Below are positions 1 to 64,000 of a DNA stretch of 64,000 bases, piece after piece. Source of the DNA: Gluconobacter vitians (GTDB taxonomy: Bacteria; Pseudomonadota; Alphaproteobacteria; Acetobacterales; Acetobacteraceae); assembly GCF_015244565.1 (NCBI RefSeq), contig NZ_JABCQG010000015.1, positions 1-64,000 on the forward strand. The letters are read 5' to 3'. A program made the translations under genes and the position numbers. The notes beneath the pieces are model-generated. The model worked only from the letters and a program-made list of their open reading frames with translations, did no database searches and had not been told where the DNA came from. Each line of letters opens with the position of its first letter. Position 1 is the first letter of the stretch.

Positions 1-2
1 CT

Positions 3-245
3 CTGGGCACCTCCGCGGTCAGTTCCGGAACTGGAATCAATGCCGGGATGGGAACCGTTCCTCTTTGGATCGGTGGCCAGCCAAATTGTAACACGGGGGC
101 CCAGGCAGGCACGACCGCTGCCCAGACTGGCACAGTGCAGCATGCCTTTACGGGGATCTGGGACTACGCCCTGCCGGATACGGAATTGTCATCCGTCCAG
201 TCTCTCCTGCAGTCCTGGGGCACGAAATATGGACGATCGTTCTGA
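3..245 (+). CDS. C-terminal end of a phage structural (tail/lectin-like) protein, partial
   Basis: The reading frame is open from the first bases and ends at 245, so the start lies outside the window. The visible 80 residues are rich in Gly, Thr and Ser, then end in a pattern like the last strand and helix of LamG/concanavalin-like modules (IWDYALPDTELSSVQSLLQS followed by WGTKYG). Such modules are common on phage tail or receptor-binding proteins. An intrinsic terminator follows 25 bases after the stop. Function is inferred from this pattern and from the lysis-type genes downstream; the protein could also be a bacterial surface protein. Confidence 0.5.
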   Translation: MGTSAVSSGTGINAGMGTVPLWIGGQPNCNTGAQAGTTAAQTGTVQHAFTGIWDYALPDTELSSVQSLLQSWGTKYGRSF

Positions 246-269
246 TCCTTCCCATCCCCTGTCTCACCT

Positions 270-292
270 CCGCCTTCCGAGGCGGTTTTTTT
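270..292 (+). terminator. intrinsic terminator after the tail-like gene
   Basis: A perfect 5-bp stem (ccgcc/ggcgg) with a 6-base loop is followed by seven T. It ends only four bases before the ggagg that serves the next gene, so the next gene needs readthrough or RNA processing to be expressed from upstream. Confidence 0.75.
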
Positions 293-305
293 ATTGGAGG
301 GGTGC

Positions 306-629
306 ATGCCCGAAGAAGGTGCACTCGTTGACGAGTGTGTTCGCAGGCCCGAATTTGAGCGGCACCTCGACGAGTTCAGGGCGGTAGAGAAGCAGGTTAC
401 CCGTCATGAGGTCCTGCTGTCTCAGCAGGCGGCAATAGCACAGGAACAGAATCGGAAACTGGAAACGATTCAGGTGACGCTTGATAGGCAAGCGGAGAAC
501 CGGAACCAGCGCGATCAAGCCATTAAAAATGCCATCTGGGCAGCCAATACCATTGGGCCGAAAGCTCTCGGGATAGTCACCCTTGCGCTTGCGGCAATTT
601 ATGCATGGATGAAAGGGCACTTGGGATGA
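306..629 (+). CDS. small coiled-coil protein with C-terminal membrane anchor (phage, XhlA/holin-accessory-like)
   Basis: 107 residues from the ATG at 306, chosen because ggagg lies at 296-300; a TTG at 294 is in frame but overlaps that site. The middle (about residues 25-75) is charged and heptad-like with many Q, E, R and L, suggesting a coiled coil. The C-terminus (about 83-102, IGPKALGIVTLALAAIYAW) is one hydrophobic helix followed by basic residues. This layout matches small phage lysis-accessory proteins such as XhlA-like haemolysins. It overlaps the endolysin-like gene by ATGA, indicating translational coupling. Function is inferred from layout and position. Confidence 0.6.
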   Translation: MPEEGALVDECVRRPEFERHLDEFRAVEKQVTRHEVLLSQQAAIAQEQNRKLETIQVTLDRQAENRNQRDQAIKNAIWAANTIGPKALGIVTLALAAIYAWMKGHLG

Positions 630-1105
630 CTGGCCTGAACCTCTCACAGATCAAGCGTCTGTGGATCCGGCCCGCGCTCCAGGCGATCGGGCTGGATGAC
701 CCGGCCCACGTCAACATCGTCACAGGCATTGGCCTGGTCGAGAGCGGATATGTCTGGCTCGAGCAGCTCAATGACGGGCCGGCCAAGGGATTCTGGCAGA
801 TGGAGCCGGAAACCCATGATGACATCTGGAAGAACTCTCTGCCGGCGCCATGCCGCTCCCGTGTCGCCTCGGGACTGAGCCGGTTGCTGTTTGGCCAGAA
901 GCATTCCGCTGACCTGATGGTCACGCTGCCTCTTTACGGAGCGGGCATGTGCGCCACAAAGATCCTGCTCGCCCCTGAGCCGCTTCCGGCAGCCGATGAT
1001 CCGGCCGGTCAGGCTCAGTACCACAAGCGCTGGTATAACTCTCCGCTGGGTTCGGCCTGTGCTTTGGCAAACATTCCCGAATTCCAGGCCGCCATTGCGG
1101 CGTGA
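626..1105 (+). CDS. phage endolysin-like protein (lysozyme/transglycosylase fold)
   Basis: 159 residues. The start at 626 overlaps the upstream stop as ATGA and has gaaaggg at 611-617; the earlier ATG at 605 is less likely. Residues 36-61 contain GLVESGYVWLEQL and GPAKGFWQMEP, resembling the lysozyme-like motif in which a Glu (here E39) is the catalytic acid and a Gly-Phe/Trp-Gln motif lines the sugar cleft. No signal peptide is visible, so it would need a holin to reach the wall. Two neighbours are small membrane proteins, which fits a lysis cassette. The exact glycosidase family cannot be fixed by eye. Confidence 0.65.
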   Translation: MTGLNLSQIKRLWIRPALQAIGLDDPAHVNIVTGIGLVESGYVWLEQLNDGPAKGFWQMEPETHDDIWKNSLPAPCRSRVASGLSRLLFGQKHSADLMVTLPLYGAGMCATKILLAPEPLPAADDPAGQAQYHKRWYNSPLGSACALANIPEFQAAIAA

Positions 1106-1200
1106 GTTTGCTGCTCTGGGCGCTTTGGCGCCGTCGTCTGCTGCGCCTGCGGAGTCTCGCCTGGCGCTTTTCTGACAATCCATAATCATGGAGGTCGGCC

Positions 1201-1503
1201 ATGCCCGTCATGCCGCCTGTCGTCGTCTATCATTTCAGCCAGGCATGGGACGGCTTTCCTGCCAACCGTATGGAATCTGGCTGGCATGCCCTGTCCCTGT
1301 CTCCCAACGAAATGGGGGCAGAAACCGGGGTCGTTGCGTTTCTTGCCTACTGGCATGCCGACCGGCAGTGCTGGGGAAGCGATAGTGACTGTCGCGCCCC
1401 GATCTGGGCGCTTCAGAACCGAATGTCCTATATCGGCCCGATCAGTGGGGCCTCTGCTCGGGTCACCGTCGAGCATCGACGCGGAAACGGAGCAGGACTG
1501 TGA
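1201..1503 (+). CDS. uncharacterised 100-residue phage-region protein
   Basis: I do not recognise this protein. It begins at ATG 1201 with a clear ggagg at 1190-1194. It is rich in Trp and aromatic residues (HFSQAWDGF, WHAL, LAYWHAD), has two Cys around residues 58-64 (CWGSDSDC) that could pair, and ends in a basic tail. There is no signal peptide or membrane helix. Its stop overlaps the GTG start of the exported protein downstream (GTGA), so it appears to be the first gene of a coupled three-gene unit that ends in the GH66 enzyme. The 95 bases before it contain only a short GC hairpin. Confidence 0.6.
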   Translation: MPVMPPVVVYHFSQAWDGFPANRMESGWHALSLSPNEMGAETGVVAFLAYWHADRQCWGSDSDCRAPIWALQNRMSYIGPISGASARVTVEHRRGNGAGL

Positions 1504-2339
1504 AATACAGGTATCTCTCTCTCCTGTTGTGCGTTTTCCCTGCGACAGTTCTCGCGCAGTCGATGCCGAGCGGGGTCTGCTCGTATAGGGCGACCGGAAA
1601 CCCGGCCTGTATTCAGAGCGCGCCTAATGTAGCGGCATGGCAGAAACTGAAGACCGATGTCGAAAATGGTAAGCTGAACTCACCAACGATCAATCAGCGG
1701 AGCATCACGACAGCTCCCCTCCAGCAATCTGATGTCGATGCGGTGAACGGTGTGCTGGGGATCCATGCCGATGGTGGTGTCACAGTCTCCGGACCTGTCG
1801 GAACCCCTGCCGGGACGTTTGGTGCGCCCCAGTCGGGCAGTAATCTGGGGACGGGTTCTCAGACATATTTTGCACCGGACCCGGTTTTCCAAGGCAGCGC
1901 GGTCATTCAGGGAAATGCCCCACTTCTCCGGTTTCGGAGCGTCTTCAGTCCGAACAATTTCACCATCTGGCAGGACCAATCCGGTGCTGCAAATTTCAGC
2001 GTCAACAATCCGACCTCGGGCGCCATTAATCTCTTCGGGCATAACGTGAATATCGGGGGATCGTCTGCGGGCGCAGTCCTCGGCTTCTATGGCGGCGGAG
2101 CAATGGGGCCGATGGAAGAGTGGCAGGCATCCGATGGTCAGGGATATCTTCAGACCAACGGATACAATCTGAATCTCTCGGCTGGGACGGGACGGCTGGT
2201 ATTTGGCAGCCCCATTCAGGTTGGTACCAGTTCCTTCACGGCCGACATCACCAAATGCGGCAGTTTGTCCGGGGCAAAAGGCTGCCTGATTTTTCGCGAT
2301 CCAGCAGGGAATGAGAGTTATGCGCCGGCGTTTCAGTAA
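1500..2339 (+). CDS. secreted beta-rich protein of unknown function, coupled to the GH66 gene
   Basis: 279 residues starting at GTG 1500, which overlaps the previous stop. The N-terminus has a positive start, a hydrophobic core (YLSLLLCVFPATVLA) and an Ala-X-Ala-type site at about residue 19: a standard signal peptide. The mature part is Gly/Ser/Asn rich with repeated short hydrophobic strands (about 95-265), as in fibre-like or beta-helical proteins. Two Cys near the C-terminus (KCGSLSGAKGC) may form a disulfide. The GH66 gene begins 20 bases before its stop. A surface or polysaccharide-binding role is only a guess. Confidence 0.6.
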   Translation: MKYRYLSLLLCVFPATVLAQSMPSGVCSYRATGNPACIQSAPNVAAWQKLKTDVENGKLNSPTINQRSITTAPLQQSDVDAVNGVLGIHADGGVTVSGPVGTPAGTFGAPQSGSNLGTGSQTYFAPDPVFQGSAVIQGNAPLLRFRSVFSPNNFTIWQDQSGAANFSVNNPTSGAINLFGHNVNIGGSSAGAVLGFYGGGAMGPMEEWQASDGQGYLQTNGYNLNLSAGTGRLVFGSPIQVGTSSFTADITKCGSLSGAKGCLIFRDPAGNESYAPAFQ

Positions 2340-4278
2340 TGCGCTGTCTGTTCTGGCAGTCTTGTTTTGTATCGGCCGTGCCTATGCGTCCGGACCGGCT
2401 CTGACATCCACAATCATTCAGAGCATCAATACGGATCGCGCGATCTATAACCAGAACGATACAGCTCTGGTCGATGTCACCCTCAACAACAAGACCGGCT
2501 CCGTGTTCAGTGGGAATGTGACTGCCACGGTTTCGGGGCGCGGCGTTGCGATCGGATATCCGATCAATGCCTCTGTCTCGTCTCTGGCTGTTGGTGCGAC
2601 CGCAGACGTGATCCTGAAGATCCCTGTCCGGCAGGTCGTCCAGTGGCAGGGATATTTCGTCAACATTGCGGTCACTGACGCCAGCGGGACCCAGATCGAT
2701 CAGCAGGCAACGGCGATCGATGAAAGTCCGGACTGGTGGACCTATCCCCGGCAGTGTTGGTTCGTCGGTGCTTTCACGGATTGGGGTGGATGGAACCCAA
2801 GCACGATTTACGGGACGCCCGAAAGCGACATCGACAGCCTGAACGCCTACAAGTGCAATAACCTTCAGGTTTATAACCTGCTCTACCGCTGGCATCTGCC
2901 CATGTCCGGGGCAGAATCCTACGTCAACGGCGATGGCATGACCGTCAGCGTCCCGCTCATGCGACAGGCCATTGCGTCGGCCAAAAAGCGCGGCATGGGC
3001 ACGCTGATGTACATGCCGATCTACTCGGCCAATAAAGGCATTGCCCCGAACTTTCAAAACGATGGTGCAGGCGTCAATCTCGCCTGGGCCGTGTTCACGA
3101 ACAACTGCGGTGCGACGAACTCCTGCACGGTCTCCGATGCATGGAATTTCAGCACCAACATTGCGATCATGAATACCCAGAACGGGAACTGGCAATATTA
3201 TTGGGCCGAGCAGGTCAAAGAGTGGCAAAAAGAACTAGGATTTGATGGTCCCTTTGGAGACACGTACGGGACAATTTCCATACCTCTTTGGGATATCAAC
3301 GGCGCCCGAATGGACAATTCGAAGATGTATTCTTCGTTCATAACGGCCGTCACAGATCGAACGAACATGCCGATGGTGATCAATCCTGCCGGTTCGTACG
3401 AAGAGCAGGATCTGGTTCAGTCCGGGCGCGAGGCATACCATTTTGTTGAGCGGTGGAATAACTCATCTGACATTGGAAACTTCGGTGACTTCCTGACCAA
3501 GGCGCGACAGGTTTGGGGGTGGGCAAACCGCACACCAAACAATATCGGCCTTGACTGGGATATGGGCATGAACAAGACGCTCGGTGCGTCTTCGTCCTGC
3601 TCGATCAATGGCGGCTCGACAGCCTGCACATTCAACACCCCGGGCGTGCTCTATCAGGAGGCCACCATGCTGGCCACGGGCGCGCATCATGCGTGGATTG
3701 TCGACGGTCAAATGGCTCCCGGAAACGGCGCTCGCTTCATCAGCAATGATTATTATCCAATCGGGAATCTCCTGACGCCAGGTGCGGACATGGTGCAGGC
3801 CGAATACGATTATCAGACCTTCGGTGTGGCCTATGAGAAACTGCTGCGGCTGAATATCGGAACTGATGCCGTAGCTGATCCGTCGATCACATCGGGCGCA
3901 ACCGGCAGCACGGCGGCGGCTGCGGGAAAGGTCTGGCTGATCCAGAACTATCGCAGCGGGACCGATATCCTGCACCTGCTAAATTATCAGCAAATGAGTG
4001 CCACCTCGTTCTCAGATGTGAATGACAATGCTGCCAATGCGGCAGCTCCCACGACAACCGGCGCACTCCAGATCAAGATGTATGTTGGCGGGGGCACACT
4101 CGGGAACCTCTACACGGCCAGCCCGGATGTAAATCATGGTGCTCCGGTCCAGCTGACCTACACCACGGCAACCGACACGTCGGGCAAGTACATCACCTTC
4201 ACGCTGCCGTCCCTCAAATTCTGGGACATGGTCTGGCTGGAGGACAGCATTGGGCAGAGCGATTACGCGACGCCCTGA
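2320..4278 (+). CDS. secreted glycoside hydrolase family 66, dextranase-type enzyme
   Basis: 652 residues from ATG 2320, preferred over ATG 2311 because aggga at 2306-2310 is well spaced from it. Order: signal peptide (about 1-25), Ig-like beta domain (about 27-125, beginning TDRAIYNQNDTALVDVTL), a TIM-barrel-like region (about 140-490) and a C-terminal beta domain. GH66 hallmarks are visible: NTQNGNWQYYWAEQ, FDGPFGDTYG with D314 as likely nucleophile, AYHFVERWNN with E377 as likely acid/base, and ISNDYYP then FGVAYEKLLR. GH66 enzymes cleave alpha-1,6-glucan (dextran) or make cyclic isomaltooligosaccharides; the CBM35 insertion of the cyclising type is not evident, so endo-dextranase is more likely. 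It sits in a phage lysis region. Confidence 0.8.
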   Translation: MRRRFSNALSVLAVLFCIGRAYASGPALTSTIIQSINTDRAIYNQNDTALVDVTLNNKTGSVFSGNVTATVSGRGVAIGYPINASVSSLAVGATADVILKIPVRQVVQWQGYFVNIAVTDASGTQIDQQATAIDESPDWWTYPRQCWFVGAFTDWGGWNPSTIYGTPESDIDSLNAYKCNNLQVYNLLYRWHLPMSGAESYVNGDGMTVSVPLMRQAIASAKKRGMGTLMYMPIYSANKGIAPNFQNDGAGVNLAWAVFTNNCGATNSCTVSDAWNFSTNIAIMNTQNGNWQYYWAEQVKEWQKELGFDGPFGDTYGTISIPLWDINGARMDNSKMYSSFITAVTDRTNMPMVINPAGSYEEQDLVQSGREAYHFVERWNNSSDIGNFGDFLTKARQVWGWANRTPNNIGLDWDMGMNKTLGASSSCSINGGSTACTFNTPGVLYQEATMLATGAHHAWIVDGQMAPGNGARFISNDYYPIGNLLTPGADMVQAEYDYQTFGVAYEKLLRLNIGTDAVADPSITSGATGSTAAAAGKVWLIQNYRSGTDILHLLNYQQMSATSFSDVNDNAANAAAPTTTGALQIKMYVGGGTLGNLYTASPDVNHGAPVQLTYTTATDTSGKYITFTLPSLKFWDMVWLEDSIGQSDYATP

Positions 4279-4303
4279 TGGCTTTTCATTGCCTCAAACT
4301 CAG

Positions 4304-4323
4304 CCGCCTTCGGGCGGTTTTTT
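4304..4323 (+). terminator. intrinsic terminator after the GH66 gene
   Basis: A ccgcc-ttcg-ggcgg hairpin with a stable UUCG loop is followed by six T. It lies 25 bases after the GH66 stop and just before the ggag of the holin-like gene. Confidence 0.8.
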
Positions 4324-4341
4324 CATATCTGGAGAACTGAA

Positions 4342-4674
4342 ATGGACTGGACGTCCCTGTTCCAGACGGTCCTGCCGTATCTGCCTGCGCAGTATGCGGG
4401 TGACCTCGTCTCGATCCTCACCTTCCTGATCGCAGCTGCCGCCCTGGCGATGCGGTTCTGGAAGCCGCCGGCGGCCGGCAGCAAGATGGCGCTGCTCTAC
4501 AAGGCCGTTTCCGCACTGGCCCAGTCCAGGGGCTGGAATACGAACGCCTATCAGCCCGATGCCAAGGCCCTGATGATCCCGGCCGATGCCAGCCGCACGA
4601 TCGAGGCCGTCAAGCTGGGCCTCGATCCGGCCTCCACCCATCCCAAGGCCGGAAAGCCTCCGGAGCCTGGCTGA
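4342..4674 (+). CDS. holin-like small membrane protein
   Basis: 110 residues with ggag at 4331-4334 before the ATG. There is one clear hydrophobic helix at about residues 21-39 (GDLVSILTFLIAAAALAMRF), a short hydrophobic N-terminus that could form a second, and a hydrophilic, proline-rich C-terminal tail. Size and layout are like phage holins or holin partners, and the gene sits within reach of an endolysin-like gene. No family motif can be read, so holin is an inference from form and location. Confidence 0.5.
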   Translation: MDWTSLFQTVLPYLPAQYAGDLVSILTFLIAAAALAMRFWKPPAAGSKMALLYKAVSALAQSRGWNTNAYQPDAKALMIPADASRTIEAVKLGLDPASTHPKAGKPPEPG

Positions 4675-4757
4675 CTGAACCCTCGTGCGGGTCCTGGCTC
4701 CATCATCCTGATCGCCGGAGGAGGCAGCGCGCGCGCTGTCAGACCGGCTCTGTCCAT

Positions 4758-4781
4758 GGCGTCCTTCGGGGCGCCTTTTTT
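4758..4781 (+). terminator. intrinsic terminator before the 100-residue gene
   Basis: A 7-bp stem (ggcgtcc/gggcgcc, one G-T pair) with a ttcg loop is followed by six T. The next gene's gggagg begins three bases after the T-tract. Confidence 0.8.
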
Positions 4782-4794
4782 ATGGGAGGCCCCT

Positions 4795-5097
4795 GTGGCT
4801 GATCTGAATTCCCTGACTTCTCTGCAGACGCTCGTCACGACCCTGGCGGGCAAGCATGAAAACGCTGCCGTCAAGCAGGACCTTGCCCTGGTGGGTACGG
4901 CCGTCTCGCTGCTGGCCCAGACGCTGGTTCCACGCCTCGATCCGTCCCTGAACCTGGCGGGCATCGATGCCGGTCTGGCCAAGGCCTTTGACGGAATCAC
5001 CGATACCGTGACCGCCATCGAAGCCAAGGTCACGACCGAAGCCGGCACAAACGCCGATCCTTCCACGACACAGACGGAGGTCTCCGCCAATGCGTAA
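4795..5097 (+). CDS. small soluble protein of unknown function (phage region)
   Basis: 100 residues from GTG 4795, chosen because gggagg lies at 4784-4789; an in-frame ATG at 4756 would start upstream of the terminator stem. The sequence is Ala/Thr/Leu rich and looks helical (SLTSLQTLVTTLAGKHENAA), with no signal peptide or membrane helix. Its end overlaps the start of the lipoprotein gene, so the two are translationally coupled. I do not recognise the family; a structural or assembly role is possible. Confidence 0.55.
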   Translation: MADLNSLTSLQTLVTTLAGKHENAAVKQDLALVGTAVSLLAQTLVPRLDPSLNLAGIDAGLAKAFDGITDTVTAIEAKVTTEAGTNADPSTTQTEVSANA

Positions 5098-5590
5098 CCG
5101 CTTCCTCTCCCTCGCTATGGGCGCCACGATGCTCGTCTCAGTTGCGGCCTGTAGCACGACGGCAAACACGGCCACATTCAACACGGCCGCGCTCAACAAC
5201 GACGCCACGGCCATCGCCTATGCCGTCCAGGCGATCGAGGGTATTCCGGATCTGGAAAGCCACCTGTCCACCACGGACAAGGCCAAGTTCGACAACCTGG
5301 TCGCACAGATCAAGAGCGTCACGGCCCAGGTCGCCGCCAACTCGAACGGCTCGATCACGGTGGCGACCGGCAAGGACTGGGCCAAGTCGCTCGGCGCGGA
5401 TCTGGAAACCCTACTGGCGATCGCGACGCCGATCGTAAAGACCTATTCGCCTTCCGCCGCCAATTACATGACGACGGTCGAGGCGATGATTCCGCTGGTC
5501 GAGGCGCTGGCCGGTGTCACGGCATCCCCGTATGCCGCTCCGGTGCAGTCTCCGGAGCTGATCCGCGCCCGGATCTATCAGGGCGTCTGA
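5090..5590 (+). CDS. predicted lipoprotein of unknown function (phage region)
   Basis: 166 residues with a lipoprotein signal: a basic start, hydrophobic stretch, then lipobox VAAC with Cys at residue 21. The mature protein is Ala/Thr rich and appears helical (about 35-150), without repeats or motifs I can name. It overlaps the 100-residue gene by eight bases. Outer-membrane lipoproteins in phage lysis regions can be spanin subunits, but spanin o-type proteins are usually shorter and proline rich, so that role is uncertain. A strong terminator follows. Confidence 0.6.
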   Translation: MRNRFLSLAMGATMLVSVAACSTTANTATFNTAALNNDATAIAYAVQAIEGIPDLESHLSTTDKAKFDNLVAQIKSVTAQVAANSNGSITVATGKDWAKSLGADLETLLAIATPIVKTYSPSAANYMTTVEAMIPLVEALAGVTASPYAAPVQSPELIRARIYQGV

Positions 5591-5614
5591 CCTTTCGGTC
5601 CTGACTATCAGCAA

Positions 5615-5648
5615 GGGGGAGTGGCTTCGGCTGCTCCCCTCTTTTTTT
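5615..5648 (+). terminator. strong intrinsic terminator
   Basis: An 11-bp stem running from ggggga to ctcccc around a ttcg loop is followed by seven T. The cggag of the peptidase gene starts six bases after it, repeating the terminator-then-RBS pattern of this block. Confidence 0.85.
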
Positions 5649-5667
5649 GTTTCCGGAGATCCAGCAC

Positions 5668-6432
5668 ATGAGTGCACCATTTGTCGGCCGCTGCCTGGGC
5701 AAGCGTGCTCCGAAGCATGATCCGCGGACTTACCGCCTCGGCCGGGTGCTGGCCATCCATCTGCCGTCCGTGCCGGCTGAACGCGACTGGTCGCAGAATG
5801 TGCCCTATCAGATGTGGGGCAATGACCGCTTTGGTTGTTGTGCCTTTGCCGCCCATGCCGCCCTGGTGGCGACCTGGACCAAGGCTGCGCAGGGTCTGGT
5901 CATGCTCTCGGCCGAAACCGTGCTGCAAAACTATGCGCAGGTCACGGGATTCGATCCGGCCACGGGTGAGAACGATAATGGCACTGTCCTCCTGGACGAA
6001 CTGAACGCCTGGCGGAAAGAGGGCTTACATCGGCCCGGGCAGACGCGCGACTACCTGACAGCCTATGGCTCAATCGTTCCCACCGACGTGGTCGGCATTC
6101 GCCGTGCCATTGCCTATCTCGGCGGCGTGCTGGCGGGCGTGCAGGTGCCACAGGGCTTTCTTGATCTGGGCCTTGGTGAAACCTGGGACTGGAATGCCAT
6201 CTCAGACCATACGCCAGCCGGCGGCCATGCCATCGCACTCGTGGGCTACAATCCGGACGGCGTGTTCTTCAACACCTGGGGCGCCCGCACCTTCATGCCC
6301 TGGAACACCTTCACGCGGATTGCGGACGAGGCTTACGGCCTGCTGTCGCGGGAGAACTGGCTGGGTGTGCCGGGTTATTCCCCGAACGGGGAAGAATTCG
6401 AATCCTTGCTGGCGGAAGTGAGGGCGGCGTGA
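5668..6432 (+). CDS. papain-like (C1-type) cysteine peptidase homologue
   Basis: 254 residues from ATG 5668 with cggag at 5654-5658. The papain-like triad can be placed: Cys58 in WGNDRFGCCAFAA (comparable with the GNDxxGDC form of phage-borne members), His187 in GGHAIALVGYN and Asn202 in FNTWGA. There is no signal peptide. Such proteins are found in phages and bacteria and could process virion proteins or attack peptides in the envelope. It overlaps the following lipoprotein gene by four bases (GTGA), so the two are probably made together. Peptidase fold is fairly secure; substrate is unknown. Confidence 0.65.
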   Translation: MSAPFVGRCLGKRAPKHDPRTYRLGRVLAIHLPSVPAERDWSQNVPYQMWGNDRFGCCAFAAHAALVATWTKAAQGLVMLSAETVLQNYAQVTGFDPATGENDNGTVLLDELNAWRKEGLHRPGQTRDYLTAYGSIVPTDVVGIRRAIAYLGGVLAGVQVPQGFLDLGLGETWDWNAISDHTPAGGHAIALVGYNPDGVFFNTWGARTFMPWNTFTRIADEAYGLLSRENWLGVPGYSPNGEEFESLLAEVRAA

Positions 6433-7028
6433 GGGCGCTCGCTCTCTGTGGCCTGCTGGTTCTGTCGGCGTGTTCGGCCGGATCCGTCGCGCCCGTCACG
6501 ATCAGTCAGGCCATCGCCGGCGTGCAGGATGACCTGACAAAGACCGGCGCAGTCAGTGTGTCCAGTGTCCAAAGCTGGACGGCCGATCAGGCTGGCCGGT
6601 TCGATGCCAACGTGCGGGCGCTCCAGTGTGTCCAGCACACGTCTGACCCGGTCGTGGCCATGATTGCCGGACCGGTCACGATGAACCTGTCTGGGACCTT
6701 CAGTCAGTCGGGTCAGTTCTCCGTCTCGGCTTCAAGTCTTACCCCTGTTTTTGGTTTGCAGGCTGAAGCCATCCGGTCGCGCGGTCAGACCCTGAACGTC
6801 CCGGTGCAGTTCGTCCCGCTGTCTGCCCTGCCTGATGCAGAGCTGGCGCGGCAAGTCGGATACGCTGGGGCGCTTCTGGGCCAGAAAGATACGGTCCGGC
6901 AGGACGTGTCAGGGCGGATTGAGGCGGACCGCACGGCGCTGGCCGCACATGTCGGGCTTCTCATTTCCGGGTATGCCGGAATCTGTCCCGCCGGCAAGGC
7001 GCGGCCGTTCGTCGGGGCGCGGCGGTGA
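6429..7028 (+). CDS. predicted lipoprotein, last gene of the phage-like block
   Basis: 199 residues from GTG 6429, which overlaps the peptidase stop. The N-terminus is a lipoprotein signal with lipobox LSAC and Cys at residue 15. The mature part is Ser/Thr/Val/Gln rich. Two Cys lie far apart (near residues 67 and 190) and could form a disulfide. I do not recognise the family. It is coupled to the peptidase, so it could be a membrane anchor, inhibitor or substrate for it. Its stop codon touches the first unit of the palindrome array at 7027-7131. Confidence 0.55.
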   Translation: MRALALCGLLVLSACSAGSVAPVTISQAIAGVQDDLTKTGAVSVSSVQSWTADQAGRFDANVRALQCVQHTSDPVVAMIAGPVTMNLSGTFSQSGQFSVSASSLTPVFGLQAEAIRSRGQTLNVPVQFVPLSALPDAELARQVGYAGALLGQKDTVRQDVSGRIEADRTALAAHVGLLISGYAGICPAGKARPFVGARR

Positions 7029-7131
7029 ACCATTGGGGAATCCCCAAGGGTTCAGTCGTCAAGGAATCCTTGATTGCTGAACTGTCCGGAATTTCCGGAT
7101 GGTTGAACTGTAAAGCATTCCTTGACAGTTC
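7027..7131. repeat. array of four 26-base tandem units, each a palindrome
   Basis: Four dyads have centres at 7040, 7066, 7092 and 7118, exactly 26 bases apart. Outer arms approximate gaactgt...acagttc. The inner arms differ between units yet stay self-complementary: ttgggga/tccccaa (7033-7047), tcaagga/tccttga (7059-7073), tccggaa/ttccgga (7085-7099), and gaactgt/acagttc flanking the fourth. Across 13-base half sites I count 12, 10, 10 and 11 matches. The array starts at the stop codon of the last phage-like gene. It could be an operator array, iterons, or a set of RNA hairpins. Confidence 0.85.
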
Positions 7132-7465
7132 GCTTTGACGTTAACGAAACGCCGTTTTCATAACACCAAGCCCGTTAGCGTTAACTACTGATCGATAAAT
7201 GAGATGATTTGCAGGGCTTCCACCTACCAAACTGTTTTACAAAAACGCTCTAAGTCATTGATTCTAGGTGGTGGCAAATCAAGTGTTTTACATTGTAACC
7301 GGTTGATTTTATTGAAAAGACCTATACCTCTCGCGGACACCATACTTCCTGCAACATTCTTTCTGCAGGGGTAGAAAAATTCTCTCTATTGCCGATCCTG
7401 CAAGCCAAATATAACGGCATACCCGCTATATGGCGTTCGTCTTTCGTGCTTAAGGTTTCAGGCTT
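7132..7465. other. AT-rich non-coding stretch between phage-like block and acs
   Basis: No supported gene lies here. It holds an inverted-repeat pair (listed separately), two copies of tgttttaca (7233-7241 and 7284-7292) and presumably the acs promoter. I see no tRNA that would mark an integration site. The composition is clearly more AT-rich than both flanks. Confidence 0.6.
7206..7280. repeat. two-part inverted repeat
   Basis: gatttgc (7206-7212) and ccaccta (7220-7226) on the left are matched by taggtgg (7265-7271) and gcaaatc (7274-7280) on the right, giving two 7-bp arms with unequal spacing (7 against 2 bases). The long AT-rich centre makes a simple terminator unlikely; a binding region or recombination site is possible. 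Confidence 0.5.
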
Positions 7466-9373
7466 ATGTCTTCATCCCCTCATCCTCATACATTCCGCCT
7501 GTCTCCGGTGGCCTATGAAGCCCTGACAGACCATGCGGCTGCCGAGCCTGAGCTTTACTGGGAAGGTGAGAGCAGAAGGCTGAACTGGAATGCCGAGCCC
7601 AGTCAGGCCTACTGCGAAAAACAGGGCTGGTTTGCGGATGGGGCTCTGAATGCAAGCGTGAACTGCCTTGACCGGCATCTTGCGACACGCGCCGATCAGG
7701 CGGCTCTGATCTGGCAGGCGGAAGACGCCGATCGGGTCCTGACCTTCACATACCAAACCCTGCATGAGCAGGTCTGCCGTCTGGCGAACGTTCTGCGCAG
7801 CCAGGGCGTTCAGGCTGGGGATCGAGTGGCCATTCATCTCCCTTCTGTTCCCGAAGGCCTGATCGCGATGCTGGCCTGCACACGGATCGGGGCCATCCAT
7901 GTTGTCCTGTTCGGCGGTTTTTCTGCGGAAGCCATTGCTGACAGGCTGGTCGATAGCGGTGCGGTTCTGGTTATTACCGCCAATGTCGGTCGCCGAGGCG
8001 CCAAACGGATTGCGTTCAAGACAGCGCTCGACGCCGCTCTGGACCTGCATCCGGAGGCTCATACCGTCCGCCACGTTCTGGTCGTGAGCGTGACCGATGA
8101 TGATGTGAGCATGCAGGCCGATCGGGACATATGGCTTTCGCCTCTGCTGAAAGACGCTGCGCCAGACTGTGCTCCTCAGGACATGCCTTCTTCCGCCCCT
8201 CTTTTCCTGCTGTACACATCCGGCAGCACCGGCAAACCCAAGGGCATCGTACACGGCACGGGTGGCTATCTGGTCTGGGCGTCCTATACGCACGAACTGG
8301 TTTTTGACCATCAGGAGGGTGATATCTTCTGGTGCACGGCCGATATCGGCTGGATCACAGGTCATACCTACGGCGTTTACGGCCCCCTGCTTAATGGCGG
8401 AACGGTCCTTCTGTTCGAGGGCATGCCCTCCCATCCCGGTCCGGGCCGCTGGTGGAATGTGATTCAGGACCACAAGGTCACGACGTTCTATACCTCTCCA
8501 ACCGCCATCCGCGCGCTCATGCGCGAAGGCAACGATGTGGTGCAGCGTTACGACCTGTCCTCCCTGCGGGTTCTGGGGACGGTTGGCGAACCTATCAGCC
8601 ATGAGGCCTGGTCCTGGTTCAATGACCATGTTGGTGGAGGCCGTTGCGCCTTTGTCGATACCTGGTGGCAGACCGAGAGCGGCGGGATCATGATTTCTCC
8701 TGTACCCGGTGCCGTCAGGGAGAAGCCGGCATCCGCAACGCTGCCCCTCCCCGGCGTTCATCCCGTTCTTCTGGATGAACGTGGCACGCCGAAGGGTGGT
8801 GCGACCGAAGGTGTGCTCTGTCTCAAGGGATCTTGGCCAGGGCGGGCGCTCACGATCTGGAATGACGCGGCCCTTTTCGAGCGCACTTATCTTCAGCCTT
8901 ATCCCGGCTATTATTTCACGGGTGACGGCGCCCGGCGTGACGAAGACGGCTATTACTGGATTACCGGACGTGTGGATGACGTCATCAATGTTTCCGGCCA
9001 TCGGATAGGTTCCGCCGAAATCGAGGATGCGCTGGCAACTGAGCTGGCCATTGCCGAGAGTGCTGCAATCGGCATCCCGCATGATCTCAAGGGCCAGGGT
9101 ATCGTCGTTTATGTCGTTCCCCGCGATGATGCTCCGGACGACCTGCATCTGCGGGCCGCAAAAGCCATCACGTCAAAGGTCGGTCGCTATGCCGCGCCTG
9201 AGCATATCCATGTCGTGCCGGATCTGCCCAAGACACGATCCGGGAAAAGTGTCCGGCGCCTGCTCCGCAAGATTGCCTGTGGAGAGACCGAAGGCTTTGG
9301 GGACCTCTCTACCCTCGCCGATCCGGAGATCGTGGCAACACTGATCAGCATCATCCAGGCTCCGAAGAACTGA
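7466..9373 (+). CDS. acsA: acetyl-CoA synthetase
   Basis: 635 residues, the usual length for AMP-forming acetyl-CoA synthetase, which activates acetate to acetyl-AMP and then acetyl-CoA in the cytoplasm. The N-terminal ACAS segment ends in LYWEGESRRLNW-like sequence. The ATP/AMP loop YTSGSTGKPKG starts at residue 250, WWQTESGGIMISP marks the adenylation core, and YYFTGDGARRDEDGYYWITG is followed by the hinge. The regulatory acetylation lysine is K594 in PKTRSGKSVRR; the Ser after it is usually Ile. The gene stands alone on the plus strand. Propionate could also be a substrate, but the C-terminus and length favour acetate. Confidence 0.9.
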   Translation: MSSSPHPHTFRLSPVAYEALTDHAAAEPELYWEGESRRLNWNAEPSQAYCEKQGWFADGALNASVNCLDRHLATRADQAALIWQAEDADRVLTFTYQTLHEQVCRLANVLRSQGVQAGDRVAIHLPSVPEGLIAMLACTRIGAIHVVLFGGFSAEAIADRLVDSGAVLVITANVGRRGAKRIAFKTALDAALDLHPEAHTVRHVLVVSVTDDDVSMQADRDIWLSPLLKDAAPDCAPQDMPSSAPLFLLYTSGSTGKPKGIVHGTGGYLVWASYTHELVFDHQEGDIFWCTADIGWITGHTYGVYGPLLNGGTVLLFEGMPSHPGPGRWWNVIQDHKVTTFYTSPTAIRALMREGNDVVQRYDLSSLRVLGTVGEPISHEAWSWFNDHVGGGRCAFVDTWWQTESGGIMISPVPGAVREKPASATLPLPGVHPVLLDERGTPKGGATEGVLCLKGSWPGRALTIWNDAALFERTYLQPYPGYYFTGDGARRDEDGYYWITGRVDDVINVSGHRIGSAEIEDALATELAIAESAAIGIPHDLKGQGIVVYVVPRDDAPDDLHLRAAKAITSKVGRYAAPEHIHVVPDLPKTRSGKSVRRLLRKIACGETEGFGDLSTLADPEIVATLISIIQAPKN

Positions 9374-9393
9374 TCTGTCAGGCCTGAAAAATT

Positions 9394-9756
9394 TCAGATA
9401 TCGGTCGTTCCGGCCGGTGTCTGAACAGGAATGAACGCGCCGCTCAGAAACCCGAAGACGACGTGCAGGAAATAGACGCAGAAAGCTGCGGCCAGCAGGA
9501 CTGCAAAAAGCCGTCCGAAAATCCTGAACGACGCCACGATCAGCCCGCCCAGAAGCAGGAACAGCAGCACCGTCTGAGCCGTTCCCTGTATTCCCAGACC
9601 GGACAGCACGCTCCGCGCCATGACTTCGATGATGGCCACACCGGCTACAACCACGCCCAGCAGTCCGAGGATCAAACCCCATAACGTGTCGAGTATGGAT
9701 TGCATCACGTGATCTGGCACCATTTGAAAGAGGACAACATTACTCCACAAAGCCAT
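9394..9756 (-). CDS. small integral membrane protein of unknown function
   Basis: Up to 120 residues with three likely membrane helices: about 21-48 (LWGLILGLLGVVVAGVAII), 60-80 and 82-105. Downstream starts at 9723 and 9705 are possible; the first ATG has a purine-rich cgggga before it. No motif is recognised. It is convergent with acs and divergent from the AEC transporter gene. Confidence 0.5.
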   Translation of the reverse strand: MALWSNVVLFQMVPDHVMQSILDTLWGLILGLLGVVVAGVAIIEVMARSVLSGLGIQGTAQTVLLFLLLGGLIVASFRIFGRLFAVLLAAAFCVYFLHVVFGFLSGAFIPVQTPAGTTDI

Positions 9757-9865
9757 TCCCCGCGGCTCTGGTCAACCGTCATCTGCCATGGGGATAGACG
9801 AATGTTGGAGCGACCGTTACGAAAGGTGATCCTTTCCTGACCGGATTTTCTTTCATGGGTCTTCT

Positions 9866-10846
9866 ATGACGAACTCGCCTGCCCTGCTGCTGACGATCGT
9901 TCAGTCCATTCTCCCGATTCTCGTAACGCTGGGATTTGGATATTTCGCGGCATTCCGAAAGGATTTTGATGCGCAGCAGGCTGGTGTTCTGACACGTCTG
10001 GTCATGCTGTATGCGCTCCCGCTGGAGCTGCTGGCCTCTATCCTCAGCACTCCGCGCAATGAGGTTCTGGCAGCGGGGCCGGTTGCGGCACTGATCCTGC
10101 TGGCCATGGTCGGCGGCTATGGCATCATTTTTGCCATCCTGCGTGGCGTTCTGAAACGCCGACTGGGTGAGGCAGCGCTGATCGCGATGACCATCACCGG
10201 TCCGTCTGTTCCCTTCATCGGCATTCCTGTCTTGGGACAGATCTTCGGACCGGCCAGTTCGGTCCCCATCTCGATTGCATCCCTCGCCATGAACCTAGTG
10301 CAGTTGCCCATCACCCTGATCCTGATGGGCCATGACCGCGGCACCCGCCATCGGATCGAGACTGAAGGGGAAGCCCGGAACGAACTCCGCGAACTTCTGG
10401 GACACCTCATGCATTCCTGCCGCGAACCGGTTGTGTGGGTTCCGATGATGGCGCTTGTGCTGGTCAGTGCCGGCGCCTTCCTGCCACAGTTTCTCAAGGG
10501 TTCACTTCAACTGCTCGGCCGCACGACAGGGGGCGCGGCGCTGTTCGCGTCAGGCGTGGTGCTCTTTACCCGTCAGGTCAAATTCAGTCCGCTGGTTGGC
10601 GTCATCGTCACCGTCCGGAACATCATTATCCCTGGGATCATCTATACGCTTGCCAGAATGTGGCACCTTCCCCTGCCCGCACTGCAGGAAAGCGTGCTGA
10701 CAATGGCCATTCCCAGCGCCTCCATCAACGTCATCCTCGCCATGCGGTATCATGTTCTGGAACGTGAAATTGCATCCGTTCTGTTCTTTGGAACGTTAAG
10801 TTCAATCTTCACCATGGCGTTCTTCATTTGGCTGACAGGTGCATGA
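9866..10846 (+). CDS. AEC-family transporter (auxin efflux carrier type)
   Basis: 326 residues with about ten hydrophobic helices split into two five-helix halves around a hydrophilic loop at about 155-190 (GHDRGTRHRIETEGEARNEL). The start ILPILVTLGFGYFAAFRKDF and the end AIPSASINVILAMRYHVL match AEC permeases, whose bacterial members move organic acids such as malonate or malate. Substrate cannot be told from sequence. Its stop overlaps the ATG of the phosphatase gene, so the two are co-translated. Confidence 0.85.
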   Translation: MTNSPALLLTIVQSILPILVTLGFGYFAAFRKDFDAQQAGVLTRLVMLYALPLELLASILSTPRNEVLAAGPVAALILLAMVGGYGIIFAILRGVLKRRLGEAALIAMTITGPSVPFIGIPVLGQIFGPASSVPISIASLAMNLVQLPITLILMGHDRGTRHRIETEGEARNELRELLGHLMHSCREPVVWVPMMALVLVSAGAFLPQFLKGSLQLLGRTTGGAALFASGVVLFTRQVKFSPLVGVIVTVRNIIIPGIIYTLARMWHLPLPALQESVLTMAIPSASINVILAMRYHVLEREIASVLFFGTLSSIFTMAFFIWLTGA

Positions 10847-11310
10847 CCAGTTTTCTTTTCGTGTGTACGGGCAATATCTGCCGCTCCCCCTTGGCAGAAC
10901 TGGCCATGCGCCGTGAAGCCGAGCTTCGCGGACTGACCCTCGATATCGATTCTGCCGCAACCGGACACTGGAATCTGGGCGAAGCGCCTGATCCCCGTGC
11001 CCGCGCCATTGCATCCCGACAGAACCTGGATGCATCACCGCTTAGGGCACGCCTCGTCACAGAGGATGATTTCTTCCGATTTGATCATATCATTGCCTTG
11101 GACCGGTCCCATCTGGCGATCCTGAAGCAGATGCAACCCCGGCAGTCCAAAGCACGTCTGTCCCTGATGCTGGACCACCTCCCCGACCGGGCCGGACAGG
11201 ACGTCGTTGACCCTTATTATGGGCCAGACGAAGGTTTCATCACGACATGGCAGGATGTGGAAGCCGGATGTGCTGCCCTTGCCATAGCCAGTCTTGGTCC
11301 ACGCCCCTGA
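10843..11310 (+). CDS. low-molecular-weight protein tyrosine phosphatase
   Basis: 155 residues from ATG 10843, which overlaps the AEC stop as ATGA; a TTG at 10828 is in frame but would run into that gene. The active-site loop is CTGNICRS with nucleophile Cys8 and Arg14, and the general acid is Asp123 in DPYYG, so the enzyme should be active. The family dephosphorylates Tyr on proteins, and in bacteria often acts on exopolysaccharide kinases, although some members act on other phosphates. No exopolysaccharide kinase is nearby. Confidence 0.9.
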   Translation: MTSFLFVCTGNICRSPLAELAMRREAELRGLTLDIDSAATGHWNLGEAPDPRARAIASRQNLDASPLRARLVTEDDFFRFDHIIALDRSHLAILKQMQPRQSKARLSLMLDHLPDRAGQDVVDPYYGPDEGFITTWQDVEAGCAALAIASLGPRP

Positions 11311-11346
11311 CTCTGACGATGTCAGCGAAACAAGAAGGAGAATTGC

Positions 11347-12279
11347 ATGTCATCCCGCCCCAACATCCTCATGATCGATCCCCTTTTTCCGGGCATGAAA
11401 GAGCGTCTGGAGCAGCATTTTACCCTTCATCCATATACGACAGTTGAGAACCTCAAGAGCATTGCTCCTGATATTCGCGGAATTACGACGGGGGGCGCGT
11501 CCGGCGTACCGCCCGAAATCATGGACATCCTGCCCAATCTTGAGGTCATTTCTGTCAATGGGGTTGGTACTGACCGTATCAATCTGGATGAAGCAAAGCG
11601 CCGAAACATCCGTGTCGCTACAACCCAGAATACTCTGACAGACGATGTGGCTGACATGGCCGTTGCCCTGATGATGACGGTCATGCGGGGTATTGTCACA
11701 AATGATCAGTTCGTCCGTGCCGGGAAATGGCCTTCTGAACCTGTTCCCATGGGCCGCACTCTGACGAAAAAACGTGTTGGCATTGCAGGATTTGGTCATA
11801 TTGGGCAGGCCATTGCCAAGCGCGTCTCGGCTTTTGGCATGGAAGTGGCCTATTTCAACTCACATACCCGACCAGAGAGCAATTACCGCTTTGAACCTGA
11901 TCTGAAGACACTGACAGCCTGGTGCGACGTGCTGATCCTTGCTGTTTCAGGCGGACCACGTTCTACCAATATGGTCAATAAAGACATTCTCGATGCCTTG
12001 GGTAAGGACGGATTTCTCGTCAATATCGCCCGAGGTACCGTTGTGGATGAGGCGGCACTCCTGAGCGCGCTTCAGGAAAAACGGATAGCCGGCGCCGGTC
12101 TGGATGTTTTCCAGAACGAGCCGAACATAAATCCAGCCTTTTTCACCCTGACAAACACTGTTCTACAGGCTCATCAGGCCTCGGCCACGATTGAAACCAG
12201 AACCGCCATGGCCAATCTGGTCGCAGACAATCTGATTGCCTATTTTACTGATAAACGTCTTCTGACCCCGGTCATCTAA
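11347..12279 (+). CDS. D-2-hydroxyacid dehydrogenase, probably 2-ketogluconate/hydroxypyruvate reductase
   Basis: 310 residues after a gaaggag at 11333-11339. The NAD(P) fold shows in VGIAGFGHIGQAIAKR. The catalytic triad is Arg229 (NIARGTVVDE), Glu258 (DVFQNEP) and His276 (LQAHQAS), the standard set for D-isomer 2-hydroxyacid dehydrogenases. Close relatives in acetic acid bacteria are glyoxylate/hydroxypyruvate reductases and the cytosolic 2-ketogluconate reductase, which returns 2-ketogluconate to gluconate. Which substrate applies is inference. The gene ends five bases before the convergent NAD kinase gene. Confidence 0.85.
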   Translation: MSSRPNILMIDPLFPGMKERLEQHFTLHPYTTVENLKSIAPDIRGITTGGASGVPPEIMDILPNLEVISVNGVGTDRINLDEAKRRNIRVATTQNTLTDDVADMAVALMMTVMRGIVTNDQFVRAGKWPSEPVPMGRTLTKKRVGIAGFGHIGQAIAKRVSAFGMEVAYFNSHTRPESNYRFEPDLKTLTAWCDVLILAVSGGPRSTNMVNKDILDALGKDGFLVNIARGTVVDEAALLSALQEKRIAGAGLDVFQNEPNINPAFFTLTNTVLQAHQASATIETRTAMANLVADNLIAYFTDKRLLTPVI

Positions 12280-12283
12280 GACG

Positions 12284-13042
12284 TCAGGCGATAAACTGTT
12301 CGGCGATGATCCGTTCCGAAAGACCGTGATCGGGATCGAACAGGATCGTGGCCTGTCGCTCCCGGTCTTCTCGCACAACAACCTCGGCAACGTTACGAAT
12401 TTCAGTAAAATCAGCAACGGCAGCTGTCGCTCTCTTCTCCGTATCAAGCAGCGTCAACTTCACCACGGCGCTCGAAGGCAGGAGAGCCCCTCGCCAACGC
12501 CGGGGGCGAAAAGCAGAAATCGGCGTGAGAGGAAGAATATTGGCGCTCAAAGGTACAATAGGTCCGTGCGCCGACAGATTGTATGCCGTTGAGCCTGCAG
12601 GCGTAGAAACAATGATGCCGTCGCAGATCAGCTCCTCAAGGCGCGTCCGACCATCAATTTCGATCTTAATGCGGGACGTCTGACGCGTTTGCCGAAAAAG
12701 AAACACGTCATTGAAAGCCAGCGCGCTTTTGACTGCTCCTGATACCGTCGTAGCTACCATATGGAGTGGGTGAAGAATCGAAGGCTGCGACTTCTCCAGG
12801 CGCTGCAAGAGATCATTTTCATTCGCCGCATTCATCAAAAACCCGACTGTTCCGTAATTCATCCCATAGATGGCGATACTTTTGTCCAGGACCTTGTGCA
12901 GGGCTTCGAGCATAAAGCCATCACCACCCAGACAGACTACAACATCCGCGTCATGAAGCCGCACATTTCCGTACTTCTCGGAAAGCCGTTCCAGTGCAGC
13001 TTGAGCTGCATCAGTCGAGGAAGCCACGAAATGAATTTTCAT
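12284..13042 (-). CDS. nadK: NAD kinase
   Basis: 252 residues. It phosphorylates NAD to NADP in the cytoplasm. The ATP-binding [10 protein letters not shown] motif (about residues 39-48), the [10 protein letters not shown] motif (about 62-71) and [15 protein letters not shown] (about 147-161) are the conserved NadK blocks. It is the compact form without an N-terminal extension. Convergent with the 2-hydroxyacid dehydrogenase gene, itself likely NADPH-using, with four bases between them. Confidence 0.93.
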
Positions 13043-13208
13043 AACGAGATCACATTAGTCCAGGTTCAGCGGAAACGATTTTTTCTACCAGGTTAACCCC
13101 TAGCAGATTTCTCACCTTTGAACCGCCCCATGCGAGATGACAAACAGTTTGACTGACGCAGCACGCAGTCAGGATAGATGGTCCGTCACTGCTTCCTTGG
13201 TCAGTCCA

Positions 13209-15341
13209 TTAAATTGAACCTACAGTCCGAAGCTTGGCACGAGAAAAAATTTCTTCCTGAGCAATAACCGGCACTGATGGCTGGATACGTTCGATTATTC
13301 GTCTCAGTGGCAATCGGAGATTACGAGACACCAGTATTACAGGGACTTCACCCTGCTTCATCGCGCTTTCCAGACAAAATCTTATCCGAGATACGAATTC
13401 ATTCATTCTGGATGGAGGAAGATTGATATGTCGCTCCTCTCCTGAGTTAGAAAGGCTATCAAAGATGGACACCTCCCAGTCAGGACTGAGCGACAAGATA
13501 GGAATATATCCCTGAGGGCCTGTGACTGACGCACTGATTTGACGCGCCAGCCTCATGCGGACGTGTGAAACCAATGCCGGGACCGTCTTAAGACCTTGAC
13601 TACATCCCTCCTGCAAAGCTTCCAAGATGCTGACCAAATCACGAATGGATACACGTTCGTCCAGAAGTGACTGGAGTGTTCTTTGAATCATTCCCACTGA
13701 AATCTGAGACGGAACAAGGTCAACAACAAGTTTCTGCTGTTCGCGAGGCAGTTCATCCAGAAGTTTCTGAGTTTCGGAATACGACAGAAGATCCGCCATG
13801 TTGTCTTTGACCAGTTCGGTCAGATGAGTAATAATTACGCTCGCAGGGTCTACAACCGTATATCCCTGAATGATTGCATTTTCTCGCAAACTCTGGTCAA
13901 TCCACAGCGCAGGCAAACCAAAAGCCGGCTCCTTCGTTTTTTCGCCCTCAATGTGAGACTCACCCCCCTTGGGATCCATGGCTAAGAGTTTGTTAAGCCT
14001 GACGTCTCCGCGTCCAACTTCTATTTCTTTAATACATACTGAATAAGAATCAGGCGGCAGCTGGAGGTTATCCTGAATACGCACCGGAGGTAGAACAAAC
14101 CCCATATCACTGGCGATTGTTCTACGCAGTATTTTAATTTTCTCCGTCAGGCGCGCATTCTCACCACTTGCAATAGCCAGCAAGTTAAATCCTAACTCCA
14201 GCCGCAATAAATCGACTTTGAGACTTTCGGAAATTGGGATTTCGGAAGGAACATTGCTTTCAGGAGCCAAAACGGAGTCGCCATCGTTATCTTTATCAGT
14301 AACAGGGGACCGATATCTTATCCACGCCGCCGCTGCCGACAGTACCGCCAGGAAAAGAAAAGGGAACGTTGGCAGACCTGGCATTAAGGCTAAAACGACT
14401 GCGCTTCCGGAAGCCAGTGCGAGTGGTTTGGGATTGCCACCCAGTTGTCTTACCAGCGCAACATCCGCTCCCCCCTCGGTCCCGCCTTTTGTTACGACAA
14501 TACCAGATGCGGTAGAGACAAGAAGAGCTGGTATCTGGGAAACAAGACCATCGCCTATTGTCAAAGTTGTAAAGGCTGTCGCTGCATCTGATACTGACAT
14601 GCCATGCCGGACAATACCTATCGTCAAACCACCAATAATATTGATAGCGGTTATTATCAGACTAGCAATTGCATCTCCACGCACGAACTTCGCGGCGCCA
14701 TCCATAGCTCCGTAAAACCCACTTTCTTCTTCCAGTTCTTTACGTTTTTTGCGTGCGATAACGTCATTGATAGCCCCTGAAGATAGTTCAGCATCAATAG
14801 CCATCTGTCTCCCAGGCATTGAATCCAACGAGAACCTGGCAGCAACTTCCGCGATACGGCCCGATCCTTTTGTAATAACCATAAAATTAACGACGAGAAG
14901 GATGGAGAATAAAATGGCTCCAATAACGACATCGCCTCCCATCAGGAAGCCGCCAAACGCCGCCACAACATGCCCGGCAGCATATGCTCCCTCATACCCG
15001 TGACTTAAAATCAGCCGAGTAGTCGCAACTTCGAGAGAGAGTCTCAAAAGAGTCGTTAACAACAATAATGTTGGAAATGATGTAAAATCGAGAGGCCTAT
15101 TCAGAAACAAGGCAACCATCAAAACAAGTATAGATGAGGTTACCGAAAGCGATAAACCTATATCCAGAATAAATGTTGGAAGCGGCAAGACAAGTATAGA
15201 CAAAAGCGCCGAAACGGACAGCGCGAGTCCTATATCCGATCCAGGCATCCAAGCTTTTAGCGCTCTCACACTTGGCGGAATGTTGAAAGCTGAAACCAGC
15301 CTCTCAACTCCAGATGACAAGTTTTTCCCGGTATTGGTCAT
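13209..15341 (-). CDS. flhA: flagellar export gate protein FlhA
   Basis: 710 residues from ATG 15341, preceded by ggaag; an in-frame TTG at 15368 is less likely. FlhA is the large membrane component of the flagellar type III export apparatus. The N-terminal half has about eight membrane helices and the conserved FHIPEP-type cytoplasmic loop, read here as SMPGRQMAIDAELSSGAIND. The C-terminal half (about 370-710) is the cytoplasmic nonamer domain that receives chaperone-substrate complexes. Last gene of the leftward fliF-fliG-fliH-fliN-flhA run. The neighbourhood is more AT-rich than the rest of the window. Confidence 0.93.
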   Translation of the reverse strand: MTNTGKNLSSGVERLVSAFNIPPSVRALKAWMPGSDIGLALSVSALLSILVLPLPTFILDIGLSLSVTSSILVLMVALFLNRPLDFTSFPTLLLLTTLLRLSLEVATTRLILSHGYEGAYAAGHVVAAFGGFLMGGDVVIGAILFSILLVVNFMVITKGSGRIAEVAARFSLDSMPGRQMAIDAELSSGAINDVIARKKRKELEEESGFYGAMDGAAKFVRGDAIASLIITAINIIGGLTIGIVRHGMSVSDAATAFTTLTIGDGLVSQIPALLVSTASGIVVTKGGTEGGADVALVRQLGGNPKPLALASGSAVVLALMPGLPTFPFLFLAVLSAAAAWIRYRSPVTDKDNDGDSVLAPESNVPSEIPISESLKVDLLRLELGFNLLAIASGENARLTEKIKILRRTIASDMGFVLPPVRIQDNLQLPPDSYSVCIKEIEVGRGDVRLNKLLAMDPKGGESHIEGEKTKEPAFGLPALWIDQSLRENAIIQGYTVVDPASVIITHLTELVKDNMADLLSYSETQKLLDELPREQQKLVVDLVPSQISVGMIQRTLQSLLDERVSIRDLVSILEALQEGCSQGLKTVPALVSHVRMRLARQISASVTGPQGYIPILSLSPDWEVSIFDSLSNSGEERHINLPPSRMNEFVSRIRFCLESAMKQGEVPVILVSRNLRLPLRRIIERIQPSVPVIAQEEIFSRAKLRTVGSI

Positions 15342-15396
15342 TTTCTTCCAAGAGCTTTTAGAGCACAAATATATTTTTTATGTGAGAAATTTTTAC

Positions 15397-15711
15397 TTAT
15401 TTTTCTGATTTTATAATCTCAGTCATAGTTACACCAAGCCGAGTTTCATCGACCATAACAACTTCTCCCCTTGCTATCAGTCTATTATTTACAAGTATAT
15501 CAATTGAATCCCCAATTTTTCGATCCAATTCAACTACTGCTCCGCGCCCCAGACGCAACAATTGGTTTATTGGCATTGTCGTGCGCCCAAGGACGGCACT
15601 TACAGTAACGGGAATATCATAAATGGCCTCCAAATCATTAGTGCCCAATGTTTTTTCAGATGGGAAATCTTCCTTTTCCATACTGAAGTCCTCTTTATCC
15701 TGACCAAGCAT
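15397..15711 (-). CDS. fliN: flagellar motor switch protein FliN
   Basis: 104 residues. The C-terminal SpoA/FliN domain (about 28-100) reads IYDIPVTVSAVLGRTTMPIN, then LLRLGRGAVVELDRKIGD and GEVVMVDETRLGVTMTEI, all typical of the C-ring switch protein that binds CheY-P and organises export. The N-terminus is short and acidic. It lies nine bases after fliH and 55 before flhA, all in one direction. Confidence 0.93.
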   Translation of the reverse strand: MLGQDKEDFSMEKEDFPSEKTLGTNDLEAIYDIPVTVSAVLGRTTMPINQLLRLGRGAVVELDRKIGDSIDILVNNRLIARGEVVMVDETRLGVTMTEIIKSEK

Positions 15712-15720
15712 TTTTCTCTC

Positions 15721-16371
15721 CTACCCAGTGACCGGTTCTTCGCAAATAATTGAAATTACTTCTTGCACGACCTTAGATGCATTTCGCGACAATTGGCCCG
15801 TGTCCCAAGCAATCATGAAATCTCCACCTTTCAGACTTTCATCCAGTTCAACCTTCAGCTTTTGTTCAGTTTCTTCCGGAAAATACTTTTTTATCTTTTC
15901 AAAAAATTCTTTAGAACAAGTTAATTTTATGTAGCTAATTTTTTCCAGAGAAGGGATAATTGACTCAATAATTTTCTCAGAATTATCTTCCCCATACCGC
16001 TCCAAAACATTTGGAATAATATTTAAAATAGAATTTAATATTACAGTTGATATCTCTTTAAAAATCTTATTTTTACATTCTTCTATTTTATTCTCTACAT
16101 CAAATATCATAGGTAATGTGTTTTCTTTAAATTCGTTCTCTATTTTTGATTTTTCTTTATCGAAAACTTCTTTTTCTAAGCGCCTCCCATCCTGAAGCCC
16201 TTTATCATAATATTCTTGCAAAATTTCTTCAGACGGCTGGATACTTACCGGGGTATCCAGAACGGTTGGAATATCTTCAATTTTCTCTAACTTATCTTCA
16301 GGAGATGCATCGAAATCTTCGACATAAAGTAAATTAGGAAAATCTCTCTCCCTGACAGTCTCTTTATTCAT
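15721..16371 (-). CDS. fliH: FliH-like flagellar assembly protein, very AT-rich
   Basis: 216 residues. The call rests on position (directly after fliG, before fliN) and on layout: an N-terminal disordered part, a helical segment with a FliH-like pattern (EYYDKGLQDGRRLEKEVFDK, about 69-88) and an acidic C-terminal domain ending GDFMIAWDTGQLSRNASKV. FliH ties the ATPase FliI to the C-ring. The gene is unusual: Lys, Ile, Asn and Glu dominate, and bases 16021-16080 hold only nine G or C. Its start overlaps the last base of fliG. Confidence 0.75.
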   Translation of the reverse strand: MNKETVRERDFPNLLYVEDFDASPEDKLEKIEDIPTVLDTPVSIQPSEEILQEYYDKGLQDGRRLEKEVFDKEKSKIENEFKENTLPMIFDVENKIEECKNKIFKEISTVILNSILNIIPNVLERYGEDNSEKIIESIIPSLEKISYIKLTCSKEFFEKIKKYFPEETEQKLKVELDESLKGGDFMIAWDTGQLSRNASKVVQEVISIICEEPVTG

Positions 16372-17381
16372 CAGACTATCATCTCATTACCAGGTTGCTC
16401 TTGATCAATAAGATCAATTTCTCCTCGGTCGACCAGATCTTTTGCAATAAGTAGAATTTCATTTTGAGCTGCATCGACGTCCTTCACGCGCACCGGACCC
16501 AGATCTCCGATCTCGTCCATAAGAATGCGCCCGGCACGTTCCGACATAGAGGCGAAAAAGGCCTGCCTAAGTTTGTCGCTTGCTCCTTTAAGTGCCAATG
16601 GCAGACTCTCACGAGGAATCTGGTTCAATAGAGTTATCAGGCCTTCAGCAGAAAGATTAACGAGTTCTTCGAATGTAAACATAAGACTCTTAATCTGCTC
16701 CGCATCATCCTGACTACGCTCTTCCAAGGCAGTCATAAATCGACCTTCCAAGTGCCGGTCGAAATTGTTGAATATGTCAGCCAGTACTTCATGACTATTT
16801 CGGTTTATGCCCCGAGGAAGGTTGGAGACGAATTCTGATCTCAGTGTCTTTTCAACACTTTGAAGGACATTTTTCTGTATGGTTTCAGTCTTCAGCATTC
16901 GTAGCATAATATCTAACGAAAACTCTTCCGGGAAAAGCGCCAGAACTTTTGCAGCATGAGAAGGTTTAATTCTACTCAGGATAACCGCTACTGTTTGCGG
17001 ATATTCATTCCTCAAGTAATTTGCCAGAACAGTTTCCGAGACGTTTCCCAGTTTATCCCACATCGTACGTCCGGCAGGACCGCGGATTTCTTCCATGATT
17101 GCCGCAGCACGATTAGCAGGCAGCGCGTTCTTCAGTAGTTTTTCCGTACTCTCCAAGTCGCCGATCACGCCCTCAGCAGATCCCAGTCCTTGGCTGAATT
17201 CGTGGCATACCTTTTCAACAATATTGGAAGAAACAATTCCAAGTTGAGCCATAGAAGAGGAGATTTCCCTGATCTCTTCTTCATGCATCTGCTCAAACAG
17301 ACGGGAGCAATTTTCCTCTCCAAGCGCCATCATCAAAATGGCTGCTTTCTGAACGCCTGAAATATTTTTTTCCATATCCAT
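16371..17381 (-). CDS. fliG: flagellar motor switch protein FliG
   Basis: 336 residues from ATG 17381, which overlaps the fliF stop as TAATG and has aaggag about ten bases upstream; a longer in-frame start at 17417 would lie inside fliF. FliG forms the rotor ring that meets the stator. N-terminal KAAILMMALGEENCSRLFEQ, the middle EYPQTVAVILSRIKPSHAAKVL and the C-terminal torque helix region (LMFTFEELVNLSAEGLITLL, AFFASMSERAGRILMDEI) are all present. Length matches the family (about 330). Confidence 0.94.
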   Translation of the reverse strand: MDMEKNISGVQKAAILMMALGEENCSRLFEQMHEEEIREISSSMAQLGIVSSNIVEKVCHEFSQGLGSAEGVIGDLESTEKLLKNALPANRAAAIMEEIRGPAGRTMWDKLGNVSETVLANYLRNEYPQTVAVILSRIKPSHAAKVLALFPEEFSLDIMLRMLKTETIQKNVLQSVEKTLRSEFVSNLPRGINRNSHEVLADIFNNFDRHLEGRFMTALEERSQDDAEQIKSLMFTFEELVNLSAEGLITLLNQIPRESLPLALKGASDKLRQAFFASMSERAGRILMDEIGDLGPVRVKDVDAAQNEILLIAKDLVDRGEIDLIDQEQPGNEMIV

Positions 17382-19060
17382 TATCTCGCTGCTCCTTCCT
17401 GAGAAGGCATCAACCATCCCCTGACCAAGGCAATACTTTCAGAGGGATGGGTTTCCACAAGATCTACAACCTTTTGTACGGAAGAAGCTCTGATCCGACC
17501 CTGTACACCATTAACAGAGACAGTCTCTTCCTCCGAAGACTGAGCATTGACATACGGCGCCTCAAGCAGAGGTGTTTTCTGTCTGTCAGCCTGATTGTCC
17601 GACAAGTAACCAGACGATGGCGTAGCGAGGCTAGCCGCCTGATCGCCTGAGCTTGAAGCTGGGAAGCTAAGCAGGCCAGGAACACTCCGATCTCCCGGTG
17701 GCTTCAGAAGTGGTCTCACAACAAAAAACAGAACCATTCCCAGACAGGTTACGAACAGACCAAATCTTACGGCTTCCATCTGGTTCGAGTGAGTGAGGAA
17801 TTTGCCCCAACCGGAAGCTGTCGGTCGCATCTCTGTATCTATGTCACTAAATTTCATGGACATGACTGTCACTACGTCACCACGACCTTGATCGAAACCA
17901 ACAGCACTTTTTGTCAGTGCCGTCAGTCGGTTAAGTTCTTCCTGAGTCCGTGGCTGCCAGGAAAAATGACCTTTTCCATCTGGCTGGCTGACGCCATCGA
18001 CCATTACAGCCATACTGATACGGGCAATGCGCGGCTGGTCCTGAATCAGGGTGCGAACTGTCTTCCCGATTTCATAGTTGTTTGTCTGCTCCTGCCGGTT
18101 GCTCTGACTTCCATTTTGCTGCTGGCCGGCGTTCGCATTCGGAAGGTTATTTGATACCGTTGTATTTGTAGTACCTTGGGTATTGATGTTTTTTTCTGTT
18201 TTAGTCTGTTGCGAGCGAAGAACCTGCTGGTCCGGATCATAGTTTTCCTGAGTCTCACGAATCTGATCATTATTCATCGTCACATTCGCCTCAACGCGTA
18301 TGTGTCCCGGACCTAATGACGAACCCAGTAGATCCTCAACTTCACGAGCAATACGCTGTTCAATCAACTGGCGCTGCTCTTCGGGAGATTGACCTCCGTT
18401 GGCTGCACCTTGCCCCTGTTTCAGAAGGACGTGTCCACGATTATCGATTAGAGAGATGTTGTGTGCATCAAGCCCGGGAACCGCAGCAGAAACGAGGTTC
18501 ACAACTGCAGAGATACTCTCTTCATCAAGGCGGCGTCCTCCATCCATCGAGAGAAGCACACTTGCCTGAGCGTTCTGCTCATCGGTTGAAAAAAGTTCCC
18601 TGTGACGCAGGACAAGGTGAACCCGTGCATTTCGCACGCCATGGATCAGGCGAATTGAACGTTCGAGTTCGCCTTCAAGAGCCCGCGTTTCGTTAATCGT
18701 CTGCTCGAACTGCGTCGCTGTAAAGCTGTTCCCCTTATCGAAGATTTCATAACCAACGGAGCCGCCTGAAGGCAGTCCGGTTTTGGCCAGAAGCAACCGG
18801 GCACGGGCAACGTCGTCCTCAGGCACCATGATGGTACTACCCTGATCTTGGAGACGATACTTGATGTGGGCTTTTGACAGCTGGTCTACAATTTCTCCAG
18901 CTTCGTGAGCCTCCAGGTCGCGATACAGCAATCCGTTGGTTGCGTTGACGCCATGCAGAACAAGAACTCCGAGCAGGATCAGCATGGCAGCTCCGACGCT
19001 GCCCAGCGCAGCCAGGCGCGGAAGCCCCAGTTGCTTGAGGTTTGTTAGCAGCGCTTTCAC
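17381..19060 (-). CDS. fliF: flagellar MS-ring protein FliF
   Basis: 559 residues from GTG 19060 with aggaagag in front. FliF builds the basal-body membrane ring. One helix near the start (about 17-37), the ring-building motif region (LLYRDLEAHEAGEIVDQLSK; KTGLPSGGSVGYEIFDKG; VRNARVHLVL), a low-complexity Gln/Asn segment (about 300-330), a second helix (about 437-457) and a C-terminal FliG-binding tail are visible. The tail overlaps fliG by one base. No convincing promoter could be read in the 175 bases before it. Confidence 0.94.
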   Translation of the reverse strand: MKALLTNLKQLGLPRLAALGSVGAAMLILLGVLVLHGVNATNGLLYRDLEAHEAGEIVDQLSKAHIKYRLQDQGSTIMVPEDDVARARLLLAKTGLPSGGSVGYEIFDKGNSFTATQFEQTINETRALEGELERSIRLIHGVRNARVHLVLRHRELFSTDEQNAQASVLLSMDGGRRLDEESISAVVNLVSAAVPGLDAHNISLIDNRGHVLLKQGQGAANGGQSPEEQRQLIEQRIAREVEDLLGSSLGPGHIRVEANVTMNNDQIRETQENYDPDQQVLRSQQTKTEKNINTQGTTNTTVSNNLPNANAGQQQNGSQSNRQEQTNNYEIGKTVRTLIQDQPRIARISMAVMVDGVSQPDGKGHFSWQPRTQEELNRLTALTKSAVGFDQGRGDVVTVMSMKFSDIDTEMRPTASGWGKFLTHSNQMEAVRFGLFVTCLGMVLFFVVRPLLKPPGDRSVPGLLSFPASSSGDQAASLATPSSGYLSDNQADRQKTPLLEAPYVNAQSSEEETVSVNGVQGRIRASSVQKVVDLVETHPSESIALVRGWLMPSQEGAAR

Positions 19061-19235
19061 CGTTTGCTCTCTTCCTGTCTGTTCAATGAGCTGTCGTCAT
19101 TACGACTTGCCTCAGCAAAGCCTCCCTGCCCTGGCCACATGCTTACTTACCCCTAAAAACCGTACTGTCGATAATCCTCATTGTCGGACAGAAAGGTTAA
19201 CGCGCGGCTAACAACACCATTATCGCGGCTCGGAA

Positions 19236-19973
19236 TCAGGTGCCTGAAAAGCCCGTCAGATTGCTCATATCAATCGTTGCATTGCCCATGTCGACGTTCA
19301 CACCAGACGCACTCTTAGAGACACCAGTGACCAGTCCTGTTACCGTTGTCGGAAGAGCGACACTGGTGCCGTCAGTGGAACTTCCTTCCACCGCGACAGT
19401 ATAGGCGCCATCGGTCAGCTGAGTTCCGCTGTTATTCGTGCCATCCCACTGCCAGGTATTTGTCCCTGCCGATGCATTTACTGTTTCGGATTTTACGACA
19501 TTGCCGCTGCTGTCAGTGACAGCGATTGCGACGTCTCCAGCCTGCGGCGCGGTGAAGGACATGGAGGCCGAGCCGCTCTGCAGCGGCAGGCTGGAACTGC
19601 TGGCGGTTGTTGTCTTGCCGATTAAGCTGACTGCCGAAGCCATCTGATTATCCTGTGTCGCAGAAATCAGGTTGGTCAGGTTGCTGTTGGTTTCCACCTG
19701 CTGTTGAACACCGGCAAACTGAGCCAGTTCGGCGGTAAAGGAGTCGGTACTTGTCGGATTGCTGGGATCCTGATGCTGCAACTGTGTCGTGAGCAGAGTG
19801 AGGAACTGGTTGAAGTTTCCGCCCAGAGACGACAGGGATGTACTGGAACTGCTTGAAGACGTCGATGTGCTGGAGGAAGCAGATGCCGCGTTCGTAGCCG
19901 CATTGCTTTTAGCCGCAGTAATTGCCTGGCTCAGAAGAGACGTGCCCGACGTTGTGCCAACGGAAGAGACCAT
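19236..19973 (-). CDS. flgD: flagellar hook assembly scaffold FlgD
   Basis: 245 residues. FlgD caps the growing hook. After a Ser/Thr/Ala-rich linker (about 25-50) the family motif FNQFLTLLTTQLQHQDPSNP appears, followed by FTAELAQFAGVQQQVETN. The C-terminal part has the FlgD Ig/tudor fold with TNTWQWDGTNNSGTQLTDGAY. It lies 15 bases after the FliK-like gene in the same direction, matching the common fliK-flgD pairing. Confidence 0.93.
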   Translation of the reverse strand: MVSSVGTTSGTSLLSQAITAAKSNAATNAASASSSTSTSSSSSSTSLSSLGGNFNQFLTLLTTQLQHQDPSNPTSTDSFTAELAQFAGVQQQVETNSNLTNLISATQDNQMASAVSLIGKTTTASSSSLPLQSGSASMSFTAPQAGDVAIAVTDSSGNVVKSETVNASAGTNTWQWDGTNNSGTQLTDGAYTVAVEGSSTDGTSVALPTTVTGLVTGVSKSASGVNVDMGNATIDMSNLTGFSGT

Positions 19974-19988
19974 GGTTCCAATCCTATA

Positions 19989-21338
19989 TTAGACGGTAAG
20001 ATCAACGACGCCGCGCAGGACGCGACGTTCATCTGTAGTGCGGGCGCTGACTGACGAAGCATTCCGCGACGAGCCTGACTGCTGGCTATTGCCATCCTGC
20101 CGGTCGCCGCCTGACGACATGTCAGGAAACGATGGTGTTGAAAGACTGATCTGGATATCAGCCGAAACGGCGCTCTGCAGATCAGTCACGGAAGTCGAAT
20201 TCTGGGCCAAGGTCGCAAGCAGGGATGCACGATCATCTTTAAGGGACTGATAGACTTCGGGATTATCGGTGTTGATATGGATCCGGTGTTCCTTTGTTGC
20301 GGTTTCACCGATTTCCACATGCACCTTTTCATGGTTCCCGATATTCATTTCGATATAGGTCGTTGACGTGCCATCAGTAGTTTTCTGATAGAGCAGAGGC
20401 TGTTGCTCATCGTGACGAGAAACATGCTCTTCATCATTTGCCGCTTCCGCTACATTCTCCGCATGAGTGGCAGATCGTGTATCTTTCGCTGAGTCAGCAG
20501 GACTATTCTCGTCAGGGACAGTCTCCGTATGCGCCGATAGAGTTTTCTCTGCCGCGATCAATGGCTCCGGTGTGTCTGTGGCAGCTGTAATTGCATGATT
20601 TTCCGAGCCTGCTTCAGGCGACTTGTCATCCTGAACAGATGTCGGCTCTGCACTGGCAACCGAAGAACTGAGAGGGCTGTCAACGGACGGTTCGCTGGAT
20701 GATATGCCCTCAGAGGACGCTACCTGCAGATGTTCCTGGGGAGCAGAAGTCTCCTGCCGGGTAGAAGCGACATTAGACTTTCTCTGATCAGAAGCGTTTG
20801 AAGACGCCTCGGAGAAATCGGACGTATTCGCTGACAGCGTGGCTTCCTTTGTTACCGTCCGGGTTTCACCTGCCTGCGATTTTCCTGTGGTCTCCGCTCC
20901 CTTTTGTTGCAGTCCCGGCTGGGAGATTGTCTTCGAACTGGTTTCGTTTGTCTGCCCTGCGCTTGAAGCGGGGGCGCTCTTTTGAGCCACCGCCGATGAT
21001 GTAGTCTTGGCGCTGACAGGCTGTTTTTCTGACACATTACGGAACTTGGGTGTAGAATCTGTAGATTCCTGTGCAACAGGCTTTGCAGACTGGACTGCTG
21101 ACTGTGCTTTGGACGACGGGTTCGCAGAATCGCTATGGGATGCCGAAATTTTCGCCGTAGACGAACTGCTCGCTGTTGTCTTCTGGGCAACTTCAGCATG
21201 AGCACGCGCCTGCTCATGCTCATAGCTTTTCAAAAGATCCTGGAAGCGCTCATTCGACGCCAGTTGCGTCTGGGGTGAGATTTCACCGCGAGCCAGCCCA
21301 GCCGTTGATACAGCTGCGGATGTCGTGACATGTGACAA
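19989..21338 (-). CDS. fliK: FliK-like hook-length control protein
   Basis: 449 residues. The first 310 or so are low-complexity Ser/Thr/Ala/Glu/Lys, as in FliK rulers. A compact C-terminal domain (about 325-400) reads TYIEMNIGNHEKVHVEIGET and RIHINTDNPEVYQSLKDDRA, matching the FliK export-switch domain, which ends in leucine-rich helices. No ATG fits the start; a TTG at 21338 with ggagg about eight bases upstream does. Immediately followed by flgD. Confidence 0.85.
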   Translation of the reverse strand: MSHVTTSAAVSTAGLARGEISPQTQLASNERFQDLLKSYEHEQARAHAEVAQKTTASSSSTAKISASHSDSANPSSKAQSAVQSAKPVAQESTDSTPKFRNVSEKQPVSAKTTSSAVAQKSAPASSAGQTNETSSKTISQPGLQQKGAETTGKSQAGETRTVTKEATLSANTSDFSEASSNASDQRKSNVASTRQETSAPQEHLQVASSEGISSSEPSVDSPLSSSVASAEPTSVQDDKSPEAGSENHAITAATDTPEPLIAAEKTLSAHTETVPDENSPADSAKDTRSATHAENVAEAANDEEHVSRHDEQQPLLYQKTTDGTSTTYIEMNIGNHEKVHVEIGETATKEHRIHINTDNPEVYQSLKDDRASLLATLAQNSTSVTDLQSAVSADIQISLSTPSFPDMSSGGDRQDGNSQQSGSSRNASSVSARTTDERRVLRGVVDLTV

Positions 21339-21428
21339 GAAATGCGCCTCCGGCCCCGCAGAGAATGGGAAATCCGAGCTTTTCTTGGCACAAAAATTGT
21401 AAAGAAAGCGTTTAGCTACTCAGCCAGA

Positions 21429-21472
21429 TCAGGACACAGAAAAAGCTGACAAAAGGTTTTTCTATGTCCTGA
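21429..21472. repeat. 16-bp near-perfect inverted repeat
   Basis: tcaggacacagaaaaa (21429-21444) pairs with tttttctatgtcctga (21457-21472) with one mismatch around a 12-base loop. It lies between the stop side of the small exported-protein gene and the fliK start, both read leftwards. The A/T tracts at the inner ends could make it a terminator or a binding site. Confidence 0.6.
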
Positions 21473-21523
21473 TGAACTTAGTTATCCGGCCGCATAACGG
21501 TCGTGGCAACCGTCTGGATGGTC

Positions 21524-21874
21524 TCAGGGATGGATCGCATCATAGGCCGGAGAGCCTGCGAACGGTCCCCGCGGGATTGTCGGGGCGCTCGGGCAGACGG
21601 GAGGATTCCCTTCCAGAGCCAGAGCCTGCACCGTATGCGTCGTGGTCGAAACCAGTCCTCTGACGGCCAATTTCTGGTTCAGCCGGACGACTGCCAGAAA
21701 CTCGTCTGGAAGAATGACGGTCGTGCCATCGCGCAGCTTTACACCCGTGGGTGTAATACCGGAGACGATCCCCTGCACTACGGGAAGTGGTGACATATCA
21801 TAGGTGCAGGGTGCAGCTTCGGCTGCGGAGACGGACAGCGCCAGGACCAGGCTGGCGAAAGCGAGCTTTTTCAA
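21524..21874 (-). CDS. small exported protein of unknown function
   Basis: 116 residues. A clear signal peptide ([20 protein letters not shown], cleavage about residue 21) leads to a mature protein of about 95 residues with two Cys (near 23 and 94) and a strand-rich middle ([20 protein letters not shown]) resembling a small OB or SH3-like barrel. No family recognised. Its start overlaps the purH stop by four bases, so it is co-translated with purH. Confidence 0.7.
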
Positions 21875-23448
21875 TGTCGGAAATGCCTCATGCCGGTGAA
21901 TACCATGGCGATCCCGGCAGCATCTGCCGCGTCGATCACCTCCTGATCGCGAATGGAACCGCCCGGCTGAATCACAGCCACGGCTCCTGCTGCGATGACG
22001 CTCTCGAGACCGTCGGCAAAGGGGAAGAACGCATCCGAAGCGGCAACCGAACCAACCGTTAGCGGTTCGTGCTCACCGGCTTCCTTCGCAGCGTCTTCGC
22101 TTTTACGTGCCGCGATCCGTGCACTGTCCACACGCGACATCTGTCCGGCGCCAATGCCGACGGTGGCACCGTTGCGAACGTAGATGACAGCGTTGGATTT
22201 CACGTGTTTTGCAACACGGAAGGCGAACAGCAGGTCCTTCATCTCTTTGGCCGTTGGCGCGCGTTTGGTCACGACCTTGAGATCAGCTTCCGTCACACGA
22301 CCTGCATCGCGGCTCTGCGCCAGAAAACCGCCCGCAACGGAGCGGAATGCCAGCCCCTCGGCTGTCGGGTCCGGCATGCCTTCCGTCAGCAGAAGACGCA
22401 GGTTCTTCTTGCGGGACAGGAGTTCGATCGCGTCCGGATCGGCGTCAGGAGCAACGATCACTTCGGTAAAGATCTTGCTGATTCTCTGCGCCGTTGCGCC
22501 ATTCAGCGTGCGGTTGAGCGCCACGATGCCACCGAAAGCCGAGACCGGATCGCAGCGCAGGGCCGCAATCCAGGCCTGCTCCAGCGTCGCAGCCGACGCT
22601 ACGCCACATGGATTGGCATGCTTAACGATCACGACCGTTGGGTCATCGAACTCGGCAACCGCTTCGAACGCTGCATCCGTGTCATTGATGTTGTTGTAGC
22701 TCAGCGCCTTGCCCTGAAGCTGGCGGGCTGTCGCCACACCCGGGCGTTGGCTTCCGTCGCGATAGAAAGCCGCCTTCTGATGCGGGTTTTCACCATAGCG
22801 CAGCAGATCATCGCGGGTGCCGCTCAGGGTCAGGACGGGCGGAAGGATCTCACCGGCCTGTTTGGCGAACCAGCGTGAAATCATGCTGTCGTAAGCGGCG
22901 GTATGAGCATAGGCGCAGGCCGCATAATTGCGACGCTCGGCCAGACCCGTTCCCCCCTGCTCCAGCGATGCAATGACGGCCGCATACTGCTGGGGGTCTG
23001 TCAGGATTGCCACATGATCGAAATTCTTGGCCGCGGCGCGGATCATGGCCGGACCACCGATATCGATGTTCTCGATGCAATCCTCGTCGCCAGCGCCCGA
23101 TGCCACTGTTGCGGCAAACGGGTAGAGGTTCACACAGACCAGATCAATCGGCGCAATATCATGCTCGGCCATCTGCGCGACATGGGCGGGAAGATCGCGA
23201 CGCCCCAAGATGCCGCCATGGACCTGCGGGACGAGGGTCTTGACCCGGCCATCCAGAATTTCCGGGAAACCGGTATGTTCGGAGACATCCTTGACTGTCA
23301 GACCCGCTTCACGAAGGGCTTTGGCGGACCCTCCCGTCGAAAGCAGTTCCGCACCGTGGGCGGCAAGCGCACGCCCCAGTTCGATCAGTCCCGTCTTGTC
23401 AGAAACGGAGAGAAGGGCGCGACGGACGGGGAGTCGGGTCTCAGTCAT
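21871..23448 (-). CDS. purH: bifunctional AICAR formyltransferase / IMP cyclohydrolase
   Basis: 525 residues, the normal length. PurH carries out the last two steps of IMP synthesis. The N-terminal cyclohydrolase starts [20 protein letters not shown] and contains STGGSAKAL and [16 protein letters not shown]. The C-terminal formyltransferase has [27 protein letters not shown] with the catalytic Lys-His region, and [12 protein letters not shown]. It overlaps genes on both sides, making a three-gene unit (membrane hydrolase, purH, exported protein). Confidence 0.95.
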
Positions 23449-24008
23449 GATGAGAATGAAATATCCTTCAAAACATGTCCGCGCAACCGCGAGTGATGCG
23501 CAGAAGGAGGAACATGACCCGGAAGGGGGCCATTTCCGGAAAATCCTGCCCAGCCCAGCAGGCAGAGGATGGGCACAAGAAGCATGATTTCCCCGATCCC
23601 GCCAGTCCGGACATAGGGCCAGAGCGAGAGTCGCGAGCGACTGAGGGGGGCCAGCAACTGGCAGCCGCCTGTCGGGAGGTCCACGGCAATATGAGTCGCG
23701 GCGCCCAGCAGGAGCGCGCCCCAGGGGCCATGCAGGCTTTCAGGCCCCATCAGGCCATTGATGATGGCGGCAGCCACCAGCAGCATCACCCCGGAATGGG
23801 TCAGGCCGCGATGGCCAAAGGCCTTTGCCAGAAAACGGGAGAGAAATTTGAGCCGGCTGCCGAGCATGGAACGCTCGGTATCGAGATCTGGCAGAAGGCT
23901 GCCCAGCAAGCCCGTACAGATAGAAAAAGGTTCAGGCGACAGTACATGCCAGCGCATGGCGCATAACACGGCAAAGCCGCCGATCAGCAGATGGGAACGT
24001 CCAGTCAC
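23445..24008 (-). CDS. YdjM-like membrane-bound metal-dependent hydrolase
   Basis: 187 residues, mostly hydrophobic, with conserved polar motifs of the YdjM/DUF457 family: [15 protein letters not shown] (about 33-47), [13 protein letters not shown] (about 64-76) and [14 protein letters not shown] (about 102-115). The His and Asp residues in these motifs are presumed metal ligands. Relatives are inner-membrane proteins induced by DNA damage in Escherichia coli; substrate is unknown. The stop overlaps the purH start (ATGA). Confidence 0.8.
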
Positions 24009-24063
24009 GCGCCCTTATGATCCGGTTCAGCACGTCCCGCAAACCATTTGTTCACAAAACGTT

Positions 24064-24096
24064 CACGGATGCCGCAACATAATGCGGACATCCGTG
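24064..24096 (-). terminator. hairpin downstream of eda
   Basis: An 8-bp arm (cacggatg/catccgtg) is stacked on a 5-bp arm (ccgca/tgcgg) with one bulged base and a 6-base loop. Read leftwards it is followed by a short T-rich stretch (gaacgtttt), a moderate terminator for edd-eda. Confidence 0.55.
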
Positions 24097-24131
24097 CGAT
24101 GCTTTGCCGGATCAGGCCACAGGCCGCGCGT

Positions 24132-24755
24132 TCAGACCTGCAACAGGGCCGCCACCGTTGCGCGCTGGCGGATCTTGTCCGCATCGAATGCACCGGCCGT
24201 CACCCAGGAACCGCCGACACAGGCCACGGACGGAAGCGCCAGCCAGTCCGGGGCGCTCTCTTCCGTAATGCCACCTGTGGGGCAGAAGCGGACATTGCTG
24301 CCGAACACGCTGGCGAGACTCTTGAGCGCGGGAATGCCGCCATTCGTCACGGCCGGGAAGAACTTGAAGCGCGAGAGGCCCAGATCAAGACCGCGCATGA
24401 TGTCACCCGCATTGGCAACGCCCGGCAGGAACGGAACATCATGCTCGACGGAGGCCTTTGCCAGCGCCTCGGTCAGGCCCGGACTGACGATGAAGCGGGC
24501 GCCGGCCTTCACGGCGCGGTCCATATCGGACGGGTTCAGCACCGTCCCGGCACCAACGAGCGCACCGGAGACCTTCGACATTTCCTGAATGGCTTCAAGG
24601 GCGCAGGGTGTGCGCAGTGTGACTTCCAGCGTGGACAGCCCACCGGCGACCAGTGCCTCGGCCATCGGACGGGCCTGCGCCACGTCGTGGACCACCAGAA
24701 CCGGCATGACCGGGCAGCGGCCCATGACGGCATCGAGTTTGGCAGTGTCGATCAT
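24132..24755 (-). CDS. eda: 2-dehydro-3-deoxy-phosphogluconate (KDPG) aldolase
   Basis: 207 residues. Eda splits KDPG into pyruvate and glyceraldehyde-3-phosphate, the last Entner-Doudoroff step. The catalytic pair is visible: Glu44 in STLEVTLRTP and the Schiff-base Lys131 in SRFKFFPA. GAGTVLN, SPGLTEAL and CPTGGITEE (phosphate binding) are in place. It follows edd by 12 bases on the same strand. In Gluconobacter-type bacteria, which lack a complete Embden-Meyerhof route, this pathway with the pentose phosphate route carries cytosolic sugar breakdown. Confidence 0.95.
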   Translation of the reverse strand: MIDTAKLDAVMGRCPVMPVLVVHDVAQARPMAEALVAGGLSTLEVTLRTPCALEAIQEMSKVSGALVGAGTVLNPSDMDRAVKAGARFIVSPGLTEALAKASVEHDVPFLPGVANAGDIMRGLDLGLSRFKFFPAVTNGGIPALKSLASVFGSNVRFCPTGGITEESAPDWLALPSVACVGGSWVTAGAFDADKIRQRATVAALLQV

Positions 24756-24767
24756 CAGAAATCTTCC

Positions 24768-26615
24768 TTAGTGAATGTCATCGCCGACGGCTTCGATCAC
24801 GCGATCCATCTGTGCCAGCATCGCGGACCCACCAGCCTCGGCCGGATCATGCACCGAACGCATCAGCGCGAACAGCTCCCGCCCCGTTCCCAGAGCCGGG
24901 AGCGGCGGTTGAACCGGCTTGCGGCTGTTCCACTCGGCGGCATCCACCAGAGCCTCGATCTGTCCCGTGACGGCGCAGACACGGATCATGTCGCCGTCCC
25001 GCACGCGGGCGATCGGACCGCCAACCTGCGATTCGGGGCCAACATGAATGGCGGCCGGCACCTTGCCGCTCGCACCGGACATGCGTCCATCCGTGAGCAG
25101 AGCCACCTTGAAGCCGCGATCCTGAAGGACACCCAGCGTCGGGGTCAGCTTGTGAAGCTCCGGCATGCCATTGGCTTCCGGCCCCTGGAACCGGACGACC
25201 ACGACAACATCACGCTCAAGCTCACCGTTCTGATAGGCCGTGATGACATCATGCTGATCCTGGAAAACCCGTGCGGGCGCTTCCACCGTCAGATGCTCGG
25301 CCGCAATGGCGCTGCTCTTGTAGATCGCGCGGCCCAGATTGCCCGTCATCAGGCGCATGCCACCATCCGGACGGAAAGGCGTAGCAACATCGCGTAGAAT
25401 GTCCGTATCGCTGGACGGCTTCGCATGGCTGTAGACGAGTTCGTCGCCTTCGAGCGAGGCACGGCGGGCATAATCGGAGAAACCGCCACGTGAGACCGTC
25501 AGGATGTCCTTGTGCAGCATACCGGCGCGCGTCAGTTCTGCGATCACGGTCGGCATGCCACCCACGCGGTTGAACGCATTCACGTCCTCGGAACCGCTCG
25601 GATAAACACGCGTGATCAGCGGCACTGCAGATGACAGGCGGCTGATGTCTTCCCAGTCGATCAGGATACCGGCGGCACGGGCGATGGCCGGAAGATGGAT
25701 CGAATGATTGGTTGAACCACCCGTCGCCAGCAATCCGACTGCCGCGTTCACGATGGCCTTTTCGTCCACGCAATGGGCGAGCGGACGAACATCTTCACCG
25801 TTCAGGCCGATTTCGGCCAGACGATGGATGCCCGAGCGCGTCATGGCCTGACGCAGCTTCGTGTTGGGGTTGATGAAGGCCGAGTCCGGCATCATCAGCC
25901 CCATGATCTCAACCATCATCTGGTTCGTATTGGCCGTGCCATAGAACGTACAGGTGCCCGGGCTGTGATAGGAGGCGTTTTCCGCTTTCATCAGTTCATC
26001 CTGCCCGACCTTGCCCTGCACATAGAGCTGGCGGATGCGCTGCTTTTCCTTGTTTGGAAGACCGGACGGCATCGGGCCTGCCGGGATCAGCATGGCCGGA
26101 AGATGACCGAAGCGCAGGGCGCCCATCAGAAGGCCCGGTACGATCTTGTCACAGATGCCCAGCAGCGCCACGCCTTCGAACATGCCGTGGCTCAGCCCGA
26201 CCGCCGTGGACATGGCGATCACATCACGGGAGAACAGGGAGAGCTCCATGCCCTCCTGCCCCTGGGTCACACCGTCACACATGGCTGGCGCGCCGCCCGC
26301 GACCTGAGCCGTCGCACCGACTTCACGGGCAAACAGCTTGATCTGCTCAGGGTAGCGACCATAAGGCTGATGCGCCGAGAGCATGTCGTTATAGGTCGTG
26401 ATGACGCCGATATTGGTCCCGGTGGGACGCATCAGGTCCGGCTTGTCGGGGCTGGAAGCCGCGATGGCATGCGCCAGATTGCCGCAGGCCAGCTTGGGCC
26501 GGAGCACACCCTTGGCGCGGTTGCGCTCCATCAGGGCGAGATACCGGCGACGGGAGACTTTCGAACGCTCGATGATACGGGCAGTCACGCTCTCGACGAC
26601 GGAATTCAGAGACAT
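24768..26615 (-). CDS. edd: 6-phosphogluconate dehydratase
   Basis: 615 residues, family length. Edd removes water from 6-phosphogluconate to give KDPG and carries a 4Fe-4S cluster. IlvD/Edd hallmarks: GVITTYNDMLSAHQPYGRYP, APAMCDGVTQGQEGMELSLF, GICDKIVPGLLMGA, GTCTFYGTANTNQMMVEIMG and, near the end, LLTDGRMSGASGKVPAAIHV. The Cys in GICDK and GTCTF are candidate cluster ligands. The phosphogluconate-type start and long C-terminus favour Edd over dihydroxyacid dehydratase, as does the adjacent eda. Confidence 0.95.
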   Translation of the reverse strand: MSLNSVVESVTARIIERSKVSRRRYLALMERNRAKGVLRPKLACGNLAHAIAASSPDKPDLMRPTGTNIGVITTYNDMLSAHQPYGRYPEQIKLFAREVGATAQVAGGAPAMCDGVTQGQEGMELSLFSRDVIAMSTAVGLSHGMFEGVALLGICDKIVPGLLMGALRFGHLPAMLIPAGPMPSGLPNKEKQRIRQLYVQGKVGQDELMKAENASYHSPGTCTFYGTANTNQMMVEIMGLMMPDSAFINPNTKLRQAMTRSGIHRLAEIGLNGEDVRPLAHCVDEKAIVNAAVGLLATGGSTNHSIHLPAIARAAGILIDWEDISRLSSAVPLITRVYPSGSEDVNAFNRVGGMPTVIAELTRAGMLHKDILTVSRGGFSDYARRASLEGDELVYSHAKPSSDTDILRDVATPFRPDGGMRLMTGNLGRAIYKSSAIAAEHLTVEAPARVFQDQHDVITAYQNGELERDVVVVVRFQGPEANGMPELHKLTPTLGVLQDRGFKVALLTDGRMSGASGKVPAAIHVGPESQVGGPIARVRDGDMIRVCAVTGQIEALVDAAEWNSRKPVQPPLPALGTGRELFALMRSVHDPAEAGGSAMLAQMDRVIEAVGDDIH

Positions 26616-27028
26616 CTGGAAATACTCTCTACTCGGCTGATGCCTGCAATGCGTTCAGGAAAGGCCGACTTTCCGGCGCAAGGCACGGTATCGTGATTGA
26701 GGCACCGTTCATACGGAATGCCCTTCCGCAGGGCAAGCCACCCGCCAAATGAAAACCCCGATATCACCATTTTTATTTCAAGGCATGACGCTGTTTGGTT
26801 TCTAAGTTCCAAAAATAACATTATCAGCGCAATAATACGAATTAGATGTGTTAATAGCCGTTTTCCGAAATCCCGCTCCTTTCCTGCACAGGGCGCAGCA
26901 CAGGCTTGAATGCGTGCCGCAAAAGAAGCCAGACAGTCGGACAGTCACTAAATGATCGGTAATTTGCCCGATCCGTCCCTATGAAATATCCATACGAGTC
27001 AGAACCGAATATTCACGGAGTCAATATC
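26616..27028. other. divergent intergenic region between edd and the YfdX gene
   Basis: 413 bases without a supported gene. The middle (about 26745-26870) is AT-rich and probably holds the edd promoter; a short direct repeat (gacagtcggacagtc) lies near 26933-26947 on the YfdX side. I could not fix a -35/-10 pair with confidence. Small open frames here look like chance. Confidence 0.5.
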
Positions 27029-27736
27029 ATGAAATTCATTCCCGCCATGGCTGCGATTTCAGCCCTTCTCTGCGCAACACCTCTGGCCGGTGCCGCTTCA
27101 CTTCACTCACATTGGGAGCAGTTCAAGGCACACCGGGCTTTTCACCATCTTTCTGCTGATGGACAGCGCGCTTTCCAGGACATCATGAGCGCCCGCGACA
27201 TCCTTCAGTCGGGGGGCAAGCCCGAAGCCGCCATCCCGGCGCTTTATGACGCCCAGAAGCGTCTTGCTGCTGCCGAAAAGGCCGACAAGAAGTTTCAGGC
27301 GGCCGAGAGCGATCTGCACCCTGCCCCGCAGCATCCCGTTGCGGCAAACCATCAGCCTGTCACGGGTCAGACCGACTGGCTTCCGGTTGGCGGTGAGTTC
27401 ATCGTGAATGAAACCCTCGCACCCGAAAAGAAGACGGCTGTTGCCTCGGCCAATGCTCAGCTGAAATCCGGCAATACAGATCAGGCCGCCGAGACGATGA
27501 AGGTCGTTGGTGAAGATACGGACTTCATCCTGGCGCTCGCTCCCATCACGCCGGTTCAGGGTGCGGTCTATCGTGCGACCGTATTCACGGAAGGCCATCA
27601 CCCGCAGGAAGCTGTTGATGCGCTGAACCAGGCTCTGGATTCGGTTATCTTCGTGTCCGAAAACGCCGTTGAATCACAGGCCCCGGCCACCGCGGCTCCG
27701 GCTCCGGCTCCGGCTCCGGCAGCTGCCACGAAGTAA
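27029..27736 (+). CDS. YfdX-family periplasmic protein
   Basis: 235 residues from ATG 27029, with ggag at 27017-27020; an in-frame ATG at 26981 would spoil the signal peptide. The signal peptide ends about residue 23 (LAGAA). The YfdX domain spans about 35-205, with MSARDILQSGGKPEAAIPAL and LPVGGEFIVNETLAPEK then AVDALNQALDSVIFVSE. YfdX is known from the enterobacterial acid-stress region next to oxalyl-CoA decarboxylase; its biochemical role is unsettled. Here it ends in an Ala-Pro repeat tail and stands alone, divergent from edd. Acid or organic-acid stress is a reasonable guess. Confidence 0.75.
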   Translation: MKFIPAMAAISALLCATPLAGAASLHSHWEQFKAHRAFHHLSADGQRAFQDIMSARDILQSGGKPEAAIPALYDAQKRLAAAEKADKKFQAAESDLHPAPQHPVAANHQPVTGQTDWLPVGGEFIVNETLAPEKKTAVASANAQLKSGNTDQAAETMKVVGEDTDFILALAPITPVQGAVYRATVFTEGHHPQEAVDALNQALDSVIFVSENAVESQAPATAAPAPAPAPAAATK

Positions 27737-27760
27737 TCTTCAAAGGCCCTGCCCTCAGAT

Positions 27761-27799
27761 AAAAAAAGCGCTGCAGGTCTGACCTGCAGCGCTTTTTTT
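27761..27799. terminator. bidirectional terminator, 19-bp perfect palindrome
   Basis: aaaaaaagcgctgcaggtc and its exact complement flank a single central base, giving a GC stem with a T-tract on either strand. It serves both the YfdX gene and the convergent NIPSNAP-accC-accB-aroQ unit. Confidence 0.95.
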
Positions 27800-27820
27800 G
27801 TACCTGTCTTTCAGGATATC

Positions 27821-28390
27821 TCAGCTCCAGGCGGAGCCCTGTGCCGGAAGCAGGATCGCATTTTCCATGGCAACCAGACCGCCACCGATCTTCGGCGGCC
27901 ACACACCGCTGGCCACGGCCTGCGCCCGGATCTCCAGACGGGCATTCATGTCTGCATACGGCCAGATATGCGCCAGCCTGGGCGTTCCCTCGATCGAAAT
28001 CATCCCGCAAAGCAGCGGGGACAGTTCCAGGCGTGCCGGAACCGCAGCGGCAAAAGCCTCTTCCACGTTCCCGACCTGTCCAAGCTTCAGATCGTAGCAG
28101 CGCCATTCATAGAGGCTGCCGTGCTCCCCGGCCGGAAGCAGCGGGGAAATGACGCGCCAGCTTGTCACCTCGACATTCTGCACAGGTTCTTCCGGAATAG
28201 CTGCAAGCACATCCGGACGCCCTTCCAGAAGGGCGTCATATGTGTCTGCCGTCCGGAAGAGGACAACCCGGTTCAGGACACCGATTTCACTCACCCAGAC
28301 GGCGAGCCCGTCACGGCCAGTGAGGGCAGAAACCACCTGCGGCATCTGTCCGATGCGGACATCGAGAACGATGGTTTCTGCGTAACTCAT
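27821..28390 (-). CDS. NIPSNAP-family protein
   Basis: 189 residues. Two ferredoxin-like halves can be seen: a degenerate first (about 1-85) and a typical second with YEWRCYDLKLGQVGNVEEAF and LAHIWPYADMNARLEIRAQA (about 92-160), as in NIPSNAP proteins, whose bacterial function is poorly known. It follows accC by 14 bases and is the last gene before the shared terminator, so it is co-transcribed with fatty-acid-synthesis genes, but that does not define its role. Confidence 0.8.
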   Translation of the reverse strand: MSYAETIVLDVRIGQMPQVVSALTGRDGLAVWVSEIGVLNRVVLFRTADTYDALLEGRPDVLAAIPEEPVQNVEVTSWRVISPLLPAGEHGSLYEWRCYDLKLGQVGNVEEAFAAAVPARLELSPLLCGMISIEGTPRLAHIWPYADMNARLEIRAQAVASGVWPPKIGGGLVAMENAILLPAQGSAWS

Positions 28391-28404
28391 GGGCTGTCTC
28401 CGGT

Positions 28405-29757
28405 TTATTTCCCTGCCTGCTGGGCAGCGACAAAGTTTTCCAGCCAGTGGATCGTATAATCCCCCTTCTGGAAAGACGGGTTCGCCAGAATCTTCTGATG
28501 CAGCGGGATGACCGTCTTCACACCGTCAACCACGCATTCGTCCAGGGCACGCTGCATGCGGGCAATAGCTTCGGCGCGGGTCGGGGCGTGAACGATCAGC
28601 TTGGCGATCATGCTGTCGTAATAAGGCGGGATGCGATAGCCAGCGTAAATGGCGCTGTCCATGCGGACACCCAGCCCACCCGGAGCATGGAACACCTTGA
28701 TCGTGCCGGGGCTTGGCATGAAGGTTTCCGGATCTTCGGCGTTGATACGGCACTCGATCGCATGGCCGGACATCTTGACGTCAGCCTGCGTGTAACCGAG
28801 CGGCTCACCAGATGCGATGCGGATCTGCTCGCGCACGAGATCCACATTGCAGACCATCTCCGTCACCGGATGCTCGACCTGAAGACGCGTGTTCATCTCG
28901 ATGAAGCAAAACTGACCGTCCTGATACAGGAACTCGAGCGTCCCGGCATTGCGATAGCCCATACGCGAGAGGGCCTCGGTCGCAGTGCGGCCGATTTCCT
29001 CACGCTCGGCATCCGTCAGGGCCGGCGAACCGGCTTCTTCCAGAAGCTTCTGGTGACGGCGTTGCAGCGAGCAGTCACGCTCACCGAAATGCACAACATT
29101 ACCATGCGCATCGCCAAGGATCTGAAGCTCGATGTGACGCGGGCGGTTGAGATACTTCTCGAGATAGACCTCGTCATTGCCGAAGGCCGCACGGGCTTCG
29201 GCACGGGCCACCGACCAGGCTTCCTCGATGTCGTCCGGTGTCATTGCGACCTTCATGCCGCGTCCACCGCCACCGGCGGCAGCCTTGATCAGGACCGGAT
29301 AACCGACCTTCTCGGCCACTTCGCAGGCGGCCTGCAGATCCGGCAGGGCGCCGTCAGAGCCCGGAACCAGCGGTACACCGAGCGCGCGCATGGTCGTCTT
29401 GGCCGTGATCTTGTCGCCCATCGTGCGGATGTGCTCGGCCGTCGGACCGATGAACGCGAGGCCGTGTTCTTCCACGGTCTCGGCGAATTCGGCGTTTTCC
29501 GACAGGAAGCCATAGCCCGGATGAATGGCATCCGCGCCCGTGATCGTTGCAGCCGAGAGAATGGCAGCCACGTTCAGATAGGAGTCGCGGGCGCTCGGCG
29601 GACCGATGCAGACGGCTTCATCGGCAAGACGCACATGCATTGCATCGGCGTCGGCCGTCGAATGCACGGCAACGGTTTTGATGCCCATCTCGCGGCAGGC
29701 GCGCTGGATACGCAGCGCGATCTCGCCCCGGTTGGCAATGAGGACCTTGGAAATCAT
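28405..29757 (-). CDS. accC: acetyl-CoA carboxylase, biotin carboxylase subunit
   Basis: 450 residues. AccC carboxylates the biotin on AccB using ATP and bicarbonate. Visible blocks: [20 protein letters not shown] at the start, the Gly-rich ATP-grasp loop [12 protein letters not shown] (about 159-170), [39 protein letters not shown] and EHPVTE. Catalytic Glu and Arg residues of the active site are intact. It starts on the base where accB ends. Confidence 0.96.
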
Positions 29758-30215
29758 TACTCGATGATCGCCAGGGCTTCGCCGAACTCGACCGGCTGAC
29801 CGGACTCGACCAGGAACTTCGTCAGCGTACCGGCGCGGGGCGCCTTGATCTGGTTGAAGGTCTTCATGGCTTCGATCAGCATGATCGTCTGACCGGCAGC
29901 AACCGGCTGGCCTTCAACGGCGAATGGCGGGGATGCCGGATCTGGCGTGAGATACGCCACGCCGACCATCGGGCTCGGAACCATGCCCGGATGCTTGGCC
30001 GGATCTGCCGGAGCGGCGACGGCCACTGCAGCGGCCGGGGCAGCAGCAGGTGCCGCAGGCGCGGCGGCCGGAGCAGCAGCCTGGACCACACTGACATTGC
30101 GGGCCACGCGGATCCGGCTGTCAGCTTCGGAAATCTCGATTTCGGTCAGGCCGGTTTCGGTCAGAATATCGGCCAATGCCCGAATGGCATCCTTGTCCAC
30201 GAGCATACGGCTCAT
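29757..30215 (-). CDS. accB: acetyl-CoA carboxylase biotin carboxyl carrier protein
   Basis: 152 residues. The N-terminal dimer part is followed by an Ala-Pro linker (about 46-70), then the biotinyl domain with Lys118 in [11 protein letters not shown] as the biotin site. The thumb loop [20 protein letters not shown] is typical of AccB. It overlaps aroQ by four bases and accC by one, making a tightly coupled unit. Confidence 0.96.
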
Positions 30216-30661
30216 CCTTCGTCTTCGATCATGTCGGTTATTGCCTGAAGCGCGTGCGCGTATCCCCTGACGCCGAGGCCACAGATCACGCCGATGGCGG
30301 CCTGCGAGACGTAGGTGTGATGACGGAACGGCTCCCTGCGATGGATATTGGAAATATGAACCTCAACCACGGGCAGCTCGACCGCCAGAAGCGCATCGAG
30401 CAGGGCAATCGAGGTATGTCCGTAAGCGGCAGGATTGATCACGATTCCGTCTGCACGGCCGCGACATTCCTGCACCCAGGACACAAGTTCACCCTCTCCG
30501 TTCGTCTGGCGGAAATCAATGGCGACATCAAGCCGTTCGGCAGCCTGAATACACACCTGCTCAACATCGTCGAGCGTGGCGTGACCATAGATTCCGGGCT
30601 GGCGAAGACCCAGCATATTGAGATTCGGACCGTTAAGAACGGTGATCAGAGGGCGTTTCAT
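30212..30661 (-). CDS. aroQ: type II 3-dehydroquinate dehydratase
   Basis: 149 residues from ATG 30661; a longer start at 30694 adds 11 residues not usual in the family. AroQ makes 3-dehydroshikimate for aromatic amino acid synthesis. Family blocks: VLNGPNLNMLGLRQPGIYG with catalytic Tyr25, INPAAYGHTSIALLDAL, and VEVHISNIHRREPFR with the catalytic His. The aroQ-accB-accC order is a common alphaproteobacterial arrangement. Confidence 0.93.
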   Translation of the reverse strand: MKRPLITVLNGPNLNMLGLRQPGIYGHATLDDVEQVCIQAAERLDVAIDFRQTNGEGELVSWVQECRGRADGIVINPAAYGHTSIALLDALLAVELPVVEVHISNIHRREPFRHHTYVSQAAIGVICGLGVRGYAHALQAITDMIEDEG

Positions 30662-30814
30662 CTGGCCGCGCGATAGCACTTTCGGAGCTATCATGAAAGC
30701 GTCATTGCCCTATTGCTGCCGTCTTCAGGGCGTCCAAAAGGGGACAGGGCCGCATTTTTGTGCTATCCGGCAGGAACTGAGCCCGTTTCGTTCACTGGAG
30801 AAGAACCTGACATA

Positions 30815-31438
30815 GTGCGCTTTGACCTGTCTGCCCTTCGCAAACCCTTCCGTTTCCTACCGCTGCGCAGCATGACGTTCGCCGTCGCTCTCGCCGGGCT
30901 TGCGGGTCATCACACCGCTCTTGCGAGTGACGATTCCGCCACTGATGGAACGCCAAAGACAAGCTGGGCAGAGTCAGTCCGGACTGCACTGGCAAACCGT
31001 GCGCATCAGGCGGTTCATGCCTGGTCCCAGCATGGGGTGGCCAGCTGGTACGGCCGACACTTTCATGGACAACGCACGGCTAGCGGGACGGTTTTCAACA
31101 CCAATGATCTGACAGCGGCGCACCCTTCCCTGCCGATCGGCACGAAGCTTCTCGTGACATCGCAGGATACGGGACGCTCGGTCGTGGTGACAGTCAATGA
31201 CCGTGGTCCGTTCAACAGCCGCATCATCGACCTGTCCCATGCTGCCGCTGCGAAGATCGGAATGCTTGGCGCGGGCACGGCGCATGTCACGATCGCGAAA
31301 ATGACCGAGATGGCGCCGTCCATGCAGCCCACCACCGAGCCGGAAGTGGCGGAAGCCGATCCTTCGGACACCAGCGCACAGGCGATCCAGGCCGCGGGAA
31401 GCACGGGCTCCCAGCGTACCCCGCACCATCACCGCTGA
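30815..31438 (+). CDS. rlpA: RlpA-like septal ring lytic transglycosylase / double-psi beta-barrel protein
   Basis: 207 residues from GTG 30815 (ggag at 30797-30800); ATG 30872 is an alternative and would give a shorter signal. A signal-like segment (about 19-35, TFAVALAGLAGHHTALA) leads to the barrel domain: GVASWYGRHFHGQRTASGTV, then LPIGTKLLVT and VTVNDRGPFNSRIIDLSHAA with the conserved Asp of RlpA. RlpA cuts glycan strands lacking stem peptides at the septum. It lacks the C-terminal SPOR domain; the end is a short Glu/His-rich tail. No lipobox Cys was seen. Confidence 0.85.
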   Translation: MRFDLSALRKPFRFLPLRSMTFAVALAGLAGHHTALASDDSATDGTPKTSWAESVRTALANRAHQAVHAWSQHGVASWYGRHFHGQRTASGTVFNTNDLTAAHPSLPIGTKLLVTSQDTGRSVVVTVNDRGPFNSRIIDLSHAAAAKIGMLGAGTAHVTIAKMTEMAPSMQPTTEPEVAEADPSDTSAQAIQAAGSTGSQRTPHHHR

Positions 31439-31461
31439 TAACCGGTAAGGCCTGAAGCTTT

Positions 31462-32508
31462 TCAGGCCGCTCCGGGCTGTGGGGGCACAGCCTGACTTTG
31501 CCCTGCCCGCGCCTCGAGGCTGGCATTCAGTTCTGCCCCGAACAGCACGACATAAGCACTCACGAAAAACCACATCATGATGGCGGCCACCGCACCGAGA
31601 GGTCCGTAGGTTGCGCCATAGCTCGCGAAATGCGCGACATACCATGAAAAGCCGAGTGAGGTTGCGACCCACAGGATCGTCGCCAGTGCGGAACCGGGGA
31701 AAATCCAGCGCCATTTCGTATGCACACGACAGGGTGCGAAACGATAAAGCAGTGTTACGGCAATGAAGACGAACAGCAGCATCAGAATCGGTGCGAGCGT
31801 ATGCACGACCATGGGCGCGCCATAGGACAGCAGCAGATCGACCGGAAACGGCGGATCGCTTAGAAAGCTGACATGACGTGGCAGATAATCCACCAGGGCC
31901 GGTGCCGCCACCATCAGGGCAAGGGTCAGAGCCGCCCCCAGAATGGCCATCAGCGTGGTTGAGAGCGCAATTGCCTGAAACTTCAGGAAACTGCGGGTTT
32001 CCTGCGCATTATAGGCCATATTGAGTGCCGACAGGACGGACTTCGTACTCGCGGAAGCCGACCACAGAGCCACCGACAGCGAAAAGATCAGCCCGATCGT
32101 CAGCGAGGAATGGGGCTGGGAAATCAGCTCATGGATGCGGTCCCCGATCAATTCATAGGCCGAGGGGGGCAGAAGATGGCGGAGCACTTCGAGCTGCGGT
32201 TCGACTGTCTGAAGATCAAAGGCCAGACCGTACAGGGAGATCAGGCTGGAAATGGCGGGAAAGAGCGAGAGCGTGGCATAGAACGCGCATCCTGCTGCAG
32301 ACAGGGATGTCTGGCTGGACCCCACCTCGGCAAACAGGTGCTTGGCGACAACCCGCCAGGCCGCATGATGCAACCGGTCCGGAGCCGCTGCAACCGTCGG
32401 ATCATTCGGTTGCGTCGCAGCGCCGGGCTTCGCAGGCTCCGAAGATCCGGCTTGATCCGGCACGGCATGGGAACCGGAAATGGTCGCAGACTCGGATGTT
32501 AAACTCAC
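31462..32508 (-). CDS. YihY/BrkB-family inner membrane protein
   Basis: 348 residues with about six membrane helices. Family marks: ASTSLSAAGCAFYATLSLFPA-like start of the core (residues about 68-90), SALNMAYNAQETRSFLKFQA, and RFAPCRVHTKWRWIFPGSAL then YGPLGAVAAIMMWFFVSAYV. The family was once called RNase BN but that role was disproved for the YihY branch; function is unknown. A long Ala/Pro-rich N-terminal segment precedes the first helix. Convergent with rlpA. Confidence 0.85.
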   Translation of the reverse strand: MSLTSESATISGSHAVPDQAGSSEPAKPGAATQPNDPTVAAAPDRLHHAAWRVVAKHLFAEVGSSQTSLSAAGCAFYATLSLFPAISSLISLYGLAFDLQTVEPQLEVLRHLLPPSAYELIGDRIHELISQPHSSLTIGLIFSLSVALWSASASTKSVLSALNMAYNAQETRSFLKFQAIALSTTLMAILGAALTLALMVAAPALVDYLPRHVSFLSDPPFPVDLLLSYGAPMVVHTLAPILMLLFVFIAVTLLYRFAPCRVHTKWRWIFPGSALATILWVATSLGFSWYVAHFASYGATYGPLGAVAAIMMWFFVSAYVVLFGAELNASLEARAGQSQAVPPQPGAA

Positions 32509-32672
32509 GCAGGGTGTCCTCGGCAGTTTCCTGTTGGGGGCAGCGGTCGGCCTCGTTTCCTTCCGATCCTAATGGCTGGTGAAGACCATTCCGGATCAGA
32601 ACGATACGAGCCAGTACCTACGCGAAAGAGGCCTTCCGCGTTCCGAATTCGCCCTGATTCAGCCCTTCAATA

Positions 32673-32701
32673 TTGGCAAAAGCGTCACAATGCAAAATTA
32701 T
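32673..32701 (+). promoter_or_regulatory. candidate sigma-70 promoter for the decarboxylase gene
   Basis: ttggca (32673-32678) and aattat (32696-32701) are 17 bases apart. The implied transcript starts near 32708 and has a leader of about 210 bases. The surrounding bases are AT-rich against a GC-rich background. Confidence 0.45.
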
Positions 32702-32708
32702 CGGTTGC

Positions 32709-32920
32709 ATGACGCGGGGTTTGGTCCCATATGCCCCCCTCACGCAGCAACGCACGTGCCACTGGCCCACTCGAGGTTACGCAACGACGTCAAGCGTTCT
32801 GGCCTTCAGGAATCCACCCGTTACGGATTCCCGCTATTCGCCGGTCCGTTCGACCGTTTCGCAACACACTCGCAGGGCGACATCGTTCCCTGACGAGTCC
32901 GGTTCTGGGAATTGAGTGTC
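32709..32920 (+). promoter_or_regulatory. long leader of the ornithine/lysine decarboxylase gene
   Basis: No supported gene lies between the YihY gene start (32508) and 32921. The leader can form hairpins, for example ggaatcc/ggattcc (32815-32821 and 32831-32837), and frames here stay open by GC content. Ornithine decarboxylase genes of Alphaproteobacteria can carry the speF leader RNA motif; whether this is one cannot be told by eye. Confidence 0.4.
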
Positions 32921-34060
32921 ATGACTCCCAAAATCACCCGTTTCCTTGCCGAGCAGCAGCCGGCAACCCCCTGTCTCGTCGTCGATCTCGACGTCGTGGA
33001 GACGCATTACCGTGCCCTGCACGATGCGCTTCCGGAAGCGAAAATCTATTACGCCATCAAGGCCAACCCGGCCCCGGCCATTCTCGACCGGCTTGTCGGT
33101 CTGGGCTCTTCGTTTGATGCCGCATCCCTTGCGGAAATCCGGATGTGCGTCGACGCAGGCGCAACGCCGGACCGGATCTCCTACGGCAATACGCTGAAGA
33201 AGGCCGAATGGATCCGCGAAGCGCATGCACTGGGCATCGACCTCTTCGTGTTCGACAGCATCGAAGAGCTGGAAAAGCTCGGCAAACACGCTCCGGGCGC
33301 ACGCGTTTTCTGCCGTCTGGCCGTCGAAAACGAAGGCGCGGACTGGCCCCTTTCGCGTAAGTTCGGCACCACGCTGAACCATGCCCGCAACCTGATGCTG
33401 CACGCCCGCGATCTTGGACTGAAGCCTTATGGCCTGTCGTTCCATGTCGGCAGCCAGCAGACGGGTGTTGCCGCCTATGATCATGCGATCGCCAAGGCAG
33501 CTGGTCTGTATCATGACCTGCGTGCGCAGGGCGTGGACCTCCAGATGCTGAATCTGGGTGGCGGCTTCCCAACGCATTACCGCGAAAACGTGCCCTCCGT
33601 TCAGGACTTCGCCGACACGATCCATGCGTCCCTGAAAAAGCATTTCCCGGATGGCGCGCCCGAAATCCTGCTGGAGCCGGGCCGTTATATGGTCGGACAG
33701 TCCGGCGTGGTGTCGAGCGAGGTTATTCTCGTCAGCCGTCGCGGTGGCGCTGCGGGTGATCCGCGCTGGGTCTATCTCGATATCGGGCGCTTCGGTGGCC
33801 TGGCCGAGACCGAAGGCGAAGCCATCCGCTACACCTTCCGCACGTCCCGTGACTCCGAGGGTGCTGTGCGCTCCCCCTGCGTCGTGGCTGGTCCGAGCTG
33901 TGACGGTGTGGACATCATGTATGAGAAGAACCGTATTCCGCTGCCGGATTCTCTTGAATGTGGGGACCGTATCGAGATCCTGGCCACAGGCGCCTATGTC
34001 TCGACCTACTGCTCCGTCGGCTTCAATGGCTTCCCGCCCCTGAACGAGCATTACATCTGA
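32921..34060 (+). CDS. fold-III PLP decarboxylase, ornithine/lysine decarboxylase type
   Basis: 379 residues from ATG 32921; an in-frame TTG at 32912 lacks a better site. Alanine-racemase-type fold: the PLP lysine is in IYYAIKANPAP (about residue 47), LSFHVGSQQ, LNLGGGFPTHY and EPGRYMVGQSGV bind cofactor and substrate, and GPSCDGVDIM with CGDRIEILATGAY supply the second-subunit active-site residues (Cys, Asp). The length of about 380 fits bacterial ornithine decarboxylases of this fold, which make putrescine, rather than diaminopimelate decarboxylase (about 420). Some members also accept lysine. A hairpin terminator follows. Confidence 0.88.
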   Translation: MTPKITRFLAEQQPATPCLVVDLDVVETHYRALHDALPEAKIYYAIKANPAPAILDRLVGLGSSFDAASLAEIRMCVDAGATPDRISYGNTLKKAEWIREAHALGIDLFVFDSIEELEKLGKHAPGARVFCRLAVENEGADWPLSRKFGTTLNHARNLMLHARDLGLKPYGLSFHVGSQQTGVAAYDHAIAKAAGLYHDLRAQGVDLQMLNLGGGFPTHYRENVPSVQDFADTIHASLKKHFPDGAPEILLEPGRYMVGQSGVVSSEVILVSRRGGAAGDPRWVYLDIGRFGGLAETEGEAIRYTFRTSRDSEGAVRSPCVVAGPSCDGVDIMYEKNRIPLPDSLECGDRIEILATGAYVSTYCSVGFNGFPPLNEHYI

Positions 34061-34069
34061 TAATTGCCG

Positions 34070-34093
34070 CTCCGGACCTTTCAGGGTCCGGAG
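34070..34093 (+). terminator. hairpin after the decarboxylase gene
   Basis: A perfect 9-bp stem (ctccggacc/ggtccggag) with a 6-base loop lies nine bases after the stop. The T-tract after it is weak, so termination may be partial. Confidence 0.6.
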
Positions 34094-34192
34094 GCACTTT
34101 CCACCTCCGCGTCACTGGACGCGGGCGGACGGCCTTCCGATATGAAGCGGACAGACATTCCTGTCTGCCATTCCCGTTAGAAGGTTTTTTTC

Positions 34193-34399
34193 ATGAAGCT
34201 TAGTGCACGCAACCAGCTCAAGGGCCGGATCACGAACATACTCAAGGGTGCAACGACATCTCACATCACCATCGACGTCAACGGCACGGTCATTACCAGC
34301 GCCATCACCAATGAAGCCGTGGCCGATCTGGGACTTGAGGTCGGCAAGGAGGCCTATGCCGTGATCAAGGCCTCCAGCGTCATGGTTGGCGTGGACTGA
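34193..34399 (+). CDS. mop: molbindin (Mop/TOBE domain molybdate-binding protein)
   Basis: 68 residues after agaagg at 34179-34184. The single TOBE domain is complete: LSARNQLKGRITNILKGATT, then VTIDVNG-like HITIDVNGTVITSAITNEAV, and AYAVIKASSVMVGVD. Molbindins assemble as hexamers and store or buffer molybdate in the cytoplasm. It lies beside the molybdopterin synthesis cluster, which supports that role. Confidence 0.92.
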   Translation: MKLSARNQLKGRITNILKGATTSHITIDVNGTVITSAITNEAVADLGLEVGKEAYAVIKASSVMVGVD

Positions 34400-34430
34400 C
34401 CTTTCACTAAAAGCGCCTTTCCGGGAGACG

Positions 34431-34646
34431 TTATCCCTGGAACGGCGCTTCCAGCCCGGACTGATACCCCAGGGCTGACAGAAGATCTTCGGCGGAGATT
34501 TCGAGATTCAGGCAGGCCAGCCAGCAGAATCCGACCACGCCGACAGCCAGCAGCAACAGACAGACCGTCATGTGTTCCAGCTCCTCAAGCCCTCTGGGGC
34601 GCGCAGCTGCGCGGACCCGGTTGGGGCGTGTGCCCAGCGACATCAT
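34431..34646 (-). CDS. small membrane protein coupled to a Fur-controlled gene
   Basis: 71 residues. The start overlaps the stop of the preceding gene (TGATG), which suggests translational coupling and is the main reason to accept it. After a basic N-terminus there is one hydrophobic helix (about 27-46, TVCLLLLAVGVVGFCWLACL) and an acidic tail. No family recognised. It might be an accessory membrane subunit of an iron-related function, inferred only from the upstream Fur-like site. Confidence 0.5.
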   Translation of the reverse strand: MMSLGTRPNRVRAAARPRGLEELEHMTVCLLLLAVGVVGFCWLACLNLEISAEDLLSALGYQSGLEAPFQG

Positions 34647-35221
34647 CAGTGCACCATCCGGTTTGCGTCATGCAGCGGACCGCTATCCTGCGGCCACAGA
34701 ACCCGCATCCGCGACGGACTGACCGATCGCCAGCGGCTGATCGACGACAATGCGCCGCCACCGGAAATCGTGGTCTCATCCTGAAGCAGTTTTTTCGGCA
34801 GCCAATGCCCCGCTCCGGCCAGACAGTCGGCCAGTAACGTCAGGGCCATTGCAAGGCACCCCTGCACGAAGCGATCCGGAAAGACTTCCGCCAGGAGCAC
34901 GAAGACTTCCCGCTGGCCCTCGTTCTGGGCGGCGATGATCCCGCGCAGAAACCGTTCTTCCAGCGCCGTCAGGGACAGCATGCCCGGCGCATTCACGGCA
35001 AGGAGCGGCTCATCTGCCGCCTTCAGATGATAGGTCGCATCCGCAAAGACCCCTTCCGCAGCATCAAGGGCCGGGCGGAAGCAGGCGGGAAACAGGCCGT
35101 CGGTCGTCTTTGTCTCGGGGCAGCTTGGCAAGCGGTAATGGCTGATGAGGCAGCGAATGCTCCATAGCGCGAGCCGTTCACAGCAGCAGAGATCGGACAG
35201 GGAAAGCGACAGCCGTGTCAT
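34646..35221 (-). CDS. uncharacterised protein, probably Fur-regulated
   Basis: 191 residues, with ggag about nine bases before the ATG. Cys and Leu are common near the start (SLSDLCCCERLALWSIRC) and the middle is a helical leucine-rich region (about 85-140). No membrane helix is obvious and no family is recognised. The three adjacent Cys could bind metal. A Fur-box-like dyad sits 40 bases upstream, so it is likely expressed under iron shortage. Confidence 0.6.
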   Translation of the reverse strand: MTRLSLSLSDLCCCERLALWSIRCLISHYRLPSCPETKTTDGLFPACFRPALDAAEGVFADATYHLKAADEPLLAVNAPGMLSLTALEERFLRGIIAAQNEGQREVFVLLAEVFPDRFVQGCLAMALTLLADCLAGAGHWLPKKLLQDETTISGGGALSSISRWRSVSPSRMRVLWPQDSGPLHDANRMVH

Positions 35222-35260
35222 GGGGAAACTCCGAATCAGCAGAACCGGAGTTACCCTAAT

Positions 35261-35275
35261 TGAGAATGATTTTCA
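35261..35275 (-). promoter_or_regulatory. Fur-box-like operator
   Basis: tgagaatgattttca is a 7-1-7 dyad (6 of 7 pairs) that matches the gataat-n-attatc core of Fur sites. It lies 40-54 bases before the ATG at 35221, where an operator overlapping the promoter would be expected. Confidence 0.6.
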
Positions 35276-35333
35276 GTTACAACTTAAAAACGCTCCGCAG
35301 GGCATAAAGATACGGCCCTGCGGAAACGCTCAG

Positions 35334-35840
35334 TCAGTGATGATGATGGCCGCAGCTTCCATGATCGTGGCCGTGGTCATGATCATGCGTTCCGCTCTCC
35401 GACGCACGCGGCGCGATCTGGCAGTGATGGCACGCTACCCATTCGGCATCTCCGTCCAGATAGTGCTCTTTCTTCCAGACAGGCACGCGATGCTTGATCT
35501 CGTCGATGATGTAGCGACAGGCCCGGAATGCGGCATCCCGATGCGGTGCCGAAACCCCGATCCAGACGGCAACTTCCCCGACCTTCAGGCTGCCGGTGCG
35601 GTGCATTGCCACGGCCTGGCTGATCTCGAAATGCTCCAGAGCCTCGGCCACAATCCGCTCGCCTTCAAGCTGGGCCAGCGCCTCATAGGATTCATATTCC
35701 AGACCATCCACCGGACGGCCTTCGTTCCTGTTGCGGACCCAGCCTTCAAACGTGCAGAACCCGCCAGCCTCGGCCAGATGCAGATCCTCACGCAGCGCGT
35801 TCAGATCCACGGGCGCGGACGCCATACGAAAGCGGCTCAT
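35334..35840 (-). CDS. moaE: molybdopterin synthase catalytic subunit MoaE, with His-rich tail
   Basis: 168 residues. MoaE turns precursor Z into molybdopterin using sulfur from MoaD. Family blocks: GGFCTFEGWVRNRNEGRPV, LKVGEVAVWIGVSAPHRDA and PVWKKEHYLDGDAEWV with the active-site lysines. After the normal end it has a tail of about 30 residues ending HDHDHGHDHGSCGHHHH, likely metal binding and not part of standard MoaE. Its start overlaps the stop of the MobA-MoaD gene (ATGA), fitting subunit coupling. Confidence 0.93.
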   Translation of the reverse strand: MSRFRMASAPVDLNALREDLHLAEAGGFCTFEGWVRNRNEGRPVDGLEYESYEALAQLEGERIVAEALEHFEISQAVAMHRTGSLKVGEVAVWIGVSAPHRDAAFRACRYIIDEIKHRVPVWKKEHYLDGDAEWVACHHCQIAPRASESGTHDHDHGHDHGSCGHHHH

Positions 35841-36676
35841 CCGCCCGTCACCGGCGGAATGAACACGATATGGTCCCCGTCCTTCAATGCCTGTGTCCAG
35901 GGCGCGAAATCTCCGTTGATCGCCACGCGCAGCTTCGAAGCTTCGAACGGAAAGGCGTATTTTTCACGCAGTTCCTCGTAAAGCGGCCCCACGGTCGCGA
36001 AGGCGGTCTCGAGCGACTGCTCCCGCGTTCCAGCCAGCTCCCGCAGCTGTGCAAAATATTCCAGTGTCAGGCTAATCATCGGCCCTCCCGGCAGATCCTT
36101 CAGGCGCCGGGCCGCGTCCTCGCGTTCCTCCGGCGTATTGATGTTGTCGAGTGCACCACGGCTATGCGGCTCCAGCAGCTTTGTCGGGCTGTTGATCAGC
36201 AGTTTGCGCGGACAGATCCGGCCACCCGCAACCTGCTTTTCCAGTCGATCAAGCGCTTCCGGCTCCCAGATGGCGCAGAGCGGTTCGGGCAGGCCATCAT
36301 GCTCGCTGCGATAGGACACGGCGACATGCTCCCCGTCCCGTGCGGCGATCAGGGTGTCGAGCGTGCCACGATCCAGCATCGGCAGATCACAGGCCAGAAC
36401 CAGCCAGGCAACATCCGGATAAGCCCGCTGGGCCGACAGCAGCCCCGCCGCCGGTCCGTCAACGTCCACCGTATCGACGATCTGCGGAAAGCTGGACCGC
36501 AGTGGGTCGGACGCCTGGTCCGGCCTCACCGATACAAAACACCGGTTCACAACAGGCGTCAGAACCTCGAACGCTGCCTGAAGCTGTGGCTTGCCGTGAT
36601 AGTCGAGCGCGGCCTTGTCCGTTCCCATGCGTTTGCTGGCACCACCCGCAAGGATCAGGCCATAAAGTGGTGTCAT
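35837..36676 (-). CDS. mobA-moaD: fusion of MobA (guanylyltransferase) and MoaD (sulfur carrier)
   Basis: 279 residues. Residues 1-196 are MobA: LILAGGASKRMGTDKAAL (GTP binding), ACDLPML and YRSEHDGLPEPLCA; this enzyme attaches GMP to molybdopterin to make the guanine dinucleotide. Residues 200-279 are a full MoaD: MISLTLEYFAQLRELAG and a C-terminal Gly-Gly, the end that is adenylated and thiocarboxylated. An internal ATG at 36079, preceded by gggaggg (36083-36089), could also yield free MoaD. Overlaps moaC upstream and moaE downstream by four bases each. Confidence 0.92.
   Translation of the reverse strand: MTPLYGLILAGGASKRMGTDKAALDYHGKPQLQAAFEVLTPVVNRCFVSVRPDQASDPLRSSFPQIVDTVDVDGPAAGLLSAQRAYPDVAWLVLACDLPMLDRGTLDTLIAARDGEHVAVSYRSEHDGLPEPLCAIWEPEALDRLEKQVAGGRICPRKLLINSPTKLLEPHSRGALDNINTPEEREDAARRLKDLPGGPMISLTLEYFAQLRELAGTREQSLETAFATVGPLYEELREKYAFPFEASKLRVAINGDFAPWTQALKDGDHIVFIPPVTGG
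36083..36089 (-). promoter_or_regulatory. internal ribosome binding site candidate before MoaD
   Basis: gggaggg followed by ccg and the ATG of residue 200 of the fusion gene. Spacing is short but usable. It could permit separate synthesis of an 80-residue MoaD. Confidence 0.4.
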
Positions 36677-37155
36677 GATTCAATCCGCTGGAAGTCGCAC
36701 TTGCCGCCGGCTTTGCCCATCAGCCGAACCTCACGGATGACCATGTCATGGGACATGGCCTTGCACATGTCGTAGATCGTGAGCGCGGCTACGGAGGCCC
36801 CGGTCAGCGCCTCCATTTCCACGCCCGTGCGCCCCTTGCACGAGACCCGGCAGTCGATCACCGCCTCATCGCCCTCGATCGTGATGTCCACCCGGCAGCC
36901 ACTGAGCGACAGCGGATGACATAGCGGAATCAGCTGCGACGTCGATTTCACGCCCATCACGCCTGCAATCTGCGCCACGGTCAGCACCGCACCCTTGGCT
37001 GTCATGAACCCGGCATCCGACAGGGTCCGCGCCATCTCGGACGGGAAAACCAGACGCGCCTGGGCATGGGCGCTGCGTTCGGTCACATCCTTGCCGCTGA
37101 TATCGACCATGCGCGGATCCTCGCCGCGCTCGTTGACATGGGTGAGCGTCTTCAT
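36673..37155 (-). CDS. moaC: cyclic pyranopterin monophosphate synthase MoaC
   Basis: 160 residues. MoaC, with MoaA, turns GTP into precursor Z (cPMP). Family blocks: MVDISGKDVTERSAHAQARL, AQIAGVMGVKSTSQLIPLCHPL, KGRTGVEMEALTGASVAALT and YDMCKAMSHDMVI, with the active-site Lys and His. The N-terminus with THVNERGEDPRMVDISGK is typical, supporting the start at 37155. Confidence 0.95.
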   Translation of the reverse strand: MKTLTHVNERGEDPRMVDISGKDVTERSAHAQARLVFPSEMARTLSDAGFMTAKGAVLTVAQIAGVMGVKSTSQLIPLCHPLSLSGCRVDITIEGDEAVIDCRVSCKGRTGVEMEALTGASVAALTIYDMCKAMSHDMVIREVRLMGKAGGKCDFQRIES

Positions 37156-37200
37156 CGTCTTCGATCTCCCGGTCTGGTCACCGAATTCTGGCCACCGATT

Positions 37201-38235
37201 CTAGCCGCCGATATAGTTCATCTCGATGCGGCGTCGTGCGGGCGCATCCGAAGAGGCGGCCCGTTCCTCACTATACCTGTCCGTCCGGCGGCGCCACACC
37301 CCGGCCAGAAGGTCGCGCAGGGCTGCATCATCCGCATCGCTGCGTAAAAGCGTGCGCAGATCCGTGCCTTCCGACGCGAACAGACAGGTATAAAGCTGCC
37401 CTTCCGACGACAGACGCGCACGCGAACAGTCCCCGCAGAACGGCGCCGTGACGGAAGAAATGAAGCCGACTTCTCCAGCCCCGTCGCAATAGCGGTACCG
37501 CTGGGCCACTTCCCCACGATAATGCGCATCCACGGGCTCAAGCGGCCAGCGGGCATCAATGCGCTCGCGCAGTTCATGCGACGGGACAACCTCCGCGCGC
37601 TCCCAGTGATTGCGCGTCCCGACATCCATGTATTCGATGAAGCGCAGCACGACACCGGTATGACGGAAGCGCTCAGCCAAAGCTTCAACGCCCGCATCGT
37701 TCAGGCCACGCTGAATGACGGTATTGAGCTTCACACCACCTGAAAATCCGGCCTGCGCGGCGCTGTCGATCGCATCCAGAACCGGCTCAAGCTGCGCCCG
37801 CCCACCGCTCATCCGCGCAAAGACGGCCGGATCGAGACTATCGAGGCTGACCGTCACGCGGTTCAGCCCGGCCTCTTTCAGATCCTGGACATGCCGTTCC
37901 AGCAGGACGCCATTGGTAGTCAGGGCAATGTCTTCCACGTCTTCAATGGATGCCAGACGCGCCACAAGCTCCGGCAGCTTCGGACGCAGCAGCGGCTCCC
38001 CCCCGGTCAGGCGCAGCTTGCGGACACCAAGCGAGACCGCCACACGCGCCACACGCTCGATCTCGTCGAAGCTCAGGCGCTCTTTTGGTTCCAGAAAGCG
38101 GAAATGCTCGTGATAGGTCGCTTCCGGCATGCAGTAGGGGCAGCGGAAATTGCAGCGGTCCATGACGGAAATCCGCAGATCATGCAGCGGACGACTGAAG
38201 CGATCGGTCAGAACAGGCGTCGGGTTACCAGCCAT
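37201..38235 (-). CDS. moaA: GTP 3',8-cyclase MoaA (radical SAM)
   Basis: 344 residues from ATG 38235, chosen because typical MoaA starts a few residues before the DRFSRPLHDLRISVMDRCNF stretch; an earlier ATG at 38292 would sit deep in moeA. The radical SAM Cys triad is CNFRCPYC (three Cys), the second 4Fe-4S triad near the C-terminus is FCGDCSRARLSSEGQLYTC, and the protein ends in Gly-Gly as required for activity. It overlaps moeA by 11 bases. Confidence 0.95.
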   Translation of the reverse strand: MAGNPTPVLTDRFSRPLHDLRISVMDRCNFRCPYCMPEATYHEHFRFLEPKERLSFDEIERVARVAVSLGVRKLRLTGGEPLLRPKLPELVARLASIEDVEDIALTTNGVLLERHVQDLKEAGLNRVTVSLDSLDPAVFARMSGGRAQLEPVLDAIDSAAQAGFSGGVKLNTVIQRGLNDAGVEALAERFRHTGVVLRFIEYMDVGTRNHWERAEVVPSHELRERIDARWPLEPVDAHYRGEVAQRYRYCDGAGEVGFISSVTAPFCGDCSRARLSSEGQLYTCLFASEGTDLRTLLRSDADDAALRDLLAGVWRRRTDRYSEERAASSDAPARRRIEMNYIGG

Positions 38236-39421
38236 GAAACATCGCAGCTGTTCCGCGGGGGGCGATACCATCACCGCGCGGCAGTTCCACAAATCCGTCT
38301 GTAGACGCTAGGAAGCTGAAATCTCCGGAGGTCGGCATGGGGCACGGCGTTGCGAGCGCCTGTCCTGTAGCGTCATGGCGGACTTTGACCGGCAGAAAAC
38401 GGGTGAGCGTCGGGATCAGATCAGCCTCTGCATCGAGCATGACCGTGTAAGGTTCAGGGCGGCACAGTCCCTGCCCAGCCAGCAGCATAGGCATGACATA
38501 ACGCACGCCACAGGTCGTGGCAGACACCGGATTGCCCGGCAAGCCGAACACGCGCTGTCCTTCAGGGCCGACGCCGAACCAAAGCGGCTTGCCCGGACGC
38601 TGTGCCACCTTATGGAAGACGCGCTCCACCCCGATTTTCGAGAGCGCCTTGGGAACATGATCGAACGCCCCCATCGACACGCCGCCGCTCAGGATCAGGA
38701 CGTCATGGCGCGAGAGCTGTTCGCGCAGGGCCACGATCGTCTCCGCGAGATCATCGGGAACAACGGAACGCTCGATACAGTTGAACCCGCGCGACAGCAG
38801 AGCCCCCGTCAGGGCGTATTCATTGGAGCGCCGGATCTCCCAGTCCCGCACGGGCGCGCTGACATCCACCAGTTCGTCCCCGGTCGCGATGATCCCGATG
38901 GACGGAATGCGGGACACCGTGACATGCGCGTGACCATTGCCCGCCAGAACCGCAAGCGCGGGGCCATCCAGACGGCATCCGGGGGTCAGAAGCTCCGTGC
39001 CCGCCGCACAGTCGGAACCCCGGCGGTGAATGAACTGCCCCTTGCGCGGCTCATACCCATCCTCAAAGCGCATCAGGCGTCCTTCCCGGACGAGACGCTC
39101 CACCGGAACAACCGTATCCGCTCCCTCCGGCAGGACGGCACCCGTCATGACTTCAAGACAGACATGCCCTTCCGGGAGTGGCTGTCCCGGTGCCCCGGCG
39201 CGCTGGATTCCGTGCGACACCAGCGTCGGGCCGGTGCCGTGACGGAAGGCAATGCCGTCCATCATCACGCGGTCATAGGGGGGCTGCGCGCGTTCGGCGC
39301 GGATGGTCTGCTGGAGGATGCGCCCGGCCGCCATCGTCAGATCAACCGTCTCGGTCCCGAAGCTGCCGGCATAATCCAGCACCAGCTCCATGGCCCGTGT
39401 AACGCTCAGGAGTTCACTCAT
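38225..39421 (-). CDS. moeA: molybdopterin molybdotransferase MoeA
   Basis: 398 residues. MoeA inserts molybdate into adenylated molybdopterin. Family blocks: PPYDRVMMDGIAF, GAVLPEGADTVVPVE, GIIATGDEL, ILSGGVSMGAFDHVPK and FGLPGNPVSA. First gene of the leftward moeA-moaA-moaC-mobA/moaD-moaE unit. The separate MogA/MoaB adenylyltransferase that supplies its substrate is not in the window. Confidence 0.94.
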   Translation of the reverse strand: MSELLSVTRAMELVLDYAGSFGTETVDLTMAAGRILQQTIRAERAQPPYDRVMMDGIAFRHGTGPTLVSHGIQRAGAPGQPLPEGHVCLEVMTGAVLPEGADTVVPVERLVREGRLMRFEDGYEPRKGQFIHRRGSDCAAGTELLTPGCRLDGPALAVLAGNGHAHVTVSRIPSIGIIATGDELVDVSAPVRDWEIRRSNEYALTGALLSRGFNCIERSVVPDDLAETIVALREQLSRHDVLILSGGVSMGAFDHVPKALSKIGVERVFHKVAQRPGKPLWFGVGPEGQRVFGLPGNPVSATTCGVRYVMPMLLAGQGLCRPEPYTVMLDAEADLIPTLTRFLPVKVRHDATGQALATPCPMPTSGDFSFLASTDGFVELPRGDGIAPRGTAAMFHGW

Positions 39422-39590
39422 TTCCGCTCCGGTCGCTGCCGTGTCTGTTCCGCTGGCTGAAATGCCGACGCTGCATACCCTGCCGATATAGACCTCACGG
39501 CCCCCGGATCAACAGTCTGCGGACGAAAGGGTATGTCATAATCGTCTTTGGCGTTACCCTTATGCCACCAAAGAGCATCAGGGACCCTCC

Positions 39591-40562
39591 ATGACGGCCG
39601 CGGCACAGTTCTCTCCCCTTCCTCAATGGCCGGCATACGGCCTGACGGATGACCTGTTTCCCACACTGGAACGCTGGGCTGCCGAGGGGAAACGTGCGGC
39701 TTTGGCAACGCTAGTCAGCATCACGGGGTCCTCACCCCGCCCGCTCGGCAGCGAAATGGCGATCTGCGACGACGGAGAGGTTCAGGGCTATGTGTCTGGC
39801 GGCTGTGTGGAAGCAGCCGTACGCGCGGAGGCACTGGACTGCCTGAAAGACGGTCTGCCACGGATGCTGGACTATGGCGCGGGCAGTCCCGTTCTGGACA
39901 TCCAGCTGACCTGTGGCGGCCGCATCGGGATTTTCGTGCGCGCCCTGCCTGATCTTGCAGCCCATGTCGCCACCCTCAAGGCGGCGCGGGAAAACCGCCG
40001 TCCCGTCACACTCCTGACCAATCTCGACACCGGGAGCATGCAGTTCTGCGCGGAAGCCCGTGCCACCGGTTCGGAAGGCAGGATATTCGCCCGCCAGTAC
40101 CTCCCTCCCCTGCGACTGATCCTGTCCGGCGGGGATCCGATCACCCTTGCGATCCTGAGCCTCTCCGGCCTTATGGGACTCGAGACCGTCCTGCTGCGCC
40201 CCTACGGCCCGCCCGAGCCCCCGCCCGGCCTGTCACCCGCGCGCTATATCCGTGGCAGTCTGGAGGCCGCCCTTCCCACGCTTTCACTCGATCGATGGAC
40301 GGCCGTCTATAGCCTGACGCATGACGCTCTTTCGGACCTGACGCTCACAGCCCATGCCCTGAAATCCGAAGCATTCTGCGTCAGCATTCTCGGAAGCCGG
40401 CGCAAGATTCCGGGCCGTCTCGAAGCGCTGAAAACAGCGGGGGTTCCGGAAGATGCATTCAACCGCCTGCACCTGCCCGCAGGACTGGAGATCGGCGCCC
40501 GCACTCCAATGGAAATCGCGCTTTCCATCCTCACCCAGATGATTGCGACACGTCCCCGATGA
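39591..40562 (+). CDS. xdhC: XdhC/CoxI-family molybdenum cofactor chaperone
   Basis: 323 residues. Family blocks: LATLVSITGSSPRPLGSEMA with YVSGGCVEAAVRAEAL (N-terminal XdhC/CoxI domain) and the C-terminal NAD-like fold SILGSRRKIPGRLEALKTAG with GLEIGARTPMEIALSIL. XdhC proteins bind the cofactor, aid sulfuration and insert it into xanthine-dehydrogenase-type enzymes, including aldehyde dehydrogenases of acetic acid bacteria. Divergent from moeA and coupled to mocA by a four-base overlap. Confidence 0.92.
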   Translation: MTAAAQFSPLPQWPAYGLTDDLFPTLERWAAEGKRAALATLVSITGSSPRPLGSEMAICDDGEVQGYVSGGCVEAAVRAEALDCLKDGLPRMLDYGAGSPVLDIQLTCGGRIGIFVRALPDLAAHVATLKAARENRRPVTLLTNLDTGSMQFCAEARATGSEGRIFARQYLPPLRLILSGGDPITLAILSLSGLMGLETVLLRPYGPPEPPPGLSPARYIRGSLEAALPTLSLDRWTAVYSLTHDALSDLTLTAHALKSEAFCVSILGSRRKIPGRLEALKTAGVPEDAFNRLHLPAGLEIGARTPMEIALSILTQMIATRPR

Positions 40563-41155
40563 TGCACCATTGCGCCCTTCTGCTCGCGGCCGGAGGCAGT
40601 ACGCGCCTCGGTCGCCCCAAACAGCTTCTGAACATCAACGGGGTTCCTCTGGTTCGTCATATGGCGGAGCTTCTGCTGGCAACGCAGCCCACACGCCTTG
40701 TCGTGGTAACCGGCGGCGCGGAAACGGGCGTGTGTGAAGCGCTTGCGGGCCTCGACAGTGTCATGGTTCAGAACGAAAACTGGCAGACCGGCCTCGCATC
40801 TTCGCTCAGATGCGGCCACCGGATGCTTGCGCACGACAACGCTCCGCTCCTGATCGCCGGAACGGACCAGCCCCGCCTGACAGAAAGCCACCTTCGCGCA
40901 CTTCTGGAGCACGGAGACGCCAGAAAAGATGTGGTGACGGCTTATGGCCCGGAAAGCTGCGGCATTCCGGTTCTGCTGAGCCCGGCTACACAGCAACGCA
41001 TTGATGCCCTGCACGGGGACACCGGTCTGCGTCAGCTCTGGAAAAACGCTGAAACTGCTCCGGTTCTGGTCGATGCACCGGAACTCGCTTTTGACATCGA
41101 TACACCGGTCCAGCTTGATGCCGCGAGACGCGCCAGGTGGATTGACCCGGACTGA
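40559..41155 (+). CDS. mocA: molybdenum cofactor cytidylyltransferase (MocA-like)
   Basis: 198 residues. The N-terminal LLLAAGGSTRLGRPKQLLN is the nucleotidyltransferase loop; GRPKQ is the form seen in MocA, which uses CTP, in contrast to MobA. QNENWQTGLASSLRCG and GTDQPRLTESHLRAL are also family-like, and DIDTPVQLDAA closes the fold. It would make molybdopterin cytosine dinucleotide for xanthine-dehydrogenase-type enzymes. Coupled to xdhC, which fits. Confidence 0.88.
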   Translation: MMHHCALLLAAGGSTRLGRPKQLLNINGVPLVRHMAELLLATQPTRLVVVTGGAETGVCEALAGLDSVMVQNENWQTGLASSLRCGHRMLAHDNAPLLIAGTDQPRLTESHLRALLEHGDARKDVVTAYGPESCGIPVLLSPATQQRIDALHGDTGLRQLWKNAETAPVLVDAPELAFDIDTPVQLDAARRARWIDPD

Positions 41156-41185
41156 AAAAGCCGGGTTCCAACGAACCCGGCCTGT
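41155..41185. terminator. terminator shared by mocA and ilvE
   Basis: A perfect 9-bp stem (gccgggttc/gaacccggc) with a 4-base loop has five A on the left, so it ends in five T when read leftwards from ilvE. On the plus strand its T-tract is interrupted, so it is stronger for ilvE. Confidence 0.8.
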
Positions 41186-41190
41186 CATTT

Positions 41191-42270
41191 TCAGGAAATG
41201 CGGTGGATCCAGCCATGGACGTCATTCGTCCGGCCGCCCTGCACATCCGTCAGAGACTTCTTGAGCTGCTGCGAGACCGGTCCCGGCGTCTTGCCGTCAC
41301 CAAACACAGCCTCGCCCGTCGGACGCACGAACTTGCCGATCGGTGACAGGACCGCGGCCGTACCGCAGGCGAAGGCTTCCGTGTACTTGCCCGAAGCCGC
41401 ACCGGCGAACAGTTCGTCAATATCGACCGGCTCTTCAACCACTTCGATCCCCTGATCGGCAGCGAGCTGGATCAGGCTGTTGCGGGTGATGCCACGCAGG
41501 ATGGTGCCACCCAGCGGCGGGGTGACGATCTTGCCGTCCTTGCGGACGAACATCACGTTCATGCCGCCCATTTCCTCAACAAAGCGACGCTCACGGGCAT
41601 CAAGGAACAGAACCTGGTCGCAGCCCTTGTCCTTGGCCTCGGCCTGGGCAATCAGGCTGCCGGCATAGTTGCCGCCACACTTGGCCTCACCCGTACCGCC
41701 GATCGCAGCGCGCGTATAATGCTCGGACACCCAGACGGACACGCAGCCCGAGCTGAAATAGGCGCCCACCGGACAGGCGATGACAATGAACAGATATTCC
41801 GTCGCCGGCTTCACGCCGAGGAACACTTCATTGGAAATCATGAACGGACGCAGATACAGGCTCTGCCCGTCTCCGGACGGCACCCAGTCCTGATCCACAC
41901 GCACTAGTTCGTCCACGGCCTGAACGAACAGATCTTCCGGCAGCTCAGCCATGCCCATGCGACGGGCAGAGGCGGCAAAGCGCGATGCATTGGCCTCGGG
42001 GCGGAAGGTGGCGACATGGCCGTCCTTCTCACGATAGGCCTTCATGCCTTCGAAGATCTCCTGCCCGTAATGCAGGACCGTCGAAGCCGGATCGATGCTC
42101 AGCGGACGGCGTGGCGTAATTTTTGCATCATGCCAGCCTTTGTCAGCGGAATAACTGATGATGGCCATGTGATCGGTGAAAACGCGGCCAAAGGCCGGAT
42201 TGGCCAGCAGTTCCGTCCGCTTCACGGGATCGGTGGGGGTATCGGTCTTTTCAATAATGAAGGTCGTCAT
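41191..42270 (-). CDS. ilvE: branched-chain amino acid aminotransferase
   Basis: 359 residues from ATG 42270 (MTTFIIEKT), where the family N-terminus fits; a longer start at 42330 has no support. IlvE moves amino groups onto the keto acids of Val, Leu and Ile. Family blocks of the fold-IV type II BCAT: LHYGQEIFEGMKAYR, AKCGGNYAGSLIAQAEA with PLP lysine region in EAKDKGCDQVLFLDA, and EEMGGMNVMFV. TEAFACGTAAVLSPIG closes the active site. The shared terminator lies just downstream. Confidence 0.92.
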   Translation of the reverse strand: MTTFIIEKTDTPTDPVKRTELLANPAFGRVFTDHMAIISYSADKGWHDAKITPRRPLSIDPASTVLHYGQEIFEGMKAYREKDGHVATFRPEANASRFAASARRMGMAELPEDLFVQAVDELVRVDQDWVPSGDGQSLYLRPFMISNEVFLGVKPATEYLFIVIACPVGAYFSSGCVSVWVSEHYTRAAIGGTGEAKCGGNYAGSLIAQAEAKDKGCDQVLFLDARERRFVEEMGGMNVMFVRKDGKIVTPPLGGTILRGITRNSLIQLAADQGIEVVEEPVDIDELFAGAASGKYTEAFACGTAAVLSPIGKFVRPTGEAVFGDGKTPGPVSQQLKKSLTDVQGGRTNDVHGWIHRIS

Positions 42271-42462
42271 GAGGAAAGCATCTTCCGAAGATTCTGGTCT
42301 TAAAAACAGCGGACGCACTCTGCCATACATGCCCGGCGCTGGCGATATGAGAAGGTTATTTCTTTTGTGCTTATTTTTTAGACCGAAAGATGCTCACCAA
42401 GATCATTTCACGGTTTTTTATTTCGAAAAACATAACCTTGGCCATCCCCGTACATCGGGCAC

Positions 42463-42494
42463 AAAAAAACCCGGCCATTTCTGGCCGGGTTTTT
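42463..42494 (-). terminator. terminator of rplM-rpsI
   Basis: A stem acccggcca/tggccgggt with a 4-base loop is flanked by seven A on the left, which give a T-tract when read leftwards. It sits 25 bases after the rpsI stop. Confidence 0.9.
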
Positions 42495-42518
42495 CCGTAG
42501 TTCGAAAAGGCTGAAAGA

Positions 42519-43010
42519 TCAGCGCTTCGAGAACTGGAAGGAACGACGTGCCTTCGCACGGCCGTACTTCTTACGCTCGACAATACGGCTGTCACGCGTC
42601 AGGAAGCCGGCAGCCTTCAGGATACCGCGCAGGCTCGGCTCGTAATACGTCAGCGCACGGGAGATACCGTGACGGACGGCGCCAGCCTGACCGGACAGAC
42701 CACCACCGGTCACCGTGCAGTACACGTCGAACTGGTTGTAGCGGTCGGAAATCAGGAACGGCTGCGTCAGGAGCATACGCAGGACCGGACGGGCGAAATA
42801 CGTCGTGACCGGACGGCCATTGACGATGATGTCACCCTTGCCAGGCTTGATCCATACGCGGGCCACGGCGTCCTTACGACGGCCGGTTGCGTAGGAACGG
42901 CCCTGGGCATCACGCTTGACTTCGTGAACCGGGGCAGCGTTGGAGGTAACGGCAGGAGCAACGCTCGCAAGGTCCTGCAGCGTGCCGGTGCGCTCTTGGG
43001 TCTCGGACAT
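42519..43010 (-). CDS. rpsI: 30S ribosomal protein S9
   Basis: 163 residues. S9 binds 16S rRNA and its basic tail reaches the P-site tRNA. Family core: [40 protein letters not shown] and the end [20 protein letters not shown], then FQFSKR with the typical final Lys-Arg. The first 35 residues are an Ala/Thr/Glu extension, common in Alphaproteobacteria. It follows rplM by 10 bases. Confidence 0.97.
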
Positions 43011-43020
43011 GATACAGGCC

Positions 43021-43494
43021 TTACGACTCGTGGGTTACGGTGTTTTTGCGGTTCATCGCAGCAACGTCCAGCTTGACAGGCTTCTGGCCGTCATGCGGAT
43101 GCTCGGAACCGGCATAGACATACAGGTGCTTCATCTGGGCGCGCTGCAGAGGACCACGGGTGATCATGCGCTCGACGGCCTTCTCGACAACTTCACCCGG
43201 GTTCTTGCCCGTGAGACGCTGCGTGATGGTGCGCTCCTTGATACCGCCCGGATGACCCGTGTGATAGTGGAACAGCTTCTGGCCGACCTTGTTACCCGTC
43301 AGAACAACCTTCTCGGCGTTGATGACGACGATGTTGTCGCCGCAGTCAACGTGCGGGGTGAACTGCGGCTTGTGCTTTCCGCGCAGGCGGGTGGCGATGA
43401 TGGTGGCGAGACGGCCGAGAACGAGCCCTTCGGCGTCGATCAGCACCCAGTTCTTCGTCACCTCCGCTGGCTTCAGCGAACGTGTGGTCTTCAT
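43021..43494 (-). CDS. rplM: 50S ribosomal protein L13
   Basis: 157 residues from ATG 43494, which gives the family N-terminus [20 protein letters not shown]; an ATG nine bases earlier (43503) is also possible. Core [20 protein letters not shown] and [20 protein letters not shown] are standard. The open frame extends further upstream to 43683 but that part is the leader. The rplM-rpsI pair is usual. Confidence 0.97.
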
Positions 43495-43821
43495 TAGTGA
43501 CATTCCAGCTTGGGGCACGGCCCGCAGGCCGCACCGTGGATGGCGCTTGCAGCGAAAACGGTGCCCGAAAGCACCCTTTCCTCCGGCGAAGCGGATCAGG
43601 TGGGGCCTTATTGCCGTCCTCGGCGCGCACGTCAAGCCCCGTTCACACATTGAATTATGTGATTCGCAGCGGTTTTCCGCCATTTTCAGCTATGCGGTAT
43701 CTTGTTACCGCAACAAAAACGATGTCTGCATTGCCCCCCGGCACGACAATGGTATCCTGCCAACACGCAGACCGTTCGCGCCCGACACCTGTGCGGGACC
43801 GTTTCAGACAGGAACATCAAC
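43495..43821. other. divergent intergenic region, rplM and the membrane-anchored protein gene
   Basis: 327 bases. Besides the rplM promoter candidate it contains a perfect 6-bp hairpin gcggta/taccgc (43694-43711). No gene is supported; an in-frame extension of the plus-strand gene to 43702 reads as chance. Confidence 0.5.
43607..43635 (-). promoter_or_regulatory. candidate promoter for rplM-rpsI
   Basis: Read leftwards, ttgacg (43635-43630) and aataag (43612-43607) are 17 bases apart. The start would be near 43600, leaving a leader of about 105 bases before rplM that contains a GC-rich hairpin around 43513-43535. Confidence 0.5.
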
Positions 43822-45228
43822 GTGAAAAGACCCTGGCTCACGGCGAGCCTGATTTCGGTAATTGCCGTCATGGGCATGGCTGGCGTGCACCATGAGGCCC
43901 ATATGGAACTGGTCCGCGGCCTGTCGAGCTTTAGGGCCGCGCTTCCTCCGGGCACGACATTCACCTATGGCAGTGCAAAGCCAGCGATTCTCTCGCTGGG
44001 CGCAACGCTGACGGACATTACCCTGCGGGACGGCTCCATCACCCTGCGTGCCACCCGGATGCGGCTGGGCCATCCCCGCCCCACGCCGAACGGGGGGCTG
44101 TCGATCCGTTCGGTAGAAGTCCGCGAACCGTTTCTTCAGACCCCGACCCAGATCATCCATGGCAGCGCCCTCAGCCTGCGCCAGCTGATCCTGCCGCCCT
44201 CACGCCCGCCTGCAGACGGACAGTCCCGGATCGATCTTGCGCATATTGCCCTGGCCCATGGCCAGGTCGAGCAGTTCTCGGTGCAGAATCTTGCGCCCTC
44301 GCCATCACCCGGTCCGATCAACGTCCATGGCCTGTTCGCCAGCCGCATCACGCTGGACAACTACGGCCCCGCCCTCGTCACCACCCTGCGCAGTGATGGC
44401 GCAACCCTTGCCTATGAACGGACCGTCCACACACCGGGACAGAACCCGCAGCTTGTCAGCGGACAGGCGAGTCTGGAACGGCTGGATCTGAAACAGAAGG
44501 ACCTTGCGGCGCAGATTGCGGCTGTATGGGACCATCACCCGCTGCCTTCACATATGCCTCCTCCCCAGAGCTTCGCCGCCCACAATTTCAGGCTCAGCAT
44601 GACATCGGGGACAATCCGCCTCGATGATCTGCGTGGAACGGGAACCCTCGAGGACCAGACGGCCACGCTGACGCAGGATGTAAAAGGCTTCCATTTCCAG
44701 AGTGACGAAAAGCTCCCCTTTCCGATCAACGGGGCGAAGTCGACCGCTCATTATGTGCAGGTCTCCAATCTGGCGGAGCACACGTCACAGACCAATGCGA
44801 TCCTCACGATCCCTGACTTCGTGACGCTCAAAGCCAATGCCCGCATTATCCAGACAGATTTTGCAAACGGCCATTCCGCGCCGCAGCAGATTCTGCAATC
44901 CACGGCGCTTCAGAACATGACCGTCTCACTGCAGGGCGACAGGCTGCTCGATACCGGTTTTGCCCTGTCTGCCCGACAGGCCGGAAATGGCACGACCGCA
45001 GATCAGCTTCGCCAGAAGAGCAGTCAGGTCCTTCAAGGCGTGCTTTCGGTCAATCCTGCACTGGGCGCTGTCTCGGACTATGTTGCCAACCCGGCAGGCC
45101 GTACCCTGACAATAGCTTATGCTTCCAGGACGCCGATGTCCCTGAAGCTTCTCAACGAAGCTGTTTCTTCTCCGGCCGCGATGATGGCCTTTCTCACCTC
45201 TCCTGATCTGAAGGCTTCCGCAGAATGA
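43822..45228 (+). CDS. membrane-anchored periplasmic protein of unknown function
   Basis: 468 residues from GTG 43822, with aggaa about eight bases before; the longer ATG at 43702 lacks a site. A signal anchor (about 4-21, WLTASLISVIAVMGMAG) is followed by a long strand-rich periplasmic part: repeated alternating-hydrophobic segments such as ITLRDGSITLRATRMRLG and MSGTIRLDDLRGTGTLEDQ-like regions recall AsmA/DUF945-type lipid-transfer proteins, but no motif proves it. Coupled to the next gene by a four-base overlap. Confidence 0.6.
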   Translation: MKRPWLTASLISVIAVMGMAGVHHEAHMELVRGLSSFRAALPPGTTFTYGSAKPAILSLGATLTDITLRDGSITLRATRMRLGHPRPTPNGGLSIRSVEVREPFLQTPTQIIHGSALSLRQLILPPSRPPADGQSRIDLAHIALAHGQVEQFSVQNLAPSPSPGPINVHGLFASRITLDNYGPALVTTLRSDGATLAYERTVHTPGQNPQLVSGQASLERLDLKQKDLAAQIAAVWDHHPLPSHMPPPQSFAAHNFRLSMTSGTIRLDDLRGTGTLEDQTATLTQDVKGFHFQSDEKLPFPINGAKSTAHYVQVSNLAEHTSQTNAILTIPDFVTLKANARIIQTDFANGHSAPQQILQSTALQNMTVSLQGDRLLDTGFALSARQAGNGTTADQLRQKSSQVLQGVLSVNPALGAVSDYVANPAGRTLTIAYASRTPMSLKLLNEAVSSPAAMMAFLTSPDLKASAE

Positions 45229-46148
45229 CGACTGGCGACATTCCGCAGCCCGCTGTACCGGCACAGGGTCCGGTCTGCATCATCGGTGCAAGCGGCCGTT
45301 CAGGATCGGCGCTCTGCCGCGCGCTTCTGGCCGAAGGTCAGAAGATCATCGCTGTCGTACGCAGTCAGGGCAATCTTGCGCCTGACATCGCCCAGGCCTG
45401 CCTTGCCGTCCGTATTGCTGATCTGACGGACAGCAGCACGCTTCCGCTCGCATTCGAAGACGCGGCTGTCGTCGTCAATACGGCCCATGCACGTCATCTT
45501 CCGGCCATTCTGGCAGCCACGAAAGCCCCTGTCGTTGCTCTGGGCAGCACGCGCAAGTTCACGCGCTGGCCAGACGATCACGGACGTGGGGTTCTGGCGG
45601 GAGAAGCGGCGCTGAAAGCCGATGGGCGGCCTTCAATCATTCTGCACCCAACCATGATCTATGGGGCGCAGGGCGAAGACAACGTGCAGCGGCTGGCCAA
45701 GCTTCTGGAACGCCTGCCGGTCATCCCGCTCCCAGGCGGCGGTCGCGCACTGGTGCAACCCATCGACCAGCGGGATGTGACACGCTGTCTGGTCTCGGCC
45801 ATTCATCTGATCCAGAAGGGTGAGGTCACAGGCCCGGAAAGCATTGTGATCGCCGGTCCGGCTGCGGTCGCCTACCGGACGTTCGTACGTATGGTGCTGT
45901 ATTTTGCAGGGCTTGGCGGACGTCCCATCATGTCCCTGCCGGGATGGCTGCTGATGGCACTGTCACACATAACGCACCATATTCGCAGACTGCCGCAGAT
46001 TGCGCCGGAAGAAGTCCGGCGGCTGCTGGAAGACAAGAATTTTGATGTGGGCCCGATGGAAAGCCGGCTGGGTGTCACACCCGTACCGCTTGCCAACGGG
46101 CTTCATCATCTGTTCGGACGCCGGTCCCACCAGAACCGGGATCCCTGA
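45225..46148 (+). CDS. NAD(P)-binding atypical SDR (NmrA-like) protein
   Basis: 307 residues. The nucleotide fold is clear at the start: VCIIGASGRSGSALCRALLA (about 17-36), with DLTDSSTLPLAFEDA and the HPTMIYGAQGEDN segment in place of the usual Tyr-Lys site. C-terminal region is hydrophobic at about 225-245. Such proteins are oxidoreductase-like sensors or act on quinones and lipids. It is co-translated with the membrane-anchored protein before it. A hairpin follows the stop. Confidence 0.75.
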   Translation: MTTGDIPQPAVPAQGPVCIIGASGRSGSALCRALLAEGQKIIAVVRSQGNLAPDIAQACLAVRIADLTDSSTLPLAFEDAAVVVNTAHARHLPAILAATKAPVVALGSTRKFTRWPDDHGRGVLAGEAALKADGRPSIILHPTMIYGAQGEDNVQRLAKLLERLPVIPLPGGGRALVQPIDQRDVTRCLVSAIHLIQKGEVTGPESIVIAGPAAVAYRTFVRMVLYFAGLGGRPIMSLPGWLLMALSHITHHIRRLPQIAPEEVRRLLEDKNFDVGPMESRLGVTPVPLANGLHHLFGRRSHQNRDP

Positions 46149-46165
46149 TCCTCAGCGGATCAGGG
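46143..46165 (+). terminator. hairpin between convergent genes
   Basis: Perfect 9-bp stem ccctgatcc/ggatcaggg with a 5-base loop starts within the last codons of the SDR-like gene and lies between two convergent genes. There is no T-tract, so it may act with Rho or not at all. Confidence 0.45.
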
Positions 46166-46178
46166 CCTCCGCGCCGGA

Positions 46179-47600
46179 TCAGTTGCGGGAATAAACGTCC
46201 TCGATCCGAACGATATCGTCTTCGCCCAGATAGGGCCCGGACTGCACTTCGATCAGCGTCAGCGGGATCCGGCCTGGGTTTTCCAGACGGTGCACACAGC
46301 CCAGCGGCAGATAGATGCTCTCGTTTTCACGCACCATGAGCTGGTCGGCATCACGGGTCACGAGCGCAGTGCCTCCCACGACAACCCAGTGCTCGGCACG
46401 ATGGAAATGCTTCTGCAGCGAGAGCTTCTGGCCTGGCTCGACCACGATCCGCTTCACCTGGAAGCGGTCCGCCTGGATCAGGCTCTCATAGAAGCCCCAG
46501 GGGCGATACATGCGGTTATGGGCCACCGCTTCCTTGCGTCCTGCCTTCTTCAGGCGGCTGACCATGTGCTTGACGTCCTGCGCCCGGTCACGATGCGAGA
46601 CCATAACCGCATCCTGCGTCACGACCACGACCAGATCTTCAACGCCGGCGACCGTGGCAACGATCCCGTCTGAACGGACATAGCAGTTGCGCGCACCATC
46701 AAGGAAAACATCCCCGAACGTGGCATTTCCGGCTTCGTCCTTGGACGTCAGTTCCCACAGTGCATCCCAGCTGCCGATATCCGACCAGCCGAATGTTCCC
46801 GGCACGACGGCCGCACGTTTTGTCCGCTCGGCCACGGCATAATCCACGGAAATATCCGGCGCCTGACGGAAGCTGGCATCATCGAGACGGTCAAAGTCGA
46901 GATCGCTCTTGCGGGTCCGGACAGCCTGCCCGACATGCTCGTAAATCGACGGCTCGAAACTCTCTATTTCGGAAAGGAACACGCCGGCCTGCGTGACGAA
47001 CATGCCGGAGTTCCACAGATAGCGGCCATCGCGGAAAAACGTCTCTGCCGTGGCAACATCAGGCTTTTCGACAAAGCGGGACACTTCATAAACGTCCTCC
47101 AGCCCCGGCAGAGCCGCGCCGCTCTCAATATAGCCGTACCCTGTCTCGACACGCGTCGGCTTCATTCCGAACGTGACGATCCTTCCCTGGGCCGCAGCGG
47201 CGACAGCATGTTCCAGAGCGGAATACAGCGCAGCCTCATCGGTGATCGCTGCATCCGCGGCCATCACCCACAGAATGGCATCGGGATCGGTTTCGGCCAC
47301 GAGGAACGCCGCAGCGGCAATGGCCGGTGCCGAATTGCGACCTACGGGTTCAAGCACGATCCGGGCATCTTCGATTCCGACATCCCGCAACTGCTCTGCC
47401 ACGATAAAGCGATGTTCGGCATTACAGATTACGATCGGTGCAGCCAATCCCGCCCGGGCGCCCCGCAGCGCGGTCTCCTGGATCAGGGTCTTATCCGACA
47501 GGAGCGGCCAGAACTGCTTGGGATAGCTGCTGCGCGAAACCGGCCACAGACGACTGCCTGACCCGCCGGAGAGAATGACTGGAACGATCTTCTGGGACAT
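46179..47600 (-). CDS. manC: mannose-1-phosphate guanylyltransferase / mannose-6-phosphate isomerase
   Basis: 473 residues. It makes GDP-mannose for exopolysaccharide or lipopolysaccharide. N-terminal pyrophosphorylase signature VILSGGSGSRLWPVSRSSYP with KQFWPLL, then GRNSAPAIAAAA, ETGYGYIESG and FVEKPD. The C-terminal cupin isomerase has GQKLSLQKHFHRAEHWVVV with His ligands and RLENPGRIPLTLIEVQSGPY. Bifunctional AlgA/XanB/ManC layout. It stands alone here, without an obvious polysaccharide cluster. Confidence 0.93.
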   Translation of the reverse strand: MSQKIVPVILSGGSGSRLWPVSRSSYPKQFWPLLSDKTLIQETALRGARAGLAAPIVICNAEHRFIVAEQLRDVGIEDARIVLEPVGRNSAPAIAAAAFLVAETDPDAILWVMAADAAITDEAALYSALEHAVAAAAQGRIVTFGMKPTRVETGYGYIESGAALPGLEDVYEVSRFVEKPDVATAETFFRDGRYLWNSGMFVTQAGVFLSEIESFEPSIYEHVGQAVRTRKSDLDFDRLDDASFRQAPDISVDYAVAERTKRAAVVPGTFGWSDIGSWDALWELTSKDEAGNATFGDVFLDGARNCYVRSDGIVATVAGVEDLVVVVTQDAVMVSHRDRAQDVKHMVSRLKKAGRKEAVAHNRMYRPWGFYESLIQADRFQVKRIVVEPGQKLSLQKHFHRAEHWVVVGGTALVTRDADQLMVRENESIYLPLGCVHRLENPGRIPLTLIEVQSGPYLGEDDIVRIEDVYSRN

Positions 47601-47840
47601 GAGGGCTTACGCTTTTTCATCCACGTGTATGGGGGCCATGCGGCCTGCCCAAAGGACCGGCACCATACATGAAGGCAGCGGCCTTTCCAATTTGGGACCC
47701 TCACCGCCCCGACTGCATGAGCACTCCAAAGGAAGGAGGAAAATGTCAGATATACATTCTGACACATTGACTGCCACCGTCATGGGGTTTTCTTATTCCT
47801 CCGAAAGAGGGCATGGATCTGCCCGCGGAGAAACACATCC

Positions 47841-48773
47841 ATGAAGCAGAACATTTTCTCCTCAGGCATCCTGCTGGCGCTTCTGGGCTATGCCGCTTTC
47901 TCGATCAGCGACGCCTGCTCGAAAGGACTCGCCGGGCATCTCGACCCTTTTGAAGTTGCGTTTTCAGGCGGCGTGTTCGGCTTCATTCTGCTGCCCTTCA
48001 TCCGCCGTCCGGACGAACCCTATTCCGACATCTTCGCGACAACGCGCCCGGGCATGTGGATCCTGCGCGCCGTTTCGACATTCGTTTCAACGGCTGCCAG
48101 CGTCATGGCCTTCATGCTGCTGCCCATGCCAGAAGCCCTGTCGCTGATGTTCCTGATGCCGTTTTTCGTCACCATCATTTCCGTGACGATCCTCAAGGAA
48201 AAGGTCTCGTTCTGGACCTGGCTTTCCGTCGCGGTCGGATTTCTCGGCGTGCTGATCGTCCTGCGGCCCGGCGCCCGGACATTCCATCTGGGCCATGTCT
48301 GCGCCATCGTCGCAGCCCTCGCCAATGCCAGCAGCGTCGTGGCGTACCGACTGGCGGGAGACGGGAGCGCACGGCTTTCCCTGTTCGGATCAAGTCTGTT
48401 CGGCCCGCTGATCGGCGACGGCCTGCTCATGATCACCCATGCGTCCTGGCCGCATGGTCTGAAGGTCTGGGCCATCCTGTTTGGATATGGCTTCCTCGCC
48501 GCTCTGGGTCAGCTTTTCATGATGATGGCCACAGCCGTCGCCCCCGCGAACCGGGTTGCCCTTCCGCAATACAGCCAGATGGTCTGGGCGGTGGCGTTCA
48601 GCTATATGCTGTTTCACCAGCCGCTGGACACCTGGACATTCGTCGGGATCGTCGTCGTGACGCTTTCGGGAATGCTGAACTGGATCCGGCAGAAACTGCG
48701 CTTCGAGCGCATGGCACTGGAAGAGCACTGGGAACACCGGCATCACCATCAGGTCGATGCAGCAAAACCCTAG
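47841..48773 (+). CDS. EamA/DMT-family transporter
   Basis: 310 residues with ggag at 47826-47829. Ten membrane helices in two EamA repeats (about 10-140 and 148-288), with the pattern ILKEKVSFWTWLSVAVGFLG and LVVLRPG-like end of the first repeat and FHQPLDTWTFVGIVVVTLSG at the end of the second. DMT transporters carry metabolites such as amino acids or nucleotides; substrate is unknown. The tail is His-rich (EHWEHRHHHQ). Confidence 0.88.
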   Translation: MKQNIFSSGILLALLGYAAFSISDACSKGLAGHLDPFEVAFSGGVFGFILLPFIRRPDEPYSDIFATTRPGMWILRAVSTFVSTAASVMAFMLLPMPEALSLMFLMPFFVTIISVTILKEKVSFWTWLSVAVGFLGVLIVLRPGARTFHLGHVCAIVAALANASSVVAYRLAGDGSARLSLFGSSLFGPLIGDGLLMITHASWPHGLKVWAILFGYGFLAALGQLFMMMATAVAPANRVALPQYSQMVWAVAFSYMLFHQPLDTWTFVGIVVVTLSGMLNWIRQKLRFERMALEEHWEHRHHHQVDAAKP

Positions 48774-48807
48774 GACCAATATTGAGATTTTTTGGGGAGA
48801 GGATTGC

Positions 48808-48884
48808 TGGGGCGAATGACGGGGATCGAACCCGCGACAACCGGTACCACAAACCGGCGCTCTACCAACTGAGCTACATCCGCC
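48808..48884 (-). tRNA. tRNA-His (anticodon GTG)
   Basis: Read leftwards, a full cloverleaf can be folded: acceptor gcggatg/cattcgc, D stem gctc, anticodon arm ccggt-ttgtggt-accgg with GTG at 48850-48848, T arm gcggg-ttcgatc-cccgt, and encoded CCA. The extra G before position 1 (48884) and C at the discriminator position are the tRNA-His hallmarks. Confidence 0.96.
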
Positions 48885-48984
48885 ACACAGCGACGCATTC
48901 TCTAGAGGAAGGTGGGGGCTGTCGTCCAGTCCCCTGAAGCAATTTTTTTCATGCTCCGGGTTTTTCCGACGGCCCCACCCCGGA

Positions 48985-49848
48985 TCAGATCACCGGGGTA
49001 CCACCGGTGACCGCAATCGTGGCACCGGAAACATAGCTGGCTTCATCGCTTGCGAGGAAAACATAGGCTCCGGCCAGTTCTGCCGGCTGCCCTGGGCGCT
49101 TCATCGGCGTATCAGCGCCAAAGCGTTCCACATGCTCGACATCCATGGTCGCGGGAATCAGCGGCGTCCAGATCGGGCCGGGAGCGACCACGTTGGAACG
49201 GATTCCCTTCTCGCCCAGCAGTTGGGCCAGACCACCGCTGAAGTTCTGGATGGCGCTCTTGGTCGCAGAATAGGCCAGAAGCTTCGGCTTGGGCTGATCG
49301 GCGTTGACTGAAACCGTATGGATCAATGCACCACCCCGCGGCATGTGCGGCAAGGCCAGACGCGACAGCCGGAACGCGGAACCGGCATTGATGTCAAATG
49401 TCTTGTCCCATTCCTCCTCACTGACATCCGCCAGTGAGGACCGCTCGATCTGGAACGCGGCATTATTCACCAGAATGTCGATCTGCCCGAATTCCGCGAC
49501 CGTGCGGTCCACGAGTTCCGCACAGATGTCCCGGTCCCGCAGGTCTCCCGGCACCAGAAGGGCGCGTCGGCCTGCCTTTTTGATCCAGTTCTCCGTTTCG
49601 CGGGCATCGTCCATTTCTTCGGGCAGGAAGGAGATGACAACATCCGCCCCTTCACGGGCAAAGGCGATGGCAACAGCCCGTCCAATCCCGGAATCGCCCC
49701 CCGTGATGATCGCGGTTTTTCCACGCAGCCGGTCATGGCCGACATAGCTCTGTTCGCCATGATCGGGCTTCGGCGTCATAAGAGACGTCTGTCCCGGAAT
49801 GTGATCCTGATGCGGCGTGTTGAACGGCGGGGACGGATAATTGGCCAT
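48985..49848 (-). CDS. short-chain dehydrogenase/reductase (YhdN/YghA-like)
   Basis: 287 residues from ATG 49848 (MANYPSPPF) with ggag before it; the open frame runs further upstream without support. A 45-residue Pro/His-rich N-terminal segment precedes the Rossmann fold (TAIITGGDSGIGRAVAIAFA). Catalytic residues: Ser in IHTVSVNAD, Tyr-x-x-x-Lys in LAYSATKSAI. The C-terminus ATIAVTGGTPVI is typical. Relatives are NAD(P)-dependent oxidoreductases of the general-stress type; substrate unknown. Confidence 0.85.
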   Translation of the reverse strand: MANYPSPPFNTPHQDHIPGQTSLMTPKPDHGEQSYVGHDRLRGKTAIITGGDSGIGRAVAIAFAREGADVVISFLPEEMDDARETENWIKKAGRRALLVPGDLRDRDICAELVDRTVAEFGQIDILVNNAAFQIERSSLADVSEEEWDKTFDINAGSAFRLSRLALPHMPRGGALIHTVSVNADQPKPKLLAYSATKSAIQNFSGGLAQLLGEKGIRSNVVAPGPIWTPLIPATMDVEHVERFGADTPMKRPGQPAELAGAYVFLASDEASYVSGATIAVTGGTPVI

Positions 49849-50078
49849 GATGGTCTCCGGATGAGGAATGGTCAGTGCCGTCCCAACGCAGCGACGCCTC
49901 CGGATGTTCAATTCGTAACACCAACGTCCTGCTGGAAAGTCTTTGAGGCATTGTCCGTGCCTCATGGTCATTCCGCATCTTCAATCCTGAAGCGAGCCGG
50001 GTTAGACTGTGTGCCTCATTGCCGCGCCGGGCCTGAATACGTCGCACCCTGTTCACGCCCTACGCTCAAGGATCCTGC

Positions 50079-51533
50079 ATGACTCCCGCTCTCTATCGTC
50101 GCCAGTGGGCACAGAACCCGCTGCGCGAAGTGCTGGCCGGAATGGTCGGCACTTTTGCCCTCATTCCCGAGGTCATTGCCTTCTCCTATATCGCCGGCGT
50201 CTCCCCGGCCGTCTCGCTGTTCGCGTCCTTCGTCATTTCCGTCTCGATCGCCATTTTCGGCGGCCGCCCAGGCATGATTTCCGGTGCGGCCGGTTCGGTG
50301 GCTCTGGTTGCGGCACCGCTGGTGCACGCTCATGGCGTGCAGGCTATGCTGCTTGCGACGCTTGTCGCCGGTGCGTTTCAGGTCGTGTTTGGTCTGCTAC
50401 GCCTTCAGGCCGTCATGCGGTTCGTGCCAGCCGAAGTTCGCACGGGCTTCGTCAACGCGCTGGCCATCATGATCTTTTCTGCACAGGTGCCGCAGATGCT
50501 GGGCGTGACCTGGCACACCTATGCGCTGATCGCGCTGGGCCTCGTTATCATCTATCTGCTGCCCCGTCTGTCAGACGCCATCCCCTCGCCGCTGATCTGC
50601 ATCGTTATTCTGACTGCCATCACGATGCTGCATCCGATGCCGGTTCATACCGTCTCGGATCTTGGCGACCTGCCCACCGGCCTGCCCAGTCTGACCTTCC
50701 CGCATATCGCCCTGAACTGGGCCACATGGTCGGTCGTGCTGCCCTACGCGCTGGCCATGGCTGCCGTTGGTCTGCTGGAATCCATGATGACGGCCTCTGT
50801 TGTCGATGACATTACCGACACTCATGGTGACCAGCGCATGGAATGCACGGGCCTCGGCATTTCCAACATTCTCGTCGGCGCATTTGGCGGCATCGCGGGC
50901 TGCGGCATGATTGGCCAGACCGTCGGCAATTTGCGCTATGGCGGTCGCGGACGGCTGTCCACCTTCACCGCTGGCGCGTTCCTACTGGCCCTCATGGTTC
51001 TGCTGCATCGCTGGGTCGGGCAGGTTCCGATGGCTGCCCTTGTTGCCATCATGATCATGGTCTCCGCCAGCACATTCTCCTGGAGCAGCCTGCGCGATCT
51101 GACCCGCCATCCGCGCCTGTCCAGCCTGACCATGCTCGTCACTGTCGCCGTGGTCGTCATGACCCACGATCTGGCCGCAGGCGTTGCGGTCGGTGTCATG
51201 CTCTCGGGCGTATTCTTCGCCTGGCATGCCGCAAAGCTTTTGCGCGTCACGGAAGAGCGGTCGGGCGAGACGCTGACATACCGGGCCTCCGGACAGGTCT
51301 TTTTTGCATCCGCAGACAGCCTGTCCGATGCCATCGACTACCATACTGATGCCAAGACCGTGGTTCTCGACCTCACCCATGCGCGTTTCTGGGACATCAC
51401 CTCGGTACAGGTTCTGGAGAAGATCATCGGCAAGCTCCAGTCCCACGGCCATACGGTCGAAGTCACGGGGCTTCATCATGACCAGCATGGCATCATCGCC
51501 ACGCAGTCGAATGAGAGCCTGCTCGCACTGTAA
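50079..51533 (+). CDS. SulP-family anion transporter with STAS domain
   Basis: 484 residues. The membrane part (about 10-385, 10-14 helices) begins REVLAGMVGTFALIPEVIAF and includes SAQVPQMLGVTWH and FGGIAGCGMIGQTVGN, as in SulP carriers. A C-terminal STAS domain (about 400-480) shows VVLDLTHARFWDITSVQVLE. SulP proteins carry sulfate, bicarbonate or other anions; molybdate transport is also known for some. Which anion is unknown. Aagga precedes the ATG. Confidence 0.88.
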   Translation: MTPALYRRQWAQNPLREVLAGMVGTFALIPEVIAFSYIAGVSPAVSLFASFVISVSIAIFGGRPGMISGAAGSVALVAAPLVHAHGVQAMLLATLVAGAFQVVFGLLRLQAVMRFVPAEVRTGFVNALAIMIFSAQVPQMLGVTWHTYALIALGLVIIYLLPRLSDAIPSPLICIVILTAITMLHPMPVHTVSDLGDLPTGLPSLTFPHIALNWATWSVVLPYALAMAAVGLLESMMTASVVDDITDTHGDQRMECTGLGISNILVGAFGGIAGCGMIGQTVGNLRYGGRGRLSTFTAGAFLLALMVLLHRWVGQVPMAALVAIMIMVSASTFSWSSLRDLTRHPRLSSLTMLVTVAVVVMTHDLAAGVAVGVMLSGVFFAWHAAKLLRVTEERSGETLTYRASGQVFFASADSLSDAIDYHTDAKTVVLDLTHARFWDITSVQVLEKIIGKLQSHGHTVEVTGLHHDQHGIIATQSNESLLAL

Positions 51534-51615
51534 GGCCTGGCAGGACCTGAAATCGCAAAACCGTGCGGATGCCTGACTGTTATAAAGGCATCCCCGAGCG
51601 GTCCGGAGAGACGCG

Positions 51616-52278
51616 TTGCGCAGCATGATTGATTTCAGTTCCTGGCACAGCCTGCTGGCCACCCTGATCGGGCTGGCGCTTTTCACGCTGATTGGCGTCG
51701 GCATCCGCCTGCTGACGATGCTGACCATCCAGCAGCGCCGGGAGCGGATGAACCGCCAGATCAACGAGCGCCTCCGCGTCCTGATGGCGGCCTATCGCAC
51801 ATTGGGTGGTTCGTTCACTGGCACCCTGCTTGTGGATCCGACGCACAAGCGGGATCTGGGACCTGACCAGCTTTCCGGCTCGGATCGCAACCGCCGCATC
51901 CGCGATGCCGTCGAAGCCGCGCTGTCCGACATTATCCTGCTTGGAACGGAAGAGCAGGTCCGGATGGCGGGCCGCGCGGCGGCGGAGCTGGTGGCCGGAC
52001 GCCCTGTCCCCACCCATGATCTGGTGGTGTCCCTGCGCAACTTCATCCGCAAGGCCCTGAACCTTGAAAGCCTGCCCTCCGATCTCGTCCTGCCCGAACA
52101 GGGGCCTGCCCGCCCCTCCTCGAATGGCGGCAACAAGGGTGACGGCAAGGAAGGCGGAAAAGGCGGCGGAGGAGGAGGTGGTGGTGGTGATGGCGGTGGT
52201 GGAGGCGGTGGCATGGGCATGCAGGGCGGAACGGACCCGGCCTTGCACCATTCGGAGACGGACAGTCACAGTCTGTAA
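51616..52278 (+). CDS. membrane-anchored protein with glycine-rich tail, function unknown
   Basis: 220 residues. Start TTG 51616 is preferred over ATG 51625 because ggagag (51604-51609) is well placed for it. One N-terminal helix (about 14-36, LATLIGLALFTLIGVGIRLL), an Arg/Glu-rich helical cytoplasmic part (about 38-150; EAALSDIILLGTEEQVRMAG), then an 40-residue tail almost only of Gly with some Lys, Asp and Met. I do not recognise the family. Sits between SulP and OpgC-like genes, both plus strand. Confidence 0.65.
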   Translation: MRSMIDFSSWHSLLATLIGLALFTLIGVGIRLLTMLTIQQRRERMNRQINERLRVLMAAYRTLGGSFTGTLLVDPTHKRDLGPDQLSGSDRNRRIRDAVEAALSDIILLGTEEQVRMAGRAAAELVAGRPVPTHDLVVSLRNFIRKALNLESLPSDLVLPEQGPARPSSNGGNKGDGKEGGKGGGGGGGGGDGGGGGGGMGMQGGTDPALHHSETDSHSL

Positions 52279-52352
52279 TTCCGTCCAATCTTTAATCCGA
52301 CCGTAACGAGTCACCCATACCCCTGCCCCCGCACTGACGGTAAGAAGAAGTC

Positions 52353-53540
52353 ATGGAGCCGCCCCAACCGCCCCCAGCAGCTTTAGCGCGCAAGAATCCC
52401 CGCGATCACCGTGTGGATGCGCTGCGTGGCATCGCCCTGTTGATGATGCTCGTGGATCATGTTCCCGATGATCTGCTCAACCGCATCACCATCCGCAATT
52501 TCGGTTTTGCGGACGCGGCCGAGATCTTCGTCATGCTAGCGGGCTATGCGTCCTATCTGGCCTATGGTCGCCTGATCGACCGGCAGGGCTGGAAAAGCGG
52601 CATCCATCGTATTTTTGGACGCTGCGTCAGACTGTATCTGTACCAGACCGGCATGACACTGGTTTTCGTCTGGACCGTGCGCCAGTGGCGGCACTACCAG
52701 CCGCTGCCCGAATACACGATCGAACCTCAGCTTGCGCATGGCTATAGCTGGCTATGGCGCATCCTGACCTTCGATGCGCTGCCGAGCTATCTGAACATCC
52801 TGCCGCTTTATGTCGTGCTTCTGGCGCTGTTCCCGCTGATCTACTGGGTTCTCAAGCGCAGTGTATGGCTGCTGCTGGCGCTCAGCATCGGTATCTGGGC
52901 TATTGCCAATCTCGATCCGCGCATTACCATCCCGAACTGGCTTGATCCCAATGGCTGGTATCTCAATCCGTTTGGCTGGCAGTTTCTCTATATTCTGGGG
53001 ATTCTGGGTGCGGTCTGGGCCTCGAAACATAATGGCGATCTGCCGTATCGTCCCTGGGCCAAGGTCCTGTGCCTGACCTATCTGGCGGGCGCTTTCGTAC
53101 TGTGCTTTCCGTATGAATACTGGCACGTCCCGTTTCTGCGGGTTTTTCCGGCCCCACCCAATACCGGCAAATCCACGCTGGCCATCTGGCGCCTGCTGGA
53201 CATCATGGCGATCTTCTATCTGGTGCAGTCGTCCAAGGCCCTGCGCCGCATTTCCGCCGACCGGATCGGCCAGAGCCTCGCTTTGCTCGGACGGAACTCG
53301 CTGGAAGTCTTTGCTTGCAGCACGGTGCTGGACCTGCTGGGACGGCTGATGTTCGCGAGCTTCGGCATCGATCTGTGGGATCAGCTCGTGATGAACGTGG
53401 TCGGCCTTGGCCTGACCTACGCGCTGGCCATTCCACTGGATCGTGCCCGCCAGCGCGCCAGGGCCGCCCGCCTCTCCCCCGGCGCTGCACAGGCTGTGTC
53501 AGCGCCCAAAGAGGAAGGTCTCAGGCTTCCGGGCGGATGA
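52353..53540 (+). CDS. opgC: OpgC-like membrane acyltransferase
   Basis: 395 residues with about ten helices. The start HRVDALRGIALLMMLVDHVP is the OpgC/acyltransferase-3 signature with its His-Arg-Asp pattern, and FADAAEIFVMLAGYASYLAYG follows, as in OpgC. OpgC adds succinyl groups to osmoregulated periplasmic glucans. Substrate is inferred. Its last 20 bases overlap the end of hflX on the opposite strand. Confidence 0.82.
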   Translation: MEPPQPPPAALARKNPRDHRVDALRGIALLMMLVDHVPDDLLNRITIRNFGFADAAEIFVMLAGYASYLAYGRLIDRQGWKSGIHRIFGRCVRLYLYQTGMTLVFVWTVRQWRHYQPLPEYTIEPQLAHGYSWLWRILTFDALPSYLNILPLYVVLLALFPLIYWVLKRSVWLLLALSIGIWAIANLDPRITIPNWLDPNGWYLNPFGWQFLYILGILGAVWASKHNGDLPYRPWAKVLCLTYLAGAFVLCFPYEYWHVPFLRVFPAPPNTGKSTLAIWRLLDIMAIFYLVQSSKALRRISADRIGQSLALLGRNSLEVFACSTVLDLLGRLMFASFGIDLWDQLVMNVVGLGLTYALAIPLDRARQRARAARLSPGAAQAVSAPKEEGLRLPGG

Positions 53541-54834
53541 TCCGGTCCGGGTGAAGCAGTCCGAACCGCTCCAGATCGGCTGAGAAAAGACGGACCTGCA
53601 CGTCCATCCCGTCTTCGCGATCCGTCCGACCAACCACTTCGCCATGCTGGTAAAGCCAGGCGAGGGCCGCGCCGTCCGTGATCGGAAGACGCACATCCAC
53701 GGATTTCATCGATCGCGTCAGGTACTGGTCCAGGATCTCGAACAGATCCGGCAGCCCCTCGCCCGTGATGGCTGAGATCGCCACCGCGTTTTCACGCTTG
53801 GGCACGGCCTCAACGCCACCGACCAGATCGGCCTTGTTCAGCACTTCAATCGTACGGTCCGGCCAGTGCGCATCGAGCATTCCGTCGCGTACCATGCCGT
53901 CCAGCACATTGAGCACGTCGGCCCGCTGGGCCGCACTATCAGGATGCGAAATGTCGCGCACATGCAGGATCACATCCGCCTGCGCCACTTCCTCAAGCGT
54001 CGCCCGGAAGGCCGCAATCAGCTCCGTCGGCAGCTCACTGATAAAGCCCACCGTATCGGACAGGATCACATTGCGGCCGGACGGCAGGCGCAGTCCGCGC
54101 ATGGTCGGGTCCAGCGTGGCGAAAAGCTGGTCCTGCGCATGGACAGACGCGCCCGTCAGGGCATTGAACAGCGTGGATTTGCCAGCATTGGTGTAACCCA
54201 CAAGAGCCACGACAGGGAATGGCACGCGCTTGCGGGAGTCACGATGCAACCCGCGCGTCCGGCGGACCTGTTCCAGCTCTTTCTTGATCTTGCCGATCCG
54301 TTCGGCCAGCATCCGGCGATCCGCTTCCATCTGCGTCTCACCCGGACCACCAAGGAAGCCGAAGCCACCGCGCTGACGCTCAAGATGGGTCCACAGCCGC
54401 ACAAGCCGCGAGCGCTGGTATTCCAGATGCGCCAGTTCAACCTGGAGCACACCTTCACGGGTCGCTGCGCGCGCGCCAAAAATATCGAGAATCAGCCCCG
54501 TCCGGTCCACAACCTTGCAGCCCAGAGCCTTTTCGAGATTACGTTGCTGCCCGGGAGACAGGCGCGCATCGATGACGACCACGTCCACGTTATCCAGCTT
54601 GACCGCTTCCGCCAGCTGCTCGACCTGACCGCTTCCCAGCAGGGTCGCCGGACGGCGCGCGCGCAGCAGAATGGCCGCCTGACGCACCACCACAAGCCCG
54701 ATCGACGCTGTCAGCCCGACCGCTTCCTCAAGCCGTGCATCGGCCGCGCGGATTTCCTCCTGCGGTCCCGACTTCTCCCAGGGCAGGATGACGGCCGCAC
54801 GGGTTGCAGGTTTTTTGGTATCGAAACCGCTCAA
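53521..54834 (-). CDS. hflX: GTPase HflX
   Basis: 437 residues. HflX binds the large ribosomal subunit and splits stalled or heat-damaged ribosomes. Family N-terminal region with [20 protein letters not shown], then the G domain: [18 protein letters not shown] (G1), [23 protein letters not shown] (G3) and LNKADLV (G4). Overlaps hfq by four bases, matching the common hfq-hflX order. Confidence 0.95.
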
Positions 54835-55079
54835 AGTTCTTCTTCCACAAAATGGGACATGGCCGCCACCGGCATGATCGTGCTGACGGCATGTTTGTAG
54901 ACAAGCTGCACATGACCATCACGTCGGAGCAGCAGGGTCTGCGCGTCCGACTGGGTGACAATGCCCTGAAGCTTCACGCCATTGACCAGAAAAACGGTCA
55001 CGGAGGCTTCCGTCCTGCGCAGATGCTCGAGGAAAACCTCCTGCACGGCACGCGCAGAAGAGGAAGGTTCTGAAGTCAC
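54831..55079 (-). CDS. hfq: RNA chaperone Hfq
   Basis: 82 residues. The Sm1 and Sm2 motifs are complete ([20 protein letters not shown] and [13 protein letters not shown], with [20 protein letters not shown] between). Hfq hexamers help small RNAs pair with mRNAs. The C-terminal tail is short. Between ntrX and hflX, as in many Alphaproteobacteria. Confidence 0.96.
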
Positions 55080-55127
55080 GCTGTTATCAGTCGACTGAAG
55101 GAAAAGGAGAAAAGCCGGCGTTTCATC

Positions 55128-56540
55128 TCAGCTGCTCACCGGTGTGGATGCGGCGCCCGAACGCTCGTCATTCGTCGTCACCCCAAGCTGCTTGAGCTTG
55201 CGATGCAGCGCACTGCGCTCCATGCAGACGAAACTGGCCGTGCGGCTGATGTTACCACCAAACCGCATGAGCTGCACCTGAAGATACTGCGTCTCGAACA
55301 GGTCCCGCGCTTCCCGCAGTGGCAGGCTCATGACGTCCGCGCCGGAATTGAGGCGCGTCATGGACGGCGCACCCTGGCTGATAGTGGCCGGCAGCATGTC
55401 CGCCCGGATCGGATCATTCCCGGTCCCCGGCATCATGATCAGCAGACGTTCCATCAGGTTACGCAGCTCGCGCACATTGCCGGGCCATTCATAGGACTGC
55501 AGCGCCGCGAGTGCGTCCACGGAAAGTTCCCGAACAGGAAGACCCGATGACTGTGCGCAACGCTCAAGGAAATGTCGCGCCAGCCCCGGAATATCCTCAC
55601 GCCGTTCACGCAGGGACGGCACCCGCAGAGGCACGACCGCGAGGCGGTAATACAGGTCCTCGCGGAAGCGATGGGCAGCAATTTCGGACTGAAGGTCCCG
55701 GTTAGTGGTGGCGATGACGCGGATGTCTACTTTCACCCGCGTATTGCCGCCCAGCCGCTCGAATGTCTGGTCCTGAAGCGCACGGACGATCTTGCCCTGC
55801 GTCTCGGGCGGCATGTCCGCGACCTCATCGAGCAGCAGCGTTCCACGATGGGCCCGTTCCAGCACGCCGCGGCGCATCGGCTGGCCGTTCTCGCCTTCGA
55901 GACCAAAAAGTGCTTCCTCAAAGCGGTTGGGCGCCAGTGTTGCGCAGTTCAGGGCAATGAACGGCCCTTCAGCACGGCGGGAGCGTGCATGGATCATGCG
56001 CGCTGCAACTTCCTTGCCCGAGCCGGCCGGACCGCTGATCAGCACACGCGAATTGGTGGGGGCAACACGCTCGATCTGGGCACGAAGGGCCGAAATGACA
56101 GCACCGTCCCCCGACAGCGTCGTTTCCGGACCCGCCCGCAGACGCAGTTCCGCATTTTCCCGGCGCAGGCGTGCCGCTTCAAGGGCACGGCGCACCACGA
56201 CCAGAAGCCGATCCGACTGGAACGGTTTTTCGATGAAATCATAGGCCCCGAGTTTGAGACTGGACACCGCCGTCTCAATCGTTCCGTGACCCGAGATCAT
56301 CAGCGTCGGCAGGCCCGGCTCCTCGGCCTGGAAGATCTTGAGCAGTTCGATCCCGTCCAGCCGGGACCCCTGCAACCAGATATCCAGAATCGCCAGCGAC
56401 GGACAATGCGCCCGGAAAAGCTCGAGCGCCTGATCCGAATTGGCAGCCGTGCGGGTCTTGTAGCCTTCGTCGTTCAGAATGCCTTCAATGAGGAACCGGA
56501 TGTCCGGTTCGTCATCGACGATCAGGATCTCATGTTCCAT
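55128..56540 (-). CDS. ntrX: response regulator NtrX
   Basis: 470 residues. Receiver domain (about 3-118): EILIVDDEPDIRFLIEG, phosphoacceptor Asp in SLAILDIWLQGS, LMISGHGTIETAVSSLKLGA, YDFIEKPF. AAA+ domain (about 140-375): VLISGPAGSGKEVAARMIH (Walker A), GGxLLLDEVADMP (Walker B) but no clear GAFTGA motif, as is known for NtrX. A Fis-type helix-turn-helix ends the protein (GGNISRTASFVCMERSALHR). Partner of NtrY, with which it overlaps by 11 bases. Confidence 0.94.
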   Translation of the reverse strand: MEHEILIVDDEPDIRFLIEGILNDEGYKTRTAANSDQALELFRAHCPSLAILDIWLQGSRLDGIELLKIFQAEEPGLPTLMISGHGTIETAVSSLKLGAYDFIEKPFQSDRLLVVVRRALEAARLRRENAELRLRAGPETTLSGDGAVISALRAQIERVAPTNSRVLISGPAGSGKEVAARMIHARSRRAEGPFIALNCATLAPNRFEEALFGLEGENGQPMRRGVLERAHRGTLLLDEVADMPPETQGKIVRALQDQTFERLGGNTRVKVDIRVIATTNRDLQSEIAAHRFREDLYYRLAVVPLRVPSLRERREDIPGLARHFLERCAQSSGLPVRELSVDALAALQSYEWPGNVRELRNLMERLLIMMPGTGNDPIRADMLPATISQGAPSMTRLNSGADVMSLPLREARDLFETQYLQVQLMRFGGNISRTASFVCMERSALHRKLKQLGVTTNDERSGAASTPVSS

Positions 56541-58914
56541 CTGCTGCCCTCATGCTCTGGTGGTCCGTTCCACCCGGGACATGGCTCTCCTGCTCCCATA
56601 ACGGCAGGGACAGGGTCACGCGCGTTCCCCGCCGCCCGGTTAAGCCACGGGAGTCGTCTGGTTCCCGATCAGTGAGCTGAAGCATCCCGGAATGGTCCTC
56701 CATGATCTTCTTGACGATCGCAAGGCCGAGGCCGGTGCCCTTCGCCTTGTGGGTTACATAAGGCTCGGTCAGCCGGTGGCGTTCCACCGTCGGCAGGCCG
56801 ATCCCGTCATCTTCTATGTCTAGCAGGACATGCCCGCCGCGAATGTGCAAGCCCACCACAATGTGTCCAATTGGCTGCACTGGCTGTCCGGGAGCGTTTT
56901 CTCCCGGTTTTCCGCGGCCTGCCATGCTGATGGCATCGGCTGCATTCTGTAGCAGATTTGTCAGTGCCTGGCCGATGAGTCGCCGGTCACAGCGCACGAT
57001 CGGCCCTGAAGGCGGCAGTCCGGTCGTCTCGAACACGATTTCGGGATGGGCATTCCGCTGGAGTACCAGCGCCTCCCGGCAGAGCCGTGAGAAGTCTTCC
57101 GGCTGCATGACGGGCTGCGGCATCCGCGCGAAGGCGGAGAACTCGTCCACCATCCGCCCGATGTCCCCGACCTGCCGCACGATCGTGTCCACAAGCTGCG
57201 TGTAGGTCTCGGGATCGGAATGGATTTCCTTGAGGAAGCGCCGCTTGAGGCGCTCTGCCGCAAGCTGGATCGGGGTCAGCGGATTCTTGATCTCATGCGC
57301 CACACGCCGCGCCACATCGGCCCAGGCGGCTTTGCGCTGCGCGGACTGAAGATCGGTGATGTCATCGAAGGTCACGACATAGCCCGCGACATCCTGCCCA
57401 CGCAGTTCCGCCACAACCCGCACGAGAAGCGTCCGCCCCGCACCAGCCCCTGCGCCCTCACCCGGTCCACCTGGACGCTGCGCGCCTTCCGTATCCACCT
57501 GGATTTCGGCGGTATGGACGCGCTCGGGCGCCATGCGGGCCGCATCCAGCAGCGTCGAAAACTCCGGCACCCGGTCCGTCAGCTTCATTCCGATCGCCGG
57601 CTGGAGATCACGCTGGAGCACGCTGGAGGCCGCACGGTTGGGCAGTTCGATGACCTGCATCCGGTCCAGCCCGATCACGCCGGCCGACACACCTGCCAGC
57701 ACCGTCTCGGTAAAGCGACGGCGCTCGTTGATCTGGTCATAGGCCTGCATCAGTTCGGAGCGCTGGCTTTCGAGCTGGTCCGTCATGCTGTTGAAAGCGC
57801 GGGACAGCCCCGTCACCTCATCATCTTTATCCCGTCCCGCATCTTCGGGAACCGGAACACGCACCTCCAGATCGCCCTTGGAAATCCGCTGTGCGGCCAG
57901 AATGAGCAGGCCGAGCGGGTTGGCGATACGATTGGCCAGTGCCAGCCCGGTCAGCATCCCGACGGCCAGCACCAGCAGCCCCATCAGGGCGAAAATGACC
58001 GCAAACAGGACCTGCGTCTTGCCGCGATTGGTGATCAGCCGCTGATAATCCGCGACCAGCGCATCAGTGCGGCGCATGTGTTCCACGACATCCGGATCGA
58101 CCGGGCGCGTGATGACCAGCATGAGGCCGGAATTACCCCCCAGCGCCACCACGGCGCGCACTTTCCGCTGATCCGGCCGGTCAAGGATGACCGCCTCGCC
58201 ATGCTGGGCCAGTTCGACAACCGATTTCGGCGGCAAAGGCGGCGCGGTCGTCATATCCGCGTCGCTACCCAGAAGACCACCGACTGCCAGAACCTTGTAG
58301 GTCAGCGGATCAAAGACTTCCGCATCCGTCAGGCCACGCTCGGTAACTTCATCATCCAGGAATTCCTGAAGACGTGCCGGATCGTGGAAAAGATCGGTCC
58401 CACGCGAGAACAGCTCGTCATTCTGGACAGTGATCAGCGTGTTCGCGAGCGCGAAGGCCTCCGTCCGGGCGTTGTCATTATGTTCGCGCAAATAGCCGAC
58501 CGCGACAGACCGGGCCTCGGTCAGGGCATCATTCACGCGGTTGGAGAACCAGATTTCCACACCGTAATGGAAGAACAGCGTCGCCACCGCGCCTACCACA
58601 ATGGTTGGCGCAACCGCGACAATTCCGAACAGCGTAATGAGCCGGACATGCAGCCGCGCCCCGGCCAGACCGAGCCTGCGCTCGGCGACCATCCGCCCGA
58701 TCTGCACCACGGCCGCCGCCGCAATCAGCATGAGCGTGATGAAGTCGAGCAGGAAAACGATCGCCTGAACCTGCGGGCGATGCGCCAGAGACATGCCTCC
58801 CGACAGAACGACAAACGTCGCAAAGGCGAGCACCAGCGCCATGACTGTCAGAAGAACCGCCCCATTGGCACTCGTCAGCCTTGCGAACAGGCGCCTCAGG
58901 GCAGGAAATCTCAC
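56530..58914 (-). CDS. ntrY: sensor histidine kinase NtrY
   Basis: 794 residues from GTG 58914, overlapping the ntrC-like stop. Membrane helices near the N-terminus and around residue 305 flank a periplasmic sensor part; a HAMP region follows (LILAAQRISKGDLEVRVP), then a PAS-like region and the kinase: ARRVAHEIKNPLTPIQLAAE with the phosphorylated His, NLLQNAADAIS (N box), and DDGIGLPTVERH with KGTGLGLAIVKKIMEDHSG (G boxes). NtrY/NtrX respond to nitrogen, redox or envelope state in Alphaproteobacteria. Confidence 0.94.
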   Translation of the reverse strand: MRFPALRRLFARLTSANGAVLLTVMALVLAFATFVVLSGGMSLAHRPQVQAIVFLLDFITLMLIAAAAVVQIGRMVAERRLGLAGARLHVRLITLFGIVAVAPTIVVGAVATLFFHYGVEIWFSNRVNDALTEARSVAVGYLREHNDNARTEAFALANTLITVQNDELFSRGTDLFHDPARLQEFLDDEVTERGLTDAEVFDPLTYKVLAVGGLLGSDADMTTAPPLPPKSVVELAQHGEAVILDRPDQRKVRAVVALGGNSGLMLVITRPVDPDVVEHMRRTDALVADYQRLITNRGKTQVLFAVIFALMGLLVLAVGMLTGLALANRIANPLGLLILAAQRISKGDLEVRVPVPEDAGRDKDDEVTGLSRAFNSMTDQLESQRSELMQAYDQINERRRFTETVLAGVSAGVIGLDRMQVIELPNRAASSVLQRDLQPAIGMKLTDRVPEFSTLLDAARMAPERVHTAEIQVDTEGAQRPGGPGEGAGAGAGRTLLVRVVAELRGQDVAGYVVTFDDITDLQSAQRKAAWADVARRVAHEIKNPLTPIQLAAERLKRRFLKEIHSDPETYTQLVDTIVRQVGDIGRMVDEFSAFARMPQPVMQPEDFSRLCREALVLQRNAHPEIVFETTGLPPSGPIVRCDRRLIGQALTNLLQNAADAISMAGRGKPGENAPGQPVQPIGHIVVGLHIRGGHVLLDIEDDGIGLPTVERHRLTEPYVTHKAKGTGLGLAIVKKIMEDHSGMLQLTDREPDDSRGLTGRRGTRVTLSLPLWEQESHVPGGTDHQSMRAADGT

Positions 58915-59651
58915 TCGTCGATGCCTTTCGGGATCGTGATATCAAGCTCACGGATCCGCTTGCGCAGGGTATTGCGGTTCACACCCAGAATGGCGGCCGC
59001 GCGCAACTGGTTACCGCAGGTCCGGCGCAGGACCATCGTGATCAGCGGCCGTTCGACCTCGCCCACCACACAGGCATGCAGATCGCCCGCCCCGTTTTCC
59101 AGATCGCCCTCAAGATATTCGGACAGGGGCCGTTCCAGTGCCCGTTCCAGACCGCGGGGACGCGCCGTGCCCGTTCCGGCCGCCAGACGACAGACCGCAC
59201 TGATCCGCTCCGGCCCCAGACGCTGTGTCGAGGGTAGCGCCGACAGCCAGCGATGCAGGGCGGCGGACAGCCCACCCTGCCGGAGCAGAAGAACGGGATC
59301 ATGCCGGCTTCCCGCAATCACGCGCAGGTCCGTGTCCGCCTGTGCCAGCCAGTCCATGAACCGGTCCTGCATCAGCGGGCACAGACAGTCGATCTCATCC
59401 AGCAGCAACGTGCCGCCCTGCGCCTGCTGAATCCAGCCAGCCTCGCCGTTGCCAAAAAGCGCCGCTTCACGAAGCGCACGCGGCGTGGCGGTCAGAGCTG
59501 CAATCACGAACGGATTCTGCGCACGCGGGCTGTGACTGTGAAGCCGCCGGGCAACGTCCTGCCGGTCCAGCCGGGACGCTCCATACAGAAAAACCGGATG
59601 GCAACCCTGCTCGACCAGACCTGAAGCAGACGGCTCCGTCATGGCTGCCAT
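58911..59651 (-). CDS. degenerate NtrC-like protein without receiver domain
   Basis: 246 residues against about 480 for NtrC. The receiver domain is absent. The AAA+ core is shortened: Walker A has decayed to GASRLDRQDVA (about 24-34), the GAFTGA loop that contacts sigma-54 is deleted (ALFGNGEAGWIQQAQGGTLL), but Walker B survives as GGTLLLDEID (79-88). The Fis-type DNA-binding end NQLRAAAILGVNRNTLRKRI is well kept. Position between dusB and ntrY is where ntrB-ntrC normally lie. It probably binds DNA but cannot activate sigma-54 promoters. Confidence 0.8.
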   Translation of the reverse strand: MAAMTEPSASGLVEQGCHPVFLYGASRLDRQDVARRLHSHSPRAQNPFVIAALTATPRALREAALFGNGEAGWIQQAQGGTLLLDEIDCLCPLMQDRFMDWLAQADTDLRVIAGSRHDPVLLLRQGGLSAALHRWLSALPSTQRLGPERISAVCRLAAGTGTARPRGLERALERPLSEYLEGDLENGAGDLHACVVGEVERPLITMVLRRTCGNQLRAAAILGVNRNTLRKRIRELDITIPKGIDE

Positions 59652-59675
59652 GGAAGCGCTGGCCGGCTCACACCC

Positions 59676-60791
59676 TCAGGCCGCTTCACGCGTGCCGTCG
59701 CGGTTCAGACTGCCCGTCGGGCCGGCCTCACGGTTGCGAACAACACCAGCCTCGATATGACGGTCATAGAACGCAGTCAGCAGAGCGATGGCCTCGGCGG
59801 CGCTTTCCACACCATTGATGGTGGAGCGGAACGTCGCAGAGCCCGGCAGCCCGGCGGAATACCAGGACACATGCTTGCGCGCGAGACGCAGGCCCGGCCG
59901 CTCGCCGAAATGATCGAGCATCATCCGGTAATGCCGCAGCGCGATTTCCTTTTCGGTCGCCAGATCCGGGTCAGGCACATTTTCTCCGGTCCGCAGGGAC
60001 TGCGCCACCTGTGCCGTGAACCAGGGCCGTCCATAACAGCCACGCCCGATCATGACACCATCGGCCTGAGACTGATGCAGCGCCTCACGTGCATCGCGGA
60101 TGGTGTTGATATCGCCATTGACAATGACCGGCAGCGACACCGCGTCCTTCACCGTTTTGACGAAACGCCAATCCGCCGTGCCGTTATAAAACATCTGCCG
60201 CGTGCGACCGTGAACCGTTACAAGCCTGATGCCGCTTTCTTCCGCGATCTTCGCCAGACGCGGTGCATTGAGCGAATTGTGGTCCCAGCCCATGCGCATC
60301 TTGAGCGTCACCGGCACATTCACGGCCCGCGCCGTCGCTTCGAGCAGCTTTCCGGCCAGAACCTCGTCCCGCATCAGCGCCGATCCCGCCATCTGCCCGA
60401 TCGCGACCTTTTTCACCGGGCAGCCGAAATTGATGTCGATGAGGTTCGCACCCCCATCCACCGAAATCTTCGCCGCCTGCGCCATGGCCTCGGGATCACA
60501 TCCGGCAAGCTGGACCGCATTCGGCCCGCGCTCGGCCATCCGCGCCATGCGCATGGTGTTTTCGTTCTCGCGGATCATCGCCCAGGACGCGATCATTTCC
60601 GACACGACAAGCCCTGCCCCGAGATCACGGGCAAGCTGACGGAACGGCAGATCCGTGACACCCGAGAGCGGAGCAAGGATCACCGGATCCGCGATCACCA
60701 CGCCCTGCCCCAGATCAATGGGTTTCAGAACACGGTTCGGGGGTGCTGCGGAAGGCGCATCAGAGGCGACGGAAGGAGCGGAAGCAGTCAT
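59676..60791 (-). CDS. dusB: tRNA-dihydrouridine synthase DusB (NifR3)
   Basis: 371 residues. DusB reduces uridine in tRNA D loops with FMN. Family blocks: [40 protein letters not shown] with the catalytic Cys, [27 protein letters not shown] and [12 protein letters not shown] (FMN phosphate). The N-terminal 20 residues are a Ser/Ala/Pro extension. nifR3 commonly leads the ntrBC operon of Alphaproteobacteria; here it leads the remnant. Confidence 0.94.
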
Positions 60792-60921
60792 GGCAGGATC
60801 AATTTACCGTCCTGCTCCCGCAAGCGCAAACGCTCCTTTGCACGCAACCCGCCCCCATGTCCGTGCGCTATGACCCGGACAGTCTTCACGCCCCTTTCCG
60901 CCACCCTCCATGGAGAAGAGC

Positions 60922-61731
60922 ATGCCGCACATCACGACCAGCGACGGAACCCGCATTCATTATGAAGAGCAGGGACACGGGCGCCCCCTCGTCATGATCC
61001 ACGGCTGGACCTTCTCGGGGCGCTTTTTCCATCGCAATGTCGGTCCGATCTCCGAACAGGCCCGCGTCATTACCGTCGATCTCCGTGGTCACGGACGTTC
61101 CGAAAAGCCGCAGCACGGCTACCGGATTTCCCGTCTGGCCGCCGATCTGCGGGATCTGCTGGTTGCGCTGAACCTTCAGGATGTCACGGTTCTGGGCTGG
61201 TCGCTGGGCTGCCCGATCATCTGGTCGTATCTTGAACTGTTCGGCACTGAACGCATCCGCAATGCCATTTTCGTCCAGCAGACTCCCAAGCAGTATTATT
61301 CCGCCGAGTGGAAACTCGGACATGCCGCCTGTTACGATCAGGCCGGTCTGACAGCCGTGCAGCAGCAGCTCACCCTGACGCCCGAAGAGTTCGACAAAGG
61401 CAATCTGGAGAGCTGCATCTGCCATCCCCTCCCGGATGATGAAAAAGCCTTCCTGCTCCGGGAAATGGCACAAAGCCCGGCTTATGCCCGCAGCGCCATG
61501 ATGGCCGATCATACGACACAGGACTGGCGCGACATCATTCCCCGCTTCGCTATTCCGGCTCTGATGATGATTGCACGCAAGGATACGGTCCTGAACCCGG
61601 AAGGCCCTGCCTGGGTCGCGCAGCACATGCCCAACTGCCGGGGCGTGGACTTTACGGACAGCGCCCATATGGTCTTTCTCGACGAGACCGAGAAGTTCAA
61701 CCGCACCGTTCTCGATTTCATGAAGGGCTGA
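60922..61731 (+). CDS. alpha/beta hydrolase
   Basis: 269 residues from ATG 60922, with ggagaag at 60912-60918; ATG 60910 is possible but has no site. Family blocks: oxyanion loop RPLVMIHGWTFSG, VITVDLRGHGRS, nucleophile elbow GWSLGC with the catalytic Ser, Asp in MIARKDTVLN and His in TDSAHMVFLDE. Similar to non-haem peroxidase/esterase-type hydrolases. It precedes the isomerase gene by four bases, so the pair is likely co-transcribed; substrate is unknown. Confidence 0.85.
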   Translation: MPHITTSDGTRIHYEEQGHGRPLVMIHGWTFSGRFFHRNVGPISEQARVITVDLRGHGRSEKPQHGYRISRLAADLRDLLVALNLQDVTVLGWSLGCPIIWSYLELFGTERIRNAIFVQQTPKQYYSAEWKLGHAACYDQAGLTAVQQQLTLTPEEFDKGNLESCICHPLPDDEKAFLLREMAQSPAYARSAMMADHTTQDWRDIIPRFAIPALMMIARKDTVLNPEGPAWVAQHMPNCRGVDFTDSAHMVFLDETEKFNRTVLDFMKG

Positions 61732-61735
61732 ACCG

Positions 61736-62587
61736 ATGACGACACTGCCTTTCAGCTTCGGCATGAACGAGTTCACGACCCAGCCCTGGTCGTTCGAGGA
61801 AGACGTCACCCGCTATTGCGAGCTTGGCGTGGATGCGATCGAGATCTGCGAAGCCAAGCTTGATCAGAACCGCATCGAAGAGCAGATGCGCCTTGTGAAG
61901 GACAGCGGCCTGACCGTCAGTGCCGTTCAACCCGCCGTCCGCACATTTTTCGGAAGCGCCATGGTGCCCGAGCCCGGCGCGACTGAAGCCCGCGTTGGAC
62001 GCCTGACCCGGAGCCTGAAAACCCTGGCTCCGCATGTGCCCGGCAGCGTCTTCGTCACCAATACCGGCGCGCCACCCAAAGGGAATATGCGCCGTACCAT
62101 GGACGAGACGGTGCGCTATCTGCGCGACCTCTGCCCGCTTGCGGAGGATCTGGGCGTCTCCCTGTCACTGGAGCCGCTGAACCCGACCTCGGTGAATACC
62201 GAAAGCGCGATCTGGACCATTGAACAGGCGATGGACATCATTGATGGCGTTGGACACTCCGCCATGGGTCTGTGTCTGGATTACTGGAATATCTGGCAGC
62301 AGAAGGACGTCTGCGCGGCTATCCGCGCTGCGGGCAGCAAGATCAATGTCCTTCAGGTCAGCGACTGGCGCACACCCTATTCCGCCGCGGACCGTCTGAT
62401 CCCCGGAGATGGCTGCATTCCGCTTCATGAAATGCTGCATGCCACATGGGATGCGGGCTTCCGTGGCGCCTGTACGGTGGAGATCTTCTCGTCCGGCGTG
62501 CCGGACAGTCTGTATGACCGCGACCTGAGCGAAGTCATCCGCTTCTGCCGTGAAGGACTGGATCAGGCCTGGACGAGCGCGTCCTGA
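61736..62587 (+). CDS. TIM-barrel sugar phosphate isomerase/epimerase (IolE/Hyi family)
   Basis: 283 residues. AP-endonuclease-2/xylose-isomerase-like barrel: MNEFTTQPWSFEEDVTRYCE, LGVDAIEICEAKLD, then metal-binding residues Glu in LSLEPLNPTS, Asp in GLCLDYWNIW, Asp/His region in LQVSDWRTP, and Glu in CTVEIFSSGVP. The pattern allows a divalent metal site. Substrate is unknown; the neighbouring hydrolase might supply it. Confidence 0.82.
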   Translation: MTTLPFSFGMNEFTTQPWSFEEDVTRYCELGVDAIEICEAKLDQNRIEEQMRLVKDSGLTVSAVQPAVRTFFGSAMVPEPGATEARVGRLTRSLKTLAPHVPGSVFVTNTGAPPKGNMRRTMDETVRYLRDLCPLAEDLGVSLSLEPLNPTSVNTESAIWTIEQAMDIIDGVGHSAMGLCLDYWNIWQQKDVCAAIRAAGSKINVLQVSDWRTPYSAADRLIPGDGCIPLHEMLHATWDAGFRGACTVEIFSSGVPDSLYDRDLSEVIRFCREGLDQAWTSAS

Positions 62588-62602
62588 TTTTCAGTCCGTC
62601 GA

Positions 62603-62839
62603 TCAGTCCACCGGACCGATTTCTTCGCGATGCCGCTTCAGACCATCCTGCGTGATGACGAAACGGCCGTCATCGCGCAGTTCAGACAGACCAAGCCGCT
62701 CCAGCCGTTCCAGACAGGGCTGGTCCTTCAGCCCTGTCGGTCGTCCCGTCGAAGCGCAGAGCAGCAACCGGTGCAGCGTGGAGCGGCAGCAGGTCTCAAG
62801 ATAAGGCTCGTCATAGGATTCAGTGGATGCGTTGGACAT
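62603..62839 (-). CDS. small protein with winged-helix-like sequence
   Basis: 78 residues from ATG 62839; the open frame reaches 62929 but the extra part is Arg-rich chance sequence. The segment CLERLERLGLSELRDDGRFV followed by ITQDGLKRH looks like the end of a small winged-helix domain. Two adjacent Cys near residue 17. The ribosome binding site is weak. Family not recognised. Confidence 0.5.
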   Translation of the reverse strand: MSNASTESYDEPYLETCCRSTLHRLLLCASTGRPTGLKDQPCLERLERLGLSELRDDGRFVITQDGLKRHREEIGPVD

Positions 62840-62955
62840 GCCTTCGCATCTATCGCGTCCCCGTTCCCCCGCCAAGACAAATGAGCCCTCGACGGTGCAA
62901 GGCCAGAGCGCGAAGCTGATGCGCCGCACCCAAGATTAGGGTATGGAAACAACTC

Positions 62956-64000
62956 ATGATCGACCTCGGAACGCTCGTCACCCCCCTCCTGCACCGCTTC
63001 GACACCGAAACGGCGCATGAACTCGCCATTCATTCCCTCGCGCTCGGACTCGGTGGCCATGCCCCGAAGGACGTGCCGGCCCTCTCGACCCGTACGCTCG
63101 GCCTGCGCTTTCCCAACCCGATCGGCCTGGCCGCCGGGTTTGACAAGGATGCCCGCGCCATCCGTCCGCTGGCAAAGCTGGGCTTCGGCCATATCGAGGC
63201 CGGGACCGTGACGCCCCGCCCCCAGCCCGGCAATCCCGGCCCCCGCCTGTTCCGGCTGGTCGAGGACGGCGCGATCATCAACCGCATGGGGTTCAATGGC
63301 TGCGGCGTGGACCGCTTCTGCCGTCGTCTCGCCCGTCTGCACCGTCCGATGCCCAATGGCAGGATGCGCGGCCCGACCGTCCCGCTGGGCGTGAATATCG
63401 GGATCAACAAGACGGGCTCTGACCCGCTGCGGGACTATCCGGACCTCGTGGCGCGCGTGCGCCCCTATGCCGACTACATCACGATGAACCTGTCGTCCCC
63501 CAACACGCCAGGCCTGCGGGATCTCCAGTCGGCAACGATGCTGAAAGAGCTTCTGGACGCCATCAACACGCGCAATCCGGAGCGCCCGCCGCTTCTGGTC
63601 AAGCTCGCGCCCGATCTGGATGACAGTTCCTACGAGCCGATCCTTGAAGCCGCGATCGAAGGTGGCGCGCAGGGCCTGATCCTGACCAACACGACCATCG
63701 CCCGCCCCGCGACCCTGCATGACCCGGCAGCCCGCGAAAGCGGTGGTCTGTCCGGTCGCCCCCTCGCCCCGCGTTCGCGCGAGGTTCTACGGATCGTCTC
63801 GGGGCTGAACAAGGGCCGTCTGGCGCTGATTTCCTGTGGCGGTATCGAAACCGGGGAAGACATTCTCGCCCGCATCCGCATGGGTGCGGATATGGTGCAG
63901 ATCTATTCGTCTTTCGTGCTGCAGGGCCCCGGCATCCTGCCCCGCATGAAGACGGAACTGCTCGACGCCATGCGCCGCGACGGGCTCGAGACAATCGCCG
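62956..64000 (+). CDS. pyrD: dihydroorotate dehydrogenase (quinone), partial
   Basis: The first 348 codons of PyrD; the frame is open at the window end, so the C-terminus is missing. Class 2, membrane-associated form that passes electrons to quinone in pyrimidine synthesis. Blocks: the N-terminal helical region LVTPLLHRFDTETAHELAIH, NPIGLAAGFDKDARAI, GTVTPRPQPGNPGPRLFRL, RMGFNGCG, and the catalytic Ser in MNLSSPNTPGLRDLQ. LLVKLAPDLDD, LTNTTIARP, SGRPLAPRSREV and SCGGIETGEDILARI bind FMN. Confidence 0.95.
   Translation, partial: MIDLGTLVTPLLHRFDTETAHELAIHSLALGLGGHAPKDVPALSTRTLGLRFPNPIGLAAGFDKDARAIRPLAKLGFGHIEAGTVTPRPQPGNPGPRLFRLVEDGAIINRMGFNGCGVDRFCRRLARLHRPMPNGRMRGPTVPLGVNIGINKTGSDPLRDYPDLVARVRPYADYITMNLSSPNTPGLRDLQSATMLKELLDAINTRNPERPPLLVKLAPDLDDSSYEPILEAAIEGGAQGLILTNTTIARPATLHDPAARESGGLSGRPLAPRSREVLRIVSGLNKGRLALISCGGIETGEDILARIRMGADMVQIYSSFVLQGPGILPRMKTELLDAMRRDGLETIA

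Follow-up and report, generated by a model that had tools for sequence, protein, structure and literature searches.

The window, by which we mean the whole stretch of 64,000 nucleotides of Gluconobacter vitians DNA analyzed here, contains at positions 7027–7131 an unexplained non-coding array of four palindromes, which we link to RhuM, a protein family of unknown function. Each unit of the array is probably a binding site for one RhuM-type specificity, a reading based on the resemblance of most of the array palindromes to palindromes within the coding sequences of rhuM genes. In these genes the arm of the palindrome correlates with the recognition helix of the encoded protein, which provides a testable code, with the helix predicting the arm and the arm predicting the helix. 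A search of the open-access literature, with few subscription papers or preprints among the sources, returned no description of RhuM palindromes, of a helix-arm code, or of the arrays.

Structure and setting of the array

A dyad scan resolved the array into four 27-bp dyads with a pitch of exactly 26 bp, adjacent units having one base in common (Table 1). The centers are precisely those given in the first-pass annotation of this DNA. The arms, located 3–7 bases from the center, pair completely in units 1–3 (TTGGG/CCCAA, TCAAG/CTTGA, and TCCGG/CCGGA, each 5/5) and at 4/5 positions in unit 4 (TAAAG/CTTGA), which is an imperfect copy of unit 2. The annotation had also described the outer arms as keeping GAAC/GTTC; this holds for units 1 and 4, but unit 2 has CAG/CTG and unit 3 has GAAC/GTTG. 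It had further considered that such runs might be frequent by chance. Random 64-kb sequences with the first-order Markov statistics of the window, 20 in all, yielded 3 pairs in the same dyad scan but never three or more units in a row. A scan of pitches from 16 to 40 in eight sequences (seven array-bearing sequences and Acetobacter phage phiAP1) found runs of at least three units at only two spacings, 26 (seven times) and 39 (twice). The Markov windows and the pitch scan rule out a chance origin of the array.

Table 1. Features of the array and its surroundings in the window
Feature	Position	Center	Strand	Description
Last phage-like gene upstream	6429..7028		+	199 aa, PHROG phrog_28078 (unknown function); stop codon overlaps array start
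Unit 1, type A	7027..7053	7040	.	GAACCA-TTGGG-gaatc-CCCAA-GGGTTC
Unit 2, type B	7053..7079	7066	.	CAGTCG-TCAAG-gaatc-CTTGA-TTGCTG
Unit 3, type C	7079..7105	7092	.	GAACTG-TCCGG-aattt-CCGGA-TGGTTG
Unit 4, type B' (imperfect B)	7105..7131	7118	.	GAACTG-TAAAG-cattc-CTTGA-CAGTTC
Block adjoining array, GCTTTGACGTTAACGAAA...CATAACACCAAG	7132..7225		.	75% identity to part of Acetobacter phage phiAP1
Segment	7228..7343		.	93% identical to G000:C4:13759-13874 of the same genome; probably part of a phage attachment region
Acetyl-CoA-synthetase-like gene downstream	7466-9373			

As first noted, the array begins at a stop codon, unit 1 starting within the TGA (7026–7028) of the last phage-like gene, and it is bordered by a phage-like block on one side and by host genes on the other. 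The phage-like block also encodes, at 2311–4278, a 655-aa protein with a full-length match to Pfam glycosyl hydrolase family 66 (E 9e-80), unexpected company for late phage genes. The block that adjoins the array contains a partial dyad (TTTGACGTTAACGAAA...), and similar blocks adjoin arrays in several other Gluconobacter loci. Acetobacter phage phiAP1, the subject of a published paper (PMC8566455), contains the neighboring block but no array by dyad scan, and no integrase is annotated within 2.5 kb of units in the phage stretches checked; on these grounds an attachment-site element was set aside as the identity of the array. No plasmid relatives of window 6900–7300 were found.

RNA of the array folds more stably than shuffled sequences on both strands (z −5.85 and −6.60), as does RNA of four relative array stretches (z −4.30 to −7.12). 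This stability, together with the covariation of the pairs described below, would fit successive RNA hairpins at the 3' terminus of the final phage transcript that protect it, end it, or pair with rhuM mRNAs. We regard such a role as very improbable, however, because the minimum-energy fold of the window array pairs units 2 and 4 around unit 3 rather than forming four hairpins, because the array is without a match in Rfam 15 (window 1–10000, E up to 1; the single match, at 5598–5646, falls below the gathering score), and because arm type in rhuM genes follows a DNA-reading helix. For want of an Rfam match at the array, a known RNA family was likewise rejected as its identity. By eye, the units of the window have no long T run behind them of the kind that follows the G+C-rich hairpin of an intrinsic terminator. 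The first-pass annotation had offered a row of protein dimers or a row of RNA hairpins; the relation between rhuM arm and recognition helix favors the former, and the latter is not needed.

Related arrays and units in Gluconobacter and phages

Arrays of the same pitch were found in 5 of 41 genomes searched, these being the genome of the window itself, where a second array is present on contig C47 (L020:1329-1587), and the Gluconobacter genomes G017, G018 (two loci), G019, and G020, in which the arrays are located at prophage ends. The first-pass annotation had held that a lack of period or symmetry at homologous loci would speak against the feature; the homologous loci retain both. The C47 array is interrupted by an insert of approximately 115 bp with the flanks GGATGCGG...CCGCATCC, with units on either side. 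The arms of the arrays form a small alphabet (A TTGGG, B TCAAG, C TCCGG, D GTAAG, E TTGAG, F TTCGG), and the types occur in various orders, such as A-B-C-B' in the window, A-B-C-D in G017, and D-B-C-A'-E in G019. The center of the unit is mostly NANTN, and GTTSAAC is common at unit junctions. A CRISPR array, with one constant repeat and variable spacers, does not account for this organization, in which the dyad arms change and constancy resides more in the junctions.

Pairing is maintained as the arms change. Among 27 units from 8 stretches, two of them on one contig, Watson-Crick pairs were present at distances of 4, 5, and 6 bases from the center in 26, 27, and 26 units, respectively, compared to 13.8, 9.3, and 13.1 expected with independent sides. 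This near-complete pairing bears out the earlier proposal that symmetry kept under sequence change reflects selection. An alignment of 19 two-unit stretches had pairing in 95.7% of its cells and a covariation score of 0.578 vs 0.254 for shuffles, with 0 of 500 shuffles scoring as high; two of five covariation measures (pairs with double change and further pair types) were not above shuffles in these stretches. The arms are not in free drift under pairing, as they belong to a small recurrent alphabet largely common to rhuM genes. A two-unit covariance model (E up to 0.001) found matches in 5 of 249 genomes of the family, the genome of the window included; of the three matches outside the genus, the dyad scan shows a regular pair in G050 only and no regular pair in G139 and G156.

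Units are also found in phages and viral contigs. Pattern scans of viral contigs found B followed by a unit in 7 contigs, C in 83, E in 7, and B with its outer bases in at least 120, and the arms of one control (TGAAG/CTTCA) in 3. Types C, D, and F are all included in 23 of 80 distinct array sequences from the fetched loci. By BLAST, one or more units are present in named phages of Providencia, Morganella, Proteus, Vibrio, Salmonella, Escherichia, Serratia, Erwinia, Hafnia, and Mycobacterium, these matches being short and many having E values of only 0.001–0.03. The viral set comprises 209 units; of its 131 single units, 87 are spanned by an open frame of 100 aa or more, as are only 9 of its 78 array units. 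Two loci have additional features: a longer and different hairpin (AACCATTTTCC...GGAAAATGGTT, L061:4219-4248) lies behind a four-unit array, and a short contig binned as Acidobacteria (L080) contains two similar D-B pairs 1.1 kb apart, with centers at 1003/1029 and 2127/2153.

Palindromes and the recognition helix in rhuM genes

Two unit matches fell within rhuM genes, and rhuM genes were therefore fetched by protein family rather than by palindrome. In a first set of 31 rhuM genes, the best dyad averaged 9.42/10, compared to 6.85 after codon shuffling. We then used 65 distinct rhuM frames from 94 loci, the loci consisting of the best-scoring family matches and 40 chosen from one match list; frames without a YNLD-type anchor, frames with too short an N-terminus, and duplicates were left out. 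A dyad with at least 9/10 pairs is present in 59 of the 65 frames and is perfect in 44, compared to a mean of 6.75 and a maximum of 12 of 65 in 20 rounds of codon shuffling. The 6 frames below 9/10 pairs count against the binding-site reading. The dyad centers fall at four positions relative to the YNLD motif (−64, −55, −46, and −38 nt), with one additional dyad lying elsewhere. The arms differ widely yet stay complementary, and the encoded residues change along with them. Among the 65 frames the arm types are TCCGG (14), CCGAG (7), GTGCA and TTCGG (6 each), TCAAG (5), TTGCA and GTAAG (4 each), TCAAC (3), and others. As background, 372 other open frames from the same loci, each 150 aa or longer and free of overlap with recognized RhuM or Bro-N genes, included 69 with a dyad of at least 9/10 pairs; among 185 open frames of 200 aa or longer, a set unfiltered for rhuM overlap, the count was 23, falling to 8 after codon shuffling.

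Ten further RhuM genes were examined, six of which have at least 9/10 pairs; the count is 4 of 8 among those chosen without the B pattern, since two of the six (the viral TCAAG RhuM genes) came from the B pattern itself and are not independent. Below this level, genes from Streptococcus satellite Javan598 and a Gordonia phage have 8 pairs each, and the RhuM genes of Wolbachia phage WO and Ligilactobacillus have no good dyad at the site. Genes for phage regulators with the Bro-N domain (PF02498), which had been chosen as a negative control, proved to be like rhuM in having a covarying palindrome within the gene: 15 of 30 have a dyad of at least 9/10, vs 2.15 after codon shuffling. In many of these the palindrome is at a corresponding place before GGxQ...GLY, where 8 of 23 anchored frames reach at least 9/10. 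The Bro-N palindromes are unlike the array in having other arms and other outer bases. Loci L420, L428, L431, and L432 are examples of Bro-N genes with an internal palindrome of their own.

The rhuM genes and the array share most of their palindrome alphabet and the same 27-bp layout. Seven of eight perfect arm types from arrays also occur in rhuM genes, three of the eight having been search seeds taken from Gluconobacter arrays before the link to rhuM was known. Units 2–4 of the window have the layout of rhuM sites (an odd dyad of 27 bp, five-base arms at 3–7, and rhuM outer bases), and TCAAG of unit 2, TCCGG of unit 3, and the one TCAAG arm of unit 4 are known from rhuM. In a test with 2000 random-arm palindromes, the best rhuM matches of unit 2 (24/27 identical), unit 3 (25/27), and unit 4 (24/27) were reached in 0.0005, 0.005, and 0.0135 of trials, respectively; unit 1, with a best match of 19/27, was no better than random-arm palindromes (0.41). 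Several observations count against the binding-site reading. The unit 1 arm TTGGG occurs in 0 of 65 rhuM frames, and GTGCA and TTGCA, found in 10 of the 65, are absent from perfect array arms. An A-type site pattern starting with CA had no match in 398 genomes, this being a pattern that the unit A of the window, which starts with GA, could not match. The array of G017 consists of A, B, C, and D, yet its RhuM is of type GTGCA, which is missing from that array. The genome of the window has no RhuM match. In favor of the reading, RhuM was found in 5 of 26 Gluconobacter genomes, among them G007 with types B and E and G012 and G021 with type C. The array differs from the site inside rhuM in being non-coding, in having several site types, and in residing in a genome without a RhuM match.

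RhuM proteins match two models that PADLOC includes in its set of known or candidate defence proteins, PDC-S05 and PDC-S23, and the family corresponds to Pfam PF13310 (Virulence_RhuM). They are found in phages, phage satellites, plasmids, and one type I restriction locus, and some of the phage and satellite proteins are annotated as DNA-binding. RhuM has been proposed as a toxin domain of restriction-modification loci, and no DNA site is mentioned alongside the passage that makes this proposal (PMC3710099). An AlphaFold model of a viral RhuM (three sequences) has a mean pLDDT of 65.7, with residues 31–90 at 67–84, and contains helices at 29–35 and 40–52 and strands at 62–71 and 74–84. RhuM is by this model a winged helix, with the site encoding the predicted first wing strand. 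A search of the PDB by sequence found no RhuM relative, and Foldseek returned weak matches only, the best being to the DNA-binding protein DdrC of Deinococcus (E 0.0047 and 0.017).

We examined which residues of RhuM vary with the arm type, using frames with a dyad of at least 9/10: 48 of the 65 for mutual information (arm type occurring at least 3 times) and 50 for prediction (at least 2 times). Mutual information with arm type was highest at the codons of the site and at the recognition helix. Helix columns K38, Q39, N40, S42, and L43 (numbered on reference L373) gave z values of 10–15, and the two preceding residues, A36 and T37, gave 9.6 and 7.8; columns elsewhere gave at most 7.4. TCCGG is mostly found with the helix VR(T/N)(I/V)(N/S)EH (such as VRTINEH), TTCGG with K(S/A)T(I/L)SEH, GTGCA mostly with DRSV(I/V)(T/A)KH, TTGCA with (D/N)KS(V/T)I(S/Y)(K/R)H, CCGAG with DN(I/V)(G/S)LH, GTAAG mostly with TPQNI(T/I)(Q/M)H (such as TPQNITQH), TCAAG mostly with KQN(I/V)SLH (such as KQNISLH), TCAAC with KQNI(A/S)KH, and TTTCC with VPAI(T/S)KH. 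Single proteins deviate, for example L387, L391, and L393. The six further RhuM genes with at least 9/10 pairs have helices that agree with this code or come close to it: TTAGG in Aliarcobacter, GTAAG in Klebsiella, TTTCC in Streptococcus satellite Javan250 (helix seen in part only), TCAAG in two viral genes, and TTGCA in one viral gene, the helix of which is a related one.

The arm type can also be predicted from the helix. In leave-one-out prediction (n=50, kinship ignored), the helix gave 0.93, the C-terminal part 0.37, and the part before the helix 0.48, with permuted labels giving 0.129 (maximum 0.301). With six-column windows, prediction peaked at the helix (0.77–0.84), fell to 0.33–0.45 at columns 54–65, and rose again at the site codons; this poor prediction between helix and site indicates that the two are not simply inherited as one block. 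When only distant neighbors were used and identity was taken over gapped columns (n=43), the helix gave 0.83, the C-terminal part 0.02, and the part before the helix 0.16. A stricter version in which gapped columns were uncounted (n=23) gave a weaker signal, with helix windows at 0.65 and 0.53, other windows at 0.11–0.51, and site codons at up to 0.81. Taken as a whole, the sequence data make it very probable that RhuM physically binds the site in its own gene, and the units of the arrays are quite likely bound by the matching RhuM proteins. The 27-bp unit would be bound by a dimer of a RhuM-type winged helix-turn-helix protein, with the recognition helix reading the five-base arm. Each rhuM gene would hold one such site in its coding sequence, at the codons for the first wing strand, and the array would be a cluster of sites of differing specificity packed at 26 bp. 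If this is correct, the coding sequence of a gene contains a site recognized by its own product, and RhuM, with its PADLOC defence-candidate models, gains a molecular target.

Possible roles of the arrays

What the arrays do is a matter of greater doubt. Arm types are all different in 19 of 23 distinct array compositions, compared to 12.8 expected (P = 0.0008); the window array, with B and B', is one of the four compositions with a repeated type and counts against such avoidance. The array may be a multi-specific decoy, a possibility to which we give slightly less than an even chance and which we favor because one regulator would be better served by a site repeated unchanged and because RhuM is missing from the host genome. 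Phages would carry copies of RhuM sites, either one at a time or in arrays whose types mostly differ, and the array would soak up RhuM-type proteins from rival prophages, satellites, plasmids, and restriction loci. If so, this would be an added form of sequence-based competition between mobile elements. The full proposal, that RhuM reads a palindrome encoding its own wing and that phages gather the palindromes of rival rhuM genes as decoys, forming a kind of heritable record of the RhuM types encountered, is more tentative still.

Phage genomes are known to contain clusters of protein-binding sites of another kind. The stoperators of mycobacteriophage L5 and others are many protein-binding sites across phage genomes, often at gene ends, and each set repeats a single asymmetric site recognized by one repressor. 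In contrast, the array consists of palindromes of different specificity with a tight spacing of 26 bp. An operator or stoperator cluster, at which RhuM- or Bro-N-type regulators control phage or satellite transcription at gene ends and the site within rhuM is autoregulatory, is a rather unlikely explanation of our data. It would account for the position of units in five named phages, where they lie at gene ends or between them, and here directly after the last phage gene, for the annotation of some phage and satellite RhuM proteins as DNA-binding, and for the similar palindrome inside Bro-N genes. One regulator requires repeats of one type, however, and arrays mostly hold different types; the operator or stoperator set of one phage repressor was rejected on this ground. 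The lack of RhuM in the genome of the window and the location of most single units of the viral set within open frames also argue against control at gene ends.

Intergenic palindromes that have apparently been moved around are likewise known: REP/BIME and the Rickettsia palindromic elements, the latter also found inside reading frames, are each defined by a shared sequence. The arms of the array, in contrast, are discrete types tied to a protein recognition helix. Some of our observations would nonetheless fit neutral or selfish DNA, with rhuM fragments being spread by phage recombination and kept as junctions or linkers without a binding role there. Pieces of rhuM genes that span the site are found inside non-RhuM open frames, one of 83 bp (93% identical) in three related phage contigs and one of 55 bp (93% identical) in another phage contig. 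In proteins of HK639, Serratia phage Eta, and Salmonella and Escherichia phages, either EaA/DUF551/DUF550-type or unnamed, the units correspond to linker-like peptides such as NSPVIPDGW, and single B units often encode TVKESLTV or are read in the other open phase. In addition, two prophages of the genome of the window are 97% alike up to window position 7016 and diverge around the array. We nevertheless consider a purely neutral origin unlikely, and a mobile palindrome is not taken as the whole story, since a binding role is needed to account for the helix-arm code. The arms stay complementary although 69 of 78 array units of the viral set are spanned by no open frame of 100 aa and so are free of protein constraint, and the arrays avoid repeated types. 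Units stay 26 bp apart in different hosts and within two reading frames (F-C in HK639 and D-C in Eta); the D-C distance in phage Oslo is 41. As the palindrome is read in different phases and on different strands, the constraint looks to be at the level of DNA.

A binding role for the units would, if true, explain the palindromic linkers in phage genes. The linkers of lambdoid EaA/DUF551/DUF550-type proteins (L299–L302 and L304–L306) come from the same palindromes, an observation that may bear on protein shuffling.
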